From: Streptomyces sp. NRRL F-2664
Lineage (GTDB): Bacteria; Actinomycetota; Actinomycetes; Streptomycetales; Streptomycetaceae
Length of the DNA: 64,000 nucleotides
Reading direction: 5' to 3'
Assembly: GCF_000719345.1 (NCBI RefSeq)
Contig: NZ_JOFX01000019.1
Coordinates: 1-64,000 of the forward strand
Positions within the stretch are counted from its first letter, which is position 1. Each line of letters begins with the position of its first letter. The translations under genes and the position numbers were made by a program. Under the pieces are notes generated by a model. That model saw nothing but the letters and a program-made list of their open reading frames with translations, had not been told where the DNA came from and did not search any database. Shown one piece after another: positions 1-64,000 of this stretch.

Positions 1-95
1 CGCCCCCACACACCCCCGCCGAGCCCCCGGCCAGGGCTACGCTTGATGTCGGAAAACCGCCAGCCCCCCTCGGTTCCGCCCCGGATCCTGGAGCC

Positions 96-1580
96 ATGCA
101 CACCGACACCGAGCGCTGCGTAAGGGCCGTTCAGTCGAAGGACGCCCGCTTCGACGGCTGGTTCTTCACCGCCGTCCTCACCACCCGGATCTACTGCCGG
201 CCCAGCTGCCCCGCCGTCCCCCCGAAGGTCGAGAACATGACCTTCCTGCCCAGCGCCGCCGCCTGCCAGCAGGCCGGCTTCCGCGCATGCAAGCGGTGCC
301 GGCCCGACACCAGCCCCGGCTCCCCCGAGTGGAACGCCCGCGCCGACGCCGTCGCCCGGGCGATGCGCCTGATCCAGGACGGGGTCGTCGACCGCGAAGG
401 CGTGCCGGGACTGGCGGCGCGCCTCGGTTACTCCACCCGCCAGGTGGAACGGCAGCTCAACGCCGAACTCGGTGCCGGCCCCCTCGCCCTGGCCCGGGCC
501 CAGCGCGCGCAGACCGCCCGGCTGCTCATCGAGACCTCCGAGCTGCCGATGGGCGACGTGGCCTTCGCCGCCGGCTTCTCCTCCATCCGCACCTTCAACG
601 ACACCGTCCGCGAGGTGTTCGCCCTGTCCCCGAGCGAGCTGCGGGACCGGTCGGCAAGGGCCGGACGCAGCAGGAACGCCCAGCCCCGGATCCCCGGCAC
701 GATCAGCCTGCGGCTGCCGTTCCGTGCCCCGCTGAACCCGGACAACCTCTTCGGGCACCTCGCCGCGACGGCGGTGCCCGGCGTGGAGGAGTGGCGCGAC
801 GGCGCCTACCGCCGCACCCTGCGCCTCCCCCACGGCACCGGCGTCGTCGCCCTGACCCCGCAGCCCGACCACATCGGCTGCCGGCTCGCCCTCACCGACC
901 TGCGCGACCTGACGATCGCCATCAGCCGCTGCCGCTGGATGCTCGACCTCGACGCCGACCCCGAGGCCGTCGACGAGCAGCTGCGTTCGGACCCGCTGCT
1001 GGCACCGCTGGTGGACAAGGCTCCGGGTCGCCGGGTACCCCGTACGGTCGACGCGGCGGAGTTCGCCGTACGGGCCGTCCTGGGCCAGCAGGTGTCCACG
1101 GCGGCGGCGCGCACCCATGCGGCCCGGCTGGTCACGGCCCACGGCGAGCGGGTGGAGGACCCGCTGGGCGGGCTGACGCACCTCTTCCCCTCCCCGCAGG
1201 CCCTGGCCGCGCTCGACCCGGAGTCACTGGCGCTGCCGCGCAGCCGCCGTGCCACCCTCACCACGCTGGTCTCGGCGCTGGCCGACGGTTCGCTGCCGCT
1301 CGGCTTCGACAGCGACTGGGACGCGGCCCGCGCGCAGCTCTCGGCGCTGCCCGGCTTCGGTCCCTGGACCACCGAGGTGATCGCGATGCGGGCGCTCGGC
1401 GACCCGGACGCGTTCCTTCCGTCCGATCTCGGCGTGCGCCGTGCGGCGCAGGGCCTGGGTCTGCCCTCCACCCCCTCCGCGCTGACGGCACGGGCGGCCG
1501 GCTGGCGGCCCTGGCGTGCGTATGCCGTCCAGTACCTGTGGGCCACGGACACCCACCCCGTCAACCACCTGCCCGCCTGA
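96..1580 (+). CDS. alkA: Ada-AlkA fusion: methyl-sensing regulator / DNA-3-methyladenine glycosylase II
   Basis: Repairs alkylated bases and probably regulates its own operon. The 494-residue protein has three parts: an N-terminal Ada zinc domain with C34, C38, C65 and C68 spaced like the E. coli Ada ligands; an AraC-type helix-turn-helix region at about 85-190; and an AlkA domain at about 200-490, with a helix-hairpin-helix ending in FGPWTTEV and a catalytic Asp at about D444 (SDLGVRR). The ATG follows a CTGGAG ribosome site. ogt begins 9 bases after its stop, so the two probably form an adaptive-response operon. Family knowledge: in actinobacteria the Ada sensor is often fused to AlkA rather than to the Ogt domain. 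Which methyl-phosphotriester induces it is inference. Confidence 0.95.
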   Translation: MHTDTERCVRAVQSKDARFDGWFFTAVLTTRIYCRPSCPAVPPKVENMTFLPSAAACQQAGFRACKRCRPDTSPGSPEWNARADAVARAMRLIQDGVVDREGVPGLAARLGYSTRQVERQLNAELGAGPLALARAQRAQTARLLIETSELPMGDVAFAAGFSSIRTFNDTVREVFALSPSELRDRSARAGRSRNAQPRIPGTISLRLPFRAPLNPDNLFGHLAATAVPGVEEWRDGAYRRTLRLPHGTGVVALTPQPDHIGCRLALTDLRDLTIAISRCRWMLDLDADPEAVDEQLRSDPLLAPLVDKAPGRRVPRTVDAAEFAVRAVLGQQVSTAAARTHAARLVTAHGERVEDPLGGLTHLFPSPQALAALDPESLALPRSRRATLTTLVSALADGSLPLGFDSDWDAARAQLSALPGFGPWTTEVIAMRALGDPDAFLPSDLGVRRAAQGLGLPSTPSALTARAAGWRPWRAYAVQYLWATDTHPVNHLPA

Positions 1581-1589
1581 GGAGCAGCC

Positions 1590-2084
1590 ATGAACGTCAA
1601 GCAGCACACCGTCGTCGACAGCCCGTACGGCCCGCTCACCCTGGTCGCCGCGGACGGCGTCCTCAGCGGCCTCTACATGACCGGGCAGCGCCACCGGCCG
1701 GCCGAGGAGTCCTTCGGTGAGCGCGTGGCCGCCTCGCAGGAGCCCTTCCCCGAAGTGGTGCGGCAGTTGGCCGCGTACTTCGCGGGGGAGCTGACCGCGT
1801 TCGACCTGCCGCTGCGCCTGGAGGGCACGCAGTTCCAGCGCAGCGTGTGGGACCAGCTGGTGCGGATCCCGTACGGCGAGACGTGGTCCTACGGTGAGCT
1901 GGCAGCGCGCCTGGGCAAGCCGAACGCCTCCCGGGCGGTGGGTCTGGCCAACGGCAGGAACCCGGTCGGGATCATCGTGCCGTGCCACCGGGTGATCGGG
2001 GCCTCGGGCGGCATGACCGGGTACGGCGGCGGTGTGGAGCGGAAGGTGCAGCTGCTGGCCTTCGAGGCGGCGTCCCGGTCCTGA
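1590..2084 (+). CDS. ogt: Methylated-DNA--[protein]-cysteine S-methyltransferase
   Basis: Suicide repair enzyme that moves the O6-methyl group of guanine onto its own cysteine. The 164-residue sequence carries the hallmark PCHRV active site with C132, plus the upstream DNA-binding helix (GELAARLGKPNASRAVG). Length is normal for the stand-alone Ogt form. GAGGAG lies 7 bases before the ATG. It directly follows the Ada-AlkA gene, which supplies the regulatory domain Ogt lacks. Confidence 0.96.
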   Translation: MNVKQHTVVDSPYGPLTLVAADGVLSGLYMTGQRHRPAEESFGERVAASQEPFPEVVRQLAAYFAGELTAFDLPLRLEGTQFQRSVWDQLVRIPYGETWSYGELAARLGKPNASRAVGLANGRNPVGIIVPCHRVIGASGGMTGYGGGVERKVQLLAFEAASRS

Positions 2085-2112
2085 GCACCGCCCGCACCGC
2101 TCCGAATGCGGA

Positions 2113-2132
2113 CATACAGGACCACCTGTATG
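2113..2132. promoter_or_regulatory. Perfect 8+8 inverted repeat between ogt and the SHOCT gene
   Basis: CATACAGG, a 4-base ACCA loop, then CCTGTATG. No T-run follows on either strand. It sits 32 bases upstream of the next start codon in an unusually AT-rich patch, so an operator is as likely as a terminator. Confidence 0.5.
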
Positions 2133-2164
2133 AAAGATGTACCGCTACACGATCGGAGCCGGGC

Positions 2165-2554
2165 ATGGATGACTATCCGCTTCTGAACCTCTTCTGGACA
2201 ATGCTGTGGCTGTTCCTCTGGATCATGTGGTTCTTCCTGCTCTTCAAGATCATCACGGACATCTTCCGTGACCACACCCTGGGCGGCTGGGGCAAGGCCG
2301 GCTGGCTGATCTTCGTGCTGATCCTGCCCTTCCTGGGCGTGTTCGTGTACCTCATCGCCCGCGGGAAGAGCATGACCGAGCGGGAGATGAAGCAGATGCA
2401 GGAGAACGAGGCGGCCTTCAAGCAGTACGTCCAGCAGGCGGCCGGCCCCGGCGGCGGTTCGGCGGACGAGCTCCACAAGCTCTCCGCGCTCAAGGACAAG
2501 GGCGACATCACCCAGGAGGAGTTCGACCGCGCCAAGGCCAAGCTGCTGGCCTGA
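2165..2554 (+). CDS. Small membrane protein with C-terminal SHOCT domain
   Basis: 129 residues. Two hydrophobic helices (about 5-28, rich in Trp/Leu/Phe, and 46-66) resemble the PLDc_N-type membrane module. A charged linker follows, then a C-terminal SHOCT motif (about 100-129: LHKLSALKDKGDITQEEFDRAK), a short helical motif common at the ends of bacterial membrane proteins. No catalytic residues are visible. The ATG at 2165 was chosen because the hydrophobic helix starts right after it; upstream in-frame sequence overlaps ogt and does not look coding. Function unknown; membrane location is inferred from hydrophobicity. Confidence 0.85.
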   Translation: MDDYPLLNLFWTMLWLFLWIMWFFLLFKIITDIFRDHTLGGWGKAGWLIFVLILPFLGVFVYLIARGKSMTEREMKQMQENEAAFKQYVQQAAGPGGGSADELHKLSALKDKGDITQEEFDRAKAKLLA

Positions 2555-2561
2555 CTCCGGG

Positions 2562-2990
2562 TCAGACCACGAGGAGCGGGACGAGCAGGGCGAAGGCGGC
2601 GCCGGCCTCCACGGCGTAGCCGTAGAGCGACGGGTGCTGCACGGGCGCGGCGAGCAGCACCACGCTCTGCTGGGCGGCGGCCGCCGCCACCCATGCGGCG
2701 TCGGCCCCGAGGGTGCCCTCGTACCAGCCCTGGCAGGCGCCGGGGCCGGTGACGGCGAGGACGTCGTCCTCGCGGCGGTAGAGGGCCCGCCAGTCGGCGG
2801 CGGGCGTGGACCAGCCCTCGAAGTCGGCGAACTGCGCCCAGCCGCCCTCGCGTATCGCGGTGTCGAAGAGCCACACCGGCGTACCGTCGGGGGCGACCTC
2901 ACCACCTGCCTGCTCGTCCGTCGTGAAGTGGACCATGGGCAGGGCGTCCGGCCCGTCGGCCGTGCTCGGCCAGGCGTACATCGTGATCAT
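2562..2990 (-). CDS. Hypothetical protein
   Basis: 142-residue protein I do not recognise. It has no signal peptide, and its many Trp residues and acidic N-terminal half (TTDEQAGGEVAPDGTPVWLFDTA) suggest a small globular cytoplasmic protein. The C-terminal 45 residues are Ala/Val/Leu-rich. It converges with the SHOCT gene (7 bases between stops) and is followed upstream on the same strand by the NUDIX gene, 36 bases away, which may be co-transcribed with it. Start is the ATG at 2990; another ATG lies three codons in. Confidence 0.75.
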   Translation of the reverse strand: MITMYAWPSTADGPDALPMVHFTTDEQAGGEVAPDGTPVWLFDTAIREGGWAQFADFEGWSTPAADWRALYRREDDVLAVTGPGACQGWYEGTLGADAAWVAAAAAQQSVVLLAAPVQHPSLYGYAVEAGAAFALLVPLLVV

Positions 2991-3026
2991 CTTCTGATTC
3001 TGTCCTGGTCGCAGTATGCCGGGTGT

Positions 3027-3527
3027 TTACGGGGTGACCGGGCGCCGGCCGTTCTCCAGTTCCGCCGTTCCCTCGCGCGACTGGAGGACGCGGTACGCCT
3101 CCTGGGCGCGCCGCCCCAGCGCTCCGGGCAGGTACGCGGTGAGCTCGGCGGGCTCGACCATCCGCCACGAGAGGAGTTCCTCCTCCTGGAGCCTGATCGA
3201 GGCCAGCCGGGCCTCGTCGAGCACTCCCCCGTCGTACAGGTACGCGACGAGCGGCGGCCGGTCGGGGCCGATGGTCCAGTCGACGGCGAGGAGGCGGCCG
3301 AGGGGGACGTCGACGCCGATCTCCTCGGCGCTCTCGCGGCGGGCGGCGGTGCGCGGCGACTCGCCCCGGTCCGACTCGACGGTGCCGCCCGGCAGGGCCC
3401 AGCCCTCGCGGTAGTTGGGCTCCACGAGCAGGACCCGGCCGGCGGCGTCCCGATAGAGGGCGGCCGCGCCGGCCAGCACCCGGGGCAGGCTCGCGATGTA
3501 GGAGGCGTAGTCATCCGTGGTGGTCAC
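3027..3527 (-). CDS. NUDIX hydrolase
   Basis: Hydrolyses a nucleoside diphosphate linked to some other moiety; substrate not predictable. The 166 residues contain a NUDIX box, GGTVESDRGESPRTAAR followed by REsaEEiGv. The catalytic RE..EE..G core is intact, but there are two extra residues between GG and the first conserved Glu compared with the usual GX5E spacing. Starts at GTG 3527. It diverges from glycerate kinase across about 200 bases. Confidence 0.92.
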   Translation of the reverse strand: MTTTDDYASYIASLPRVLAGAAALYRDAAGRVLLVEPNYREGWALPGGTVESDRGESPRTAARRESAEEIGVDVPLGRLLAVDWTIGPDRPPLVAYLYDGGVLDEARLASIRLQEEELLSWRMVEPAELTAYLPGALGRRAQEAYRVLQSREGTAELENGRRPVTP

Positions 3528-3672
3528 CGGGTCACCCTACCGAGGCGGCGCCGGTCGGCCGCCCGCGCCGCCGGTCCGGTGACGCGGCGCTCGTGCGGCC
3601 ACGCCGTGCAGGCATATGTCCCCATTCGGGCGCATGGTGCACCCCGTGTGACCCAGGCCACTCATGGGCATA

Positions 3673-3737
3673 GGAGGATCCTCCGGATAAGCTCATGGAG
3701 GCGCGACTGCACTGTTCGATAGCAAGGGATAGCAAGG
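3673..3737 (+). promoter_or_regulatory. Glycerate kinase leader: 12 bp palindrome and tandem 10 bp duplication
   Basis: GGAGGATCCTCC (3673-3684) is a perfect palindrome. GATAGCAAGG occurs twice back to back (3718-3727 and 3728-3737), and the last G of the second copy is the first base of the GTG start. The AAGG of the first copy sits 9 bases before the start, the correct ribosome-binding distance. Confidence 0.55.
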
Positions 3738-4885
3738 TGACGGACGGAGCAGTAACTGAGGCCGCGCGCGTGCTCATCGCCGCGGACAAATTCAAGGGCT
3801 CGCTCACGGCCGTTCAGGTCGCGGAGCGGGTGACGGCCGGCCTTCGCAGGGCCGTACCGGACGTGGAGGTCGAGACCCTCCCCGTCGCGGACGGCGGCGA
3901 CGGCACGGTCGCGGCCGCCGTGGCGGCCGGTTTCGAACGCCGGGAGGTGCGGGTCACCGGACCCCTCGGCGACCAGGTCACGGCCGCCTTCGCGCTGCGC
4001 GCGGGCACCGCGGTGGTCGAGATGGCGGAGGCCTCCGGCCTCCAGCTGCTGCCGGCGGGCACCTTCGCCCCGCTGACGGCGACCACCTACGGCTCGGGCG
4101 AGGTCCTCAAGGCCGCGCTGGACGCGGGTGCCCGCTCGATCGTCTTCGGCGTCGGCGGCAGCGCCACGACGGACGGCGGCGCGGGCATGCTGGCGGCGCT
4201 CGGCGCGGTGTTCCTGGATGCGAACGGCGAACCGGTCGGTCCGGGCGGCGGAGCACTGGCCGACCTGGCGTCGGCGGACCTGTCGGGCGTGGACCCGCGC
4301 TTCGCCGAGGTCGACTTCGTCCTGGCCAGCGACGTGGACAACCCGCTGACCGGCCCGAAGGGCTGCGCGGCCGTCTACGGCCCGCAGAAGGGCGCGTCGC
4401 CCGAGGACGTGGCGACCCTGGACGCGGCGCTGGCGCACTACGCGCAGGTGCTGGAGAAGGCGATCGGCCCGAAGGCCGCCGAGCTGGCCGCCTCCCCCGG
4501 CGCGGGCGGTGCGGGCGGCATCGGTTTCGGCGCGCTGCTGCTCGGTGCCCGCTTCCGGCCCGGTATCGAGCTGATGCTGGAGGTGCTGGGCTTCGCGCCG
4601 GCGCTGGAGCGGGCCACGCTCGTCATCACCGGTGAGGGCTCGCTGGACGAGCAGACGCTGCACGGCAAGGCCCCTGCGGGCGTCGCGGCGGCCGCCCGCG
4701 CGGCCGGCAAGCCGGTGGTCGCGGTCTGCGGCCGGCTGCTGCTGGACCAGGAGGCCCTGCAGGCCGCCGGTATCCGCAAGGCGTACCCGCTGACGGACCT
4801 GGAGCCGGACCCGGCCAAGTCCATCCCGAACGCCGGTCCCCTCCTGGAGGAGGTCGCGGCCGGCATCGCCGCCGACGTCCTCTGA
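3737..4885 (+). CDS. glxK: Glycerate 2-kinase (GarK/GlxK family)
   Basis: Phosphorylates D-glycerate with ATP, feeding glyoxylate or glycerate into glycolysis. The family signature ADKFKGS is at the N-terminus, followed by VADGGDGT, the central FGVGGSATTDGGAGML motif and ITGEGSLDEQTLHGKAP near the C-terminus. Choosing GTG 3737 gives 382 residues, matching the family. An ATG at 3695 would add 14 residues absent from most homologues. Stands alone, followed by a strong hairpin. Confidence 0.93.
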   Translation: MTDGAVTEAARVLIAADKFKGSLTAVQVAERVTAGLRRAVPDVEVETLPVADGGDGTVAAAVAAGFERREVRVTGPLGDQVTAAFALRAGTAVVEMAEASGLQLLPAGTFAPLTATTYGSGEVLKAALDAGARSIVFGVGGSATTDGGAGMLAALGAVFLDANGEPVGPGGGALADLASADLSGVDPRFAEVDFVLASDVDNPLTGPKGCAAVYGPQKGASPEDVATLDAALAHYAQVLEKAIGPKAAELAASPGAGGAGGIGFGALLLGARFRPGIELMLEVLGFAPALERATLVITGEGSLDEQTLHGKAPAGVAAAARAAGKPVVAVCGRLLLDQEALQAAGIRKAYPLTDLEPDPAKSIPNAGPLLEEVAAGIAADVL

Positions 4886-4913
4886 CCGCTGCGCCGCACG
4901 GGCCCGGCCCCCA

Positions 4914-4964
4914 GGGCGCGTCCTTCGGATCGTGCCGACTCGGCCTGATCCGAAAGACACGCCC
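4914..4964 (+). terminator. 18 bp stem hairpin after glycerate kinase
   Basis: Arms 4914-4931 and 4947-4964 pair over 18 positions with only three mismatches around a 15-base loop (core TTCGGATC / GATCCGAA). It starts 28 bases after the stop codon, suiting a factor-independent terminator, though no U-run follows. The sequence also resembles palindromic repeats dispersed in Streptomyces genomes, a recollection I could not check. Confidence 0.7.
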
Positions 4965-5064
4965 AGTGGGTGCCGGGCTCCGGCCGTTCCGAGGCGGCCG
5001 ACCGCGGGGCCGGCGGCGGTTCCGTGGTCACGCCCCCTGCCCGGGACAGTGTTAGAAAGGGCTC

Positions 5065-7884
5065 ATGACCGGACGTTTTGGTCGACAGCCGACCGGGTGG
5101 GGTTCGCGCCTGTCCGCGCGCCTGTCCCGGGGGGCGCACAGCGTCGCCGGTCAGGTCTTCGCCCTCCAGGCGGTGATCGTGCTGCTGCTGATCACCGCCG
5201 CCGCACTGGCCCTGGTCCTCCAGGCCCGCTTCGACAGCCAGCGCGACGCCCGCAACCGCTCGCTCGCCGCCGCCGAGGCCTTCGCGCACGCCCCCGGGCT
5301 CCCCGAGGCGCTGATGTCGCGCGACCCGACGGCGGAGCTGCAGCCGCTGGCGGAGGCCGCCCGCAAGGCCTCGGGGCTCGACTTCATCGCGGTGATGGAC
5401 ATCCGGGGGGTCCGCTACACCGACTCGCGGCCCGAGCTGATCGGCCGGCAGGCCTCGGACGTCTCCCGGGCCGCAGCCGGGGAGTCCTTCACCCAGGTGT
5501 TCAAGGGGCAGCCGAGTGACGCCGTGCGGGCCGTGGTGCCCGTACGGAACGCGGACGGCGAGGTCATCGGGCTGGTCGGCACGGGCATCGAGGTGGGGAA
5601 CGTCTCCCAAGCGGTCGAGGGCCAGCTCCCGCTGCTGGTGGGCGCCACGGCCGGCGGTCTGCTGGTCGGTACCGCCGGCGCCGCCCTGGTCAGCCGGCGG
5701 CTGCTGCGCCAGACGCGCGGCCTGGGCGCCGCCGAAATGACCCGGATGAACGAACACCACGAGGCGGTTCTGCACGCCGTGCGCGAGGGCGTGCTCATCA
5801 TCGGCAACGACCAGCGGCTCATCCTGGCCAACGACGAGGCCCGCAGGCTGCTCGACCTGCCGCAGGACGCCGAGGAGCGGCACGTCGTCGACCTCGGTCT
5901 CGACCCGCGCACCACCGAGCTGCTCGCCTCGGGCCGGGTCGTGACCGACCACGTGCACCTGGCGGGCGACCGGCTGCTGGCGGTCAACGTACGGCCCACG
6001 ATGGCGTACGCGGGACGGCCGGCGGGCCGTGTGGTGACCTTGCGCGACACGACGGAGCTGGCCGCGCTGTCCGGCCGGGCCGAGGTCGCCCGCAGCCGCC
6101 TGCAGCTGCTCTACGACGCCGGTGTGCGGATCGGCACCACGCTGGACGTGTCGCGGACCGCCGAGGAGCTGTCGGAGGTGGCCGTGCCGCGCTTCGCCGA
6201 CTTCGTGACGGTGGAGCTGCTGGAGCCCGTGCTGCGCGGTGACGAGCCTTCCGGTTCCGGTGTGCACACCGAGATGCGGCGGGCGGCCATCAGCGGCATC
6301 CGTACGGACTCGCCGCTCCAGCCGGTCGGCGACCTGATCCGGTTCGAGGTGCCGACGGCTCCCATGGCGGCGGCCCTGGCCGCCGGGCACGCGGTGCTCG
6401 CTGCGGACCTGAACGCCGCGATGGGCTGGCGGGCCCAGGACTCCCAGGGGACGCGGGTGGCTCTGGACTACGGGCTGCACTCGCTGATCTCCGTGCCGCT
6501 CCAGGCCCGCGGGGTGGTCCTGGGCATGGCCAACTTCTGGCGGGCCGACACTCCGGAGCCGTTCGAGGAGGAGGACCTGTCCTTCGCCGAGGAGCTGGGG
6601 GCGCGGGCGGCCGTCTCCATCGACAACGCCCGCCGCTTCACCCGCGAGCACGCCATGGCCGTGACGCTCCAGCGCAGCCTCCTGCCCCGGGTGCTGCCCG
6701 ACCAGAGCGCCGTGGACGTGGCCTACCGCTACCTGCCGGCGAAGGCGGGGGTGGGGGGCGACTGGTTCGACGTGATCCAGCTGCCGGGCGCCAGGGTGGC
6801 GCTGGTGGTGGGTGATGTCGTCGGGCACGGGGTGCACGCCGCGGCCACCATGGGCCGGCTGCGGACCGCGGTGCACAACTTCTCCACCTTGGACCTGCCG
6901 CCCGACGAGCTGCTCGGGCACCTGGACGACCTGATCAACCGGATCGACCAGGAGGAGGCCGGGGCCGCCGCGGACGGCGACGGCCGGGCCGGCGGGAGCG
7001 GCGCGGCCGGCTGGGCGGCGGAGCCCGACGAGGCGGCCGAGCGGGCTTCGTCGGTCACCGGCGCGACCTGCCTCTACGCGGTCTACGACCCGGTCTCGGG
7101 CCGGTGCCGGATGGCGAGCGCCGGCCATCCCGGTCCGGCGCTGATCCGGCCCGACGGCAAGGTGGAGTTCCCCGAACTCCCGGCCGGGATCCCGCTGGGC
7201 GTCGGCGGGATGCCCTTCGAGGCGGTCGAGTTCCAGCTGCCCGAGGGAAGCCGGCTCGTCCTGTTCACGGACGGGCTGGTGGAGGACCGCGACCGGGACT
7301 TCGACACGGGTCGGCGCCTGCTCGCCGAGACGCTGTCGCGGCCCGGACGCAGCCCCGACCAGGCATGCTCGGACGTGCTGGCCGCGATGCTGTTCCCGGT
7401 GCCGAGCGACGACATCGCCCTGCTGGTCGCGGACACCCGGCGGCTGGAGGCGGACCGGATCGCCGAGTGGGAGGTGCCCGAGGAGTACTCGGCCGTCTCC
7501 CGGGTGCGCAACGCGGGGTCGGCGCAACTCGTCGAGTGGGGCCTGGGGGACATCGCCTTCACCGCGGAGCTGATCCTGAGCGAGCTGATCACCAACGCGA
7601 TCCGGTACGGGAGCGCGCCCGTCGGGGTCCGCCTGCTCCGCGACCGGACCCTGATCTGCGAGGTCTCCGACAGCAGCAGCACCTCCCCGCACCTGCGGTA
7701 CGCGGCCACCACCGACGAGGGAGGGCGCGGGCTGTTCCTCGTCGCGCAGTACGCCGAGCGGTGGGGCACCCGCTACACGGACCGCGGGAAGGTGATCTGG
7801 GCGGAGCTGCCGCTGACCGGCGGTGCCGAGCCGCAGCCGCCGGTGCCGCTGGACCTGGATGCGCTGGAGGACCTGGCCTGGTGA
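5065..7884 (+). CDS. DcuS/CitA-like sensor fused to SpoIIE phosphatase and anti-sigma-type ATPase domains
   Basis: 939-residue signalling protein. Order: transmembrane helix (about 30-55), extracytoplasmic Cache-type sensor (about 56-180, ending VPVRNADGEVIGLVGTGIE as in CitA/DcuS kinases), second membrane helix (about 190-212), PAS domain (about 225-330), GAF domain (about 345-530), PP2C/SpoIIE phosphatase (about 550-790, metal Asp in GGDWFD and VVGDVVGHG), and a C-terminal HATPase domain of the anti-sigma/RsbW type (about 800-915, ELITNAIRYG). There is no histidine phosphorylation site, so it is not a classical kinase. A Gly/Ala-rich acidic insert lies in the phosphatase at about 630-655. 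It probably links a small-molecule signal to a partner-switching sigma or anti-sigma circuit; ligand and partner are unknown. Confidence 0.9.
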   Translation: MTGRFGRQPTGWGSRLSARLSRGAHSVAGQVFALQAVIVLLLITAAALALVLQARFDSQRDARNRSLAAAEAFAHAPGLPEALMSRDPTAELQPLAEAARKASGLDFIAVMDIRGVRYTDSRPELIGRQASDVSRAAAGESFTQVFKGQPSDAVRAVVPVRNADGEVIGLVGTGIEVGNVSQAVEGQLPLLVGATAGGLLVGTAGAALVSRRLLRQTRGLGAAEMTRMNEHHEAVLHAVREGVLIIGNDQRLILANDEARRLLDLPQDAEERHVVDLGLDPRTTELLASGRVVTDHVHLAGDRLLAVNVRPTMAYAGRPAGRVVTLRDTTELAALSGRAEVARSRLQLLYDAGVRIGTTLDVSRTAEELSEVAVPRFADFVTVELLEPVLRGDEPSGSGVHTEMRRAAISGIRTDSPLQPVGDLIRFEVPTAPMAAALAAGHAVLAADLNAAMGWRAQDSQGTRVALDYGLHSLISVPLQARGVVLGMANFWRADTPEPFEEEDLSFAEELGARAAVSIDNARRFTREHAMAVTLQRSLLPRVLPDQSAVDVAYRYLPAKAGVGGDWFDVIQLPGARVALVVGDVVGHGVHAAATMGRLRTAVHNFSTLDLPPDELLGHLDDLINRIDQEEAGAAADGDGRAGGSGAAGWAAEPDEAAERASSVTGATCLYAVYDPVSGRCRMASAGHPGPALIRPDGKVEFPELPAGIPLGVGGMPFEAVEFQLPEGSRLVLFTDGLVEDRDRDFDTGRRLLAETLSRPGRSPDQACSDVLAAMLFPVPSDDIALLVADTRRLEADRIAEWEVPEEYSAVSRVRNAGSAQLVEWGLGDIAFTAELILSELITNAIRYGSAPVGVRLLRDRTLICEVSDSSSTSPHLRYAATTDEGGRGLFLVAQYAERWGTRYTDRGKVIWAELPLTGGAEPQPPVPLDLDALEDLAW

Positions 7885-7909
7885 AGGCGGCGGGCCGCCG
7901 GAGGGCGTC

Positions 7910-9976
7910 TCACAGGGGCCGGGCGCGGGCGAGCAGCATCGCCACGTCGTCCTGCTGCGCGCAGGGCAGCAGCCGCCGCAGAATCCGGTCGCAGAGCCCT
8001 TCCAGGGGCTCCTCCACCCCGTGCAGGGCCTGTCCCAGCTGTGCCATGCCCTGGTCGAGGTCGCGGTCGCGGGCTTCGATGAGTCCGTCGGTGTAGAGGA
8101 CGAGCAGGGTGCCCGGTGTCAGGCGCACCTCCTCGGTGCGGAAGTCGCGCCCGCCGGCGCCCAGCGGGGTCCCCGGCGGGCCGTGGAGGAAGGTGACGGC
8201 CCCACCGGGGGCGACGACGGCCGGCGGCGGGTGGCCGGCGCGGGCGATCGCGCAGGTGCCGGACGCCGCGTGGTGCACGGCGTACACGCAGGTCGCCATC
8301 TCGTCCTCGCCGAGGTCGGCGACGACGGCGTCGAGGGAGCGGAGCAGCTGCGCGGGAGGTACGCCGTGGCGCGCGAGGGTGCGTACGGCCGTGCGCAGCT
8401 GGCCCATGACGGCGGCCGCGTGGACGCCGTGGCCCATGACGTCGCCGATGACGAGTCCGGTCCGGCCGCCGGGCAGCGGGATGGCGTCGAACCAGTCGCC
8501 GCCGACGTCGTGGTCGCTGGCGGGCAGGTAGCGGCCGGTGAGGTCGAGGCCGGGGACCTCGGGCAGGGCGCTGTTGGTGAGGCTGCGCTGGAGGGTCAGG
8601 GCCGCCTGGCGCTGGCGGGTGTACATGCGGGCGTTGTCGATGTTGAGGGCGGCGCGGGCGACCAGTTCGTCGACGAGGACGCAGTCCTCGGCGTCGAAGG
8701 GCTCGCGCTCGCGGGTCCGGGTCACGGTGACCGCCCCCAGCACGGTGCCGCGGGCGACGAGCGGGACGAGGCGGGCCGAGCCCAGGGTGGCCAGGTAGGT
8801 CCGCAGGGCGGCGGCACGCGGGGAGGTGATCAGTGCGGGGATGTCGGAGACGTAGAGGTTCATGGGCCGGCCCTCGGCGACGACCCGTTCGTAGACGGTG
8901 CCCGCGGGGATCTGGAAGGTCTGGCCGGCGGTGAGTTTGGCGGTGGGGGCGGCGGGGTCGGGGAACCGGGCCGCCAGGCGGCGCAGGAGTCCGCGGGTGG
9001 AGGCGGCGGGCGCCGCGCCTTCGTCGGGGCCGAGGACCGATTCGAGCAGTTGTACGTCGGCGGAGTCCGCGAGGTGCGGTACGAGCAGGTCGACGATCTC
9101 CTGGGCGGTCTGGTGCAGGTCCAGGGTCGTGCCGATGCGGGTGCCGGCCTCGGCGAGCACGGCGAAGCGGTGCCGGGCCCGTTCGGCCTCGGCCTGGGCC
9201 TGCTGCCGCTCGGTGATGTCGATGAGGGAGGCGATGACGCCGAGGGGGCGCCCGGAGCCGTCGAGGAGGGGGGCGTAGGAGCAGGACCAGGTCCGGTCCC
9301 GGTCGGGGTCGGCGGGGGTCCGGCCGGTGCGGCGCACGTCGACGACGGCGGTGCCACTGTCGAGGACCTGCTGCATCGTCGCCTCCAGGGCGACGGCGTT
9401 GACCCCGGGGACGACGTCGGTGAGGCGTCTGCCGAGGTGCTCGGCGGCGGGGACGCCGTTCATCCGGGCGAGCGCGTCGTTGACGCGGAGGAAGCGCAGG
9501 TCGGGGCCGAGGGTGGCGAGGCCGATGGGCGACTGGGTGAAGAGGCTCTGCAGGGCGGCGAGGGAGTCGCGCATGTGGAGGACCTCGGAGGTCTCCACGG
9601 CGATGAGCAGGGCTCCGGTGCGGCCGGCGGCGTCGACGGCGGGGACGATCCACATCTCCATGACGACGCGGTGTCCGTCGCGGTGGCGTACGGGGAGGGT
9701 GCCGACGACGGCTTCGCCGGCCTGGACGCGGCGGGTCAGCTGGGCGGCCAGCTCGTGGTTGGCCTCGGGGACCAGGACGGTCGCGCCGGGGCGGCCGAGG
9801 ATGTCCTCGGGGCGGTGCCCGAGCAGGTCCTGCGCGGCCAGCGACCACTCCACGATGCGCCCGTCGGCGTCCTCCCGCCACAGGGCGATCGGCAGCAGCT
9901 CGCGGAGTACGCCCGCATAGCCGACTGCCGCGGCCGGCGGGTCCGGCACCGCGCTCGTCGACTGGTACGTCTCCAC
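7910..9976 (-). CDS. PAS-PAS-GAF SpoIIE-type serine phosphatase
   Basis: 688 residues, no membrane helix. Two PAS domains (about 25-140 and 145-260) come first. A GAF domain (about 275-440) follows, then a C-terminal PP2C/SpoIIE phosphatase (about 455-680) with metal ligands in GGDWFDAIPL and VIGDVMGHGVHAA. It converges with the preceding sensor phosphatase (25 bases between stops). Unlike its neighbour it lacks the HATPase domain. The likely substrate is a phosphorylated anti-sigma-factor antagonist. Start is GTG 9976. Confidence 0.9.
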   Translation of the reverse strand: METYQSTSAVPDPPAAAVGYAGVLRELLPIALWREDADGRIVEWSLAAQDLLGHRPEDILGRPGATVLVPEANHELAAQLTRRVQAGEAVVGTLPVRHRDGHRVVMEMWIVPAVDAAGRTGALLIAVETSEVLHMRDSLAALQSLFTQSPIGLATLGPDLRFLRVNDALARMNGVPAAEHLGRRLTDVVPGVNAVALEATMQQVLDSGTAVVDVRRTGRTPADPDRDRTWSCSYAPLLDGSGRPLGVIASLIDITERQQAQAEAERARHRFAVLAEAGTRIGTTLDLHQTAQEIVDLLVPHLADSADVQLLESVLGPDEGAAPAASTRGLLRRLAARFPDPAAPTAKLTAGQTFQIPAGTVYERVVAEGRPMNLYVSDIPALITSPRAAALRTYLATLGSARLVPLVARGTVLGAVTVTRTREREPFDAEDCVLVDELVARAALNIDNARMYTRQRQAALTLQRSLTNSALPEVPGLDLTGRYLPASDHDVGGDWFDAIPLPGGRTGLVIGDVMGHGVHAAAVMGQLRTAVRTLARHGVPPAQLLRSLDAVVADLGEDEMATCVYAVHHAASGTCAIARAGHPPPAVVAPGGAVTFLHGPPGTPLGAGGRDFRTEEVRLTPGTLLVLYTDGLIEARDRDLDQGMAQLGQALHGVEEPLEGLCDRILRRLLPCAQQDDVAMLLARARPL

Positions 9977-10162
9977 ACCGACCTCACCCCGGGCGCCCGA
10001 TTCCTACCGATTCACCCTATCCGAGGCGTCGGCGCCGGGCTCTGCGTCCGCCGGAAGGACCAGGTGAGGACCAGTACCTCCGCAGGGGCGGCTCGAAACC
10101 CCTGGCAGGTCACGGCGGCTGCGGCGCCGCCCCGGCCGGGCGCTGTGCGGGCGGGGACTCCG

Positions 10163-11527
10163 TCAAGGGCGCGCCATCAGCTCCCGGACCCCGCCGCTGA
10201 TCACCGCGGTCACGGGGATGCCCGCCCGGTCGACCAGGCCCGCCGCGACGGCCGCCCGGCGGCCGCTGTCGCACACCACCCAGATCTCCTGGTCCCTTGG
10301 CAGCTCGCCGATCCTGCGCGGCAGCTCGGCGAGGGGCACGGCGAGCGAGCCGGGGACGCCCCCTTCGGGGCGGTCCGGGCGGACGTCGAGCACCCGCTTG
10401 CCGTCGACGCGTCCGGCCAGGGCGGTCGCGTCCGTGGTGGGGAAGGTGCGCAGCGGACGGCCGGCGGCCGCCCAGGCGTCGGTGCCTCCCGCCAGGTATC
10501 CGGCGATGTCGTCGTATCCGATGCGCAGCAGCTGGACCGCAGCCTCGTGGGCGGCCTGGTCGGCCGGCTCCGGCAGGACCAGGACCAGCCGGGTGCCGAA
10601 GGGCACGACCTCGCCGACCAGGCTCGCGAAGCGCTCGTCGAGCTCGTCGCAGAGGGAGTCGGGGAGATGGCCGGCGGCGAAGGCCGCCCGGCTGCGTGCG
10701 TCGACGATCTGCGCGCCGCCGCCGAGAAGCCCTTCGACCACGGTCGGACCGAGCGGACGCACCCGGGGCGGGCCGCCCAGCACTCGGGGCCCGGCGCCGT
10801 TGACGGAGCCCATGTGGCGGTAGTACGCCGGGTAGGGGGGCAGGCCGGACAGGCGTGCGCGGACGAACTCCTCCTCGTCCTGCGCGGTGAGCACGGGGTT
10901 GGTGCGACGCTCTGCGCCGACCGTGCTGGTCCGCTCCCCCGACACCGGGCCGGCCGCACAGGAGCTGCCCGCGCCGTGTGTCGGCAGGACGCGCGTGCCG
11001 TCCGGAAGGAGGGCGAGCCGGCGCAGCGTGCGGTACTGGGCCCGGGCCAGCTCCTCGGTGCGGCCGCCGCCGGACAGGTCGGTGCGGCCGGCGTTGCCGA
11101 CGAGGAGGCTGCCTCCGGTGAAGACGGCGGAGGGGGCCCGGGAGTCGTCGTCGAAGACCAGGTAGGCGGTGTGCTCAGCGGTGTGGCCCGGGGTTTCGAC
11201 GGCCCGCACGGTCACGTCGCCGACGCGGACCTCGTCGTCCTGGGCGAGGGGCAGGTGGTCGAAGGCGTACGGGGCGCGGGCCGGGCCGGCGATCGTGGCC
11301 CCGGTCGCCGCGCGGACCTCCAGCGCGCCGGAGACGTAGTCGTTGTGGATGTGGGTCTCCAGGACGTACCGGATCCCGACCCCTTTGGCCGAGCAGGTTT
11401 CCATCAGCTCCCAGCAGTCGCGCTGCGGGTCGACGAGGGCGGCCTCGTCGCCGCTGACGAGCAGGTAGCTGGTGTCCCCGAGCGAGGGGGTGGGGATGAC
11501 GTCGATCGTCGCCTCGGAACCGTTCAT
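10163..11527 (-). CDS. MBL-fold hydrolase with two rhodanese domains (persulfide dioxygenase/sulfurtransferase-like)
   Basis: 454 residues: metallo-beta-lactamase domain (about 1-245) then two rhodanese repeats. The first rhodanese (about 255-345) lacks an active-site Cys; the second (about 360-454) has VVCDSGRRA with the catalytic Cys. In the MBL part the usual HxHxDH is HIHNDY, and the Asp of the TGD metal motif is Gly (TGGSLLVG), so metal binding must differ from ETHE1 dioxygenase. Its ATG overlaps the sulfite oxidase stop by 4 bases, so both are translated together. Inference: persulfide or thiosulfate sulfur is converted to sulfite, which the partner then oxidises. Confidence 0.88.
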   Translation of the reverse strand: MNGSEATIDVIPTPSLGDTSYLLVSGDEAALVDPQRDCWELMETCSAKGVGIRYVLETHIHNDYVSGALEVRAATGATIAGPARAPYAFDHLPLAQDDEVRVGDVTVRAVETPGHTAEHTAYLVFDDDSRAPSAVFTGGSLLVGNAGRTDLSGGGRTEELARAQYRTLRRLALLPDGTRVLPTHGAGSSCAAGPVSGERTSTVGAERRTNPVLTAQDEEEFVRARLSGLPPYPAYYRHMGSVNGAGPRVLGGPPRVRPLGPTVVEGLLGGGAQIVDARSRAAFAAGHLPDSLCDELDERFASLVGEVVPFGTRLVLVLPEPADQAAHEAAVQLLRIGYDDIAGYLAGGTDAWAAAGRPLRTFPTTDATALAGRVDGKRVLDVRPDRPEGGVPGSLAVPLAELPRRIGELPRDQEIWVVCDSGRRAAVAAGLVDRAGIPVTAVISGGVRELMARP

Positions 11528-12639
11528 ACGACCACCACCTCCACGCAGGCCACGGGGTTGCAGCCGTAGCCACGGGCGTTCCACGGGGCCTGCGACGGCT
11601 GAGCGTCGCCGCGGGCGTCGGTCGCGCGGGACAGCACCCGGTACGGTCCCGGCTCTTGCGGCGTCCACCGGTAGGACCAGCTGCGCCAGGCGTAGGGGCC
11701 GGCCGGCGGTTCGAGGACGGCCGGCTGCCATCCGCGCACGTGTTCCCGGTCGCGGCCGTCGTCGGCGTGCTCGGCGCGTACCTCGACCCGGCGCACGGGG
11801 ACGCCGTCGCCGGACCAGGCGTGGCCGCGGACCACGCTCTCGTGGCCGCGGCGCAGGTCCTCGTCCGGTGCGGGCTCGGTGATGAGCGACTTGACCCGCA
11901 GGGCGGTCACCGGGCCCTCCGGGGTGCCGCGGGGGTCGAGGTAGAGGTACTCCTCGGCCTGGAAGACGCCGTCGAACGGGCGGGTGAGGGCCTCCGCGCC
12001 GACCAGCCACTTCACATCGGCGACGGCGTACCGGCCGGGGACGACCAGGCGGACCGGCGCGCCGTGCTCGGGGGTGAGGGGTGCGCCGTTCATGCGGGTG
12101 GCCAGGAGGGTGTCCGGGTGGCGGGCCACGGCGAGGGGGAGGCTGCGTGCGAAGGGGGTGCCGCGGCCGCGCACGGTGCCGCGATCGGCTCCGGTGAACA
12201 GGATCTCGACGGCGGCGGGGTCGATGCCGGCGCGATCGGCGAGGAGGAGGAAGGGCACGCCGGCGAAGCGTGCGCAGCCCACCGCCCGCTGGCTCCAGGG
12301 CAGGCCGGGCGGCAGCGGCCGCATGAGGCTTCGGCCGTTGCCCGCGCATTCCAGGACGACGTCGAGCTCCTGGTGTTCCAGGGCGAGGAGTTCCTCGTGG
12401 CCGACGCAGAGGGGGGTGGCGACGGCGCCGCCGACCCGGAGCCGCCACCGGCCGGGGTCGGCCTCCGGGATGCCGAAGTGGTCGCGTACGAAGAGGGCCG
12501 CTGCCGGGGTGGTCGGCTCGGCCAGGGCGGCCGCGGGGGTCTGCGCGTTGAAGGGGTCGTCCGTGACCGTCTCGGGGGCCCAGACCGTGGCGCCGGGCCC
12601 GCGGGCGACCCGGAGGTCCGGCTCTGCCGTCATGGCCAC
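11524..12639 (-). CDS. Sulfite oxidase family molybdenum enzyme
   Basis: 371 residues, no signal peptide, so cytoplasmic. Contains the molybdopterin-binding oxidoreductase fold with cofactor Cys C98 in LECAGNGRS, the family's CAGN motif, and the C-terminal Mo-co dimerisation domain (about 240-371). No heme b5 domain is present, as usual in bacteria. Family role: two-electron oxidation of sulfite to sulfate. A GGGAGG ribosome site precedes the ATG. The next gene starts inside its stop codon, tying it to the MBL/rhodanese protein. Confidence 0.93.
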   Translation of the reverse strand: MAMTAEPDLRVARGPGATVWAPETVTDDPFNAQTPAAALAEPTTPAAALFVRDHFGIPEADPGRWRLRVGGAVATPLCVGHEELLALEHQELDVVLECAGNGRSLMRPLPPGLPWSQRAVGCARFAGVPFLLLADRAGIDPAAVEILFTGADRGTVRGRGTPFARSLPLAVARHPDTLLATRMNGAPLTPEHGAPVRLVVPGRYAVADVKWLVGAEALTRPFDGVFQAEEYLYLDPRGTPEGPVTALRVKSLITEPAPDEDLRRGHESVVRGHAWSGDGVPVRRVEVRAEHADDGRDREHVRGWQPAVLEPPAGPYAWRSWSYRWTPQEPGPYRVLSRATDARGDAQPSQAPWNARGYGCNPVACVEVVVV

Positions 12640-12736
12640 CTCCCGTCGGCCTCGTGCGGAGTGCGACGCGGATTCCTTCCAGCGTACGTCCCGCAGGGCT
12701 GGCCAGGTGCGTCCGTGGTGCGCAGGGAGGGACGGC

Positions 12737-12770
12737 GCACCGCCGAAGGTATCGAAGCCCTCGGCGGTGC
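12737..12770 (-). terminator. Hairpin terminator after the aminotransferase gene
   Basis: Perfect 10-base arms GCACCGCCGA / TCGGCGGTGC around a 14-base loop, starting one base after the aminotransferase stop codon. It separates the EamA/aminotransferase unit from the sulfite oxidase operon. Confidence 0.7.
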
Positions 12771-12771
12771 T

Positions 12772-14031
12772 TCAGGAGCACCGGGCTTCTCGAGGGGGTG
12801 TTGCGCACGACACGCCCTGAGCGGGTTCGCGGGGGCGGGGGACCTCCGCCGTGTCCAGGACCGCAGCGATCCCCTGGGCCAGGCACGGGATCCGGTGGGC
12901 CGGTATGCCGGCGATGTTGATGCGCCCCGAGGTCGTCCCGTAGATGGCGTACTGCCTGCGCAGCCGGAGCATCTGGTTCGGGGTCAGCGGCAGCATGGAG
13001 AACATGCCCTTCTGGCGGGCCAGCGCGCGTGCCTGGTCCGTGCGGCCGAGGGCGTCGAGGTGGGCGGTCAGGTCCGCGCGGTTGGCCATGATCCGGTTGC
13101 GCATGAGGTCCAGCTCGGCCCGCCAGGAGGCCCGCAGCCCCTGGTCCTGGAGGATCGTCGTCACGACGGCCGCGCCGTGCTCGGGCGGCATCGAGTACAG
13201 GGTGCGGGCTGCGTTCTGCAGGGCCGTCTCGGCGTGCCGTACGGCCCGGGCGGAGGCGCCGAGCACGATGGCGCAGCCGACGCGGTCGCTGTAGAGGCCG
13301 AAGTTCTTCGAGCAGCTGACCGCGATCAGCATCTCGGGCACCCGGGCCGCCAGCAGCCGTGTGGCCAGCAGGTCGGCCTCCAGGCCGTCGCCGAGCCCGT
13401 GGTAGGCGAGGTCGACGAAGGGCACCCAGCCGCCGCGCAGCGCCGACTCGGCCAGCGCCTCCCAGTCGTCGAGGAGCGGGTCGACGCCCGTCGGGTTGTG
13501 GCAGCAGCCCTGGAGCAGGACGACGTCGTCGCGCCGGGCGTCCGCCAGCTGCCGCAGCGCCCCGGCCGCGTCGAAGCCGCCCTCGGCGTCCCGCCAGCCG
13601 AAGGTGCGGACCGTGAGGCCGGCTGCCTCCAGGATGGGCCGGTGGTTGACGTAGGCGGGGTCACTGATCCACACCGTGGCGCCCGGCCGGGTACGGAAGA
13701 CCAGGTCGGCGAGGAGTCGCAGCGCTCCGGAGCCCGCTACGGTCTGGACGGCGGCGGCCCGCTCGGCGGGCCCGTCGGGGCCCAGGACCAGGTCGAGCAG
13801 GGCGCTGTTGAAGGCGGTGTTCCCGGAGAGGCCGCGGTACTCCTTGGACTCGGAGCGCTCGGCGAGCCGGATCTCGGCCTCCCGGACGGCTGCCATCACG
13901 GGGGTGGTCCCGCTCTGGTCCCGGTAGACGCCGAGGACGAGGTTGAGGCGTTCGGGCCGCTCGTCGCCGCCGAACTCGTACGTCAGGTCCCACAGCGGGT
14001 CGGTGGGCGGCGGGGGAAGGAGCTCAAGCAT
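12772..14031 (-). CDS. Class I aromatic/aspartate aminotransferase
   Basis: 419-residue PLP enzyme of the tyrosine/aspartate aminotransferase type. Visible features: LNLVLGVYRD near the N-terminus, HNPTG (Asn contact to PLP) at about 179, and the Schiff-base lysine K242 in SCSKNFGLYSDR. Length fits the family. Its ATG lies inside the end of the EamA transporter gene (8-base overlap), so the two are co-expressed. A divergent Lrp/AsnC regulator sits just beyond. Inference: amino-acid turnover with export of the substrate or product. Confidence 0.92.
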   Translation of the reverse strand: MLELLPPPPTDPLWDLTYEFGGDERPERLNLVLGVYRDQSGTTPVMAAVREAEIRLAERSESKEYRGLSGNTAFNSALLDLVLGPDGPAERAAAVQTVAGSGALRLLADLVFRTRPGATVWISDPAYVNHRPILEAAGLTVRTFGWRDAEGGFDAAGALRQLADARRDDVVLLQGCCHNPTGVDPLLDDWEALAESALRGGWVPFVDLAYHGLGDGLEADLLATRLLAARVPEMLIAVSCSKNFGLYSDRVGCAIVLGASARAVRHAETALQNAARTLYSMPPEHGAAVVTTILQDQGLRASWRAELDLMRNRIMANRADLTAHLDALGRTDQARALARQKGMFSMLPLTPNQMLRLRRQYAIYGTTSGRINIAGIPAHRIPCLAQGIAAVLDTAEVPRPREPAQGVSCATPPREARCS

Positions 14032-15010
14032 CTGCGGGGACCTCGGGTCGGGGGCGGCGGTTGGCGAGGACGACGCCGGCGGTGATCAGGGGCACGCCGG
14101 CCAGGACGGCGGCGGTCGGTGATTCGCCGAGCAGGGGGATCGCGAGCAGGACCACGGCGACGGGGCTGAGGCTGCCGACGACGGAGCTGCGTTCGGCGCC
14201 GAGGCGGCGGATGGCGAAGGCGTACAGCAGACCCGCGCACAGCCCGACCCCGAGCCCCTGCACGACCAGGAACAGTGCGATGTCGCCGCCGGTCGCCCGG
14301 GCGATCCCGGTGGGCAGGACGCCGGTCAGGACGAGCAGCGCGACGATCAGGAAGGAGGGCAGGCACAGCAGGCCGATCGACCCCACGGGGTCGAGGTCCA
14401 CCTCGCGCAGCCCCACGGTGTAGAGGGCCCACAGGCCGCTGGCGACCAGCAGGGTGCCGGAGCCGGCGAGGACGGCCGTGTCCACGGGGACGACGTAGCG
14501 CCAGACGAGGGCGACGACCCCGGTGGCGATCAGCGCGAGGCCGAGGGCCTGGGTCCCCCGGGGGACGCCGTGGCCGCGCCGGATCATGATCAGGGAGACG
14601 AAGAGCGGGACCATGCCGGGGACGATGGAGCCGACGAAGGCCGCAGAGGTCAGCGCTCCGCCGTGCATCGCGGCCAGGAAGAACGGCACCCCGGCCCCGC
14701 AGACGATCTTCAGGGCCGGGCCGGGGCGCACGGCGGCGAGGGCGCGGCGGCGCCGCCACAGGGCGGGCAGCAGCAGGAGGGGCGGCAGACCGAAGCGCAG
14801 CAGGGCCGCGTCCGCGGGCAGCAGTGAGGAGGTGCTCAGGGCGCGGGCGCTGAGGGCGAACGCCGCCCAGATCGACACGGTCACCAGCAGGGCCAGCATG
14901 CCCTGGGCCTGCGGGGAGAGCCCGCGCCCGCCGGGGTGTCCGGCGCGCGGGCCCGCCGCATCGGGAGGCAGGGTCGCCCGGGTGGTGTGCGTCGCGACCA
15001 AGGGATCCAC
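14024..15010 (-). CDS. EamA-family (DMT) exporter
   Basis: 328 residues with about ten hydrophobic helices in two EamA repeats, typical of drug/metabolite or amino-acid exporters. The GTG at 15010 was chosen because GGAGG lies 7 bases upstream. Longer forms would run through the promoter region of the divergent Lrp gene. It is translationally coupled to the aromatic aminotransferase. Regulation by the divergent Lrp protein is the simplest reading, by analogy with Lrp-controlled amino-acid exporters. Confidence 0.9.
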   Translation of the reverse strand: MDPLVATHTTRATLPPDAAGPRAGHPGGRGLSPQAQGMLALLVTVSIWAAFALSARALSTSSLLPADAALLRFGLPPLLLLPALWRRRRALAAVRPGPALKIVCGAGVPFFLAAMHGGALTSAAFVGSIVPGMVPLFVSLIMIRRGHGVPRGTQALGLALIATGVVALVWRYVVPVDTAVLAGSGTLLVASGLWALYTVGLREVDLDPVGSIGLLCLPSFLIVALLVLTGVLPTGIARATGGDIALFLVVQGLGVGLCAGLLYAFAIRRLGAERSSVVGSLSPVAVVLLAIPLLGESPTAAVLAGVPLITAGVVLANRRPRPEVPADA

Positions 15011-15109
15011 TCCAGCCTCCGGGGCACGGACCGGTCCGGCCCGTTCGGGAGCAACGCTAGGGCTTCGGCCGGGGCAGCCGATTGCCAGTTCTGCCGCTCG
15101 GACATACGT

Positions 15110-15128
15110 TTGGGGCAGGATCTGCCAA
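15110..15128. promoter_or_regulatory. Inverted repeat over the Lrp gene ribosome site
   Basis: GGCAG-GAT-CTGCC flanked by TTGG and AA, just before the Lrp start and touching its AAGGAG. The related GCAGCC/TTCTGCC words at 15075-15094 suggest more than one binding site in the 127 bp divergent spacer. Candidate autoregulatory operator. Confidence 0.4.
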
Positions 15129-15137
15129 GGAGTGGCC

Positions 15138-15626
15138 ATGGACGCAGTCGATCTGCAGATCATCCGGGAGTTGCAGACGGACGGGCGCCTTTCCAACCAG
15201 GAACTGGCGGACCGCGTACGGCTCTCCCCGTCGCCCTGCCTGCGCCGGGTCCGGCGGCTGGAGGAGGCGGGCCTGATCCGCGGTTACACCGCCATGGTCG
15301 ACCAGGTCGCCTTCGGGCTGCCGGTGACCGTCTTCGTCCGGATACGGCTGGAGCGGCACACGGCGGAGGCGGTGCGGCTCTTCGAGGAGCACGTCGCGGT
15401 CATCGAGCACATCCAGGACTGCTACCTGATGGCGGGCAGCAGCGACTACCTCCTCCGGGTCGTCATCGAGGATCTGGAGGCGTACGAGGCCCTGGTGCGC
15501 CACCGGATCCACGCGATCCCCGGAATCGCCTCGATCGAGTCGAGCTTCGCGTACGGCAGCGTGAAGCAGTCCAGGACCTACCCGCGGCCGGCGCCGGGCG
15601 CCTCCCGGCGGCCGCGGGGGACGTAG
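15138..15626 (+). CDS. Lrp/AsnC-family transcriptional regulator
   Basis: 162 residues. N-terminal winged helix-turn-helix (about 1-60: DLQIIRELQTDGRLSNQELADRV) and C-terminal RAM/AsnC ligand-binding domain (about 65-145). The ATG at 15138 follows AAGGAG. It is divergent from the EamA exporter and aminotransferase, the likely targets. The basic C-terminal tail (ASRRPRGT) is extra to the domain. Effector amino acid unknown. Confidence 0.93.
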   Translation: MDAVDLQIIRELQTDGRLSNQELADRVRLSPSPCLRRVRRLEEAGLIRGYTAMVDQVAFGLPVTVFVRIRLERHTAEAVRLFEEHVAVIEHIQDCYLMAGSSDYLLRVVIEDLEAYEALVRHRIHAIPGIASIESSFAYGSVKQSRTYPRPAPGASRRPRGT

Positions 15627-15641
15627 GCCCGGCCGCAACTC

Positions 15642-16160
15642 CTACTGCGGGGCTTCGACCGCCGCCTCGAAGGCGGCGTGGGCGGCTTCGTCGAAGAGCA
15701 CGAAGCGCACTTCCTGGACCTCCGTACGGGCTGCGCGGACCGTGCCGACCGCGATCCGCGCGCCGTCGTCCAGGGGCCAGCCGTAGATGCCGGTCGAGAT
15801 GGCCGGGAAGGCGACCGTGCGGGCGCCCAGTTCGTCGGCGACGCGCAGCGATTCGCGGTAGCAGGAGGCGAGCAGTTCCGACCGGTCCTCGTCCCGCGAC
15901 CAGACGGGACCGACGGTGTGGATCACATGGTCGGCGGCCAGTCGGCCGGCGGTGGTGGCGACGGCCCGGCCGGTGGCGAGGCCCTTGCCGTAGTGCGAGC
16001 GCCGCAGGTCCTCGCAGGCCGCGAGGATCTCGGGGCCGCCCTTGCGGTGGATGGCGCCGTCGACCCCGCCGCCGCCGAGCAGCGAGGAGTTGGCGGCGTT
16101 GACGATGGCATCGGCATGCTGGGCGGTGATGTCGCCGCGCACCAGGGTGATGCGGACCAT
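15642..16160 (-). CDS. Macro-domain protein, O-acetyl-ADP-ribose deacetylase-like
   Basis: 172 residues, almost all one MacroD-type domain: GDITAQHADAIVNAANSSLLGGGGVDGAIH carries the ADP-ribose pocket and catalytic Asn/Asp, followed by VIHTVGPVW and FPAISTGIYGWP. Family members hydrolyse O-acetyl-ADP-ribose and mono-ADP-ribose esters. The ATG at 16160 follows AAAGGAG. Its neighbours do not explain its role. Confidence 0.94.
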   Translation of the reverse strand: MVRITLVRGDITAQHADAIVNAANSSLLGGGGVDGAIHRKGGPEILAACEDLRRSHYGKGLATGRAVATTAGRLAADHVIHTVGPVWSRDEDRSELLASCYRESLRVADELGARTVAFPAISTGIYGWPLDDGARIAVGTVRAARTEVQEVRFVLFDEAAHAAFEAAVEAPQ

Positions 16161-16216
16161 CGGACTCCTTTCGCGGGTGGGTGCCGGCCGGGGGCGGGCG
16201 TCGGGGGCGGCCGGGC

Positions 16217-17635
16217 TCATGCGGCCCTGCGCAGGTGGCGCCAGACCGCCTTGGCCGCGTTGTGGCCGGACATGCCGTGGACGCCGGGTCCGGGCGGGGT
16301 CGCCGAGGAGCAGAGGAAGACCGCCGGGTGGGCGGTGGTGTACGGCGAGAGGCTGAGCCGCGGGCGCAGCAGCAGCTGGAGGCCCGAGGCGGCGCCGCAG
16401 GCGATGTCCCCGCCGACGTAGTTGGGGTTGCGGGCGGCGAGCTGGGGTGGGCCGGCGGTGGCGCGGGCCAGGACCAGGTCGCGGAAGCCCGGGGCGAAGC
16501 GCTCCAGTTGTCGCTCGACGGCGTCGGTGAGGTCACCCTCCCAGCGCGCGGGGACGTGCCCGTACGCCCAGAAGACGTGCTTGCCGGCGGGGGCCCTGCC
16601 GGGGTCGACGAGGCTGGGTTGCGCCGTGATCAGGAAGGGTGTGCGGGGGGCGCGGCCGCCCGAGGCGAGCTGGAGGGCGGCGTCGATGTCGCGGGTGCGG
16701 GGGCCGACCTGGACGGTGCCGGCGCGGCGCGGCGCCTCGGCCGTCCACGGGACCGGTCCGTCCAGCGCGTAGTCGATCTTGAAGACGGATGCTCCGTACC
16801 GGTAGCCGTCGTACGCGCGGCCGAGGCGGGCGATGCGGGCCAGCGCGGTCGGCGAGGTGTCGAAGACGTAGGCACGGGCGGGCGGGAGGTCGTCGAGCCG
16901 CTTGACGTGGAAGTCGGTGTGGATCTCGCCGCCGAGGTCGCGTACGTATGCAGCGAGCGCGTCGGAGATGGACTGCGAGCCGCCGCGGGGCATCGGCCAG
17001 CCGTTGGCGTGGGCCGCCAGGGCGAAGACCAGGCCGACCGCGCCGGTCCCGATCCCGCCGAGGGGGGCGATGACGTGGGCGACGAGCCCGGCGAACAGCG
17101 CCCGGGCCCGATCGTCCCGGAAGCGGCGCAGGAGCCACGTCGAGGGCGGCAGCCCGGCGAGCCCGAACCGGGCGAGGGTCACCGGGTCGCGGGGCAGCGC
17201 GGTGTCCGGCAGGGACATGAAGTCCCGGGCCAGGGTGTCCCATCGGCCGACGAACGGGCCGACCAGGCGCCGGTAGGCGCCGGCGTCGCGCGGCCCCAGG
17301 GACGCCGCCGTCTCGGCGACGGAGCGCGAGAGGACGGCGGCCGTACCGTCGTCGAAGGGGTGCGCCATGGGCAGCGGGGCGTGCAGCCATTCCAGCCCGT
17401 ACCGCTTCAGCGGCATCGTGGCGAAGACCGGCGAGCCGATGCCGAGGGGGTGCACCGCGGAGCAGGGGTCGTGCCGGAAGCCGGGGAGGGTCAGCTCCTC
17501 GGTCCGGGCTCCGCCGCCGACGATGCCGGCCGCCTCGAAGACGGCCACGGAGAAGCCGCGCCGGGCCAGTTCGACGGCGGCCGTCAGCCCGTTGGGGCCC
17601 GCCCCGACCACGACCACATCGAAGATCGACGGCAC
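16217..17635 (-). CDS. NAD(P)/FAD-dependent oxidoreductase, CrtI/PYROXD2-like
   Basis: 472 residues. The dinucleotide motif [19 protein letters not shown] opens the protein, followed by GGGARTEE and a C-terminal motif ([14 protein letters not shown]) typical of phytoene-desaturase-related amine-oxidase-fold enzymes. I set the start at the second GTG (17635), because GAAGGAG lies 5 bases before it while the first GTG overlaps that ribosome site. No carotenoid genes are nearby, so a carotenoid role is unlikely. Substrate unknown. Confidence 0.88.
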
Positions 17636-17710
17636 GTGCACTCCTTCGTTCCCGGCGGCGGCTACGCCCTCAGGATAGGGCGGCGGGCCCGCCGGCCCGG
17701 CCCGCCGGAC

Positions 17711-18538
17711 CTACGGGGCGCCCCGGAGCAGGTCGCGGATGCGTGCGGCGGTGGCCTCGTCCCGGCCGACGGCGAACGGCAGGGCGTTGTCGCGGTCCAC
17801 CCGGAAGGGGACGCCGTCGACGGTGCTCTGGGCGCCGCCCGCCTCCGCGACGAGCAGCAGTCCCGCGGCGTGGTCCCAGGCGGAGGGCCAGGTGAAGGCG
17901 AGGGCGTCCACGTCACCGCGGGCCACCTTCAGGTACTCCAGGCCGGCCGAGCCGCAGGGCCGGGCCGCGACGCCGGGCACGTCCAGCCGGGCCAGGGTGC
18001 GCTTGTTCTCGTCGGAGGTGTAGAGCGGGTGGGCGATGGCGACCCGCAGATCGGCGCCGGGCTCGGGGGAACCGCTGCGGATCCGCTGCCCGTTGACGTA
18101 CGCGCCCTGCCCGCGCACGGCGGTCGCGAGCTCCTCCAGTGCCGGGGCGTACGTCCAGGAGGCGAGGATCTCGCCGCGCACGGCCAGCGCGACCAGGGTG
18201 CAGAAGGCCGGGTCGCCGCCCACGAACTGGCGGGTGCCGTCGACGGGGTCGACGATCCACACCGGGGCGTCCGCGCGCAGCGCCTCGTACACGGTGGGGT
18301 CGGCGTGGACGGCTTCCTCGCCGACCACGGCCGAGCCGGGCAGCAGTCGCGTCAGGGAGGCCGTGAGGTGCTCCTCCGCCTTGCGGTCGGCGACGGTCAC
18401 CAGGTCGTGCGGGCCGCTCTTCTCGACGACCTCGTGCTCGGCGAGCTGCCTGAATCTCGGCATGATCTCGATCGCCGCCGCCTTGCGGACGGCCTCTTCC
18501 ACGTCGGGCAGGCCCTGGGCCAGGAACTCATCGATCAT
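17711..18538 (-). CDS. Inositol monophosphatase-family phosphatase
   Basis: 275 residues. The metal-binding motifs of the IMPase/histidinol-phosphatase/CysQ superfamily are present: GEEAV, DPVDGTRQFVGG and WDHAAG(L). Family members hydrolyse small phosphate monoesters with Mg2+. The actinobacterial HisN type is one possibility, but there is no his gene nearby. The ATG at 18538 has GGAGG 4 bases upstream. Substrate uncertain. Confidence 0.9.
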   Translation of the reverse strand: MIDEFLAQGLPDVEEAVRKAAAIEIMPRFRQLAEHEVVEKSGPHDLVTVADRKAEEHLTASLTRLLPGSAVVGEEAVHADPTVYEALRADAPVWIVDPVDGTRQFVGGDPAFCTLVALAVRGEILASWTYAPALEELATAVRGQGAYVNGQRIRSGSPEPGADLRVAIAHPLYTSDENKRTLARLDVPGVAARPCGSAGLEYLKVARGDVDALAFTWPSAWDHAAGLLLVAEAGGAQSTVDGVPFRVDRDNALPFAVGRDEATAARIRDLLRGAP

Positions 18539-18633
18539 GCCTCCAGCAAAGCACGCCCGGCCGACAAACCCCACCGCCGGGACCGGACGCCGGGGCGCAC
18601 GGCGGGTGGCCTCCCGGTGAACCGGCCGGGCCG

Positions 18634-18657
18634 GGGCGGGACCCGGGGGTCCCGCCC
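18634..18657 (-). terminator. Hairpin terminator of the pyrimidine-catabolism operon
   Basis: Perfect 10-base arms GGGCGGGACC / GGTCCCGCCC with a 4-base loop, starting 13 bases after the LLM oxidoreductase stop. Very GC-rich with no U-run, as is usual in this genus. Confidence 0.7.
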
Positions 18658-18670
18658 GTCCGGGGCGTAG

Positions 18671-19687
18671 TCAGTCGCGCAGCACCGGGATGATGTCCCG
18701 GCCGTAGGCGTCGATGGTGGCCTCGCGTGCGTCGTGCATGTCGTAGACCGCGAACTGGTCGACGCCGAGGTCGCGCAGGGCCCGCAGCTTCTCGATGTGG
18801 GCCTCCGCCGGGCCCAGGAGGCAGAAGCGGTCGACGATCTCGTCGGGGACGAAGTCCGTCGACGGGTTCCCGGCCCGGCCGTGGTGGCTGTAGTCGTAGC
18901 CCTGGCGGGCCTTGATGTAGTCGGTGAGTTCCTCCGGGACCATGGCGGAGTGCTCTCCGTAGCGGGAGACGAGGTCGGCGACGTGGTTGCCGACCATGCC
19001 GCCGAACCAGCGGCACTGGTCACGGGCGTGGGCGAGGGCTTCCGCCGAGGCGTCGGCCGTGACGTAGGCGGGGGCGGCCACGCAGATGGTGAGGGACGCC
19101 GGGTCGCGGCCCGCCTCGGTCGCGGCCTGCCGTACGGCCTGGACCATCCACTCCGTGAGGTAGAGGTCGGCGAGCTGGAGGATGAACCCGTCGGCCTTCC
19201 GACCGGTGAGGGCGAGCGCTTTCGGCCCGTACGCGGCCATCCAGACGGGCAGTTTTCCGTCCTTGATCCAGGGGATGCGGATCGGGTTGCCGTCCACGGA
19301 GGCCTCGCGGCCCTCGGCGAGGTCGCGGATGACCTCGATGGCCTCGCCGAGCCGGGCGAGGGTGTTGGGGGCCCGGCCCGCGACGCGCATCGCGGAGTCG
19401 CCCCGGCCGATCCCGCAGACGGTGCGGTTGCCGTACATGTCGTTGAGGGTGGCGAAGGTGGAGGCGGTGACCTCCCAGGTGCGGGTGCCCGGGTTGGTCA
19501 CCATCGGGCCGACGTGCATCTTCTGCGTGTTGGCGAGGATCTGGCTGTAGATGACGAACGGCTCCTGCCACAGCACGGCGGAGTCGAAGGTCCAGCCGTA
19601 GCGGAAGCCGTTGCGCTCGGCGCGCTTCATCAGGCTGATGACCTGGGAGGCGGGCGGGTCTGTCTGCAGGACGAGGCCGAAGTCCAT
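18671..19687 (-). CDS. LLM-class F420-dependent oxidoreductase of the pyrimidine/hydantoin cluster
   Basis: 338-residue luciferase-like TIM barrel starting MDFGLVLQTDPPASQ. It matches the subgroup usually found beside dihydropyrimidinase genes (TIGR03842 in my recollection; not checked). F420 or FMN use is family knowledge. It is the last gene of a four-gene operon with dihydropyrimidinase, an aminotransferase and beta-ureidopropionase. No classical dihydropyrimidine dehydrogenase is present here, so this flavin/F420 enzyme could provide a redox step on the pyrimidine ring or a related cyclic amide. That is inference. Confidence 0.88.
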   Translation of the reverse strand: MDFGLVLQTDPPASQVISLMKRAERNGFRYGWTFDSAVLWQEPFVIYSQILANTQKMHVGPMVTNPGTRTWEVTASTFATLNDMYGNRTVCGIGRGDSAMRVAGRAPNTLARLGEAIEVIRDLAEGREASVDGNPIRIPWIKDGKLPVWMAAYGPKALALTGRKADGFILQLADLYLTEWMVQAVRQAATEAGRDPASLTICVAAPAYVTADASAEALAHARDQCRWFGGMVGNHVADLVSRYGEHSAMVPEELTDYIKARQGYDYSHHGRAGNPSTDFVPDEIVDRFCLLGPAEAHIEKLRALRDLGVDQFAVYDMHDAREATIDAYGRDIIPVLRD

Positions 19688-19709
19688 GGGGCGGCTGCTC
19701 CTTACGGGC

Positions 19710-21110
19710 TTACAGGTACTGGCAGGTGGAGCGGTGGACGAAGGCCCCGTGGCCGGCCCGGCCGGTGTACTCGCGCCGGTCGACGACGAGTTCGCCGCGC
19801 GAGAGGACCGTGTCGACGCGTCCGGTGATCCGCTTGCCCTCGTACGCCGAGTAGTCCACGTTCATGTGGTGCGTCTCGGCGGAGATGACCTGCTCGGCGT
19901 GCGGATCGTAGAGGACGATGTCGGCGTCGGCCCCGGGCGCGATGGTGCCCTTCTTCGGGTAGAGCCCGAACATCCGGGCGGGTGTGGCGCAGGCGATCTC
20001 GATCCACCTGCGGCGGCCGATGTGGCCGTCCACCACGGCCTGGTGGAGGAGGTCCATGCGGTTCTCCACGCCCGGCAGCCCGTTGGGGATCTTCGAGAAG
20101 TCGCCCCGGCCGAGCTCCTTCTGGCCGCGGAAGCAGAAGGGGCAGTGGTCGGTGGAGACGACCTGGAGGTCGTTGGTCCGCAGTCCCCGCCACAGGGCGG
20201 CCTGGTGCTCGCGCGGCCGCAGCGGGGTGGAGCAGACGTATTTGGCGCCCTGGAAGTCGGGTTCCTCCAGGTTGTCGGTGGACAGGAACAGGTACTGCGG
20301 GCAGGTCTCCCCGAAGACGGGGAGGCCTTTGTCGCGGGCCGCGGCCAGCTCGGCCACGGCCTCCTCCGCCGAGACGTGCACGACGTACAGCGGGGAGCCG
20401 GCGACCCGGGCGAGCTGGATGGCGCGGTGGGTCGCCTCGGCCTCCAGGAGCACCTTGCGGACCTCGCCGTGGTGGCGGGGGTCGGTCTCCCCGCGGGCCA
20501 GGGCCTGTTCGACGAGGACGTCGATCGCGATGCCGTTCTCGGCATGCATCATGATCAGCCCGCCGTTGGCGGCGCCGCGCTGCATCGCGCGCAGGATCTG
20601 CCCGTCGTCGCTGTAGAAGACGCCCGGGTAGGCCATGAACAGTTTGAAGGAGGTGACGCCCTCGCCGACGAGGTGGTCCATCTCCTTCAGCGTGCGCTCG
20701 TTGACGTCGGAGAGGATCATGTGGAAGGCGTAGTCGACGGCGCAGTTGCCGTCGGCCTTGGCGTACCAGGCGTCGAGTCCTTCGCGCAGGGAGTGGCCCG
20801 GGCTCTGCACGGCGAAGTCCACGATGGTCGTGGTGCCGCCCCACGCGGCGGCTCTGGTGCCGGTCTCGAAGGTGTCCGAGGCGGAGGTCCCGCCGAAGGG
20901 CAGCTCCATGTGGGTGTGCGCGTCGACGCCTCCCGGAATGACGTACTTCCCGGTCGCGTCGATCGTGCGGTCGGCCGTCCAGGCACCGGCGGCCGCGGAG
21001 CCGTGGGCGGCCAGCGCCGCCACCCGGCCGTCCTCGATCAGGACGTCCGCGTGGAGTTCGTCGGAGGCGGTGACGACCAGGCCGCCGCTGATCAGGGTGC
21101 GGTTGCTCAT
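19710..21110 (-). CDS. hydA: Dihydropyrimidinase / D-hydantoinase
   Basis: 466 residues of the cyclic amidohydrolase family. Opens the ring of dihydrouracil or dihydrothymine (or 5-substituted hydantoins). Metal-centre residues are visible: DAHTHMEL (HxH), the carboxylated lysine in SFKLFMAYPG, HAENG, VVHVSAEE and the Asp in STDHCPF. Length is typical. Nine bases separate it from the aminotransferase stop upstream, consistent with operon transcription. Confidence 0.95.
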   Translation of the reverse strand: MSNRTLISGGLVVTASDELHADVLIEDGRVAALAAHGSAAAGAWTADRTIDATGKYVIPGGVDAHTHMELPFGGTSASDTFETGTRAAAWGGTTTIVDFAVQSPGHSLREGLDAWYAKADGNCAVDYAFHMILSDVNERTLKEMDHLVGEGVTSFKLFMAYPGVFYSDDGQILRAMQRGAANGGLIMMHAENGIAIDVLVEQALARGETDPRHHGEVRKVLLEAEATHRAIQLARVAGSPLYVVHVSAEEAVAELAAARDKGLPVFGETCPQYLFLSTDNLEEPDFQGAKYVCSTPLRPREHQAALWRGLRTNDLQVVSTDHCPFCFRGQKELGRGDFSKIPNGLPGVENRMDLLHQAVVDGHIGRRRWIEIACATPARMFGLYPKKGTIAPGADADIVLYDPHAEQVISAETHHMNVDYSAYEGKRITGRVDTVLSRGELVVDRREYTGRAGHGAFVHRSTCQYL

Positions 21111-21119
21111 GTCATCCCC

Positions 21120-22415
21120 CTACTGGACGCTGCGCAGTGCCTGTTCGAGGATCCCGGCGCCCTCTTCCGCCTCGGCGACGGTCAGGGAGAGCGGCGGTGC
21201 GATGCGCAGCACGCTGGTGTTGTGGCCGCCGCCCTTGCCGAGGAGCAGGCCGCCTTCCCGGGCGGCCTCCAGGACGGCCGCGGCGGCGTCCGGATCGGCC
21301 TGGTCGGTTCCGGGGCGGGTGAGTTCGATGCCCGCCATCAGGCCCCGGCCGCGGACCTCGCGGACGGCGGGGACGGTGGCGGCGATGCCGCGCAGCCGCT
21401 CCAGGAGCAGGCCGCCGACGCGGCGGGCGTTGCCCTGGAGGTCGTGTTCCAGCAGGTAGCCGAGGTTGGCGATGCCGGCCGCCATGGTGACCGGTGAACC
21501 GCCGAAGGTGGAGATGGACTGGGAGTCGAGGCAGTTCATCACCTCGGCGCGGGCGACGACGCCGCCGATGGACATCCCGTTGCCGATGCCCTTGGCGAAG
21601 GTGAGGATGTCCGGCGGGCCGTTCTGGGCGTGTGCCTGCCAGCCCCAGAAGTGGTCGCCGGTACGGCCCCAGCCGGTCTGCACCTCGTCGCTGATCCACA
21701 GGATGCCGTGGCGGTCGAGGACCTCGCGGAAGGCTCCGTACAGGCCGTCGGGCGGGGAGGTGAAGCCGCCGACGCCCTGGACGGGTTCGGCGATGAGGGC
21801 GGCCACTCCCCCGCGGGCCTGGCCCAGTACGTCCTCGAGGTCGGCGACGGCCGCGGCGGTGAAGGCGGTGTCGTCGAGGTGCGCGAAGGGGCCGCGGCTG
21901 CGGACGGCGCCGTGGACGTAGTACGTCTGCAGAGGCGAGAGGCTGGTCGGGGACCAGCCGCGGTTGCCGGTGACGGAGACGGTGGAGAAGGACCGGCCGT
22001 GGTAGCTGTTGCGCATCGCCAGGATCTGGTTGGAGCGGCGGTACGTCGTCGCGAGCAGCAGGGCGGTGTCGTTGGCCTCGGTACCGGAGGTCGTGAAGAA
22101 GACCCGGGCGTCGGGGATGCCGGACAGGGCGGCCACCCGCTCGGCCAGCTCGATCATCGGCCGGTTGAGGTAGAGGGTGGAGGAGTGGATGATCCGCCCG
22201 GCCTGTTCGGAGACGGCCTTGGTGACCTCCGGCAGGGCGTGGGCGGTCATGGTGGTGAGGATGCCGCCGAAGAAGTCGAGGTAGCGGTTGCCGTCGGCGT
22301 CCCACACATGGCGGCCCTCGCCGTGGGTGAGCTCGATGGGGTCGGTGTAGTAGAGCGCGAGCCAGTCGGGCAGGACGGTGCGGTGGCGGTGGTGGAGCGG
22401 GGTGGGGTCGGTCAC
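21120..22415 (-). CDS. Class III aminotransferase (beta-alanine type)
   Basis: 431 residues of the class III PLP-dependent family (ornithine/beta-alanine/GABA aminotransferases). PLP lysine in LTFAKGIGNGMSIGG; DEVQTGWGR gives the PLP-contacting Asp. The start is GTG 22415, which overlaps the ureidopropionase stop (GTGA). Inference from context: it deaminates the beta-alanine or 3-aminoisobutyrate released by the previous enzyme, yielding a malonate or methylmalonate semialdehyde. Confidence 0.92.
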   Translation of the reverse strand: MTDPTPLHHRHRTVLPDWLALYYTDPIELTHGEGRHVWDADGNRYLDFFGGILTTMTAHALPEVTKAVSEQAGRIIHSSTLYLNRPMIELAERVAALSGIPDARVFFTTSGTEANDTALLLATTYRRSNQILAMRNSYHGRSFSTVSVTGNRGWSPTSLSPLQTYYVHGAVRSRGPFAHLDDTAFTAAAVADLEDVLGQARGGVAALIAEPVQGVGGFTSPPDGLYGAFREVLDRHGILWISDEVQTGWGRTGDHFWGWQAHAQNGPPDILTFAKGIGNGMSIGGVVARAEVMNCLDSQSISTFGGSPVTMAAGIANLGYLLEHDLQGNARRVGGLLLERLRGIAATVPAVREVRGRGLMAGIELTRPGTDQADPDAAAAVLEAAREGGLLLGKGGGHNTSVLRIAPPLSLTVAEAEEGAGILEQALRSVQ

Positions 22416-23254
22416 GGCTGTACGAGCCCTCCGTAGGCGTCGGGGCGGCGGTCGCGGTAGAAGGCCCACTGGTCGCGGACCTCCTTGATCAGGTCGAAGT
22501 CGAGGTCGCGGACGAGGAGTTCCTCCTCCTTGTCGCTGGCGACGTCGCCGACGAACTGGCCGCGCGGGTCCACGAAGTAGCTGGTGCCGTAGAAGTCGTT
22601 GTCGCCGTACTCCTCCTGGCCGATGCGGTTGATCGCGGCGACGAAGTACTCGTTGGCGACGGCCGCGGCGGGCTGTTCGAGCTGCCAGAGGTAGGCGGAG
22701 AGGCCGCGGTGGGTGGCGGACGGGTTGTAGACCAGTTGGGCACCGGCCAGGCCCAGTTGGCGCCAGCCCTCGGGGAAGTGGCGGTCGTAGCAGATGTAGA
22801 CGCCGATCCGGCCGACGGCGGTGTCGAAGACGGGCCAGCCGAGGTTGCCGGGGCGGAAGTAGTACTTCTCCCAGAAGCCCCTCACCTGCGGGATGTGGTG
22901 CTTGCGGTACTTGCCCAGGTAGGTGCCGTCGGCGTCGATGACGGCAGCGGTGTTGTAGTAGAAGCCGGCGCTCTCCAGCTCGAAGACGGGGACGACGACG
23001 ACCATCCCCGTCTCGCGGGCGAGGTCCTGCATGCGGCGGACGGTCGGGCCGTCGGGAACGGCCTCGGCCCAGCGGTAGTGCTCGGGCTCCTGGACCTGGC
23101 AGAAGTAGGGGGCGTTGAACACCTCCTGGAAGCCGATGATCTTCGCACCTTCGGCGGCGGCCCGGCGGGCGTACTCCTCGTGCTTGGCGATCATCGATTC
23201 GGTGTCGCCGGTCCAGGTGGCCTGGACCAGCGCGGCGCGGACGACTTGGGCCAT
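22412..23254 (-). CDS. Beta-ureidopropionase / N-carbamoyl amidohydrolase (nitrilase superfamily)
   Basis: 280 residues with the nitrilase catalytic triad: E44 (GFQEVF), K118 (KYRKHHIP) and C155 (VYICYDRHFPEG). Cleaves N-carbamoyl-beta-alanine to beta-alanine, CO2 and ammonia, the third step of reductive pyrimidine breakdown. It heads a four-gene operon whose later members are translationally coupled or closely spaced. The ATG lies downstream of an elaborate inverted-repeat operator. Confidence 0.93.
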   Translation of the reverse strand: MAQVVRAALVQATWTGDTESMIAKHEEYARRAAAEGAKIIGFQEVFNAPYFCQVQEPEHYRWAEAVPDGPTVRRMQDLARETGMVVVVPVFELESAGFYYNTAAVIDADGTYLGKYRKHHIPQVRGFWEKYYFRPGNLGWPVFDTAVGRIGVYICYDRHFPEGWRQLGLAGAQLVYNPSATHRGLSAYLWQLEQPAAAVANEYFVAAINRIGQEEYGDNDFYGTSYFVDPRGQFVGDVASDKEEELLVRDLDFDLIKEVRDQWAFYRDRRPDAYGGLVQP

Positions 23255-23281
23255 GAGCTGCTCCTCGCGACGGGAACGCCG

Positions 23282-23323
23282 GTTCTACGCACGTAGACGG
23301 TGTGCGTAGGGAGTAGAACGTAG
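23282..23323. promoter_or_regulatory. Nested CTACG/CGTAG operator upstream of the pyrimidine operon
   Basis: CTACGCAC (23285-23292) pairs with GTGCGTAG (23302-23309), and an outer pair GTTCTAC (23282-23288) / GTAGAAC (23313-23319) encloses it. TCTACG-CA-CGTAGA (23284-23297) is itself a 6-2-6 palindrome. CGTAG recurs at 23292, 23305 and 23319, 13-14 bases apart. It lies 28-69 bases upstream of the first gene, ideal for a dimeric repressor or activator. The regulator itself is not in this window. Confidence 0.65.
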
Positions 23324-23425
23324 GCCTCGTCACTGCGCGGGGCAAGACCGCCTTGCACAGTTGGAGTAGTCGGTCACGTTAGGTCGCACAGCGGTCGTTT
23401 GCGATCACCGGACGGGTTTTTCACG

Positions 23426-25021
23426 TCACGAAGCAGGGACGGTCCCGCCCGGGACGATGCCGCCGGTGCGCAGGGCGTGGGCCAGGTCGCGGTGGCGGGA
23501 GCCGGGGAGCGAGCCGGCCGCCCGCAGGAGCCGCGGGGTGAACCACGGCGGGTCCTGCCGGGCCAGGTCGGCGGCCTCCTCGGCGGTCCTGACCCGTACG
23601 AAGGCTCCGAGCAGGGCATCGGCCTCCCGGGTACGGCCCGCCGCCCCGAGGGCCAGGGCCACGTCCGCGACCTCCGCGGCGGGGCGGGCGACGGTCTGGC
23701 GCAGCACGGCGTCGCAGTCGGCCTGCCGGCCGGCCTCACCGAGGGCGGCGGCGGCCGCTGCGAGCTGCGCGGGCGGCAGCGAGGCCGCCTCCCAGAGCAG
23801 GGTGTTCCAGTCGGCTCCCAGGCCGGCGCGGGCCAGTTCGGCGGCCAGGTGGGGCAGCCGGCCGGCGGGCCAGGCCGCGGCCTGGCAGAGCAGGGCGTGC
23901 GCCTCGCCGGTACGGCCCTGCGCGCGCAGCACGATGAGCTCGGCGGCGACGGCCGCGGGGGTGCCGGTCGGCGACGCGGGCGGCGGCACGGGCGCGGCCG
24001 GGGGTGCGGGCTGCGTCCCGGGCTGCGTCGGGGCGTGCGACCCGGGTGCGGCCGTGGTCCCCACCGTGGCCTGCGGCTCGGGGTGCGGCTCCGGGTCGGG
24101 CCGCAGGCCGCCGAACCGGGCGCCGCGCGGAGCGGGGCGCGCCTGCGCGTCGGCGTGGCCCGGCGGCGGGGCGAAGGCGGTCACCTCGTGAGCCGCCGCC
24201 CCCGCATACCGCGCGCCCCCGGCACGCCGCCCCCGCAGCCATCGCCCCTCGGCCCGCCCCACGGGCGCCGGCGCTTGCGCCCGGGCGGCGGCCGCCGCAT
24301 CGCCGGGTGCGCCGACCCGGCCGGAGTCGGCCGTACCCGCGGGGGCGCCGGCCGAGGCCTCGGGCCGGTCCGGTGCGGGATCCGGGCCGGCCGCGGGCCC
24401 CGCCGGTGGCGGCACCACCGCGTGCGCCACGGGCTCGGCGGCCGTGTCGGACCAGGACCGGGGTCGGGACGGGTCGTGAGCGGGGGCAGACGGCGAGGGG
24501 GCGGCTTCGAGGGCCGCGAGGCGGGCCGCCAGGTCCTGCTGGCGGCCCGCGGCGCGGGCCACGTCGTCCTGGGTCCAGGACAGCTCCCGGGTGAGGGCGT
24601 CGGTCTCGGCCCGGTCGGTGGTGGCGCCGAGCCGGACGGTCAGGCTGCGCAGGGCCGTCTCCGACTCGGCCCGCTGGGCCGCCGCCGCCGCGAGCAGGAT
24701 CCGCAGCTCGTCCTCGCCTCCCGGCAGCCGGTCCCACACGGCGACGGCCGCCGCCCGCAGGCGCGCGGCGTACACCGTCTCGCGCGCCGCGAGTTCCGCG
24801 CCACCCGTTCGCGCGAGGTCCCTCAGCAGGGACTCCACCACGTCCCAAGGCGGGATCGCCGCCCCGTTCAGACAGGCCTGCAGGCCCTCGGGGTCCCGGC
24901 GCAGGAACTCCCCGTACCAGCCTGCCCCGGCATCCAGCCGCTGCGTCAACCCTCGTAAATAGCCGGAGAGTTGACTGATCGCCCATGAGGTCGCGGTCTC
25001 CATGACCGCATTGGACCCCAC
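23426..25021 (-). CDS. Pro/Ala-rich protein with N-terminal helical domain and C-terminal repeats
   Basis: 531 residues, no signal peptide or membrane helix. Residues 1-90 are a compact helical domain (FLRRDPEGLQACLNGAAIPPWDVVESLLRDLA) reminiscent of the helix-turn-helix-like module on many Streptomyces regulators. Residues 95-190 look coiled-coil. About 190-350 is low-complexity Pro/Ala/Gly linker, and 350-525 is a run of roughly 35-residue Ala-rich helical repeats with recurring GR.(A/R/T)EA-type turns. The start may instead be ATG 25003. Function unknown; a scaffold or regulator is a guess. Confidence 0.75.
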   Translation of the reverse strand: MGSNAVMETATSWAISQLSGYLRGLTQRLDAGAGWYGEFLRRDPEGLQACLNGAAIPPWDVVESLLRDLARTGGAELAARETVYAARLRAAAVAVWDRLPGGEDELRILLAAAAAQRAESETALRSLTVRLGATTDRAETDALTRELSWTQDDVARAAGRQQDLAARLAALEAAPSPSAPAHDPSRPRSWSDTAAEPVAHAVVPPPAGPAAGPDPAPDRPEASAGAPAGTADSGRVGAPGDAAAAARAQAPAPVGRAEGRWLRGRRAGGARYAGAAAHEVTAFAPPPGHADAQARPAPRGARFGGLRPDPEPHPEPQATVGTTAAPGSHAPTQPGTQPAPPAAPVPPPASPTGTPAAVAAELIVLRAQGRTGEAHALLCQAAAWPAGRLPHLAAELARAGLGADWNTLLWEAASLPPAQLAAAAAALGEAGRQADCDAVLRQTVARPAAEVADVALALGAAGRTREADALLGAFVRVRTAEEAADLARQDPPWFTPRLLRAAGSLPGSRHRDLAHALRTGGIVPGGTVPAS

Positions 25022-25048
25022 CTGTGTTACAGGAGGACTACGGGAGCC

Positions 25049-25429
25049 TCAAAGCTTGACGGCGATAGCGGTGTGCGGCCGCTTGCCCCGGCGCACGAGA
25101 GCGGCCGGCACGTCCACCGCCCAGAACTGCCAGGTGTACTTGCGCGACATCAGCTTGCGCACCCGCCGCAGGCCCTCGTCGTCGAGCAGCCTGGCCCGCC
25201 CCTCGACCACGGGCGCCCCTTCCTCCACCCGCCCGCGCACGTCGCACGGGGCGACCGTGACGCGTCCGTCGTTGCGGATGCGCTTGACCTTCCAGGAGTC
25301 GCTGCGCGTCCATACGTACAACTCATCCCCGCTTGCGACCGCCCACACGGGCGTGGCCACGGCCGTGCCGTCCTTGCGGAAGGTGGTGAGGCTGACGTAC
25401 CGCGCGCTGCCGAGCTCCTGGAGACCCAT
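25049..25429 (-). CDS. PPOX-class F420-dependent flavin/deazaflavin oxidoreductase
   Basis: 126 residues forming a single split beta-barrel (pyridoxine-5-phosphate-oxidase-like). Typical features: RYVSLTTFRKDGTAVATPVW at the N-terminus and SWKVKRIRNDGRVTVAPCD. Actinobacterial members of this size bind F420 and reduce small substrates. It stands alone between an unknown protein and a small lipoprotein. Substrate unknown. Confidence 0.88.
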   Translation of the reverse strand: MGLQELGSARYVSLTTFRKDGTAVATPVWAVASGDELYVWTRSDSWKVKRIRNDGRVTVAPCDVRGRVEEGAPVVEGRARLLDDEGLRRVRKLMSRKYTWQFWAVDVPAALVRRGKRPHTAIAVKL

Positions 25430-25483
25430 ACCCGGACCCTAACCCGGACGGGCCGGCGGAGCCGCCGTTCGGTGCGGGGCCGT

Positions 25484-25678
25484 TCAGCGGCCGCCGGTGC
25501 CGCCGGGGCTGCCGGGGCCGCCGGATTCCACCGCCCGCGGCCGGGCCCGACCGTCCACTCCCTGGACGGGGCCCGGCCGGTCGTCCGGCACAGTGCACGC
25601 CGCCAGCAGCAGTCCTCCTGCGAGGAGGGCGCCGACGGCTGCGCATCCGAGTCGTTCGGCCGGGTTCGTGGCTGACAC
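25484..25678 (-). CDS. Small predicted lipoprotein
   Basis: 64-residue product from GTG 25678. A short charged N-terminus and hydrophobic stretch (AAVGALLAGGLLL) lead to lipobox LAAC with lipidated Cys at C28. The remaining 36 residues are Pro/Gly/Arg-rich with no domain. Longer in-frame extensions overlap the XRE gene and look non-coding. The ribosome site (GAAGAG) is weak and very close, so the call is moderate. Confidence 0.55.
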   Translation of the reverse strand: MSATNPAERLGCAAVGALLAGGLLLAACTVPDDRPGPVQGVDGRARPRAVESGGPGSPGGTGGR

Positions 25679-25775
25679 CTCTTCACCCTTGCCCCGCCGG
25701 CAGCCACTCCCACCCCGATTGGGCCGTTCGGCCCCAGGGCCGTTCGAGAGGACGGGCCAGGGCGTATCTCTCGCC

Positions 25776-26042
25776 CTAAGCGGATGCGGCCGCGGCCGGC
25801 TCGGGCACGCAGCGCCGCAGCAGGTCGTCGAGGGAGAGGCCGAGGGCCTCGGCCAGGGCGGCGACGGTGAAGAAGGCGGGGGTGGGCGCCCGCCCCGTCT
25901 CGATCTTGCGGAGGGTCTCGGCGGAGAGCCCGGCCCCTGCGGCGATCTCGACCATGCTGCGGCTGCCCCGGGCTTCGCGCAGCAGGGCGCCCAGGCGCTC
26001 GCCGCGCTCGCGTTCTTCGGGAGTGAGGGGGGTGCGGACCAT
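25776..26042 (-). CDS. XRE-family transcriptional regulator
   Basis: 88 residues, essentially a lone Cro/C1-type helix-turn-helix (about 12-75: RLGALLREARGSRSMVEIAAGAGLSAETLRKIETG). No ligand domain. It is divergent from a methionine aminopeptidase, and the 64-base spacer holds three evenly spaced repeats, so it very likely controls itself and the peptidase gene. Confidence 0.9.
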   Translation of the reverse strand: MVRTPLTPEERERGERLGALLREARGSRSMVEIAAGAGLSAETLRKIETGRAPTPAFFTVAALAEALGLSLDDLLRRCVPEPAAAASA

Positions 26043-26062
26043 GGCCCCATCCTACCCGGCTC

Positions 26063-26106
26063 GCCAATAGTTATCCCGTTACAGTTATACCGGTATAGTT
26101 ATTGGC
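26063..26106. promoter_or_regulatory. XRE/map divergent operator: three AGTTAT repeats and two inverted repeats
   Basis: AGTTAT begins at 26069, 26083 and 26097, exactly 14 bases apart. TATACCGGTATA (26086-26097) is a perfect palindrome. GCCAATA (26063-26069) and TATTGGC (26100-26106) form an outer inverted repeat, the latter abutting the map ATG. The block is strikingly AT-rich for this genome. TATAGT at 26094-26099 is a plausible -10 box only 8 bases before the ATG, suggesting leaderless map mRNA. Confidence 0.75.
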
Positions 26107-26874
<768 letters not shown>

Positions 26875-26880
26875 CGGCCG

Positions 26881-28689
26881 CTACGGCCTGCCCTGCGGGC
26901 GTACCACCATGGCCGAGCCGCCGCCCCGCCGGGAGGTCTCGGCCGCCGCCAGCCAGCGGCCGTCCGGGAGCCGCTGCACACCGGTGGCGGCGCCGATCTC
27001 CGGGTTCAGCCGGAACCCGTGCCCGAAGGCCTCCAGCTCGGCACGCAGCGGGCTGTTCCACAGGGCCGGCTCCAGCTCGGTGGTGGCCTGGTTGCGCTGG
27101 CTGGCGCGCGGGGCGGCGATGGCGTCGACCAGCGGCAGGCCCCGGTCCAGGTGGCCGGTGAGGGTCTGCAGGACGGTGGTGATGATGGTGGCTCCGCCGG
27201 GTGAGCCGACCGCCAGCACGGGCCGGCCGTCGTCCAGCACGATCGTCGGGGACATGGACGAGCGCGGCCGCTTGCCGGGTCCGGGCAGGTTCGGGTCCGG
27301 GACACCGGGCGCCGCCGGGGCGAAGGAGAAGTCGGTCAGCTCGTTGTTGAGGAGGAAGCCGCGGCCGGGGACGGTGATGGCGCTGCCGCCGGTGGACTCG
27401 ATGGTCAGGGTGTAGGAGACGACGTTGCCCCAGCGGTCGGCGACCGTCAGGTGGGTGGTGTTCTCCCCCTCGTACGTGGTCGGGGCAGCCTGTCCGGTGG
27501 TGGCGCAGGGCACCGGGTGGCGCGGGTCCCCGGGGGCCAGCGGGCTGGTCAGTGCCCGCTCCGGTGCGATCAGGCAGGCGCGGGAGTCGGCGAATCGCTG
27601 GGAGAGCAGTCCGCGCGTCGGCACGTCCACGGCGGCCGGGTCGCCGACCCAGCGGCCGCGGTCGGCGAAGGAGATCCGGGAGGCTTCGATGAAGTGGTGC
27701 AGGTACTGGGTCTGCGACAGCTTCCCGAGGTCGGTGCGCTCCAGGATGTTCAGCGCCTCGCCGACCGTGGTGCCGCCCGAGGAGGAGGGCGCCATGCTGT
27801 ACACGTCCAGGCCGCGGTAGCCCACCCGGGTGGGCTCCTGCCGCTTGGTGGCGTAGGCGCGCAGGTCCCCGGCGGTGAGGTCGCCGGGCCGCACCCTGCG
27901 GGTGGCGGCCGGGTCCACCGGAGGCGTGCGGACGGTGCGGACGATGTCGTCGGCGAGGGGGCCGCGGTAGAGCGCGCCGGTCCCCTTGCGGCCGAGTTCG
28001 GCGTAGGTGTCGGCGAGGTCCGGGTTCTTGAAGGTGGAGCCGACGACGGGCAGGGAGCCGCCGGACAGGAAGAGCTCGGCGGTGTCGGGGAAGTCCCTGA
28101 AGCGGGCCTCGTTGAGCTCGGTCTGGGCGCGGAAGGTGGCGTCCACGGTGAAGCCGTCACGGGCGAGTTTCTCGGCGGGTTTCAGCAGGGAGCGCAGTGA
28201 GCGGGTGCCCCAGGCGTCGAGGGCGCTCTTCCAGGTGGCCGGGGTGCCGGGCACGCCCACGCCGAGGCCGCTGGTCTGGCCCTCGGCGAAGGGGATGGGC
28301 TGCCCGTTCTCCTGGAACAGGGTTTCGGTGGCCGAGGCGGGGGCGGTCTCGCGCCCGTCGATGGTGTGGACGCGCTGCGAGCGGGCGTCGTAGTGGACGA
28401 AGTAGCCGCCCCCGCCGATGCCCGCCGAGTAGGGCTCGGTGACGCCGAGCGCGGCGGCGGTGGCGACGGCCGCGTCGACGGCGTTGCCGCCGGAGCGCAG
28501 TACGGCGATCCCGACGGCGGAGGCATCGGCGTCGACGCTGGCGACGGCCCCGCCGTAGCCGGCGGCGACCGGTACCTTCGCCGGCGGGGCCGGGGTCCCG
28601 GTGGCGGAGGGCGGAGCGGCTCCGGTCGAGACGAGTGCGGCGACGACGGTCAGCAGCGGTAACGTGCGGGCGACGGCGGGACGGTGCAT
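26881..28689 (-). CDS. ggt: Gamma-glutamyltranspeptidase, secreted
   Basis: 602 residues with an N-terminal signal sequence (positive start, hydrophobic TLPLLTVVAALVSTGAA). The autoprocessing and catalytic nucleophile Thr is in ENTTHLTVADRWGN, where the precursor is cut into large and small subunits. The small-subunit GG motif is GSPGGATIIT. The enzyme transfers or hydrolyses gamma-glutamyl groups from glutathione-like peptides outside the cell. It converges with map (6 bases between stops). The ATG has GGAGG 5 bases upstream. Confidence 0.95.
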   Translation of the reverse strand: MHRPAVARTLPLLTVVAALVSTGAAPPSATGTPAPPAKVPVAAGYGGAVASVDADASAVGIAVLRSGGNAVDAAVATAAALGVTEPYSAGIGGGGYFVHYDARSQRVHTIDGRETAPASATETLFQENGQPIPFAEGQTSGLGVGVPGTPATWKSALDAWGTRSLRSLLKPAEKLARDGFTVDATFRAQTELNEARFRDFPDTAELFLSGGSLPVVGSTFKNPDLADTYAELGRKGTGALYRGPLADDIVRTVRTPPVDPAATRRVRPGDLTAGDLRAYATKRQEPTRVGYRGLDVYSMAPSSSGGTTVGEALNILERTDLGKLSQTQYLHHFIEASRISFADRGRWVGDPAAVDVPTRGLLSQRFADSRACLIAPERALTSPLAPGDPRHPVPCATTGQAAPTTYEGENTTHLTVADRWGNVVSYTLTIESTGGSAITVPGRGFLLNNELTDFSFAPAAPGVPDPNLPGPGKRPRSSMSPTIVLDDGRPVLAVGSPGGATIITTVLQTLTGHLDRGLPLVDAIAAPRASQRNQATTELEPALWNSPLRAELEAFGHGFRLNPEIGAATGVQRLPDGRWLAAAETSRRGGGSAMVVRPQGRP

Positions 28690-28825
28690 CCGGACCTCCA
28701 GTGGCAGCGTGGGGCGAGCCTAGCGCCGGGCCCGTCGCCCCGTCAGGGCATCGGCGGGGGCGCGCCGCCCGCCGGGGCGGACCGCGGCGGTGACCCGTCC
28801 CGGCGGCGGCGCTAGCATCCGGCGC

Positions 28826-29551
28826 ATGAACGACGACGTGCGCAACATCGTGCTCGGGCTGATAGCGACCGCCGTCAGCGGCGGGTTCGGCTGGTTCTCC
28901 CGGACCTATCTCTGGCGGCGCGCGCTCCGCCGCAAGCAGGCGTTCTTCGGGCTGCCGGCCGGCGCCGACTGCCTGTTCGTGGTCAACCGGCAGATGGGTG
29001 GGAAGGATTCCTCGCTGCACCGCAACGACGCCTTCGCCCTGCTGGAGATCTCCGCCCTGATCAAGGACTGCGGGGCGAACATCCAGATCGTCACGCACGA
29101 CACGGCCCGTCAGGGATTCGGCGACCGGGCCGAGTTCTGCGTCGGCGGGCCGGTGTCCAACGCCCGCACCACGGCGCACCTGGCGTCCATGCTGCCGGGC
29201 ATCACCGTCAACACCGACTCCGAGCAGCACGAGGACCGCGGCGCGATCCAGGTGGGCGGTGAGAGCTACCGGTGGCGCAAGGGGCTGGAGGAGTTCGTGG
29301 TACTGGCCCGGCTGGCGGGCGGGGAGGGCGGCCGTCCGGTGTTCCTGCTGTCGGGGCAGACCGCGGTCAGCAACCAGGCGGCCGCCCGGTACCTGAGCCG
29401 GCACCACGCGCGGCTGGCGCGCACCTACGGGGCGGACTCCTTCTGCCTGGTGCTGAAGGTGGTCAACTCCGACGCCTACGGTCCGGACGTGACCGAGCTG
29501 GTCGCGGACGTCACCCGGCCGGCCCGGACACCCGCAGCGGCAGCCGTGTGA
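28826..29551 (+). CDS. Membrane-anchored protein of unknown function
   Basis: 241 residues. A single N-terminal hydrophobic segment (about 5-25, IVLGLIATAVSGGFGWFSRTY) with following Arg/Lys predicts a short anchor with a cytoplasmic body. The body alternates strands and helices like a Rossmann or SLOG-type fold (CLFVVNRQMGG, NIQIVTHDTARQGF, CVGGPVSNARTTAHL, VFLLSGQTAVSN). GGPVSN suggests a nucleotide or sugar-phosphate loop, but I cannot name the family. Its last 41 bases overlap the end of the P450 gene on the other strand. Confidence 0.78.
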   Translation: MNDDVRNIVLGLIATAVSGGFGWFSRTYLWRRALRRKQAFFGLPAGADCLFVVNRQMGGKDSSLHRNDAFALLEISALIKDCGANIQIVTHDTARQGFGDRAEFCVGGPVSNARTTAHLASMLPGITVNTDSEQHEDRGAIQVGGESYRWRKGLEEFVVLARLAGGEGGRPVFLLSGQTAVSNQAAARYLSRHHARLARTYGADSFCLVLKVVNSDAYGPDVTELVADVTRPARTPAAAAV

Positions 29552-30770
29552 TCCCGTTGATGAAGTTGGACACCAGCCGCCGGGGTGGGCCGGTGAGTTC
29601 CGGTGCGGGCATGGCGGCGCACCACTCCTCGTAGAGGGTGCGAAGCTGGAGGCGGGCGAAGTGGGCGCCCAGGCAGACGTGCGGGCCGTCCCCGAAGGAC
29701 ACGTGCGGGTTGGGGGTGCGTCCGGGGTCCAGCCGGTAGGGGTCGGTGAAGACGCGCTCGTCGTGGTTGGCGGAGGCGTGGAAGACGACGACCTTGTCGC
29801 CGGCGCGGACCGGCTGTCCGGCCAGTTCGTGGTCGACGGCGGCGGTGCGGCGGAAGCTGAGGACCGGCGGGTGGACGCGCAGGAGTTCCTCGACCGCGGT
29901 CGCGAACGGGTACTGCCCGGCCGCGAGCCGGCGGTAGGCGTCCGCGTCCCCGGCCAGGGCGAGCAGGCCGCCGGGAGCGGCGCTGCGGACGGTGTCGTTG
30001 CCGGCGACGGTGAGCAGGAAGAAGAACATCTCCAGTTCGGCGGGGTCGAGTCCGGCCGTGGCAAGCGCGGTCATCACGTCGTCGCCGGGGTGTCGGCGCT
30101 TGTGGTCGGCGAGTTCGCGGGCGTAGGCGAACATGTCGCCGAGCAGGGCCGGGGAGCGCGGGTCGAGGGGTTTTCCGTCGGGGCCGAGGAGCGGCTGCGG
30201 CACGTCGTCGGGGTCCTGGTAGCCGATGACCCGAACGGTCCACTCCAGCAGCAGAGACCGGTCCGCGGGCGGGACCCCGAGCAGGTCGGTGAGGTTGAGC
30301 AGCGCGTATTCGTCGGTGACCGTGCGCACCAGGTCGGCGCTGCCGTCCTCGGCACGGTCCCGGGCGGCGGCCAGCAGCGTACGGGCGCGTGCGCGCACCC
30401 GTACGGCATGGGCGTCGACGCGGGCGGGGGTGAAGGCGCGGGCGACGAGCCGGCGCAGTCGGCCGTGGTCGGGGGGATCCTGGTTGAGCATGGTGCGGCG
30501 CAGGAAGGGCAGGTCGGCCGGGTCGGGGTCGCGGATCTGGGTGGCGCCCAGCCAGGAGGAGTACCTGCGGTGGTCGCGCAGGACGCGGACGACGTCGGCG
30601 TGCCGGGTGACGGCCCAGAAGCCGGGGCCTGCGGGCCAGCCGGCGATCTCGGGCTCGGGCTGCCAGGCCACGGGGTGGTGGTCGCGCAGGATCCGGTAGC
30701 GCTCGTGCGGGACTCCGGCGGCGTGGATGCGGGGGTCGAAGACGTCGGGGACGTCCGCGGCGTGGTCCAT
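29511..30770 (-). CDS. Cytochrome P450
   Basis: 419-residue soluble bacterial P450. Heme-binding loop FGDGPHVCLGAHFARLQ with proximal Cys C366; ExxR motif in the K-helix (EELLR); I-helix AGNDTVR, where the acid-alcohol pair is Asp-Thr rather than Glu/Asp-Thr in the commonest order. No ferredoxin or reductase gene is adjacent. The ATG at 30770 was chosen over one 12 codons upstream because known members start near MDHAADVPDVFDP. Substrate unknown. Confidence 0.93.
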   Translation of the reverse strand: MDHAADVPDVFDPRIHAAGVPHERYRILRDHHPVAWQPEPEIAGWPAGPGFWAVTRHADVVRVLRDHRRYSSWLGATQIRDPDPADLPFLRRTMLNQDPPDHGRLRRLVARAFTPARVDAHAVRVRARARTLLAAARDRAEDGSADLVRTVTDEYALLNLTDLLGVPPADRSLLLEWTVRVIGYQDPDDVPQPLLGPDGKPLDPRSPALLGDMFAYARELADHKRRHPGDDVMTALATAGLDPAELEMFFFLLTVAGNDTVRSAAPGGLLALAGDADAYRRLAAGQYPFATAVEELLRVHPPVLSFRRTAAVDHELAGQPVRAGDKVVVFHASANHDERVFTDPYRLDPGRTPNPHVSFGDGPHVCLGAHFARLQLRTLYEEWCAAMPAPELTGPPRRLVSNFINGITRLPLRVSGPAG

Positions 30771-30858
30771 GGGGCCACCGTGACGGGTGCCCGGCCCGGG
30801 CCGCAAGGGCGCGGCGCCGGGCGCGCGGCGTTCCGGCGCCGACGTCGGCGGGGCGACG

Positions 30859-31398
30859 TCAGCGCTGTGACGTCCTGCAGTCCGCGGACGGCAGGGTGGT
30901 GTCGGTGCCCTGGATGGTGACGGGGCTGAGGGTGTCCCGTACGGCGGAGACGCCGATGGTGCACACGAGCTGGTCGCGGGCCAGTTCGGAGAGGCCGCCG
31001 ACGGCGAACGGCACGTTCACCGTCAGCCCCTTGTACGGCGCGTACGCGCCCACCGTCGCCGAGTTGGTCCTGTCGTCGGGCACCGGTGGCAGCGCCGTGG
31101 TGAGCCCTGCCGCCGAGGCCGGGCCGCTGGGGCCGTTCAGCAGGAGCCGCAGCAGCGGCGTCGGCGCGAGCGTGTAGTCGGCGCCCATCTGGAAGGGGAC
31201 CGGGACGAGCCGGTCTCCGTCCTTGGAGACGAAGTAGAGGACGGCTGCGTTCTTGTCGCCGGGGATCTTGACGCCGGCGGCGTGGCCGCTCTCGACCACT
31301 CCGGTGCGTTTGATCCCGCAGCCGGCGAGCAGCAGGGTGGCGGCGGTCAGCGCCGCGGTGGCCGCCGCGGTCCGGCGGCTGCTCCTCCGCCCTGTCAT
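30859..31398 (-). CDS. Lipoprotein, GerMN-like, of a two-component operon
   Basis: 179 residues. Signal peptide with lipobox LAGC (C27), then a single domain of about 130 residues (AAVLYFVSKDGDRLVPVPF...LLRLLLNGP...GLTVNVPFAVGGLSELARDQLVCTI) that looks like a GerMN/sporulation-lipoprotein fold. Its start overlaps the histidine kinase stop by 4 bases. Actinobacterial kinases are often encoded with such an extracytoplasmic lipoprotein (LpqB with MtrB, CseA with CseC), so a role in modulating the kinase is likely. Confidence 0.85.
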   Translation of the reverse strand: MTGRRSSRRTAAATAALTAATLLLAGCGIKRTGVVESGHAAGVKIPGDKNAAVLYFVSKDGDRLVPVPFQMGADYTLAPTPLLRLLLNGPSGPASAAGLTTALPPVPDDRTNSATVGAYAPYKGLTVNVPFAVGGLSELARDQLVCTIGVSAVRDTLSPVTIQGTDTTLPSADCRTSQR

Positions 31399-32840
31399 AC
31401 GCGGGCCTCCAACGGCATGTCGAGGGTGAAGAGCGCGCCGCCGGCGGGGCCGTTGGCGGCGTGGAGGGTGCCGCCGTGCAGGCGGACGTTCTCCAGGGTG
31501 ATGGCGAGTCCGAGGCCGCTGCCGGCGGAGCGGGTGCGGGCCGCGTCGGCCTTGAAGAAGCGGTCGAAGATGTGCGGCAGCACGTCGGGGGCGATGCCGG
31601 GGCCGCTGTCGGCGACGTCGATGAGGAGCCGTTCGCCGTCGGGGCGGGGTGCGGTCCGTACGGTGACGCGTACGGGGGCGCCGCCGTGGCGCAGGGCGTT
31701 GCCGACGAGGTTGGCGAGGACCACGTCGAAGCGGCGCGGGTCGAGCCGGGCGCGTACGGCGTCGGGCAGTTCGGTGGTGACGCGGTCGTCGTCCCAGTGG
31801 CGTCGTTCGAGGGTCTTGCGGACGGCTTCGGCGATGTCGACGTCGTCCAGGTTGAGGTCGGCGGCCCGGGCGTCGAAGCGGGAGATCTCCATCAGGTCCT
31901 CGACGAGGACGGCTAGTTTGCCCGTCTCGGCACTGACCAGGCGCAGGGCCTTGGCGGTGTCGGCGTCGAGGCGGGCGGCGTCCTCGTCGAGGACTTCCGT
32001 CACGGCGAGCATCCCGGCGAGCGGGGTGCGCAGTTCGTGGGAGACGTCGGAGGCGAAGCGGCGGGCGCGGACCTCGGCCTCCTGGAGCTCGCGTACGGAC
32101 TGCTCCAGGGCGCGGGCGGTCTCGTTGAAGGTGCGGGCGAGTCCGGCGAGTTCGTCGGCGCCCCGGACCTCGATGCGGGTGTCGAGGCGGCCGCGGCCCA
32201 GCTTCTGGGCGGCGCGGCGCATGTCGCGGACCGGCCGCAGCACGCTGCGGGCGGCCAGCAGCGCGGGGACGATGGCGATGGCCAGGCCCGGGACGGCGCC
32301 CTGCTGGGCGGCTTCGACCATGGCCTCGACGGTCTGCTTCTCGGTGGAGAGCGGGACGCTGGCGTAGAAGACGACGCCGGTGGGTTCGGTGTACCCGTTG
32401 TGTTCGAAGACGGCGGGGACGCCGATGGTGAGCCAGGGGTTGCCGCGCTGGTCCTCCACGCGCTGGAAGGCGGCGTACCGGTTGTTGCGGACCCTCTCGC
32501 GCAGGCTGTCGGTGATCACGGTGGAGGTGGGGGTGCCGGGATTGGTGGAGACGCGCATCCCGGCGTACTCGCCGAAGATGATCCACGGGTGGGGTTTGCC
32601 GCGCTTGCCGAGCTCGATGACGATGCGCTGGAGTTCCGTCTGTTCCAGGGGGAGGCGGAACTCCTGCTGCTCGATCTGGTCGCGCAGCGTGCTGACGGCG
32701 GTGTCCTGGGTCTGTTTGAGGATGGCGTTGCGCGCCTGCTGGTAGGTCAGGGCGGCGGTGGTTCCCGCGCTGATGGCGGCGACCAGGAGGAAGGCCGCTA
32801 TCAGCCGGGTGCGCAGCCCGAGCGGTGCTATGCGTCGCAC
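31395..32840 (-). CDS. HAMP-domain sensor histidine kinase
   Basis: 481 residues. First membrane helix about 13-33, extracytoplasmic sensor about 34-180, second helix about 185-205, HAMP about 206-255. HisKA with the phospho-accepting His is in ASDVSHELRTPLAG. HATPase with N box (LANLVGNALRHG), G1 (DSGPGIA) and G2 (GSGLGLAI) completes it. Starts 6 bases after the response-regulator stop. The trio regulator-kinase-lipoprotein sits directly downstream of MurJ and FemAB, hinting at cell-envelope sensing. Confidence 0.95.
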   Translation of the reverse strand: MRRIAPLGLRTRLIAAFLLVAAISAGTTAALTYQQARNAILKQTQDTAVSTLRDQIEQQEFRLPLEQTELQRIVIELGKRGKPHPWIIFGEYAGMRVSTNPGTPTSTVITDSLRERVRNNRYAAFQRVEDQRGNPWLTIGVPAVFEHNGYTEPTGVVFYASVPLSTEKQTVEAMVEAAQQGAVPGLAIAIVPALLAARSVLRPVRDMRRAAQKLGRGRLDTRIEVRGADELAGLARTFNETARALEQSVRELQEAEVRARRFASDVSHELRTPLAGMLAVTEVLDEDAARLDADTAKALRLVSAETGKLAVLVEDLMEISRFDARAADLNLDDVDIAEAVRKTLERRHWDDDRVTTELPDAVRARLDPRRFDVVLANLVGNALRHGGAPVRVTVRTAPRPDGERLLIDVADSGPGIAPDVLPHIFDRFFKADAARTRSAGSGLGLAITLENVRLHGGTLHAANGPAGGALFTLDMPLEARV

Positions 32841-32846
32841 CGCGGC

Positions 32847-33530
32847 CTACAGCGGGCCGAAGCGGTAGCCGAAGCCGCGCACGGTCTGTATGTAGCGGGG
32901 GCTGCGGGCGGGGTCCTCGATCTTGTGGCGCAGGCGGCGGACGCAGGCGTCCACGAGCCGGGCGTCGGCGTGGTAGCTGTGGTCCCAGACGTACTCCAGG
33001 AGCTGCTGGCGGGAGAAGACCTGCTCGGGTGAGGCCGACAGGTGCAGCAGGAGCTTGATCTCGCTGGGGGCGAGGGCGATGCGTTCGCCGTTCTTGGCGA
33101 CGGTCAGGCCGGCGCGGTCGATGGTGAGTTCGGCGTGGCTCTCGATGCCGGGGCGTCCTCCGACGGGGTCGCTGAGGCGGCGCAGGACGGCCTTGATGCG
33201 GGCTTCGATGACTTCGGTGCGGGCGGGTTTGACGATGTAGTCGTCGGCGCCCGCCTCCAGGCCGATGACGATGTCGAAGTCGTCGCCGCGTGCGGTGAGC
33301 ATGATGATCGGGACTTCGCTGGTCCGGCGGATGCGGTGGCACACCTGGACTCCGTTGATGCCGGGCAGCATCAGGTCGAGCAGGACGAGTTCGGGGTGGA
33401 AGTCCGCCATCAAGGCGAGTCCTTCCTCGCCCGTCTCGGCGGCCCGCACCTCGTGCCCGCGGCGGCGCAGGCCGAGGCCCACCCCTTCGCGGATGGAAGG
33501 GTCGTCCTCGATCAGCAGTACGCGTGGCAT
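32847..33530 (-). CDS. OmpR/PhoB-family response regulator
   Basis: 227 residues: receiver domain (1-118) with acidic pocket IEDD, phospho-acceptor D52 (LVLLDLMLPG), and the conserved Lys in YIVKPAR; winged-helix DNA-binding domain (about 130-227) ending in RTVRGFGYRF-type sequence. First gene of the kinase/lipoprotein operon, 41 bases after murJ. OmpR-type direct-repeat boxes (GTnAC-6-GTnAC) occur 3-4.4 kb away in front of an L,D-transpeptidase and a secreted hydrolase. Whether this regulator binds them is untested. Confidence 0.95.
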   Translation of the reverse strand: MPRVLLIEDDPSIREGVGLGLRRRGHEVRAAETGEEGLALMADFHPELVLLDLMLPGINGVQVCHRIRRTSEVPIIMLTARGDDFDIVIGLEAGADDYIVKPARTEVIEARIKAVLRRLSDPVGGRPGIESHAELTIDRAGLTVAKNGERIALAPSEIKLLLHLSASPEQVFSRQQLLEYVWDHSYHADARLVDACVRRLRHKIEDPARSPRYIQTVRGFGYRFGPL

Positions 33531-33571
33531 CCGGTCAGTATCCCAGGGCGGTCTTCGGCTCCTCCTCCCCG

Positions 33572-35239
33572 CTACCGGCCGGTCTTGCGGCGCAGGGAGT
33601 CGAGCAGGGCGGTGATCTCGGCCAGGCGCAGCGGCCGGGCAAGGAGGACGACGACCAGGGCCAGGGCCGCGGTTCCCGCGCCGACCGCGGCGAAGTCGCC
33701 GAAGCGTTCGGCGGCGCGGGCGGCCGCGTGGGCGGCGGCGGCCGCGGGCAGGCAGGCCGCCAGCAGCCGCAGGTGGGTGCGCGCGGCCGTGGCACGGCGT
33801 GCGCCGCGGCTGCCCGTGCGCGGGCCGAGCCGGCGGGAGAGGGCGTACCCGGTGACGGCGGCGCCGGCGAGGAAGGCGGCGGAGGAGGCGGCGGCCATGC
33901 CGGTGACCGCCCAGCGCGGAGGCAGCAGAAGGTACGCGGCCGCGGACAGGCCGGCGTTGACGGTGACGATGACGAGGTTGAGGAAGAAGGGGGTGCGGGT
34001 GTCGGAGAGGGCGTAGAAGCCGCGGGAGAGCACGTACTGCGCGGAGAAGGCGACCAGGCCGGGCGCGAAGGCCGTGAGCATGCCCGCCATGATCTCGATG
34101 TCGGCGGCGCCGGTGCGTCCGTAGCCGAAGACGGCGCCCATCACCCAGGGGGCCAGCGCGGCCATGAGGGCGGCGGCGGGCACGACGAGGGCGGCGCTGG
34201 AGCGCAGGGCGTAGGAGACGTCGCGGCGGACCGCCCCGAGGTCGCCGTCGGCGGCGGACGCGCTCATCCGCGGCATCAGGGCGGTGACGAGGGAGACGGT
34301 GATGATGCCCTGGGGGACGATCCACAGCTGGTAGGCGTTGCTGTAGGCGGTGTAGCCGGCGCCGCCGGAGAGGCCGGCGTCGACGGCATGCTGTCCGGTG
34401 GTGGTCGAGAGCCGGGTGACGACCCAGTAGGCGATCTGGTTGGTGAGGACGAGCAGGACGGTCCAGCCCGCGTTGCGCAGGGGGCGGCCGAGGCCGCTGC
34501 CGCGCCAGTCGAAGCGGGGGCGCCAGCGGAAGCGGGCCGCGCGCAGCGAGGGGAGGAGCGCGAGGGCCTGGACGACGATGCCGGCGGTGGTGCCGAGGCC
34601 CAGGAGCCGGGTCTCGGCCGCGGTGAGGCCGCCTGCGGCGTCGTGGGAGACGTACAGGAACAGCCCGAACACGGCGATGATCACGACGTTGTTGAGGACG
34701 GGGGTCCACATCATCGCGCCGAAGCGGCCGCGGGAGTTGAGCACCTGGCCGAGCAGGGTGAAGAGCCCGTAGAAGAGGATCTGCGGCAGGCAGTACCGGG
34801 CCAGGGCCACGGTGGTGCTCTCCTGGGCGCCGCTGTAGCCGGTGTAGGCGGAGACGATCAGCGGGGCGGCGAGGACGGCGGCGGCGGTGAGCGCCATGAG
34901 GGCCGCCGTGCAGGCGGTGAGCAGCCGGTCGGTATAGGCGGTGCCGCCGTCGGCGTGTTCCTTGGCGGCCCGGACCAGCTCGGGGACGAAGACGGCGTTG
35001 AGGGCTCCGCCGACGAGGAGGATGTAGATGATGTTCGGGACGGTGTTGGCGACGGCGTAGCCGTCGCCGAGCAGTCCGGTGCCCAGGGCGGCGACGACGA
35101 CGGCGGAGCGGACGAAGCCGGTGGCGCGGGAGACGATCGATCCGGCCGCCATGAGCGCGCCGCTGCGCATCACGGAGGTCTTCTTCGGTGCCGCGCCGTC
35201 GGACGCCGGGCCGGCCGGTCTGGTGTCGGTGGCCGTCAC
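33572..35239 (-). CDS. murJ: MurJ-family lipid II flippase
   Basis: 555 residues with about 14 predicted membrane helices of the MviN/MurJ (MOP) superfamily. Clear stretches include SIVSRATGFVRSAVVVAALG near the start and PQGIITVSLVTALMPRMS in the middle, both family-typical. Moves lipid II across the membrane for peptidoglycan synthesis. GTG 35239 overlaps the FemAB stop (GTGA), so the bridge-forming enzyme and flippase are co-translated. It lacks the kinase-like cytoplasmic extension of mycobacterial MurJ. Could be a second copy. Confidence 0.9.
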   Translation of the reverse strand: MTATDTRPAGPASDGAAPKKTSVMRSGALMAAGSIVSRATGFVRSAVVVAALGTGLLGDGYAVANTVPNIIYILLVGGALNAVFVPELVRAAKEHADGGTAYTDRLLTACTAALMALTAAAVLAAPLIVSAYTGYSGAQESTTVALARYCLPQILFYGLFTLLGQVLNSRGRFGAMMWTPVLNNVVIIAVFGLFLYVSHDAAGGLTAAETRLLGLGTTAGIVVQALALLPSLRAARFRWRPRFDWRGSGLGRPLRNAGWTVLLVLTNQIAYWVVTRLSTTTGQHAVDAGLSGGAGYTAYSNAYQLWIVPQGIITVSLVTALMPRMSASAADGDLGAVRRDVSYALRSSAALVVPAAALMAALAPWVMGAVFGYGRTGAADIEIMAGMLTAFAPGLVAFSAQYVLSRGFYALSDTRTPFFLNLVIVTVNAGLSAAAYLLLPPRWAVTGMAAASSAAFLAGAAVTGYALSRRLGPRTGSRGARRATAARTHLRLLAACLPAAAAAHAAARAAERFGDFAAVGAGTAALALVVVLLARPLRLAEITALLDSLRRKTGR

Positions 35240-36345
35240 CGGCGGGCCAGGTAGGCCTGGAACGCCTTGTAGAGCGCCGTGTTGGCCACTCCGTCCATCG
35301 GGATCTCCCATTCGCCGAGCGTTTCGACGACCTGTCCGCCGGTGCCGAGCTTCCAGCGCAGCAACCCGAAAGAGCGTTCGTCGGGGTCGAGGGTGGAGGG
35401 TACCCCGCGCATGTCGTACTCGTCGGCTCCGAGGGCGTGTGCGTCGCGCATCATGCGCCACTGCAGGGCGTTGCTGGGGCGTACCTCGCGCCGGTGGTCG
35501 GCGGAGGCGCCGGTCTGGTACCAGACCCTGCTGCCGGTGCTGATCATGGTGTGGGCGGCGAGGATCTCGCCGCGGTGGAGGGCGAGGTAGAGCCGCATCC
35601 GGCCGGGCTGTTCCTCGTTGAGGACGCGGTACTGCTGCTCGTAGTAGGCGAGGGAGCGGCCGAGCCGGAAGCCGTCGCGCTCCTCGGTGATGCGCAGCAG
35701 CCGGTAGAACTCGGGCAGGTCGGCGGAGGTGCCGAGGACCGTCTCGACGCCGGCCTTGTCGGCCTTGCGCACGTTGCGCCGCCACTCCTGGTTGAGGCCG
35801 GACCACAGGTCGTCGAGGGTGCGGCCGGCGAGCGGCACGCGGAAGACGTGGCGGGGCTGGGCGTCGCCGTCGTCCTCGCCGCCGCAGCGCTTCCAGCCGC
35901 GGGTGCGCAGCCGGTCGGCGAGTGCGGCACCCACGGCGTCGACCTCGGTGGCGAGGACGTCCGAGATCTGCCGGCCGGGGCCGGTGCCCGCCTTGGCGGT
36001 GGCGGCGTCCCAGCGGCGGTAGGCGGGGCTGGGGCCGATGCGGACGGCGAAGGCGCCGGCGGCCCGCAGGTGGCGCATGAGGGGGCCCAGCCAGCGGTCG
36101 ACGCGCGGGTCGGACCAGTCGGCGACGGGCCCTTCGGGGAGGTAGGCGAAGTATTTGCGCGTGCCGGGGAATTGCCGAGAGAGAACGAGTCCGGCCCCTT
36201 CGATCTGCCCGCCCGGACGATGCCATCCGATCGTTTCCGAGCGCCACAGGTCCTTCACCCGACCCCAGGAGGGGTACTGCAGAAAGCTCGCCGCCGGGGT
36301 CCTGGCGAGGAAGGCCTGGTATTCGGGGACGGACAGGGTGCGCAC
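35236..36345 (-). CDS. FemAB/FemX-type peptidoglycan bridge aminoacyltransferase
   Basis: 369 residues with the duplicated GNAT-like fold of the Fem family (HVFRVPLAGRTLDDLWSGLNQEWRRNVRKADKAGV; later EYDMRGVPSTLDPDERSFGLLRWKLGTGGQ). Adds an amino acid (probably Gly in streptomycetes) to the stem-peptide diaminopimelate of lipid II using aminoacyl-tRNA. I set the start at GTG 36345, preceded by CAGGAG at 6 bases; an earlier GTG would add 18 residues. It is followed by MurJ, which would flip the product. Confidence 0.88.
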   Translation of the reverse strand: MRTLSVPEYQAFLARTPAASFLQYPSWGRVKDLWRSETIGWHRPGGQIEGAGLVLSRQFPGTRKYFAYLPEGPVADWSDPRVDRWLGPLMRHLRAAGAFAVRIGPSPAYRRWDAATAKAGTGPGRQISDVLATEVDAVGAALADRLRTRGWKRCGGEDDGDAQPRHVFRVPLAGRTLDDLWSGLNQEWRRNVRKADKAGVETVLGTSADLPEFYRLLRITEERDGFRLGRSLAYYEQQYRVLNEEQPGRMRLYLALHRGEILAAHTMISTGSRVWYQTGASADHRREVRPSNALQWRMMRDAHALGADEYDMRGVPSTLDPDERSFGLLRWKLGTGGQVVETLGEWEIPMDGVANTALYKAFQAYLARR

Positions 36346-36456
36346 GTGGAGCTCCTGGTCCTGGTCCTGCCGGGCGGGGGTGACGAGCAGTGCGCACACG
36401 GCTGACGGCCTTCCTGTTCGTGCCGGGGGTCGTTCACAGGACTCTCACAGCCACCC

Positions 36457-36517
36457 GTGACCGGTGTGCGCGGCGCATGTGACCGGACGGTGACCGTTTT
36501 GCTGCGGTCGGGGTCAC
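36457..36517. promoter_or_regulatory. OmpR-type direct-repeat boxes upstream of the L,D-transpeptidase
   Basis: GTGACCGG at 36457 and 36479 and GTGACCG at 36490, spaced 22 and 11 bases, with an inverted GGTCAC at 36512-36517. The pair 36479/36490 fits GTnAC-6-GTnAC exactly, the form described for AfsQ1/MtrA/GlnR-type regulators. It lies between the divergent FemAB and L,D-transpeptidase genes and could serve both. Confidence 0.6.
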
Positions 36518-36623
36518 AACCGAAAAGGCGCATCTTTTCCGCGGATTGCGCAACCTAAAGTCGGTTCGTTCTCATCCTCTTTTGCGAACGCTCACCACCG
36601 CCACGACTCGAAGGGGCCCTTCG

Positions 36624-37817
36624 TTGAGCCGCACACGCCGCACCGCCATTGCGGGCACCGCACTCCTGGCCGCCGCGCTGACCGCCTGTTCGGGCGGGGA
36701 TCAGGGCGGCAGCGACGGCAAGGGCAAGGACGAGTCGAAGCCGAAGGCGCCGATGGCGGTCTCGGTGAACCTCACGGGGGATCAGGTCAAGGCGGGCCAG
36801 CCGGTGACGGTGACCGTCGCCGAGGGCAAGCTGGCCCAGGTGAAGGTGACCGACGCCAAGGGCGCGGAGCTGCCGGGCAAGATAGCCGACGACGGCAGGA
36901 GCTGGACGTCGGAGCGCAACGCCCCGGCGGGTGCGGAGTACAAGGTCGAGGCGCAGAACACCGACAGCCAGAGCGCCACCACGCAGTTCAGGACCAGCGC
37001 CGCCGACAAGGTGAACAAGGTCTCGATCAACATCCCCAAGGGCAGCACGGTGGGCGTGGCGATGCCCGTGTCGCTCGTCTTCGACAACCCGGTGGCGAAC
37101 AAGGCCGAGGTGGAGAAGCAGCTGAAGGTGACGACCTCGAACAACACCGAGGGTTCGTGGGGCTGGATCAAGGACCACTCGGGCAACGACCGCGTGGACT
37201 GGCGGCCCAAGGACTACTGGAAGTCCGGCACCGACGTGAAGGTCGAAATGCACCTCAACGGGGTGGACTCCGGCAAGGGCGGCGGGATGTTCGCCCGTGA
37301 CTACACCACCGAGTTCAAGATCGGCAAGGACCGCCGGGTCCAGGTCAGCCTCGACACCAAGAAGATGACGGTGACCGAGGACGGCCAGGTGCAGAAGACG
37401 ATCCCGATCTCGGCGGGCACGCCCGGCGGCAAGAAGGCCTCCTGGTCCGGGAAGATGGTGATCATGTCCAAGGAGGGCACCATCCGGATGGACTCCCAGA
37501 CGGTGGGCCTGGACAACGCCTACGACAAGATGGTCGATTACTCGATGCGGCTGACCTGGTCCGGCATGTACGCACACGCCGCGCCGTGGAACGAGGCCAA
37601 CTTCGGCCGCAGCAACAGCAGTTCCGGCTGCGTGGGGATGAGCGACGCCAACGCCGAGGAGTTCTTCGCGGCCTCCCAGATCGGCGACGCCTTCGAGGTG
37701 GTCGGCGAGGGCTCCAAGGGCAACGCGGACATCGGCAACGGCTACGGCGAGTGGAACCTGTCCTGGGACCAGTGGAAGACCAAGAGCGCCCTGTCCACCG
37801 CCCCGCAGAACGGCTGA
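36624..37817 (+). CDS. L,D-transpeptidase lipoprotein (YkuD) with Ig-like domains
   Basis: 397 residues. Signal with lipobox LTAC (C22), a Gly/Lys-rich linker, two Ig-like beta domains (about 48-120 and 125-235), then a YkuD catalytic domain (about 240-375) with MYAHAAPW and the catalytic Cys C336 in SSSGCVGM. Makes 3-3 cross-links in peptidoglycan. TTG 36624 was chosen because AAGGGG lies 9 bases upstream and the signal peptide begins there. Repeat boxes for an OmpR-type regulator lie 110-170 bases upstream. Confidence 0.93.
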   Translation: MSRTRRTAIAGTALLAAALTACSGGDQGGSDGKGKDESKPKAPMAVSVNLTGDQVKAGQPVTVTVAEGKLAQVKVTDAKGAELPGKIADDGRSWTSERNAPAGAEYKVEAQNTDSQSATTQFRTSAADKVNKVSINIPKGSTVGVAMPVSLVFDNPVANKAEVEKQLKVTTSNNTEGSWGWIKDHSGNDRVDWRPKDYWKSGTDVKVEMHLNGVDSGKGGGMFARDYTTEFKIGKDRRVQVSLDTKKMTVTEDGQVQKTIPISAGTPGGKKASWSGKMVIMSKEGTIRMDSQTVGLDNAYDKMVDYSMRLTWSGMYAHAAPWNEANFGRSNSSSGCVGMSDANAEEFFAASQIGDAFEVVGEGSKGNADIGNGYGEWNLSWDQWKTKSALSTAPQNG

Positions 37818-37850
37818 CCTGCGGATCGCCGGACTGACTCTCGTTCAATT

Positions 37851-37915
37851 GTTACCACCACGTAACTTACCGACGGGTTACCTTCGGTAAGCCCCTCCCG
37901 TTACCGTCGGGTCAC
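37851..37915. promoter_or_regulatory. Cluster of GTnAC boxes with two mutually exclusive stems, upstream of the secreted hydrolase
   Basis: GTTAC-6-GTAAC (37851/37862) and GTTAC-6-GTCAC (37900/37911) are perfect 11-base-periodic boxes; GTTAC (37877) with GTAAG (37888) is a near match. Stem A: CTTACCGA (37866-37873) with TCGGTAAG (37884-37891). Stem B: CCGACGG (37870-37876) with CCGTCGG (37904-37910). The stems share bases, so only one can form. No U-run is present. The block sits 35-99 bases before the ATG. Confidence 0.6.
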
Positions 37916-37949
37916 TTTCTGGACTCCCGGTGCACGCGAGAGGCGACCG

Positions 37950-39548
37950 ATGGAACGCACCCCCACCGCCGCAGCCGTGGCGGCACTCCTGGCGGCAACC
38001 GCCCTGGGCCTGGCCCCCCACCAGGCCCAGGCGGCTCCCGCGCCCACCGCGGCGACCGCCGCCACCACCGCCCGGGCCGCCACGGCGGACCTGCGCTTCC
38101 ACGACATTCCCGGCTCCGGCGGCATCACCCTCAAGGGGAACGTCTTCACCCCGGCCGGGGCCGAGAGCGGCCGGAAGTACCCGCTGATCGTGCTGCCCAC
38201 CAGTTGGGGCATGCCGCAGATCGAGTACATCGCACAGGCCAAGAAGCTCGCCGACTCGGGCTACGTGGTGGTCAGTTACACCTCCCGCGGCTTCTGGCTC
38301 TCCGGCGGGCAGATCGAGGTGGCCGGTCCGCCGGACGTCGCCGACGTCTCCGCCGTCATCGACTGGGCCCTCGCCCACACCCCGGCGGACGCGGACCGCA
38401 TCGGCCTGGGCGGGGTCTCGTACGGCGCCGGCATCAGCCTGCTGGCCTCCGCGCACGACCCGCGCGTGAAGGCCGTGGTCGCGATGAGCGGCTGGGCCGA
38501 CCTCATCGAATCGATCTACTCGGGCCGCACGCAGCACCGCCAGGCCGCAGGCCTGCTCGGCGCCGCCGGCTACCTCACCGGCCGCCCCGGGCCCGAACTG
38601 ACGTCGATCCTGGACGACTTCCTCGGCTCCCGGCTGGACCGTGAGCAGCAGATGATCGACTGGGGCAGGAAGCGGTCGGCCGCCGAGCAGGTGGACCGGA
38701 TCAACGCCAACGGGGCCGCCGTCATGCTCGGCAACGCCTGGGGCGACACGATCTTCCCGCCGAACCAGTACGCGGCGTTCTACGAGCGGCTGACCGGCCC
38801 CAAACGCCTGGAGTTCCGCCCGGGCGACCACGCCACCGCCGAGGGCACCGGCCTGCTCGGCCTCCCCAACGACACCTGGACCAAAGCCCACCGCTGGTTC
38901 GACCGCTACCTCAAGGGCGAGCGCAACGGCGTCGACACCGAGGCCCCGGTGCAGATCAAGTCACGCAGCGACAGCGGCTACGAGGGCTACGCCGACTGGG
39001 CGTCGGTCGGCTCCGGCGGCACCGAGAAGCTCGCGCTCTCCGACAGCGAGCACCTCTTCGCGAACGTCGACTCCGGCGCCAACGGCGGTGTCGTCCTGCT
39101 CTCCAGCGTCTTCGACCAGTTCCTCAAGGCACCCCCGATCGCCTCCGTCCCGCTCCTGCCCCGGGCCTTCGCCGGCGTGTGGCAGTCCGGGCGCTACGAC
39201 GAGGCACGCCGGATCCGCGGCACCGTGCGGCTGCACACCACCGTGACGCCGACCAAGGGGGACGGCACCTTCGTCGCGTACCTCTACGACGTCGGCCCGC
39301 TCGGCATCGGCAAGCTGGTCAGCAACGCCCCCTTCACCTTCCACGGGAAGACCCCGGGCCGCGACTTCGGCGTGGACCTGGAGCTCTTCTCCACCGCCTA
39401 CGACGTGCCGGCGGGCCACCGGCTCGCCCTCGTCGTCGACACCGTCGACCCGCTCTACATCGAGCACAACCCCACCGGCGCGCAGCTGACCTTCTCCTCG
39501 CCGCCGGGCGACCCCAGCTACGTCTCGGTGCCGCTGCGCGAGCAGTGA
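37950..39548 (+). CDS. Secreted CocE/NonD-type alpha/beta hydrolase (peptidase S15-like)
   Basis: 532 residues. N-terminal signal (LLAATALGLAPHQAQAAPA, likely cut after AQA), an S15/CocE alpha/beta-hydrolase core with nucleophile S157 in GGVSYGAG, His in GDHATAEG, and a C-terminal jelly-roll domain (about 370-530) as in X-Pro dipeptidyl peptidases and cocaine esterase. Probably an exported acyl or peptide hydrolase. The ATG is far from a good ribosome site, but the signal peptide starts there. It converges with the ABC ATPase gene. Confidence 0.9.
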   Translation: MERTPTAAAVAALLAATALGLAPHQAQAAPAPTAATAATTARAATADLRFHDIPGSGGITLKGNVFTPAGAESGRKYPLIVLPTSWGMPQIEYIAQAKKLADSGYVVVSYTSRGFWLSGGQIEVAGPPDVADVSAVIDWALAHTPADADRIGLGGVSYGAGISLLASAHDPRVKAVVAMSGWADLIESIYSGRTQHRQAAGLLGAAGYLTGRPGPELTSILDDFLGSRLDREQQMIDWGRKRSAAEQVDRINANGAAVMLGNAWGDTIFPPNQYAAFYERLTGPKRLEFRPGDHATAEGTGLLGLPNDTWTKAHRWFDRYLKGERNGVDTEAPVQIKSRSDSGYEGYADWASVGSGGTEKLALSDSEHLFANVDSGANGGVVLLSSVFDQFLKAPPIASVPLLPRAFAGVWQSGRYDEARRIRGTVRLHTTVTPTKGDGTFVAYLYDVGPLGIGKLVSNAPFTFHGKTPGRDFGVDLELFSTAYDVPAGHRLALVVDTVDPLYIEHNPTGAQLTFSSPPGDPSYVSVPLREQ

Positions 39549-39589
39549 CGGACGGCGGCGGCCGGGCCGGGACGGCCCCGCTCCGACCC

Positions 39590-40333
<744 letters not shown>

Positions 40334-40541
40334 GCGCTGCCCTGCCCACTCGGTGCTCGAAATGCCGGTCGGCGCAAACTATCCAGCCGCGGAAGGGCAC
40401 TTCGCGGCGACACGCCGCCCGGGCCGGGGAGGCCCGCGTGCGCGGGGCGGCCCGGTCGGCGCCGGGCGGCGCGGGCGGCCGGGTAGGCATGGGGCGGCGG
40501 CCGGGTACGCGCGGGGCCTGCGCGGCGCCCGCCGCAGCCGG

Positions 40542-40982
40542 TCAGCCTTCGGAGGCCTCCGCGTAGGCCTGGCTGAGCTCCGGGGAACCGGTCATCGCCC
40601 ACGAGACCCCCGACTCGATCACGTTCAGCTCGCGTCCCGAGGCCAGGCGGATCACCGGCTGGCCGTTGGGCCACACCTTCCAGGCCGTTCCCGCGACGGT
40701 CCGGACGATCACGGTGCCGAGGTAGAAGCCCGCGTCGTTGCCGAGCCAGGGCACCACCTCGGGGTCGCGCCGCCAGCGGGGCATCAGCTGGTCGAGGGAC
40801 TCCAACGAGGCCGGAGTCTGGTCGAGTTCGAGGCCGGCGGCCCGGGCGTGGACCCGCAGCATCTCGCACTCCGAGAACAACTCGGCGACGCCCTCGGGGT
40901 CGTCCACGAGGGCGGCCGCGAGCCCCGCACCCTGTTCCGTTTCACGCCGGTTCAGCCAGTTGTCCAGGAAAGGGATGTTCAT
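40542..40982 (-). CDS. Conserved hypothetical protein (DUF6278-like)
   Basis: 146 residues, soluble, acidic N-terminal half (RRETEQGAGLAAALVDDPEGVAELFSECEML), then a beta-rich C-terminal part with GFYLGTVIVRTVAGTAWKVWPNGQPVIRL. I recall a Streptomyces-wide uncharacterised family of this kind, tentatively DUF6278, not verified. It follows exonuclease III on the same strand with about 90 bases between. Function unknown. Confidence 0.78.
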   Translation of the reverse strand: MNIPFLDNWLNRRETEQGAGLAAALVDDPEGVAELFSECEMLRVHARAAGLELDQTPASLESLDQLMPRWRRDPEVVPWLGNDAGFYLGTVIVRTVAGTAWKVWPNGQPVIRLASGRELNVIESGVSWAMTGSPELSQAYAEASEG

Positions 40983-41071
40983 ACCGCCCAGCGTCGCACC
41001 AGGACCCGCCGCTGGCCACAGGGCGCGCCTGTGCGGTTTCCCGGCTGGACCGTCTCGTCCGCACGACAGCC

Positions 41072-41857
41072 CTAGCGGTCGAGGTCGAGGTCGACGACGA
41101 CCGGGGCGTGGTCGGAGGCGCCCTTGCCCTTGCGCTCCTCGCGGTCGACGTAGGCGTCGGTGACCGCCTTGGTGAAGGGCTCGTTGCCGTAGACGAGGTC
41201 GATGCGCATCCCCCTGTTCTTGGGGAAGGCGAGCATCCGGTAGTCCCAGAAGGTGTACGGGCGGTCGTACTTCAGCGCGCGCGGGACGACGTCGGAGAGG
41301 CCGGCGGTGCGCAGCGCCTCCAGGGCGGCCCGCTCGGCGGGGGTGACGTGGGTGAGGCCCTCGAAGACCGCCGGGTCGTAGACGTCCTGGTCGGTCGGTG
41401 CCACGTTGAAGTCGCCGAGCACCGCGAAGGGGCGCGGGCCGGCCGCGTCCTCGGCGACGGCCGCGGCCAACGCGCGGAACCAGTCGAGCTTGTAGCCGTA
41501 GTGGTCGTGCGCGACCTCGCGGCCGTTGGGCACGTACACCGACCAGACCCGGACCCCGTCGCAGGTGGCGGAGATCGCGCGGGGCTCCTGGACGCCCTCG
41601 TAGTCGGGGCCGCCGGGCAGCCCCATGACCACGTCGTCCAGGCCGACCCTGGAGAGCAGGGCCACGCCGTTCCAGCGGCCGGTGGCGTTGACCGCCGCCT
41701 CGTAGCCCAGCTCGCGCAGCTGCTCGTGCGGGAACTGCTCCGCCGTGCACTTGGTCTCCTGGATGCACACGACATCGGTGCCGGAGCTCTCCAGCCAGGC
41801 CAGCAGGCGCGGCAGCCGGGCGGTGATGGAGTTGACGTTGTAGGTGGCGATACGCAT
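41072..41857 (-). CDS. xth: Exodeoxyribonuclease III
   Basis: 261 residues of the AP-endonuclease/exonuclease III family. Catalytic and metal motifs: CIQETKC (Glu), YVPNG, LGDFNVAP (Asp/Asn), YRMLAFPKNRGMRIDLV and SDHAPVV (Asp-His). Nicks DNA at abasic sites and degrades 3' ends in base-excision repair. The ATG at 41857 was preferred because the family starts MRIATYNVNS. Confidence 0.94.
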   Translation of the reverse strand: MRIATYNVNSITARLPRLLAWLESSGTDVVCIQETKCTAEQFPHEQLRELGYEAAVNATGRWNGVALLSRVGLDDVVMGLPGGPDYEGVQEPRAISATCDGVRVWSVYVPNGREVAHDHYGYKLDWFRALAAAVAEDAAGPRPFAVLGDFNVAPTDQDVYDPAVFEGLTHVTPAERAALEALRTAGLSDVVPRALKYDRPYTFWDYRMLAFPKNRGMRIDLVYGNEPFTKAVTDAYVDREERKGKGASDHAPVVVDLDLDR

Positions 41858-41893
41858 ACCTGCCAACCTACCGCCCGGCACCGACAGCGCCCG

Positions 41894-42526
41894 CTACAGC
41901 TCGGTGCTGTCCCCTGCCGTGAGACGCCCGTGGTCGGTGCCGCCCAGCTTGTCCAGGGCGAGGTCGTAGATCGGCCGGGCGAGGTCGGCGAGGTAGGCGT
42001 CGTGGATGTCGAGGGCCCGGCGCGGGGCCACTTCGCGGAGGTAGTCGATCACTTCGGAGACCTTGTTCCAGGGCGCGTGCACCGGCACCATCAGGGTCTC
42101 CACCGGGACGCCGGGCACGGTCAGCGCGTCGCCGGGGTGGAAGAGGGATCCGTCGACGAGGAAGCCGACGTTGGTGACCCTCGGCATGTCCGGGTGGATC
42201 ACGGCGTGCAGCTCGCCGTGGACCTGCACCTCGAAACCGGCCGCGGTGAAGGTGTCGCCGTGGCCGACGGTGTGCACCCGGCCCGGGAAGGCGGGGGCGA
42301 GCCGTTCGGCGACGCTGCGCAGGGTCCACAGCGCGGCCGCCGGGTTCGCCTCCAGGGCGGCCCGCAGCCGCCCCTCCTCGAAGTGGTCGGGGTGTTCGTG
42401 CGTGACCAGCAGGGCGTCCGCCCCGAGTCCCGCGTCCGGTTCGCTGAAGGCGCCCGGGTCGATGACGAGCGTGCGCCCGCCCTTCTCCAACTGGACGCAG
42501 GAGTGCAGCCGCTTGGTGAGCTTCAT
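41894..42526 (-). CDS. MBL-fold metallo-hydrolase (UlaG/lactonase-like)
   Basis: 210 residues with a full metal set: HEHPDH, His in HAVIHPD, Asp in FHPGDAL and His in VPVHAPW. The size and short N-terminus (MKLTKRLHSCVQLEKGGRTLVIDPG) match the UlaG-like group of actinobacterial hydrolases. 36 bases upstream of exonuclease III on the same strand. Substrate unknown. Confidence 0.9.
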   Translation of the reverse strand: MKLTKRLHSCVQLEKGGRTLVIDPGAFSEPDAGLGADALLVTHEHPDHFEEGRLRAALEANPAAALWTLRSVAERLAPAFPGRVHTVGHGDTFTAAGFEVQVHGELHAVIHPDMPRVTNVGFLVDGSLFHPGDALTVPGVPVETLMVPVHAPWNKVSEVIDYLREVAPRRALDIHDAYLADLARPIYDLALDKLGGTDHGRLTAGDSTEL

Positions 42527-42597
42527 GATCCCAGGCTATCCGCGGGACCGGCCCGGCCGGGGGTGGCCGCGGCGGTCGGGAGGCCGTCGCGAGGCGG

Positions 42598-43191
42598 TCA
42601 GGGGGTGGTCGTGGAGACGACGTACACCTTGGGGTGCTCGGGGTCGGTGAGGTCGACGGTGATGTCGCGGCTGGGGCGCGGGTCGGCCTGCTCCACGGTG
42701 GTTCCGTACCAGGTGGCGCGGGGGCTCCAGCTCCAGCCCGCGACCTCGGCGTCGTGCGGGGAGATCGTCACGTCCCCGGCGACCAGCGCATCGCGGCTGG
42801 TGCCGACGGCCGCGAGGAAGTCGTCCAGATCGGCCGGGGTCACGGCGAACTGCGTGAAGAGCCGGCTGGTGCGCCAGTTGTTGGTCTCCAGGAACCCGAC
42901 CTTCCAGGCCTTCGCCGGAATCGGCACCTCGTAGATGCTGCGCTGCACCCGGGAGGGCCAGCCCGGGCGCACCTTGGACGCGCCGACCTTCGCGGCCTTG
43001 TCGCGGCCGCTCTCGCGGCTCTGCTGGGTCGAGATGGCCAGGTAGCCCGCCGGTACGCCGATCAGCAGCACGATGATGATCGCGGTGATCCAGCGGCGCT
43101 TGACGACGTGCCGGCGGTCCTCGGCGGTGGCCGGCGGCGTGCCGCCCTCGCCGGGAGCGGAGGCCTGGTGGGGCAGGGTGGGCGGATTCAC
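42598..43191 (-). CDS. Single-pass membrane protein of unknown function
   Basis: 197 residues from GTG 43191. A Pro/Gly-rich cytoplasmic head of about 28 residues, one membrane helix (about 34-54, WITAIIIVLLIGVPAGYLAI), then an extracytoplasmic domain of about 140 residues with no motif I recognise (AWKVGFLETNNWRTSRLFTQFAV). It starts within the ROK kinase stop (GTGA overlap), so it belongs to the sugar-transport operon. Confidence 0.8.
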   Translation of the reverse strand: MNPPTLPHQASAPGEGGTPPATAEDRRHVVKRRWITAIIIVLLIGVPAGYLAISTQQSRESGRDKAAKVGASKVRPGWPSRVQRSIYEVPIPAKAWKVGFLETNNWRTSRLFTQFAVTPADLDDFLAAVGTSRDALVAGDVTISPHDAEVAGWSWSPRATWYGTTVEQADPRPSRDITVDLTDPEHPKVYVVSTTTP

Positions 43192-44360
43192 GACGGTTCC
43201 TGGTCCTCGGGTGCGGTCTCGCGCCGGCGGCCCAGCTGCTGGCCCAGCTGCGCGTAGCGCTCGTAGCGCTCGACCCGCCGGCGGGTGGCGCGGCGGAAGC
43301 GGCGGGCGACGAGCCGGGCGAGGTCGGCGGCGCCGACCATGCCCGCCTCGGGGCCGAGCTGCGCCTTGGCGATGCGGGCCTCGGGGCGGTAGCCGCGGCC
43401 GGTGAGGTGGCGGCGGAAGGCGTCCCGGGCGGGGCCGATCAGCAGGTCGTCGGCGGCGCTGACGCCGCCGCCGATGACGAAGCAGGACGGGTCGAGGGCG
43501 GCGGCGAGGTTGGCGATGCCGACGCCGAGCCACTGGCCGATGTCCTGGAGCAGTTCGACGCACATGGCGTCGCCCTCCCGGGCCAGCTCGGTGATGAGCG
43601 GCCCGGTGATCTCCGCGACGTTCCCGCCGACCCTGGCGATGATGTTGTGGGCGACCGGGGAGTCGGCGGCGGCGAGCTCGCGCGCCTCGCGCACCAGGGC
43701 GTTGCCCGAGCTGTACTGCTCCCAGCAGCCGCGGTTGCCGCAGGGGCAGCGGTGGCCGCCGGGGACGACCTGCATGTGGCCGAACTCGCCGGCGACCCCG
43801 TAGCGGCCGCGCTTGACCTGGCCGCCTTCGAGGATGGCGCCGCCGATGCCGGTGCCGAGCGTGATCATGACGAGGTGGTCCTCGCCGCGGCCGGCGCCGA
43901 AGCGCCATTCCGCCCACGCGGCGGTGTTGGCGTCGTTGTCGACCATGACCGGGACCGCGAGCCGGGACTGGAGCGCGTCGCGCAGCGGCTCGTCGCGCCA
44001 GGCCAGGTGGGGTGCGAACAGGACCCGGGAGCGGTCGGCGTCGACCCAGCCGGCCGCGCCGATGCCGACGGCGTGCACGTCGTGCCGGTCGGAGAGGTCC
44101 AGGACCAGTTCGACGATGGTGTCCTCGACGACCTTGGGGCTCTTGGACTTGTCCGGGGTCTCGGTGCGGATCTTCTCCAGGATGATCCCGTCGGCGTCGA
44201 CGACGCCGGCCATCACCTTGGTGCCGCCGATGTCGATGCCGACGGTCGGGACGCGTGGTGCGGTCAGGTGCGACCGGCGCTCACGGGTCCCGATGGTGCG
44301 CAGGACGGTGCCTCGCGCCGACCCCCGGTGGGTGAGCGTGAAGTCCCGGTACGTGCTCAT
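43188..44360 (-). CDS. ROK-family sugar kinase (glucokinase-like)
   Basis: 390 residues. ATP-binding [12 protein letters not shown] after a basic extension of about 38 residues, sugar-binding [15 protein letters not shown], and the ROK zinc motif [12 protein letters not shown]. No N-terminal helix-turn-helix, so it is a kinase rather than a NagC-type repressor. It overlaps the ABC ATPase stop by 4 bases; the operon order is binding protein, permease, ATPase, kinase, membrane protein, so it likely phosphorylates the imported sugar. The specific sugar is not evident. Confidence 0.92.
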
Positions 44361-45286
44361 CGAGTCGTGTCGTCCCTTGTGGGTGCGGTGGTGCGGGGAG
44401 CCTCGTCGGCCGTGCCCGCCGGTCCGGTGCGGCCGGCTCCGGGGGCCGTGACGTCCGTGCCGCCCGTCCCCGATTCTGCCACCCGCTCCAGTTCGTGGCT
44501 CAGCTCGTCGAGCTCGGAGCCGCCCGCCATCTGGCGGGTGAGCTCGTCGAGGGTGATGGAGTCGCGGGTGTGGCTGCCTGCCATGGTGCCGCGCTTGAGC
44601 AGCACGAAACGGTCCCCGACCAGGTGGGCATGGTGCGGGTTGTGGGTGATCAGGACCACACCGAGGCCGGCGTCGCGGGCCGCGGCGACGTACTTGAGGA
44701 CCACGCCGGACTGCTTGACGCCGAGGGCCGCGGTCGGCTCGTCGAGCACGAGGACCTTCGCCCCGAAGTGGACGGCCCGGGCGATGGCCACGCACTGCCG
44801 CTCGCCGCCGGACAGGGTGCCGATGGGCTGGTCGACGTCGCGCAGGTCGATGCCCATGCGCAGCAGTTCGGCGCGGGTGGTGCGGCGCATGAGCCCGACG
44901 TCGAGGCGGCGCAGCGGTCCGCGGCCCTTCGTCGGCTCGGAGCCGAGGAAGAAGTTGCGCCAGACGGGCATGAGCGGGACCACCGCGAGGTCCTGGTGGA
45001 CGGTCGCGATGCCGCGGTCGAGGGCCGCGCGCGGGTTGGCGAGGACGGTCTCCTCGCCCTCGATCTCGAAGGTGCCGGCGTCGTGCTGGTGCAGCCCTGC
45101 GATGATCTTGATGAGGGTGGACTTGCCGGCGCCGTTGTCGCCGAGGACGCAGGTGATCTCGCCCGCGGAGACCTCCAGGGAGACGTCCTGGAGGGCGCGG
45201 ATGTTGCCGTAGTACTTGCTGACGCCGGTCAGCCGCACCAGTGCGGTCGCTGCGGTGGCGGCCCGGGTGGTTTCGGTCGTGGTCAC
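44357..45286 (-). CDS. CUT2 sugar ABC transporter ATP-binding protein, single domain
   Basis: 309 residues: Walker [11 protein letters not shown]-loop VHQDLAVVP, signature LSGGERQ, Walker [13 protein letters not shown], switch His [11 protein letters not shown]. Unlike RbsA/XylG it has just one ATPase domain, as in FrcA-type systems, so it must dimerise. The last 45 residues are a Gly/Thr/Ala-rich tail outside the family. GTG 45286 overlaps the permease stop (GTGA). Confidence 0.93.
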
Positions 45287-46317
45287 TTGGTCGCCTCCGC
45301 CCGCTTGCGGACCCATGCGTTGAGCAGCGTGGCCAGCAGCAGCATTCCGCCGAGGAAGAACTTGAACCAGTCCGGGTCCCACTGCGCGTACACGATGCCG
45401 TTGCTGGTCATGCCGAAGATGAAGGCGCCGATCGCGGAGCCGATGGCCGAGCCGTAGCCGCCGGTCATCAGACAGCCGCCGATGACCGCCGCGATGATGT
45501 AGAGGAACTCGTTGCCGACGCCCTCGCCCGACTGGACGACGTCGAACGAGAAGAGGATGTGCTGGCCCGAGATCCAGGCGCACAGGGCGACGCCCATGTA
45601 GAGGCCGATCCGGGTCTTCACGACGGGCACGCCGACCGCGCGGGCCGCGTCGGCGCCGCCGCCCACCGCGAAGATCCAGTTGCCGGCGCGGGTGCGCAGC
45701 AGGATCCAGGTGGCGACGGCGACCAGGGCCAGCCACCACAGGACGGTGATCTGGAGGGTGACCGGGCCGATCTCCCACTTCGAGGCGAAGAGGCCGCGGG
45801 CGGAGGGGAAGCCCTCCATGTCGGCGATGGACTTGGTGGAGACCGTTCCGCTGATCAGCTTGGTGAAGCCGAGGTTCAGGCCGGTCAGCATCAGGAAGGT
45901 GCCGAGGGTGATGATGAAGCTGGGCAGGCCGGTTCGGGTCAGCATGAAGCCGTTGAAGAAGCCGATGGCCAGGGTGACCAGCAGGGACACCCCCACCCCC
46001 ACCCACACGTTGGCCGTCATCTGATAGCTGAACATCGAACTGACCAGGGCCGAGGTCGTGACCATGACACCAGCGGAGAGGTCGAACTCGCCGCCGATCA
46101 TGAGCAGGGCCACGGGGACCGCCATGATCCCGATGGTGGAGGCCGAGTACAGGATCGTGCTGATGCTGGAGGCCTGCAGGAAGGTGGGGGCCGCGAAGGA
46201 GAAGAAGACGAAGACGGCGACGGCGCCGACCACCGCGCCCAGCTCGGGCCGCCCCAGCAGCCTGCGGACGAGCGACGTGGGCGCCAGCCGCTCGTCGACG
46301 GCGGTGGCGGCGCTCAT
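45283..46317 (-). CDS. CUT2 sugar ABC transporter permease
   Basis: 344 residues with about eight to ten membrane helices and the BPD_transp_2 features of ribose/fructose permeases (GGEFDLSAG near the first third; [40 protein letters not shown]). Overlaps the binding-protein stop by 4 bases (ATGA). Forms the membrane channel for the downstream ATPase and upstream lipoprotein. Confidence 0.94.
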
Positions 46318-47324
46318 CGGCTGCCCCTCTTGATGTACTCCTCCAGCTGCGCGGCCTCGGCGGCGGTGACGATCTGCGGTCCGGTGAGCACCGGGCGGCC
46401 GCCGCCGAGGACGTCCGCGTTGTAGCGGTAGAGCCAGAGCAGGTCGACGGCCTGGTATCCCTGCAGGTAGGGCTGCTGGTCCACGGCGAAGCCCAGGGCG
46501 CCGGACTCCAGGTCGCGGGCCACGGAGTCGTTCAGGTCGAAGGTGTCGACCTCGGCCTTGCTGCCGGCGGCCTCCTTCGCCTTGATCGCGGTGGGCGCGA
46601 AAGGCGCGCCGAGGGTGACGACCGCGTCGACGGACGGGTCCGCCTGGAGCTTGGCCTGGATCGCCGCCTGGACGGACGGCATGTTGGTGCCTTCGACGTA
46701 CAGGTTCTCCATCGTTCCGGAGAAGGTCTTCTTGGCGCCGGCGCAGCGCTGCTCGTGGCCGACGTTGCCCTGCTCGTGCAGGACGCAGACGGCGTTCTTG
46801 CGACTGCGCTTGTTCAGCTCGGTCCCGACGGCCTCGCCGGCGATCTCCTCGTCCTGCCCGATGTGGGTGAGCGCCCCGTACGCGGCGGACTGGGCGGATC
46901 CGGAGTTGACCGTGATCACCGGGATGCCGGCCTTGACGGCTTTGGCCACGACGTCCTTCAGTGCCTCCGGCTTGGCCAGGCTCACGATGATCCCGTCGAC
47001 CTTCTGGTCGATGGCGTTCTGCACGAACTGCGCCTGCTGCTGGGCCTGGTCGTCGTGGGCGTAGACGAAGTTGATGTTGTCCTTCGCCGCGGCCTCCTTG
47101 GCGCCCTTCTGGACGATGTCCCAGAAGGTGTCGCCGTCGCCCGCGTGGGTGACCATCGCGAAGGTCCAGCGCGGGGTGCTGACGGCCGGCCGGCCCGCCT
47201 CGGCGGCCTTGGCGCGCTCCTCGGCGCGCTTGCCGCCCGTACTGCTGCATCCCGCGAGCGAGGCCCCCAGTACCGCCGCGAGCACCGCGCCCACGACGCG
47301 TACCCCTGTCCGAACCCTAGCCAC
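46314..47324 (-). CDS. Sugar ABC transporter substrate-binding lipoprotein (periplasmic-binding type 1)
   Basis: 336 residues. Signal with lipobox LAGC (C26), a Lys/Glu-rich linker, then a type-1 binding protein fold (about 50-335) as in RbsB/Frc[44 protein letters not shown]. Captures the sugar outside the cell for the permease. Starts at GTG 47324. It begins the operon and faces the Gfo/Idh oxidoreductase gene across a repeat-rich spacer. Confidence 0.94.
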
Positions 47325-47351
47325 GTCGCCGCGCCCTTCCCTCGTCCGTCT

Positions 47352-47470
47352 CGTCGGTCGTCCCGGCGGTCATGCCGTCGGCCGTCCCGTGCGTCATGCC
47401 GTCGGTCGTACCGGCCGGCATGCCATCGGTGTCCCGTGCGGCACGCCGTCGGTCGTACCGCCTGGCGTGC
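47352..47470. repeat. Five-copy 24 bp minisatellite
   Basis: Units at 47352-47375, 47376-47399, 47400-47423, 47424-47446 (23 bases) and 47447-47470, consensus CGTCGGTCGTCCCG followed by a variable part ending in (C/G)ATGC. It occupies the leader/promoter side of the sugar-transport operon, 28 bases upstream of the binding-protein start. Copy number changes by slippage would alter spacing to that gene. Confidence 0.7.
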
Positions 47471-47555
47471 CGCCCCGTCATCATTCGGTCATTCCGGTTT
47501 CAGCCGCCCAGTATCCGCCACAGTGGACCATGAAGGGCCATCGGGGCATGCGCGC

Positions 47556-47623
47556 GCAGATCGACACGACGGGATCGCAGATCAGCGTGCGGAGAGCGCA
47601 GATCCCGCGCGAGCGGATTGACA
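47556..47623. promoter_or_regulatory. Three CGCAGATC iterons and a TTGACA box upstream of the Gfo/Idh gene
   Basis: GCAGATC begins at 47556, 47577 and 47598, exactly 21 bases apart (two helical turns), placing all copies on one DNA face. TTGACA at 47618-47623 is a good -35 candidate 30 bases before the ATG; no clear -10 follows. The rest of the 328 bp divergent spacer (47325-47652) holds only the minisatellite. Confidence 0.6.
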
Positions 47624-47652
47624 GGTTCCTCCCGCGGGGCCAGGTTGAGTCC

Positions 47653-48666
47653 ATGCGCATCGGGCTCATCGGAACTGGCCGGATCGGTTCGTTCCACGCG
47701 GCGGCGCTCGCCCGCCACCCGGAGGCGGGGTCGCTCCTCCTCGCGGACTCCGATCCGGCGCGGGCGGCCCGCCTCGCCGACCGGCTCGGGGCCACCGCCG
47801 CGCCCTCCGTGGAGCAGGTCTTCACCTGGGGCGTGGACGCGGTGGTCGTGGCGTCCTCCACCGACGGGCACGCGGAACTGGTCGTACGGGCGGTACGCGG
47901 CGGGCTCCCGGTGTTCTGCGAGAAGCCGGTGGCCCCCGACCTGAACCGCACGCTGTCGGTGCTGCGCGAGGTGACGGCCCTGGGCGGGCTGCTCCAGGTG
48001 GGCTTCATGCGGCGCTTCGACGCCGGCTACCGCACGGCCCGGGAGCTGGTCCGCTCGGGCGCCCTGGGCCGGCTGCACACCGTGCGCACGACCACGGCGG
48101 ACCCGGCGCCGCCCACCGCCGACTACCTGGCGACGTCGGGCGGCCTGTACCGGGACTGCATGGTGCACGACTTCGACATGGTGCGGTGGGTGACCGGGCA
48201 CGAGGTGGCGGAGGTGTACGCGGCCGGGTCGGACGCCGGTCCGCCGCAGTTCCGGCAGACGGGCGACGTCGACACGGCGGCAGCGGTCCTCACCCTGGAC
48301 GACGGGACGCTGGTCACGGCCACCGGGACCCGGTGCAACGGCGCCGGGTACGACGTGCGGATGGAGCTGGCCGGGGAGCGCGACCAGGTCTCCGCCGGGC
48401 TGGACGACCGCACCCCGATCGCCTCGACCGAACCGAACGGCCCGCCGCCGGCCAGCAAGCCGTGGACCGGCTTCCTGGAACGCTTCGGCCCGGCCTACGA
48501 GGCGGAGCTGGACGCCTTCGTCCGGCTGGTGCGCGGCGAGTGCGAGAACCCGTGCGACGGGCGCGAGGCCCTGGCCGCGCTCCGGGTCGCGGAGGCATGC
48601 GAGCTGTCGCGGCGGGAGCGGCGCCGGGTCCGCCTGGAGGAGCTCCCGGACCTGCCGGACCGGTGA
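47653..48666 (+). CDS. Gfo/Idh/MocA-family oxidoreductase (inositol 2-dehydrogenase-like)
   Basis: 337 residues. N-terminal NAD(P)-binding GTGRIGSFH; CEKPVAPD with the catalytic-site Lys; C-terminal domain with HDFDMVRWVTG, where the His and Asp are typical of inositol/scyllo-inositol dehydrogenases. Divergent from the CUT2 sugar transporter, whose substrate it may oxidise (inference). The ATG at 47653 is where the dinucleotide fold starts; longer in-frame sequence runs through the iterons. Confidence 0.92.
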   Translation: MRIGLIGTGRIGSFHAAALARHPEAGSLLLADSDPARAARLADRLGATAAPSVEQVFTWGVDAVVVASSTDGHAELVVRAVRGGLPVFCEKPVAPDLNRTLSVLREVTALGGLLQVGFMRRFDAGYRTARELVRSGALGRLHTVRTTTADPAPPTADYLATSGGLYRDCMVHDFDMVRWVTGHEVAEVYAAGSDAGPPQFRQTGDVDTAAAVLTLDDGTLVTATGTRCNGAGYDVRMELAGERDQVSAGLDDRTPIASTEPNGPPPASKPWTGFLERFGPAYEAELDAFVRLVRGECENPCDGREALAALRVAEACELSRRERRRVRLEELPDLPDR

Positions 48667-48847
48667 GCGGCCCGGCGGGCGGACCGGCGGGCGGCTCGGT
48701 GGCCGGAACGGTGAGCGGGGCATCCGGACACCCTACGGCGGTGTTCCCGTACTGACTGCGGCGCTTTCCGGCCACGCTGGGGGCGCACCGGGCGGCCAGG
48801 CCCCACTCGGGGGCGCCGGCACTCGAAAGTCAGCCTCTCGGGACCTC

Positions 48848-49777
48848 TCAGGCGGCGGGCGCCGGGCTGACCGCCCGTCGCCCCCAGACGGTGCCGACCA
48901 GGACCAGCACGACGCCGGCGTAGCCGAGGGGGCCCAGGTGCTCCCCGCCGACGGCGATGCCGGCTACGGCCGCCCACAGGGGCTCGGTGCCCAGCAGCAG
49001 GCTGACCCGGGAGGGCGAGGTACGGCGTACGGCCCACATCTGCACGAAGAAGGCGAAGAGCGTGCAGAAGACGGAGAGGAACGCGAGGCCTGCCCACTGC
49101 GCCGGTCCGAAGTCGGCTGCGGCGGCCCAGGGCGTGGCACCGGTCCCGGGCACGGCGGCCAGCAGGGCGAAGACGAGCACGGCCCCGCCGAGTTGCACGG
49201 TGGTCAGCGACAGCGGGTCGGCGCCGCCGAGGCCGTCGGACCGGGCCATCAGCAGCACGTGCAGGGTCCGGGCGAGAGCGGCGCCGAGGATGAGCAGGTC
49301 CCCAAGACCCGGCGCGGTGAAACCGGCCCCCTGGGTGAGGAGGACGACGCCGAGGACCGAGGCGGCAGCGGCTCCGAGAAAGCCGCCGGAGGGCGCCTTC
49401 CGCTTCACCGCGGCATCGGCGAGGGGCGTGAAGATCATGGTCAGGCTGATGATCAGCCCGGCGTTGGTGGCGGAGGTGTGGACGACCCCGTAGGTCTCCA
49501 GGAGGAAGATCCCGCCGAGTACGAGCCCCAGCAGCCCGGAGCCGCGCAGCTGCGCGGGGGTGAGCGCCCGCAGCCGCGCCCACCCGGCGACGACCAGCAC
49601 GGGCAGCACGAGCGCGAACCGCAGCACGAGCACGGCGATCACGGTGTGCGCGGTGGTGATCCCCTTGGCGGCGAGATAGCTCCCGCCCCACACGACGGCA
49701 ACGGCCAGCACGGGCAGATCGGCGAGCCGGGCGGCACGGCGGGGCGCGGCGGTCAGGGGCGGCGCGGCAAGGGTCAC
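48848..49777 (-). CDS. EamA-family (DMT) transporter
   Basis: 309 residues, about ten hydrophobic helices in two EamA repeats (PVLAVAVVWGGSYLAAKGI; GLIISLTMIFTPLADA). GTG 49777 was chosen because GGAG lies 6 bases upstream; an earlier in-frame GTG (17 codons up) has no ribosome site. Probably exports a metabolite. It converges with the oxidoreductase gene with about 180 bases between stops. Confidence 0.9.
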   Translation of the reverse strand: MTLAAPPLTAAPRRAARLADLPVLAVAVVWGGSYLAAKGITTAHTVIAVLVLRFALVLPVLVVAGWARLRALTPAQLRGSGLLGLVLGGIFLLETYGVVHTSATNAGLIISLTMIFTPLADAAVKRKAPSGGFLGAAAASVLGVVLLTQGAGFTAPGLGDLLILGAALARTLHVLLMARSDGLGGADPLSLTTVQLGGAVLVFALLAAVPGTGATPWAAAADFGPAQWAGLAFLSVFCTLFAFFVQMWAVRRTSPSRVSLLLGTEPLWAAVAGIAVGGEHLGPLGYAGVVLVLVGTVWGRRAVSPAPAA

Positions 49778-50277
49778 GGAAGTCTCCAGCAGGCGATCGG
49801 GAAGTGGAGACACCGGCGGCTCGCACGCTCGCGGGCACACCGTACCGGAGCCGATCATGCCGAGCCACCCGATTCGGAGCCGTAGGCCGGCGCCGCGCAG
49901 CGAGCCGGCCCCGTGGCCGCTCTCCCCGCGGCCTTCCGGTCCTCGTCCCGGGGCCTGCTCCCTGCTCAGGCCTTCGCGTGCCCCGGCCGGTGCCGCCGCA
50001 TGGCCCACGGAGCGGCCGGCCGGGACAGGGCTGGGCAGCCGGCCGAGCCGGGACGTACCGACCGGCCCCCACCGGACCGGCCCACGCCGGCGGCAACCCG
50101 CATCGCCTCCGGGGCTGCGGCCGACGAGCGAGGCCGGCCTCGCTCCGGAGCGCGAACGGGCTTGTCCGAGCGGCAAGCATCACGGGAAACCTGTCGGCTC
50201 CCCCGGCTGCGTCGACGCCGGCCACGACGGAGCTGCGCCACGGCGGTCCTCGCGGCACCCGGCCCGGCGAGGAGGGC
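49778..50277. other. Intergenic stretch without a recognisable gene
   Basis: About 500 bases between the EamA start and the RibD-type reductase. Open frames here have Pro/Arg/Ala-biased compositions on both strands and no ribosome sites or known motifs. I see no repeat apart from the 24 bp tandem duplication at its right end. Confidence 0.6.
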
Positions 50278-50324
50278 CACTCACCGACGGTGCGGAAGGA
50301 TCACTCACCGACGGTGCCGAAGGA
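50278..50324. repeat. 24 bp tandem duplication at the end of the reductase gene
   Basis: CACTCACCGACGGTGC(G/C)GAAGGA occurs at 50278-50300 and 50302-50324 with a single mismatch. The right copy encodes the C-terminal SFGTVGE and stop codon of the reductase; the left copy lies just past the stop. A recent slippage or duplication event. Confidence 0.75.
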
Positions 50325-50918
50325 CGCCCGGCCGGTGGGCCGGTAGGTGTGGATGGCCGTTCCGGAGGGGGTCGTACGGGAGGCCTTCAGCTGGTAGGCG
50401 GTCGGCAGCCCGCCGGTGGGGAAGAGCCGCCGCCCGGCACCCAGCACCACCGGGAACACCAGCAGATTGACCTCGTCGACAAGATCCCGGGCGAGGAGCC
50501 ACTGCGCGAGCCTCCCGCTCCCGTGCACCTGCAACTCCCCCTCCAGCGCGTCCTTGACCCGGACGATCTCGCTCTGCAGGTGCTCCCCGTGGAACACGGT
50601 GGCCGGCCCCCAGGCCGGCTCCTTGAGGGTGGTCGAGGCGACGTACTTCGGCAGCCGGTTCAACCCGCCCGCCACGGGGTCACCCGGCTCGTCGTGCTCG
50701 GGCCAGTACCCCGCGAAGATCTCGTACGTGCGCCGCCCGAGCAGGAACGCCCCGGCCCGCCCGAACACCTCGGTGATGAACTCCCCCATCCCCTCGTCGA
50801 CGTACGGCGCGACCCACCCCCCGTACCCGAACCCGTCACTCCGGTCCTCCTCGGGCCCGCCCGGCGCCTGCATCACGCCGTCCAGCGTGACGAAGGTGGT
50901 CAGTGTCAGCTCGGCCAT
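50301..50918 (-). CDS. Dihydrofolate-reductase-like protein (RibD C-terminal family)
   Basis: 205 residues of the RibD_C/DHFR-like fold: LTTFVTLDGVMQAPGGPEED, FLLGRRTYEIFAGYWP, VHGSGRLAQWLLARDLVDEVNLLVFPVVLGAGRRLFP. These lone RibD_C proteins are NADPH-binding reductases of unknown substrate. The ATG at 50918 has GAGGAG 6 bases upstream. Divergent from the SDR gene. Confidence 0.92.
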   Translation of the reverse strand: MAELTLTTFVTLDGVMQAPGGPEEDRSDGFGYGGWVAPYVDEGMGEFITEVFGRAGAFLLGRRTYEIFAGYWPEHDEPGDPVAGGLNRLPKYVASTTLKEPAWGPATVFHGEHLQSEIVRVKDALEGELQVHGSGRLAQWLLARDLVDEVNLLVFPVVLGAGRRLFPTGGLPTAYQLKASRTTPSGTAIHTYRPTGRASFGTVGE

Positions 50919-51146
50919 TTCCACTCCTCGCTCGATGCTCCTCAGGGGTTCAGACTCCCGCCTCCGCCGAAACTCGTCGCGCCGCCACGCACGCCGTATC
51001 CGGCTGTCTCCCTCGCCTACCTGATCGAGTCCGGCGGGCTCTGGCGTTTCCGGCAGCCCGGGAACGCGGGGTCGGATTTTTGCCAGCGGTGGAGGGGTGG
51101 GGGCTATTTGATTGAAGCCGCAACCAAGCGATGCGGGAGGAAGAGC

Positions 51147-51881
51147 ATGGACAGGAACACTGTGGCGCTGGTGACCGGTGGAAGTCGGGGGATCGGGGCG
51201 GCCGTTGCCGTGCGGCTCGCCGAGGGCGGGGCGGACGTCGCCATCACGTACGTCAGCGATGCCGAGGCCGCGGGGCGCGTGGTCAAGGCGGTGGAGGCCC
51301 TCGGGCGGCGCGCTGTCGCACTGCGGGCCGATGCGGGGGACGCGGCGGAGGTCGCGAACGCCGTCGGGGAGACCGTGCGGCGCTTCGGGCGGCTCGACGT
51401 GCTCGTCAACAACGCCGGTGTCGGGGCGGTCGGGCCGCTGGAGGCGGTGGGGGCCGGCGATGTCGACCGGGTGCTCGGGGTCAATGTGCGCGGGGCGTTC
51501 CTCGCGGCCCAGGCGGCCGCGGCACGCATGCGGGAGGGCGGCCGGATCATCACCATCGGCAGCTGCATGGCGCAGCGGGTGCCCGGGCCGGGCGGAGTGC
51601 TCTACGCGACGAGCAAGGCCGCGACGATCGGGCTGACGAAGGCTCTGGCGCGGGAACTCGGGGGCCGCGGGATCACCGCGAACGTCGTGCATCCGGGGCC
51701 CGTCGACACGGACATGAACCCGGCGGACGGACCGTACGCGGGGCCGCAGGCGGCGATGACGGCGCTGGGCCGCTTCGGGAGGGCGGAGGAGGTCGCGGAC
51801 GTGGTGGCCTTCCTCGCCGGGCCGCGGGCGGCCTACGTCACGGGCGCGGAGTTCGCGGTGGACGGCGGCCACGCGGCCTGA
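51147..51881 (+). CDS. SDR-family oxidoreductase
   Basis: 244-residue classical short-chain dehydrogenase/reductase: TGGSRGIG, NNAG, catalytic Ser in TIGSCMA, YxxxK (YATSK), and C-terminal FAVDGG. Resembles 3-oxoacyl-ACP-reductase-like SDRs. GGGAGG precedes the ATG. Divergent from the RibD-type reductase across 228 bases. Substrate unknown. Confidence 0.94.
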   Translation: MDRNTVALVTGGSRGIGAAVAVRLAEGGADVAITYVSDAEAAGRVVKAVEALGRRAVALRADAGDAAEVANAVGETVRRFGRLDVLVNNAGVGAVGPLEAVGAGDVDRVLGVNVRGAFLAAQAAAARMREGGRIITIGSCMAQRVPGPGGVLYATSKAATIGLTKALARELGGRGITANVVHPGPVDTDMNPADGPYAGPQAAMTALGRFGRAEEVADVVAFLAGPRAAYVTGAEFAVDGGHAA

Positions 51882-52538
51882 CCCTCGCCGGACGCGCGGA
51901 CCGAGACGACCCGAGGCGCCCTCTCCGTTGCGCCCGAGGGAACCGACCCGCCTCCCGGCGGGCCGCTCCCGGGATTTGGCGGCCAGGGCCAGGGAGCCCC
52001 GGATCAAGGCGGGGCCCGGAGCAGGGGTACGGCGGTCGGCGCTGGGCCCGTGCCGGGAGCCGGATCCGAAAGCCGAGCCCGCGGGCCGAACCGCCGGGCC
52101 TCGGAGACCGCGCTGGGCCAGGCCCACGGGCCAGGCCCGGGGGCCGAGCCCGCGGGCAGAACCGTCCGGCCTCGGCGGCCGGTGCTGAACCATGACCGGG
52201 GCCCGGGCCCGGCGGCCGACGCCGCCGCCCGGGCGGTCCTGACCGACTGATCTCGGCGGCCCCCCTGGGCCCCCGGGCCCGAGCGTCTCCCCCGGCCCGG
52301 CGCCCGGGAAGGCAGACCACCGACCCTGCCCCCGCCCTTGGAATCAACCCGCCAGCAAGGTAAGGAGCGCTTCACTGGGCGGGTTTCGCCAGCTGTGACG
52401 CTCCAGCTCGGCACTTCGTCCTCTCACGCGGGGATGTCCACGCCAAGACCTACCTGCCCGGCCGCCTACGCTCTTCTTGGCGCCGTCCCACCCTGCGACG
52501 GGTCAGGGCGCGCAATGCGCCGCGGAGCGAGGAGGGAC
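51882..52538. other. Long GC-rich spacer with a 33 bp imperfect direct repeat
   Basis: 657 bases between the SDR and ankyrin genes. A 33-base sequence (52073-52105) recurs at 52144-52176 with a few mismatches; core GCCGAGCCCGCGGGC. Open frames are Pro/Arg/Gly-rich on all strands and lack ribosome sites. The last 200 bases are less GC-rich and likely hold the ankyrin-gene promoter, not otherwise recognised. Confidence 0.55.
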
Positions 52539-53792
52539 ATGGGCGAAGAACCACTCATAGCGGCGGTACGGAGCGGGGACGCTCGGGCAGTGGATGCACT
52601 GCTGGAAGCAGGCGCCGACCCCGACACCACAGACGAGCACGGCACGCCCGCGCTGTGTCTGGCGGTCGACACCTTCGACCTCCCGATCGTCGAGTCCCTG
52701 ATGGCATCGGGCCGGCTGGACCGGGTCGACGCCGACGGACGCACACCACTGCTGCGCGCGATCGACCGCGGCCACCGCGACATCTCACACGCGCTCATCC
52801 GCAACGGAGCGAAGCTGTGGGCCAAAGATGCCGAAGGGCGAGACGCCCTGGCACTGGCCCGGTACTGGCACGAGACAGACGTCATGACGGAGTTGCGCCG
52901 AAGGACCGGCCGTCCCGGACCGGCCGAGGTCAGAACCGTCCGATCCGAGGACGGGACAACCTGCGGTGAGCTGTCGCTGGGGGGCCTGAAGGTCAGGACC
53001 GGTCATACGGCAATCCTCACAGACCTGGAGCCGCGGTACGGCATCACTGTCGCGTTCGAGGAACTGCTGTCCCGCGCTCTGGCCGAACCGGACGTGGACC
53101 ACGAAGTGTGGTGGGTGACGACGTACCTGCTCCAGCAGCGGCATGACCCCACCACCTGGGGAACGGCAGCCGCCATGCGCGACCGGACGGACCCCGAGGA
53201 ACGGTACTTCGGTGCCGAGGTCCTCCGCCTGATCAGCCTCTTCGACGAGAGCGAGGAATCGCCGTACGCCGCCCGTCTCGTCGACCTCTTCCTGCCCTGG
53301 GTCGCCGACGAACCGGATCCGCGCGTGACATGGGTACTGACTGCCGGACTGTGCGATGCCGGGTATGCGGACCCGCGAGCCGAGGGGCCGATGCCCGCGC
53401 TCACCCGACACGCCGACGGAAAGGTCCGCAGCTGGGCGATCTCGGGACTGGCGCATGCGATCGCGGCGGGAAAGCCCGAGGCGCTGACCGCTGTCGTGGA
53501 GCGCACGATGGACGAGAGTGCGGCAGTCCGCCGGGCTGCCTGCTATGGACTGGCCTCCGCTCCGGCCCACGCCGTAACCGCATGGGATGCGCTCGCCGCA
53601 TGCCTTGCAGACGAGGACGAGAGCGTCCGCGTGGAGGCCGCGGTTCGGCTCGCCCTGCACGACGACCCGCGCGGCGACGAAGTCCTCCGCGGCCTCGATC
53701 ACGACGACGAGGCCTCCCCCTACCACTGGCGGCTCTACGACGTGAGGCGTCACCTCTTCAGCAGGACGGACACCTCGCCTGCCGACGAGTAG
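52539..53792 (+). CDS. Ankyrin-repeat and HEAT-repeat protein
   Basis: 417 residues, cytoplasmic. Three N-terminal ankyrin repeats (about 1-105: PLIAAVRSGDARAVDALLEAGADPDTTDEHGTPALCLAVD...GRTPLLRAIDRGHRDISHALIRNGAKL). A middle all-helical region follows (about 140-300). HEAT-like repeats (about 290-400: VRSWAISGLAHAI, VRRAACYGLASAP, VRVEAAVRLALHDDP) end it. A protein-protein interaction scaffold of unknown partner. GGAGGGAC precedes the ATG. Its last 35 bases overlap the convergent endonuclease-like gene. Confidence 0.88.
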   Translation: MGEEPLIAAVRSGDARAVDALLEAGADPDTTDEHGTPALCLAVDTFDLPIVESLMASGRLDRVDADGRTPLLRAIDRGHRDISHALIRNGAKLWAKDAEGRDALALARYWHETDVMTELRRRTGRPGPAEVRTVRSEDGTTCGELSLGGLKVRTGHTAILTDLEPRYGITVAFEELLSRALAEPDVDHEVWWVTTYLLQQRHDPTTWGTAAAMRDRTDPEERYFGAEVLRLISLFDESEESPYAARLVDLFLPWVADEPDPRVTWVLTAGLCDAGYADPRAEGPMPALTRHADGKVRSWAISGLAHAIAAGKPEALTAVVERTMDESAAVRRAACYGLASAPAHAVTAWDALAACLADEDESVRVEAAVRLALHDDPRGDEVLRGLDHDDEASPYHWRLYDVRRHLFSRTDTSPADE

Positions 53793-54768
53793 GAGACGCA
53801 CGCCTCAGAAGAGGGCTCTTCCTGGAACGGCGAGCACGCCCACCGAGCGCTCTGGAGCATCCGGCGCCGCTTGGGCTGCTCAAGGCAGCAATCGGCTTGC
53901 TCACTCCTGCCAACTCGATCGCCCCCTGGTGCGGGCGGCGGTTCAGGTCGGTGTGGACGGCGTGGTGGTCCGAGTACAGGCTCGGCAGGACGCGGTGCGT
54001 GCGCGGGGTGAGGCCGCGCAGGAAGACGTAGTCGAACGTGCTGTTCCAGTCGGTGGTCGGCGTGCAGGCGTCGGTGTCGGCGGAGGGGTCCGAGGGGCGG
54101 CAGCCCGGGTCCGTGGCCGTGGCCAGGGCCCACATCGGGGCGAGTTCGGGGGCGTGCGGCGCGGCGTTGAAGTCGCCGAGGACGATGGCGCGGTCGTGGC
54201 GGGCGACTTCCGCCGCCAGCACCTCGACCTGACCCGCCCGCACCTGGGGCTGCCGACGCTCGGCGAGGTGGGTGTTGAAGACGCGGACGGGCCGGCCGCC
54301 CACCAGCGTGGTGACGGCCAGGTACCCGCGGTCCTCCGAGCCTCCATCGGGGTACTCGACGCTGGCCCGGTCCGTCATCGGCGCTGCCGAGAGGATCGCC
54401 TGCCCGTAGCCGCCCGGCTGCCACGGCAGCCCTCCGCAGCGGTTCCAGTTCCGCAGGACCGACCCGTATGCGACCCGGTAGACCAGCCCGTAGGCATCCT
54501 CCAGGTGGGCGCGGATCTGCTCGACGTCCCGTACGCACGCCTCCTGCAGGCCGATGACCTGCGGTGCGTACGCGGCGATGTCCGTCGCACGGCCGTAGTT
54601 GAGCCCGCTCCCGCCGCACGGGTTGCAGATGTTCCACGTACCGACCCGGTCCGGTACGGCCTGCGCGGGGACGGGGACGCCGCCGGGCGGTGCGCCGGGG
54701 CCCAGGAGCAGCAGCATGCATGCCGCGGCCATCGTGCCCGCCGCCCACCGCGCGCCCCTTCTCGACAC
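53758..54768 (-). CDS. Secreted endonuclease/exonuclease/phosphatase-family protein with odd C-terminal tail
   Basis: 336 residues. Signal peptide (VSRRGARW then GTMAAACMLLLLGPGAP), then an EEP domain: VGTWNICNPC, IGLQEAC (Glu), VFNTHLA, LGDFNAAPHAP (Asp/Asn), DYVFLRG and SDHHAVHTDL (terminal His). The domain ends there, but about 60 more residues follow that are Ser/Arg-rich and unlike the family, finishing inside the opposite ankyrin gene. The original stop was probably lost. GTG 54768 follows GGGAGG at 5 bases. Confidence 0.85.
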   Translation of the reverse strand: MSRRGARWAAGTMAAACMLLLLGPGAPPGGVPVPAQAVPDRVGTWNICNPCGGSGLNYGRATDIAAYAPQVIGLQEACVRDVEQIRAHLEDAYGLVYRVAYGSVLRNWNRCGGLPWQPGGYGQAILSAAPMTDRASVEYPDGGSEDRGYLAVTTLVGGRPVRVFNTHLAERRQPQVRAGQVEVLAAEVARHDRAIVLGDFNAAPHAPELAPMWALATATDPGCRPSDPSADTDACTPTTDWNSTFDYVFLRGLTPRTHRVLPSLYSDHHAVHTDLNRRPHQGAIELAGVSKPIAALSSPSGAGCSRALGGRARRSRKSPLLRRASPTRRQARCPSC

Positions 54769-54863
54769 CGTCACCTCCCCGCCAGTGGACGCACATCATC
54801 ACACGACGCCCGCGGCGCCGAATCCAGGTGCTCGCCGGTCGGTCCGTCCGGCATCATCGCGGC

Positions 54864-56006
54864 ATGATCGGCAACCGGATCACCCATCGCACGGCGGACG
54901 GCGTCCGCATACCCGGCACCTGGCGGCACGCGTTCATCTGCAACGGCGGCTCCTACTTCCTCACCGACCTCTTCGTCTACGCCGACGGACTGATCGACTG
55001 CTGGGAGCTGGTCACCCTCGACGAGTTCGAGCAGAAGCTCCGCCGCGGCTGGGTGGCCACCAGCCTTCCGGAGGGCGGCCGCGCCTCCGCGCACCACCTG
55101 GCCTCGTGGACCTTCGGTGCACCGGACACCTGGCTGACGCCGGACCTGCTGCTCGCCGAGGTCCGTGACACCATCGACGAGTTGAACGGCCGCCCCGACT
55201 CGACCGCCCGCTGCCTCGCCGCCGTGGACGTCTTCATGGCGGACCGTACGGAGGGCAACCGGGCCGCTGCCCGGGCGGCCTACGAGGCCATTCCCGAGAC
55301 GGTGCGGCACTACGCGCTCGGCGACATGGACCGCAAGGACCGTCCGCTGCGGGTGCTGGTGGCGGGACCCGGGGGCCGGACCCCGGACGAGCGCGGAGAA
55401 ACGGTCACCCAGGAGGAGTACGACGCGGCCGTCTCCTACTTCGAGGAGCGTGCGCAGTGGAGGGCGACTGCCGCTTCGCGGGTGCCCGCCGACGGGCCGG
55501 CCGAGTCCTTCGCGCCCGCGGTCAAGATCTACCACTCGTACCCGCAGCGGGCGCTCGAAGACCCCGGCAAGCAGGCCCTGCGCAACGACTACCCCGCTGC
55601 GATCACTGTCGGCGGCTCCACCTACCCGTCGGTGGCGCACGCCTACTGGGCCCGGTCCGTCGCCGAACCTGAGGCCCGGGCCGCGGTCGTGGCGGCGGAG
55701 TCGGGTGCGAAGGCCCGTACGGTCGCGGCGGCCGCGCAGCGGCGCGAGGGCTGGGAGCAGGTGCGGACGGCGGTCATGGCCCGACTGCTGCGCGCCAAGT
55801 ACGAGCAGCACCCCGACCTCGCGGCGATCCTGCTCGCCACGGGTGACGCGACCCTGCTCTACGACGACGCCGACTCGGGCCACTGGGGCGAGAACGGGGG
55901 GCGGGGCCGCAACTGGACGGGCCGCCTCCTCGAACTCGTCCGTTCCGAACTGGTGGCGGAAACCCCTTCTCTGGGGGTGGATGGGCTGTGGTGTGACGTG
56001 GGGTGA
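54864..56006 (+). CDS. NADAR-domain protein with uncharacterised N-terminal domain
   Basis: 380 residues. The N-terminal half (about 1-165) is a conserved-looking domain I cannot name (YFLTDLFVYADGLIDCWELVTLDEF). The C-terminal half (about 225-370) is a NADAR domain: YPSVAHAYWARS, a helical middle, GDATLLYDDADSGHWGENGGRGRNWTGRLLELVR. NADAR proteins cleave N-glycosidic bonds in ADP-ribose-linked or riboflavin-pathway metabolites, and some reverse guanine ADP-ribosylation. The final 14 residues run toward the island border and may not be native. Confidence 0.88.
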   Translation: MIGNRITHRTADGVRIPGTWRHAFICNGGSYFLTDLFVYADGLIDCWELVTLDEFEQKLRRGWVATSLPEGGRASAHHLASWTFGAPDTWLTPDLLLAEVRDTIDELNGRPDSTARCLAAVDVFMADRTEGNRAAARAAYEAIPETVRHYALGDMDRKDRPLRVLVAGPGGRTPDERGETVTQEEYDAAVSYFEERAQWRATAASRVPADGPAESFAPAVKIYHSYPQRALEDPGKQALRNDYPAAITVGGSTYPSVAHAYWARSVAEPEARAAVVAAESGAKARTVAAAAQRREGWEQVRTAVMARLLRAKYEQHPDLAAILLATGDATLLYDDADSGHWGENGGRGRNWTGRLLELVRSELVAETPSLGVDGLWCDVG

Positions 56007-56077
56007 GGTGGGTTCGTTGAGGTCCTGGGACTCGTTCTCGGGGGGTGTGGCTCTGCGGCGGGTTGTTGCACGACTCG

Positions 56078-56310
56078 ATGCAGGAATTGCGGGTGCGGGC
56101 GTTTCCCGTGGTGATGCCGTCCGCGCAGAGGTACTGGACGGTCCTTGACGACGACCTGGAGGTCGTCTCCGTAGCCGATCACTGGCTGCGGAATCTTCGG
56201 TTCGGGCGCGACCGGGCCGAGTCGACGACGAAGCCGTACGCCGGCGGGGTCGCCCTGTACCTGAGGTGGTGCAGGTCGACAGGCCGGCGGTGGCCGGAGG
56301 CGGGCCGGGA
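56078..56310 (+). pseudogene. Truncated site-specific integrase (N-terminal fragment)
   Basis: From ATG 56078, about 75 residues (ELRVRAFPVVMPSAQRYWTVLDD...YAGGVALYLRWCRSTGRRWPE) match the N-terminal SAM-like domain of Streptomyces tyrosine integrases. The homology stops at WPEAGRD, and no catalytic R-H-R-Y domain follows; the open frame then runs antisense through arsC and is not credible. It marks the left edge of the arsenic island. Confidence 0.72.
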
Positions 56311-56562
56311 CCGCGGTCACCCGCGCATCTCTCCAGGCGGACCCGGCGAACGCCCATGCCCGCGCCGGCCGCTTGGCAGCGCAGCGGACCCTGGAGGAAT
56401 GCCAGGGCGAACTCGACGCCGCGCGGTCCGCGAACCGGGGGACCCGCGCCCTGAATCAGCGCGGACAGCCCGACCGCGTCCGGCACGCGCGAACCCGGGC
56501 ACAGTCCGCCGCACACTGTCGGTCGGCAGTCCGTGCCCCGGTTCCCGTCCCGGCCTGGCGGT
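56311..56562. other. Island-border debris
   Basis: Directly after the integrase fragment a different plus-strand frame reads a helical, coiled-coil-like stretch (ASLQADPANAHARAGRLAAQ then RTLEECQGELDAARSANRG) with no plausible start. It looks like the remains of another gene. Nothing else is recognisable before the arsT-like remnant. Confidence 0.45.
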
Positions 56563-56682
56563 TCAGGCCAGGACCTCGGCTGCGTTCTGCACCTGGTCGC
56601 TTGGGGCGGCGGTGTATCCGGCGGGGCCGGAGCCGATGATGACGACGTCGCGTATGCCGTCGGCGGGGTGCGTGTCGGTCAC
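56563..56682 (-). pseudogene. Collapsed thioredoxin reductase (ArsT-like) remnant
   Basis: GTG 56682 starts 4 bases after the arsC stop. The 39-residue product begins like a thioredoxin reductase, with FAD-binding VVIIGSGPAGYTAA, then jumps to an unrelated PSDQVQNAAEVLA and stops. All of the FAD and NADPH domains and the CxxC disulfide are gone. In streptomycete ars clusters a thioredoxin reductase gene (arsT) commonly follows arsC, so this is its deleted relic. Confidence 0.75.
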
Positions 56683-56686
56683 CTTG

Positions 56687-57106
56687 TCACGCCTGCTGCT
56701 TGGCGTCGATCTCGGCGATCAGGCCCTCGATGAGGCCCTTGATCTCGTCGCGGATGGGGCGGACGGCCTCCACGCCCTGTCCTGCCGGGTCTTCGAGCTG
56801 CCAGTCGAGGTAGGTCTTGCCGGGGAAGTACGGGCAGGCGTCGCCGCAGCCCATGGTGATGATGTAGTCCGACGCCTGGGCGGCCTCGGGGGTCAGCACC
56901 TTCGGGGTCTGGTCGGAGATGTCGATGCCCAGCTCGGCCATCGCGGCGACGGCGGAGGGGTTGATCTGGTCGCCGGGCATGGAGCCGGCGGAGCGGACCT
57001 CGACGCGGTCGCCGGCGAGGTGGCGCAGGAACCCGGCCGCCATCTGGGAGCGGCCGGCGTTGTGGATGCAGACGAACAGGACGGACGCGAGCGGGTTCGC
57101 GGACAT
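56687..57106 (-). CDS. arsC: Arsenate reductase, thioredoxin/low-Mr phosphatase type
   Basis: 139 residues. P-loop C13-I-H-N-A-G-R-S with the nucleophile, two further cysteines C87 and C91 (MGCGDACPY) for the disulfide relay, and EDPAG holding the general acid Asp. Reduces As(V) to As(III) in the cytoplasm. I chose ATG 57106 because AAGGAAAA lies just upstream, five codons inside a longer form. Divergent from arsR. Confidence 0.94.
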   Translation of the reverse strand: MSANPLASVLFVCIHNAGRSQMAAGFLRHLAGDRVEVRSAGSMPGDQINPSAVAAMAELGIDISDQTPKVLTPEAAQASDYIITMGCGDACPYFPGKTYLDWQLEDPAGQGVEAVRPIRDEIKGLIEGLIAEIDAKQQA

Positions 57107-57179
57107 CGGCTTTTCCTTCATGGCAGGCGCGGCCGGTGCATACCGCGGACCTGCGGCATGATTCAGCCCGGACTGGTGT

Positions 57180-57209
57180 CAGCCCTTGTTGATGTGACAA
57201 TATCAGTCC
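57180..57209. promoter_or_regulatory. arsC/arsR divergent operator and promoter
   Basis: TTGATGTGACAATATCAG contains the TTGAT...ATCA(A/G) inverted repeat typical of ArsR operators. CAATAT (57196-57201) makes a reasonable -10 for arsR, only 8 bases before its first ATG, so the arsR mRNA may be leaderless. The same block would shut off arsC when ArsR is bound. Confidence 0.55.
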
Positions 57210-57524
57210 ATGATGACGTCAGTCGACACTGATCTGATCCGGGTTCTGGCCGACCCGCTCAGGCTCCAGATCGTGACCCTCCTCGCCCGCGAGACGCTCT
57301 GCACCACCCACCTCGTAGAAGAGACCGGTGCCAAGCAGACGAATCTCTCCAACCACCTGAAGGTGCTGCGCGAGGCCGGAGTGGTCGAGACGGAACCCTG
57401 CGGGAGGTACATCTACTACCGCCTGCGCCCGGAGGTCATCGAAGGCATCGCCGGTCAGTTCGCCGACCTCGCGGCGACCGCGCGGGCCACCGCCGAAGCG
57501 AACCTCAAGCGGTCCTGCCCCTAG
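57210..57524 (+). CDS. arsR: ArsR/SmtB-family repressor 1
   Basis: 104 residues with winged helix-turn-helix (GAKQTNLSNHLKVLREAGVV). Cysteines: C31 (TLCTTHL), C64 (EPCGRY) and C103 near the end. The E. coli-type CxC is absent, so arsenite must be sensed through a non-classical set. Two ATGs three bases apart can start it. 41 bases separate its stop from the aquaporin start. Controls the first half of the island. Confidence 0.93.
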   Translation: MMTSVDTDLIRVLADPLRLQIVTLLARETLCTTHLVEETGAKQTNLSNHLKVLREAGVVETEPCGRYIYYRLRPEVIEGIAGQFADLAATARATAEANLKRSCP

Positions 57525-57565
57525 CCATCTTGCGCCTTGCCTCACCTGCCCGAGGAGAACCCGTC

Positions 57566-58348
57566 TTGACCGCCACCGAGCCCGCCGCGAGCGACGCCAT
57601 GGCCGCCGGCGCGTCGCCGCAGCCCGCCCCCGGCGCGACGCCGCCCCGCACCCCGCTGATCGCCCGCGCCGCCGCCGAGCTGGTCGGCACCGCCGCCCTC
57701 GTCGCGATCGTCGTCGGCTCGGGCATCCAGGCCACGAAGCTCACCGACGACGTCGCGCTCCAGCTGCTGGCCAACTCCACCGCCACCGTCTTCGGCCTCG
57801 GCGTCCTGATCGCGCTCCTCGGGCCCGTATCGGGCGCGCACTTCAACCCGGCGGTCACGCTCGCCGAGTGGTGGACCGCCCGCCGCGGCGGCGCGGGCGT
57901 GACCGCCCGCGAGCTCGCCGTGTACGTGCCTTCCCAGATCGTCGGCGCCATCGTGGGCGCGATCCTGGCGGACGCGATGTTCGGTGAACCGCTGGTGAAG
58001 TGGTCCACCCACGACCGCTCCGCCGGCAACCTCCTCCTCGGCGAGGTCGTCGCCACCGCCGGCCTGATCCTCCTGATCTTCGGCCTGGCCCGCACCGACC
58101 GCCTCCGTTTCGCCCCGGTCGCGGTGGCCTCGTACATCGGCGCCGCGTACTGGTTCACCTCCTCCACCTCCTTCGCCAACCCGGCCGTCACCATCGGCCG
58201 CGCCTTCACCGACACCTTCGCCGGTATCGCCCCGTCCTCGGTGGCCGGCTTCATCGGCATGCAGCTGGTGGGTGTCGTCGTCGGCCTGGCGCTGGTCGCG
58301 GTCATCTTTATGCGGGGCAAGACCGGCACCGGAGCGCCTGCGGCATGA
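57566..58348 (+). CDS. aqpS: Aquaporin/MIP-family channel (AqpS-like, arsenite)
   Basis: 260 residues, six membrane helices, both NPA boxes (HFNPAVT and FANPAVT). In Sinorhizobium meliloti an ars-operon aquaporin, AqpS, lets internally made arsenite flow out, replacing ArsB/Acr3. The position between arsR and an ArsO-like gene suggests the same role here. TTG 57566 was chosen because GAGGAG lies 8 bases upstream. No ArsB or Acr3 is visible in the window. Confidence 0.88.
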   Translation: MTATEPAASDAMAAGASPQPAPGATPPRTPLIARAAAELVGTAALVAIVVGSGIQATKLTDDVALQLLANSTATVFGLGVLIALLGPVSGAHFNPAVTLAEWWTARRGGAGVTARELAVYVPSQIVGAIVGAILADAMFGEPLVKWSTHDRSAGNLLLGEVVATAGLILLIFGLARTDRLRFAPVAVASYIGAAYWFTSSTSFANPAVTIGRAFTDTFAGIAPSSVAGFIGMQLVGVVVGLALVAVIFMRGKTGTGAPAA

Positions 58349-59400
58349 GCCGACGTACGGACGTGGTGGTGATCGGCGGCGGCCAGGCCGGGCTCGCCGC
58401 CGGCTACCACCTGCGCCGCCTGGGCATCGAGCACGTCGTCCTCGACGCCCAGGCCGCGCCCGGCGGCGCCTGGCAGCACACCTGGGACTCGCTCCGTCTG
58501 TTCTCCCCGGCCGCGTACTCCTCGCTGCCCGGCCGGCTGATGCCGGTGCAGCAAGGGCAGCTCTACCCCGATGCCGCGCACGTGATGTCGTACCTCGCGG
58601 ACTACGAGAAGCGGCATCAGCTCCCGGTCGAGCGCGGCGTGTGGGTGGACGCGGTCCACCGCGACGGTGCGTTCCTGCGGGTCGAGACCGACTGCGGCGA
58701 CTGGCAGGCCCGTGCTGTCGTCAGCGCCACCGGGACGTGGACCCGCCCGTTCCTGCCGGCCGTCCCGGGCCGCCGGGACTTCGCAGGTCGCCAGCTGCAC
58801 ACGGTCGAGTACCACAGCCCTGCCGAGTTCGCCGGGCAGTGCGTGATCGTGGTGGGCGGCGGGAACTCCGGCGCGCAGATCGCCGCCGACCTCGCCGGTA
58901 CGGCCGACCTCACGTGGGTGACCCAGCGCCCGCCGCGCTACCTGGCCGACGACATCGACGGCCGCGCCCTCTTCGACGCGGCGACCGCCCGCCGTCGCGC
59001 CCTGGACGAAGGCCGCACCGACACCGGCGGCGTTGCCTCGCTCGGCGACATCGTCGCCGTGCCCCCGGTCCGTGCGGCCCGAGACGCCGGACTCCTGACA
59101 GCGAGGCCGATGTTCAGCCGGCTCACCGCCACCGGTGTGCAATGGGCCGACGGCACCGCCGCCGATGTCGACGCGGTCATCTGGTGCACGGGCTTCCGCC
59201 CGGCGCTGGCCCACTTCGCCGGCCTGCGCCTGCGGGGCGCCCGCGGCCACATCGCCACCGACGGCACCAGAGCCGTCGACGAGCCGCGCCTGCACCTGCT
59301 CGGCTACGGCGACTGGACGGGGCCCGCCTCGGCCACCCTGATCGGCGTCGGCCGCCCGGCGCGGGAAGCCGCTCGCCGGATCCGGGAGCTGCTGGCCTGA
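58345..59400 (+). CDS. arsO: ArsO-like flavin-containing monooxygenase
   Basis: 351 residues: FAD motif VVVIGGGQAGLAAGYHLRR, NADPH motif VIVVGGGNSGAQIA, and CTGFRPALAHF near the C-terminus. Belongs to the flavoprotein group found in actinobacterial ars clusters (ArsO), whose reaction is still unsettled. Its ATG overlaps the aquaporin stop by 4 bases, so both are co-translated. Confidence 0.88.
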   Translation: MSRRTDVVVIGGGQAGLAAGYHLRRLGIEHVVLDAQAAPGGAWQHTWDSLRLFSPAAYSSLPGRLMPVQQGQLYPDAAHVMSYLADYEKRHQLPVERGVWVDAVHRDGAFLRVETDCGDWQARAVVSATGTWTRPFLPAVPGRRDFAGRQLHTVEYHSPAEFAGQCVIVVGGGNSGAQIAADLAGTADLTWVTQRPPRYLADDIDGRALFDAATARRRALDEGRTDTGGVASLGDIVAVPPVRAARDAGLLTARPMFSRLTATGVQWADGTAADVDAVIWCTGFRPALAHFAGLRLRGARGHIATDGTRAVDEPRLHLLGYGDWTGPASATLIGVGRPAREAARRIRELLA

Positions 59401-59452
59401 CGGGCCTACGCTGGAGCCGGACCGACCCTGTACGGGCAGGGAGCGAGCAGGC

Positions 59453-60004
59453 ATGGACGGACCAGCGGGCCCGGCCTTCGACGGCCAGGCGGCGCACGCC
59501 GAGCTGGAGCGTGTGCGGGCGGAGTTCCATCAGCTCCTGGGGTCCGCGACGCGGGCCGAGCTGGCCCGGCCGAGCGCGGGGACACGGTGGACCAACGAGC
59601 AGCTGCTGTTCCACATGCTGTTCGGCTACGCGCTCATCCGGCCGCTCCTGGTCGTCTTCGCCCTCTTCGGACGACTGCCGTTGGGTGCGAGCGGTGCCTT
59701 CGCCCGGTTGCTGAATGCCGTGACCACTGCGTTCGACCTCGTCAACTACCTGGGTCCGGTGGGCGGGGCCGGCGTGTGCGGCCGGCGGCGCATGCTGCAG
59801 CTGTTCGACCGCGTCATCGCCGACCTCCACCGACGCATCGACGCCGAGTCTCCGGTCCACCTGGCCCTGCGCATGTACTACCCCACCCGGTGGGATCCCC
59901 TCTTCATGGACGTCATGACCGTGGCCGACCTCTACCGCTACCCGGCCCGGCATTTCGACTTCCACCGGCGACAGCTCACTCTCCCTGCGCCTGGCCAGGG
60001 GTGA
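59453..60004 (+). CDS. DinB-superfamily protein
   Basis: 183 residues, all-helical. N-terminal LLFHMLFGY and C-terminal YPARHFDFHRRQL supply histidines matching the metal triad of DinB-like/mycothiol- or bacillithiol-dependent proteins. Some members are thiol transferases, which would suit arsenic detoxification (speculative). 52 bases after ArsO, same strand, probably same transcript. Confidence 0.78.
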   Translation: MDGPAGPAFDGQAAHAELERVRAEFHQLLGSATRAELARPSAGTRWTNEQLLFHMLFGYALIRPLLVVFALFGRLPLGASGAFARLLNAVTTAFDLVNYLGPVGGAGVCGRRRMLQLFDRVIADLHRRIDAESPVHLALRMYYPTRWDPLFMDVMTVADLYRYPARHFDFHRRQLTLPAPGQG

Positions 60005-60085
60005 GGATCGTGCAGAGGACATCGGCGCTGCAGGCGGCGGGATCGGCCGTGGCGGCCCCGGCGGCAAGACCCCTGACTGACCGGC

Positions 60086-60583
60086 TCAGACGATCAGAGG
60101 GCTGCGGCGTTCCAGGAGCACGACGTCGCGCCAGACGCCGCAATGGCGGCCGATCCGCTCGCGGGTGCCGATGACCCGGAACCCGGCCCGCTCGTGCAGG
60201 GACAGGCTGGCGGTGTTCTCAGGGAAGATCCCGGACTGGATCGTCCAGATCCCGGCTGCCTCCGTCGAGGCGACCAGTGCCTCCAGCAGGGCACGGGCGA
60301 CACCGCGGCCGCGGGCGTCGGGGTGGACGTAGACGGAGTGCTCGACGACACCGGCATAGGCGCACCGGTCGGAGACCGCGCTCGCCGCCACCCAGCCGAG
60401 GACGGTCTTGTCCTCGTCCAGGGCGACGAAGCGGTGCTCGGCGAGCTTCGCGGCGTCGAACACGGCCCACTCGGGTGCCGTTGTCTCGAAGGTGGCGTTG
60501 CCCTCGTCGATCCCGGCCTGGTAGATCGCGAGGATCTGGTCGGCGTGCTCGGGCAGCGGTGGGGTGATGTGCACTGTGGTCAT
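60086..60583 (-). CDS. arsN: GNAT acetyltransferase, phosphinothricin/arsinothricin (ArsN)-type
   Basis: 165 residues of the PAT-like GNAT family: IDEGNATFETTAPEW, VEHSVYVHPDARGRGVARALLEAL (acetyl-CoA motif A, RGRGVA), LHERAGFRVIGTRERIG. ArsN1 enzymes of this type acetylate the arsenic antibiotic arsinothricin, and relatives act on glufosinate. Its ATG overlaps the stop of the second ArsR by 4 bases, supporting an arsenic role. Activity on other amines cannot be excluded. Confidence 0.87.
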   Translation of the reverse strand: MTTVHITPPLPEHADQILAIYQAGIDEGNATFETTAPEWAVFDAAKLAEHRFVALDEDKTVLGWVAASAVSDRCAYAGVVEHSVYVHPDARGRGVARALLEALVASTEAAGIWTIQSGIFPENTASLSLHERAGFRVIGTRERIGRHCGVWRDVVLLERRSPLIV

Positions 60584-60948
60584 GCCGTCTTCGCGGCGCC
60601 GGCCAGCAGCGCACCCATCGCGGCGAGCACGGAGGGCTCGACCCGGTAGTACACCCATGTACCGCGCCGCTCGGAGGACAGCAGGCCGGCCTCCTTCAGC
60701 TTCTTCAGGTGGTGGGAGACCGTCGGCTGCGAGACACCCACGTCGGAGATGTCGCACACGCACGCCTCGCCGCCCTCGTGGGAGGCGACGGCGGAGAACA
60801 GCCGCAGACGCACGGGGTCGCCGAGCGCCTTGAACATCTTCGCTGCGACCTCGGCCTCGTCCGCCGACATCGGGCGCTCGTTCAGGGGCGGGCAGCACGG
60901 CGCGACGGCCTCGGGCTCCAGCAGCGGCAACACCTTCGCATTCGACAT
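60580..60948 (-). CDS. ArsR-family repressor 2 with N-terminal Cys pair
   Basis: 122 residues. C18-C19 in an N-terminal extension plus C63 and C65 (EACVCD) in the DNA-binding fold. The Cys-Cys plus helix Cys layout recalls the Corynebacterium glutamicum ArsR site (C15/C16/C55). Winged helix SQPTVSHHLKKLKEAGLL. The ATG at 60948 was chosen over one six codons up because the latter overlaps the operator. Governs itself, the GNAT gene and probably the divergent Cys-Cys peptide operon. Confidence 0.92.
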   Translation of the reverse strand: MSNAKVLPLLEPEAVAPCCPPLNERPMSADEAEVAAKMFKALGDPVRLRLFSAVASHEGGEACVCDISDVGVSQPTVSHHLKKLKEAGLLSSERRGTWVYYRVEPSVLAAMGALLAGAAKTA

Positions 60949-60950
60949 AC

Positions 60951-60962
60951 GTCTATGTTGAC
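60951..60962. promoter_or_regulatory. Putative ArsR2 operator, left copy
   Basis: GTCTATGTTGAC, 2 bases upstream of the ArsR2 start codon; an identical 12-mer occurs at 61168-61179. The surrounding ATAC...ACATGTCGA is roughly palindromic. Confidence 0.6.
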
Positions 60963-61167
60963 ACATGTCGAACTAGAAGGGGAAGGGCGCCGCCATCGTC
61001 CCACCTGTGCAAGAGGTGGCGAGCCAGGCGGCGGGCGGCCCGCCGGGCGTCCCGGGCCGACACCACGCAGAGAGGTCGAGGACAGGCTTCGCTGCCACTC
61101 CGGATCACCGCGTCCACCGCCCGCGCCGCGTCGACACGCTCATGAACAACCCTCGAATTTGATGAAT
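60963..61167. other. Divergent spacer between ArsR2 and the Cys-Cys peptide
   Basis: About 200 bases between the two operator copies. A minus-strand open frame here (core VDAARAVDAVIRSG, then RRAARRLARHLLHRW) reads like Arg/Ala-rich protein, but has no start codon or ribosome site and would overlap the operator. I treat it as debris or non-coding. Confidence 0.45.
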
Positions 61168-61179
61168 GTCTATGTTGAC
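61168..61179. promoter_or_regulatory. Putative ArsR2 operator, right copy
   Basis: Second exact copy of GTCTATGTTGAC, 70 bases before the Cys-Cys peptide start, in a locally AT-rich stretch suited to a promoter. Confidence 0.6.
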
Positions 61180-61249
61180 GCTCATCGAAGCAGGTGCCAT
61201 GCTGGGAGCGCAGGATATCGACAGTCATCGAAACACCGAGGGAGTCGTC

Positions 61250-61429
61250 ATGACCGAGCCCGTCACCCCCGTCACCGAAGCCGCCTCCTGTTGCGGCACG
61301 GCCCCCGCACAGCCCGCCGCCGCGTCCTCCCCATGCTGCGGCACCAGCGAGCGGGCGGACGAAGCCGGAGCCTGCTGCGACCCGCAGGCCAAGCGCGAAG
61401 CCGTCACCACCGGGGCGGGCTGCTGCTGA
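61250..61429 (+). CDS. 59-residue peptide with four Cys-Cys pairs (putative arsenic-binding protein)
   Basis: Pairs at C14-C15, C29-C30, C42-C43 and C58-C59, spaced 13-16 residues apart, with no other Cys and no His. Repeating units read (S/P/A)CC(G/D). Linkers are Ala/Thr/Pro/Glu-rich and likely unstructured. GAGGGAG precedes the ATG. First gene of the peptide/flavoprotein/MFS unit behind a shared ArsR2 operator. Vicinal cysteine pairs bind As(III) in ArsD and ArsM, so a chaperone or sponge role is plausible but unproven. I know of no name for it. Confidence 0.8.
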   Translation: MTEPVTPVTEAASCCGTAPAQPAAASSPCCGTSERADEAGACCDPQAKREAVTTGAGCC

Positions 61430-61497
61430 CCACCCCAGCCCGCCCCGCCTACCTGACAAGCCCACCCACCTGCTGCACAAGACCCCGGAGACACGCC

Positions 61498-62859
61498 ATG
61501 AGCCAGACCACCACGAACCTGCCCGTCGTCGTCATCGGGGCCGGCCCCGCCGGACTGGCCGCCGCCGCCCACCTCGAAGACCGCAGCCTGGACTTCCTCG
61601 TCCTGGAGGCCGGCCCGCACGCCGGGGCCGCGCCCCGCGACTGGGCCCACGTACGGCTGTTCTCGCGTTGGGATGAGGTCGTCGACCCGGCCGCCGAGAA
61701 GCTCCTGGCCCCGACCGGCTGGGTCAAGCCCGACGCCGCCTCCTACCCCACGGGCGGGGACTGGGCCGAGCTCTACCTCCAGCCCCTCGCCGACATCCTG
61801 GGCGACCGCGTCCGCTTCGGCGCCCGCGTCACCGGGGTCTCCCGCACCGGCCGCGACCGCATCGTCGACGCCGACCGCGACGCCCAGCCCTTCGTCATCC
61901 ACGTCGAGCACGCCGACGGCCTTGAGGAGCGCGTCTTCGCCCGCGCGGTGATCGACGCCTCCGGAACCTGGTCCACCCCGAGCCCGGCAGGCGCCGGCGG
62001 ACTGCACGCACTCGGCGAGAAGGCCGCCGCCGACCGGATCGCCTACCGCGTCCCCGACCTCAAGGACCCGGCCGTCCGCGCCCGGTACGCCGGCAAGCGC
62101 ACCGCCATCATCGGCTCCGGCGCCTCCGCCTTCACCGCCCTCGCCCACCTCGCCGACCTCGCCAGGACCGACGACGGCACCGGCACCCACGCCACCTGGA
62201 TCCTGCGCCGCGGGATCTCCGGCTCCACCTTCGGCGGCGGCGAAGCCGATCAACTCCCCGCCCGTGGCGCACTCGGCCTCGCGGCCAAGGCCGCGGTGGA
62301 TGGCGGCTATGCCGACGCTGTCACCGGCTTCCGCACCGACGCCATCGAACGCGACGCCGACGGCCGCCTGGTCCTCATCGGCGAGGACGGCCGCCGCCTC
62401 GACCCGGTGGACGAGGTCATCGTCCTCACCGGCTTCCGCCCCGACCTGTCCTTCCTGGACGAGCTGCGCCTGGGCCTCGACGAGCGCCTCCAGGCTCCCC
62501 TCGCCCTGGCCCCGCTGATCGACCCCAACCAGCACTCCTGCGGCACCGTCTACCCCCACGGCCAGGCCGAACTCTCCCACCCCGAGAAGGACGTCTACCT
62601 CGTCGGCATGAAGTCCTACGGCCGCGCCCCCACCTTCCTCGCCATGACCGGCTACGAGCAGGTCCGCTCCATCGCCGCCCACCTCGCCGGCGACCAGGAA
62701 GCCGCCGAACGCGTCGAACTCACCCTGCCCGAGACCGGCGTATGCGGCGGCGCGGGCCTCTTCGACCAGCCCGAGACCACCGAGCAGAGCGGTGGCGGCT
62801 GCTGCGCGGCCCCGGCCACCCTCACCATCGGCGCGCCCGCCACCTCCGGCGGCTGCTGA
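61498..62859 (+). CDS. FAD/NAD(P)-binding oxidoreductase with cysteine-rich tail
   Basis: 453 residues: FAD motif VVVIGAGPAGLAAAAHL, second dinucleotide motif TAIIGSGASAFTALAHL, and VLTGFRPDLSFL. It resembles ArsO-type flavin monooxygenases but is longer. The last 40 residues depart from the family and hold C416, C435-C436 and C453 in a Gly/Ala/Thr-rich context, echoing the neighbouring Cys-Cys peptide. GGAG lies 10 bases before the ATG. Six bases separate it from the MFS gene. Confidence 0.87.
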   Translation: MSQTTTNLPVVVIGAGPAGLAAAAHLEDRSLDFLVLEAGPHAGAAPRDWAHVRLFSRWDEVVDPAAEKLLAPTGWVKPDAASYPTGGDWAELYLQPLADILGDRVRFGARVTGVSRTGRDRIVDADRDAQPFVIHVEHADGLEERVFARAVIDASGTWSTPSPAGAGGLHALGEKAAADRIAYRVPDLKDPAVRARYAGKRTAIIGSGASAFTALAHLADLARTDDGTGTHATWILRRGISGSTFGGGEADQLPARGALGLAAKAAVDGGYADAVTGFRTDAIERDADGRLVLIGEDGRRLDPVDEVIVLTGFRPDLSFLDELRLGLDERLQAPLALAPLIDPNQHSCGTVYPHGQAELSHPEKDVYLVGMKSYGRAPTFLAMTGYEQVRSIAAHLAGDQEAAERVELTLPETGVCGGAGLFDQPETTEQSGGGCCAAPATLTIGAPATSGGC

Positions 62860-62864
62860 CCCGA

Positions 62865-64000
62865 ATGACCAACACCAAGGCCGGCGTGGCCGCGACCGGG
62901 ACGGGAGTCCGGTCGCGGCCACGCGCCGCCCTGCCCGCCCTGTGCGCCACGCAGATCACCAGCTGGGGCGTCCTCTACTACGCCTTCCCGGTCCTCAACC
63001 CCACCATCACCGAGACCACCGGCTGGCCCGCGGGCGCGACAACCGCCGCCTTCTCCGCAGCCCTCATCGTCTCCGCCATCGTCGGCATCTACGTCGGCCG
63101 CGTTGTGGATCGCCGCGGCCCGCATGCCGTCATGACCGCCGGCTCCGTCCTCGGGCCCCTCAGCCTCCTCGTCGTGGCCGCCGCCCCCCACCTCGCCGTC
63201 TTCACGGCCGGGTGGCTGCTCGCCGGGGCGTCGATGGCCGCCACGTTCTACCAGCCCGCCTTCGCCGCCCTCACCCGCTGGTGGGCCCCCGACCACATCC
63301 GCGCACTCACGATCGTCACCCTCGCCGGTGGCCTCGCCTCCACCCTCTTCGCACCCCTGACCGCGGTCCTCGCCGACCACCTGTCCTGGCGCGGCACCTA
63401 CGCCGTCCTCGCGGGCATCCTCGCCGCCATAACGGTTCCGGCCCACGCCCTCGCCCTCAAGGCGCCCTGGCCCACAGCCCCTCCCCACCTGCCGAACATC
63501 ACCGGTGGCCACGAACACGTCGTACGCAGCCGGCCCTTCCGGATGTTGGCCGTCACCTTCACCCTCTCCGCGTTCGCGATGTACGCCGTCGTCATCGGCC
63601 TCGTCCCCCTCCTGCTGGAACGCGGCTACACCACCACCCAAGCCGCATGGGCCCTCGGCCTCGGAGGCGCCGGACAGACCCTCGGCCGCACCCTCTACGC
63701 CGGCCTCGCCCGCCACCTCGGCGTCACGGCCCGCACCGTCACCCTGATCGCCCTCGGCGCCCTCACCACCGCAGCCTTCGCCACCCTGGCCGGCCCCTAC
63801 GCCCTCCTCATCGCGGTATCCGTCCTCGCCGGGGTGATCCGCGGCAACCTCACCCTCCTCCAGGCCACCGCCGTCACCGACCGCTGGGGCACCACCCACT
63901 ACGGCCGACTCTCCGGACTCCTCGGCGCACCGGCCCACGCAGCCGCCGCCCTCGCCCCCTTCGCCGGCGCCCTCCTCGCCAAGCCCCTCGGCGGCTACCC
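62865..64000 (+). CDS. MFS transporter, 3' end beyond the window
   Basis: 378 codons visible without a stop. About 11 membrane helices of a 12-helix major-facilitator protein; motif A-like GRVVDRRGPHAV between helices 2 and 3. N-terminal cytoplasmic tail of about 22 residues. Last gene of the Cys-Cys peptide unit, so a likely efflux pump for an arsenical or arsenical conjugate. Known ars MFS proteins (ArsJ, ArsK, ArsP-linked) are possible relatives; the subtype is not clear from sequence alone. Confidence 0.88.
   Translation, partial: MTNTKAGVAATGTGVRSRPRAALPALCATQITSWGVLYYAFPVLNPTITETTGWPAGATTAAFSAALIVSAIVGIYVGRVVDRRGPHAVMTAGSVLGPLSLLVVAAAPHLAVFTAGWLLAGASMAATFYQPAFAALTRWWAPDHIRALTIVTLAGGLASTLFAPLTAVLADHLSWRGTYAVLAGILAAITVPAHALALKAPWPTAPPHLPNITGGHEHVVRSRPFRMLAVTFTLSAFAMYAVVIGLVPLLLERGYTTTQAAWALGLGGAGQTLGRTLYAGLARHLGVTARTVTLIALGALTTAAFATLAGPYALLIAVSVLAGVIRGNLTLLQATAVTDRWGTTHYGRLSGLLGAPAHAAAALAPFAGALLAKPLGGY

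Follow-up and report, generated by a model that had tools for sequence, protein, structure and literature searches.

What might a free peptide of 59 residues with four vicinal cysteine pairs be doing at the head of an operon, directly before a flavoprotein that ends in cysteines of its own? The question arises in the window, the whole 64,000-nucleotide stretch of Streptomyces sp. NRRL F-2664 DNA that was analysed, where the following features concern us.

58345-59400: true ArsO (NCBIfam NF040505, 558 bits, cut-off 425)
60086-60583, minus strand: ArsN1-like acetyltransferase of the GNAT kind, whose gene overlaps the stop of arsR
60580-60948, minus strand: ArsR-family repressor, 122 aa, with CC at 18-19 and CVC at 63-65
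60932-60972, no strand: operator-like repeat, copy 1, spanning the arsR start within an imperfect palindrome
61149-61189, no strand: operator-like repeat, copy 2, 60 nt upstream of the peptide start and 73% identical to copy 1
61250-61429, plus strand: CC-pair peptide of 59 aa at the head of the operon, with GGGAG 5 nt upstream of its start
61498-62859, plus strand: FAD/NAD(P)-type flavoprotein, 453 aa, with a C-terminal Cys tail
62865-64000 in the window, plus strand: ArsK-related MFS transporter, running on in the contig to a complete 406 aa

The gene order largely agrees with the original prediction. The peptide gene with its four Cys pairs (14-15, 29-30, 42-43 and 58-59) is confirmed, and an alternative opening of its frame at 61166 would give 87 aa. 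The predicted Cys/CC/Cys tail of the flavoprotein is formed by residues 416, 435, 436 and 453, the only other cysteine of the protein being 348; the MFS gene indeed comes next, 5 nt past the flavoprotein stop, and the divergent ArsR does carry its Cys pair, close to the N-terminus. The ArsN-like acetyltransferase is likewise a real gene, but it lies almost wholly outside the interval 60580..64000 in which it had been placed. Scans around the operon for sigma-70-type promoter or terminator patterns, tRNAs and Rfam families gave no match. At the level of sequence, the reading of this locus as an arsenical operon headed by a conserved CC peptide is supported by the genes present, by the doubling of the operator-like site, by the conservation of the CC pairs and by the arsenical surroundings of flavoprotein relatives.

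ArsR scores 93.4 bits against the ArsR/SmtB model NF033788 (cut-off 55), and its CC aligns with that of its best solved relative, the arsenic repressor 6j0e (E 1.7e-21); all four of its cysteines are identical in 69/69 aligned relatives. The 41-nt operator-like repeat stands upstream of both arsR and the peptide gene, that is, of both transcription units, and its core is present in two copies at all nine other peptide loci compared. For the MFS protein the best model is that of ArsK, the arsenite and methylarsenite efflux transporter (NF033733), though its 144.8 bits (378 of 406 aa scanned) fall below the required 400. The acetyltransferase reaches 134.6 bits with ArsN1 family A (NF040503), the best of its list and below the cut-off of 170.

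The CC-pair peptide is more than a chance reading frame, since it is the only one of 313 window ORFs of 15-110 aa to contain at least three CC, and only three of 7094 such ORFs in 80 related loci do so, one of these being the same peptide (locus L016). Of 28 peptide sequences none lacks C14, C15, C29, C30, C42, C58 or C59, and C43 is kept in at least 90%, with linkers of differing length between the pairs; pooled dN/dS is 0.50 (seven of ten DNA copies). As a Cys-rich query of 59 aa, which is a hard one, it had no match in either Pfam or NCBIfam at E <= 0.001, and hence none to a known metallochaperone or metallothionein model there. The original prediction knew of no described system with this peptide, and no account of the peptide was found in the literature searched, but a flavin oxidase with an exporter is an already described plan, that of ArsV and ArsW in resistance to methylarsenite (Chen et al. 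2021, as described in PMC10080717 and cited in PMC9144182 and PMC11719878). By that description the operon resembles it in plan, with a putative flavin oxidase for trivalent organoarsenicals beside an exporter; among the NCBIfam matches of the operon proteins no model is named ArsV or ArsW.

In its best reading the peptide would be a dithiol that holds trivalent (organo)arsenicals in reserve or passes them on; cysteines are the groups that grip trivalent arsenic. I tentatively favour, while rating it somewhat short of probable, an ArsR-controlled operon directed against trivalent arsenicals, in which the peptide would capture, the flavoprotein oxidise and the MFS protein export; the substrates would most likely be organic, such as methylarsenite, and possibly As(III) or Sb(III). 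ArsR would be freed by a trivalent arsenical at its Cys site, and the floppy peptide would then trap the arsenical by forming a dithiol adduct at each CC pair, shielding the thiols of the cell and concentrating the ligand. The flavoprotein, which has a disordered CC tail of its own, would take the arsenical over and oxidise it by way of NADPH, FAD and O2 to a less toxic pentavalent form, and the ArsK-related transporter would export the product or the substrate. Soluble metallochaperones relate to tethered metal-binding domains of their pumps, and by analogy the peptide may be the free counterpart of the enzyme tail. A more ambitious claim is doubtful, namely that it opens a new class of free peptides that relay arsenicals, loading trivalent organoarsenicals as dithiol adducts and passing them to the matching CC tail of a flavin oxidase, as soluble equivalents of a tethered tail that catches substrate. 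If the peptide does bind and hand over trivalent organoarsenicals, it would be an arsenic chaperone that serves a redox enzyme and not a pump, of which no earlier case is known, and would suggest why a widespread ars flavoprotein family keeps fast-changing, disordered Cys-pair tails.

How closely is the peptide tied to the enzyme? Strong peptide matches occur in nine of 392 sampled Streptomyces genomes, leaving out weak matches (E 1.6e-4 to 8.5e-4) in G236, in G351 and at another site of G042; G236 and G351 are not among the flavoprotein-bearing genomes. The flavoprotein is present in 218 of the 392, and 209 of these 218 are without a strong peptide match; therefore the enzyme does not need the peptide, which is a conserved but optional accessory. 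Outside Streptomyces, 296 genomes from 198 genera gave no strong match except the window's own, and two weak ones, and the plasmid records searched gave none. On the flavoprotein tree, whose bootstrap had not settled, peptide presence changes at least three times, and a single vertical character is thereby rejected; a gain with losses, or transfers, would both account for this. Such an optional and changeable peptide might be a mere sink, a metallothionein-like thiol buffer for As(III), Sb(III), organoarsenicals or other soft metals that makes no contact with the flavoprotein and is co-transcribed with it since it is useful under the same stress; linker lengths that vary while the CC pairs persist, and the flavoprotein's retention of its own tail CC in the parsed peptide-bearing loci, point the same way. 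I nevertheless hold a sink to be unlikely, if by no means far-fetched, in view of gene position: in all ten DNA copies the peptide strictly precedes the flavoprotein gene, including all nine strong matches (same strand, 50-72 nt gap) and L016. Moreover, a second CC micropeptide unrelated in sequence, MSTGCCDDECCEDGQDCC, occupies the same position before the same enzyme in L147 and L152, whose carriers belong to another actinobacterial family, which suggests that a free CC peptide before this flavoprotein arose more than once. On two points the original prediction is weakened: the peptide is optional, and an MFS gene lies downstream of the flavoprotein in only 34 of 80 fetched loci, being absent or unrecognised in the other 46 and in one of the ten peptide loci.

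The fold of the flavoprotein does not tell oxidation from reduction: among the fold families listed in the comparison, disulfide reductases and monooxygenases match it about equally. The enzyme might be a reductase, by analogy with thioredoxin or bacillithiol disulfide reductase, that recycles oxidised CC pairs of the peptide or of another thiol partner and so keeps arsenic-binding thiols reduced; I consider this highly improbable. Could the unit instead serve another soft metal, or oxidative stress, and lie in an ars region through the clustering of resistance genes? The flavoprotein has merR, merA and ars genes beside it in L091, and is near merA and heavy-metal pumps in L090. Against this, the Ensifer adhaerens flavoprotein (L086) is directly followed by an ArsK of 515 bits, above the curated cut-off of 400, the ArsR of the operon has the Cys pair of an arsenic repressor, and ArsI adjoins the flavoprotein in 18 and ArsN-like genes in 22 of the 80 Streptomycetaceae loci, so that service to another metal seems hardly probable at all. 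Named ars genes accompany flavoprotein relatives at eight of nine plasmid loci inspected, in three phyla, the ninth (Rhodococcus opacus) being limited to an MFS gene and a regulator of the ArsR family. The setting of the flavoprotein is arsenical. The ArsI neighbour matches the solved structures 5d4f and 5c4p (E about 1e-58), which are those of a studied C-As lyase. ArsI acts on methylarsenite, and vicinal cysteines are the methylarsenite site in ArsI and some ArsR (PMC6514093). A search of the window's own genome, run without a positive control, gave no ArsI match. The peptide as an ArsI remnant is rejected, since ArsI lies 3' of the flavoprotein and the peptide 5', and L016 has both.

Several known systems offer likenesses to the proposed capture and oxidation. 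ArsD is a small arsenic metallochaperone with vicinal cysteines whose partner is the ArsA ATPase; the peptide is alike in its small size, its vicinal cysteines and its proposed delivery of trivalent arsenic, but it has no Pfam match to ArsD, and its partner would be the flavoprotein. A similar CC..CC tail closes the ArsI relatives of the sister operons, whereas the peptide stands alone, without an enzyme domain. Mercuric reductase, MerA, has a C-terminal Cys pair, an N-terminal feeder domain and a redox CxxC; likened by features alone, the flavoprotein shares a mobile C-terminal Cys pair and an occasional separate Cys feeder but has no CxxC. With ArsO it shares the broad kind of a flavoprotein with two dinucleotide-binding sites, but its 59 bits against NF040505 (cut-off 425) rule out that it is ArsO, and its Cys tail also sets it apart. 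Its Streptomyces relatives are mostly annotated as 'FAD-dependent oxidoreductase' or 'NAD(P)-binding domain-containing protein'; a family so frequent under such generic names merits assignment, and may be a common means by which soil actinobacteria detoxify trivalent arsenicals.

Finally, is the peptide related to the enzyme tail? In the structure model the tail is disordered, with pLDDT < 50 at residues 409-453. One or two CC are found in the tail at 76/76 parsed Streptomycetaceae loci (of 80); CC is absent from 9 of 19 readable tails among 20 loci chosen for short alignments, and therefore the tail is not essential. By eye the likeness of the peptide to the alphaproteobacterial flavoprotein tail is convincing (CCGGPAP..ACC..D..AK..GKSGCGC). 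The hhalign score of 22.5 between peptide and tail was equalled by 2/100 column shuffles and 6/100 shuffles of non-Cys positions. With its composition correction on, HMMER could not tell real tails from shuffled ones; with the correction off, the best real tail, that of L087, reached 19.3 bits against 16.0 for the top-scoring shuffle (20 made for each protein), and the other two alphaproteobacterial tails did not exceed the shuffles. Homology of peptide and tail is thus suggestive only. L147 combines a tail without CC with its CC micropeptide, and the 36 other readable loci of the 39 scanned (two unreadable) all keep a tail CC and lack such a peptide. None of the nine CC-less tails of the short-alignment set has a CC peptide adjoining the gene, so that replacement in trans of a lost tail CC, seen in one of ten CC-less tails, is not a rule. 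Cys-rich ORFs lie 0.8-1.5 kb upstream in L187, L203 and L205 and just downstream in L201, and I take these to be chance reading frames.

All five genes that the original prediction assigned to the arsenic system (the peptide, the flavoprotein, the MFS transporter, ArsR and the ArsN-like acetyltransferase) are present in the genome of Streptomyces sp. NRRL F-2664, a 7.98 Mb assembly of 672 contigs. The peptide has 59 residues and four CC pairs, and the 453-residue flavoprotein carries cysteines at 348, 416, 435, 436 and 453. The MFS gene begins 5 nt past the flavoprotein stop and lies whole within the contig (406 aa); the ArsR and ArsN-like genes are on the strand opposite to these three. An alternative opening of the peptide frame lies at 61166 (87 aa). 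GGGAG sits 5 nt 5' of the start at 61250; of the ten DNA copies of the peptide gene, six keep this GGGAG, two have GGAG and the other two GGAAG. This operon probably serves an arsenical function.

A second ars block occupies 56687-60004 of the window:

Genes of the second ars block
56687-57121, minus strand, LMWPc-type ArsC
57210-57524, plus strand, ArsR of this block
57530-58348, plus strand, aquaporin-like channel
58345-59400, plus strand, true ArsO (558 bits, cut-off 425)
59453-60004, plus strand, DinB-superfamily protein

Elsewhere the same genome encodes one ArsB-family protein (contig C9, 93361-94371). The genome gave no match to acr3, in a search whose controls matched in 7 of 14 genomes, and none to ArsI, in a search run without a positive control.

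A protein search with the peptide returned 27 clusters, its own included, and the 24 that are named are all hypothetical or uncharacterised Streptomyces proteins. Across 28 peptide sequences the linkers vary in length, seven of the eight cysteines are invariant and the eighth is nearly so. Among 392 Streptomyces genomes the peptide has a strong match (E <= 3.8e-24) in nine and the flavoprotein (E <= 1e-100) in 218. All nine strong-match genomes place the peptide gene 5' of the flavoprotein gene in the same orientation, at a distance of 50-72 nt counting the stop codon, and a strong peptide match is absent from the 174 genomes that lack the flavoprotein (Fisher p 0.005, kinship ignored). The best 80 GTDB loci add one more named case, L016. 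A flavoprotein tree of 97 sequences, built after five loci were skipped and a duplicate was removed, requires at least three changes to account for the ten peptide loci. An MFS gene lies downstream in nine of the ten, behind ArsI in L016, and none was found at L122. Beyond Streptomyces, 296 genomes from 198 genera contained no strong peptide match except the window's own, and searches of an open-access library, judged by titles and abstract openings, yielded no paper on such a peptide.

What surrounds the flavoprotein in other genomes? Neighbours were counted as BLAST matches at fixed distances in the best 80 loci, including loci cut by contig ends, and the counts are therefore lower bounds: a divergent ArsR in at least 70, MFS in at least 34, ArsN in at least 22, ArsI in at least 18, and an additional, divergent ArsO-like flavoprotein, about 40% identical to the window's ArsO, in at least 16. 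This extra gene sits between arsR and the flavoprotein in L007, L023, L029, L085 and others. Of the 46 loci that lack an MFS match, 20 were inspected by eye, and their downstream ORFs revealed no clear conserved partner. In nine plasmid loci from three phyla, picked from 133 records for taxonomic spread, an MFS gene follows the flavoprotein in seven (in Ensifer adhaerens it is a curated arsK), and a named ars gene appears in the displayed 5-6 kb of eight; the ninth, from Rhodococcus opacus, has only an MFS gene and a regulator of the ArsR family. The flavoprotein/MFS pair of Streptomyces sp. FR-008 adjoins arsR, arsB, arsO, arsC and trxB genes. A report on Pseudarthrobacter ars operons mentions a FAD-dependent oxidoreductase and ArsN-like genes without a function (PMC6256500).

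Among solved structures the operon's ArsR matches 6j0e best (E 1.7e-21); this entry, titled 'Arsenic responsive repressor ArsR', has CC at the position matching residues 18-19 of the operon's protein. All four cysteines of the latter are the same in the 69 relatives aligned from the best 80 loci. A 41-nt direct repeat (73% identity) has one copy at 60932-60972, over the arsR start and within an imperfect palindrome, and another at 61149-61189, ending 60 nt 5' of the peptide start. In the 1.8 kb 5' of the flavoprotein, the repeat core CTATGTTGAC or a one-base variant occurs twice in 23 of 31 related loci, including all nine peptide loci among them, once in seven and not at all in one (L013). 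These copies are putative ArsR sites.

Vicinal cysteines are described as binding methylarsenite in ArsI and in certain ArsR proteins (PMC6514093), and the ArsV/ArsW scheme (PMC10080717) offers a second precedent. From these two precedents and the gene set, I propose that the peptide and flavoprotein tail would capture the arsenical, the flavoprotein would oxidise it and the MFS protein would export it; as a complete reading this is tentative, its chances somewhat short of even. The strongest rival takes the peptide for a plain thiol sink, and an actual transfer of the arsenical by the peptide to the enzyme seems unlikely.

A same-strand scan of 121 distinct flavoprotein loci (a set outside which the window falls, and in which the L130 peptide was missed) gave nine CC-rich small ORFs, namely eight Streptomyces peptides and MSTGCCDDECCEDGQDCC; the reverse strand gave none. 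MSTGCCDDECCEDGQDCC is an ORF of 18 aa that contains three CC pairs and has a purine-rich, ribosome-like site. It lies immediately 5' of the flavoprotein in L147 and L152, which come from a different family within the same class. It is about 190 nt ahead of the flavoprotein's FAD motif on the reverse complement of L147, and at the matching place in L152 (G399:C10). Around it BLAST detected one ArsR-like and one ArsC-like gene as well as an aquaporin-like stretch, and by eye I saw an ORF resembling thioredoxin reductase. The flavoprotein tail at this locus has no CC; nine further CC-less tails are accompanied by no such micropeptide. In L186, from the family of G399, one flavoprotein tail has itself expanded to four or more CC pairs, arranged as SCCG-type repeats in a style close to that of the free peptide. 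ArsI in sister operons (L012, L016, L023, L032 and others) has its own CC..CC C-terminal tail, outside residues 1-123, the part that solved structures cover. In Bacillota, a similar-looking 68-69-aa ORF with no CC pairs adjoins the flavoprotein gene by eye, 3' of it in Cytobacillus (L088:6302-6511) and 5' in Mammaliicoccus (L091:2-208), and the flavoproteins themselves (L088:4848-6236, L091:242-1612) have a Cys-bearing N-terminal extension, with the motifs ..NECCGTN.. and ..NCSQEETTCSS.., respectively.
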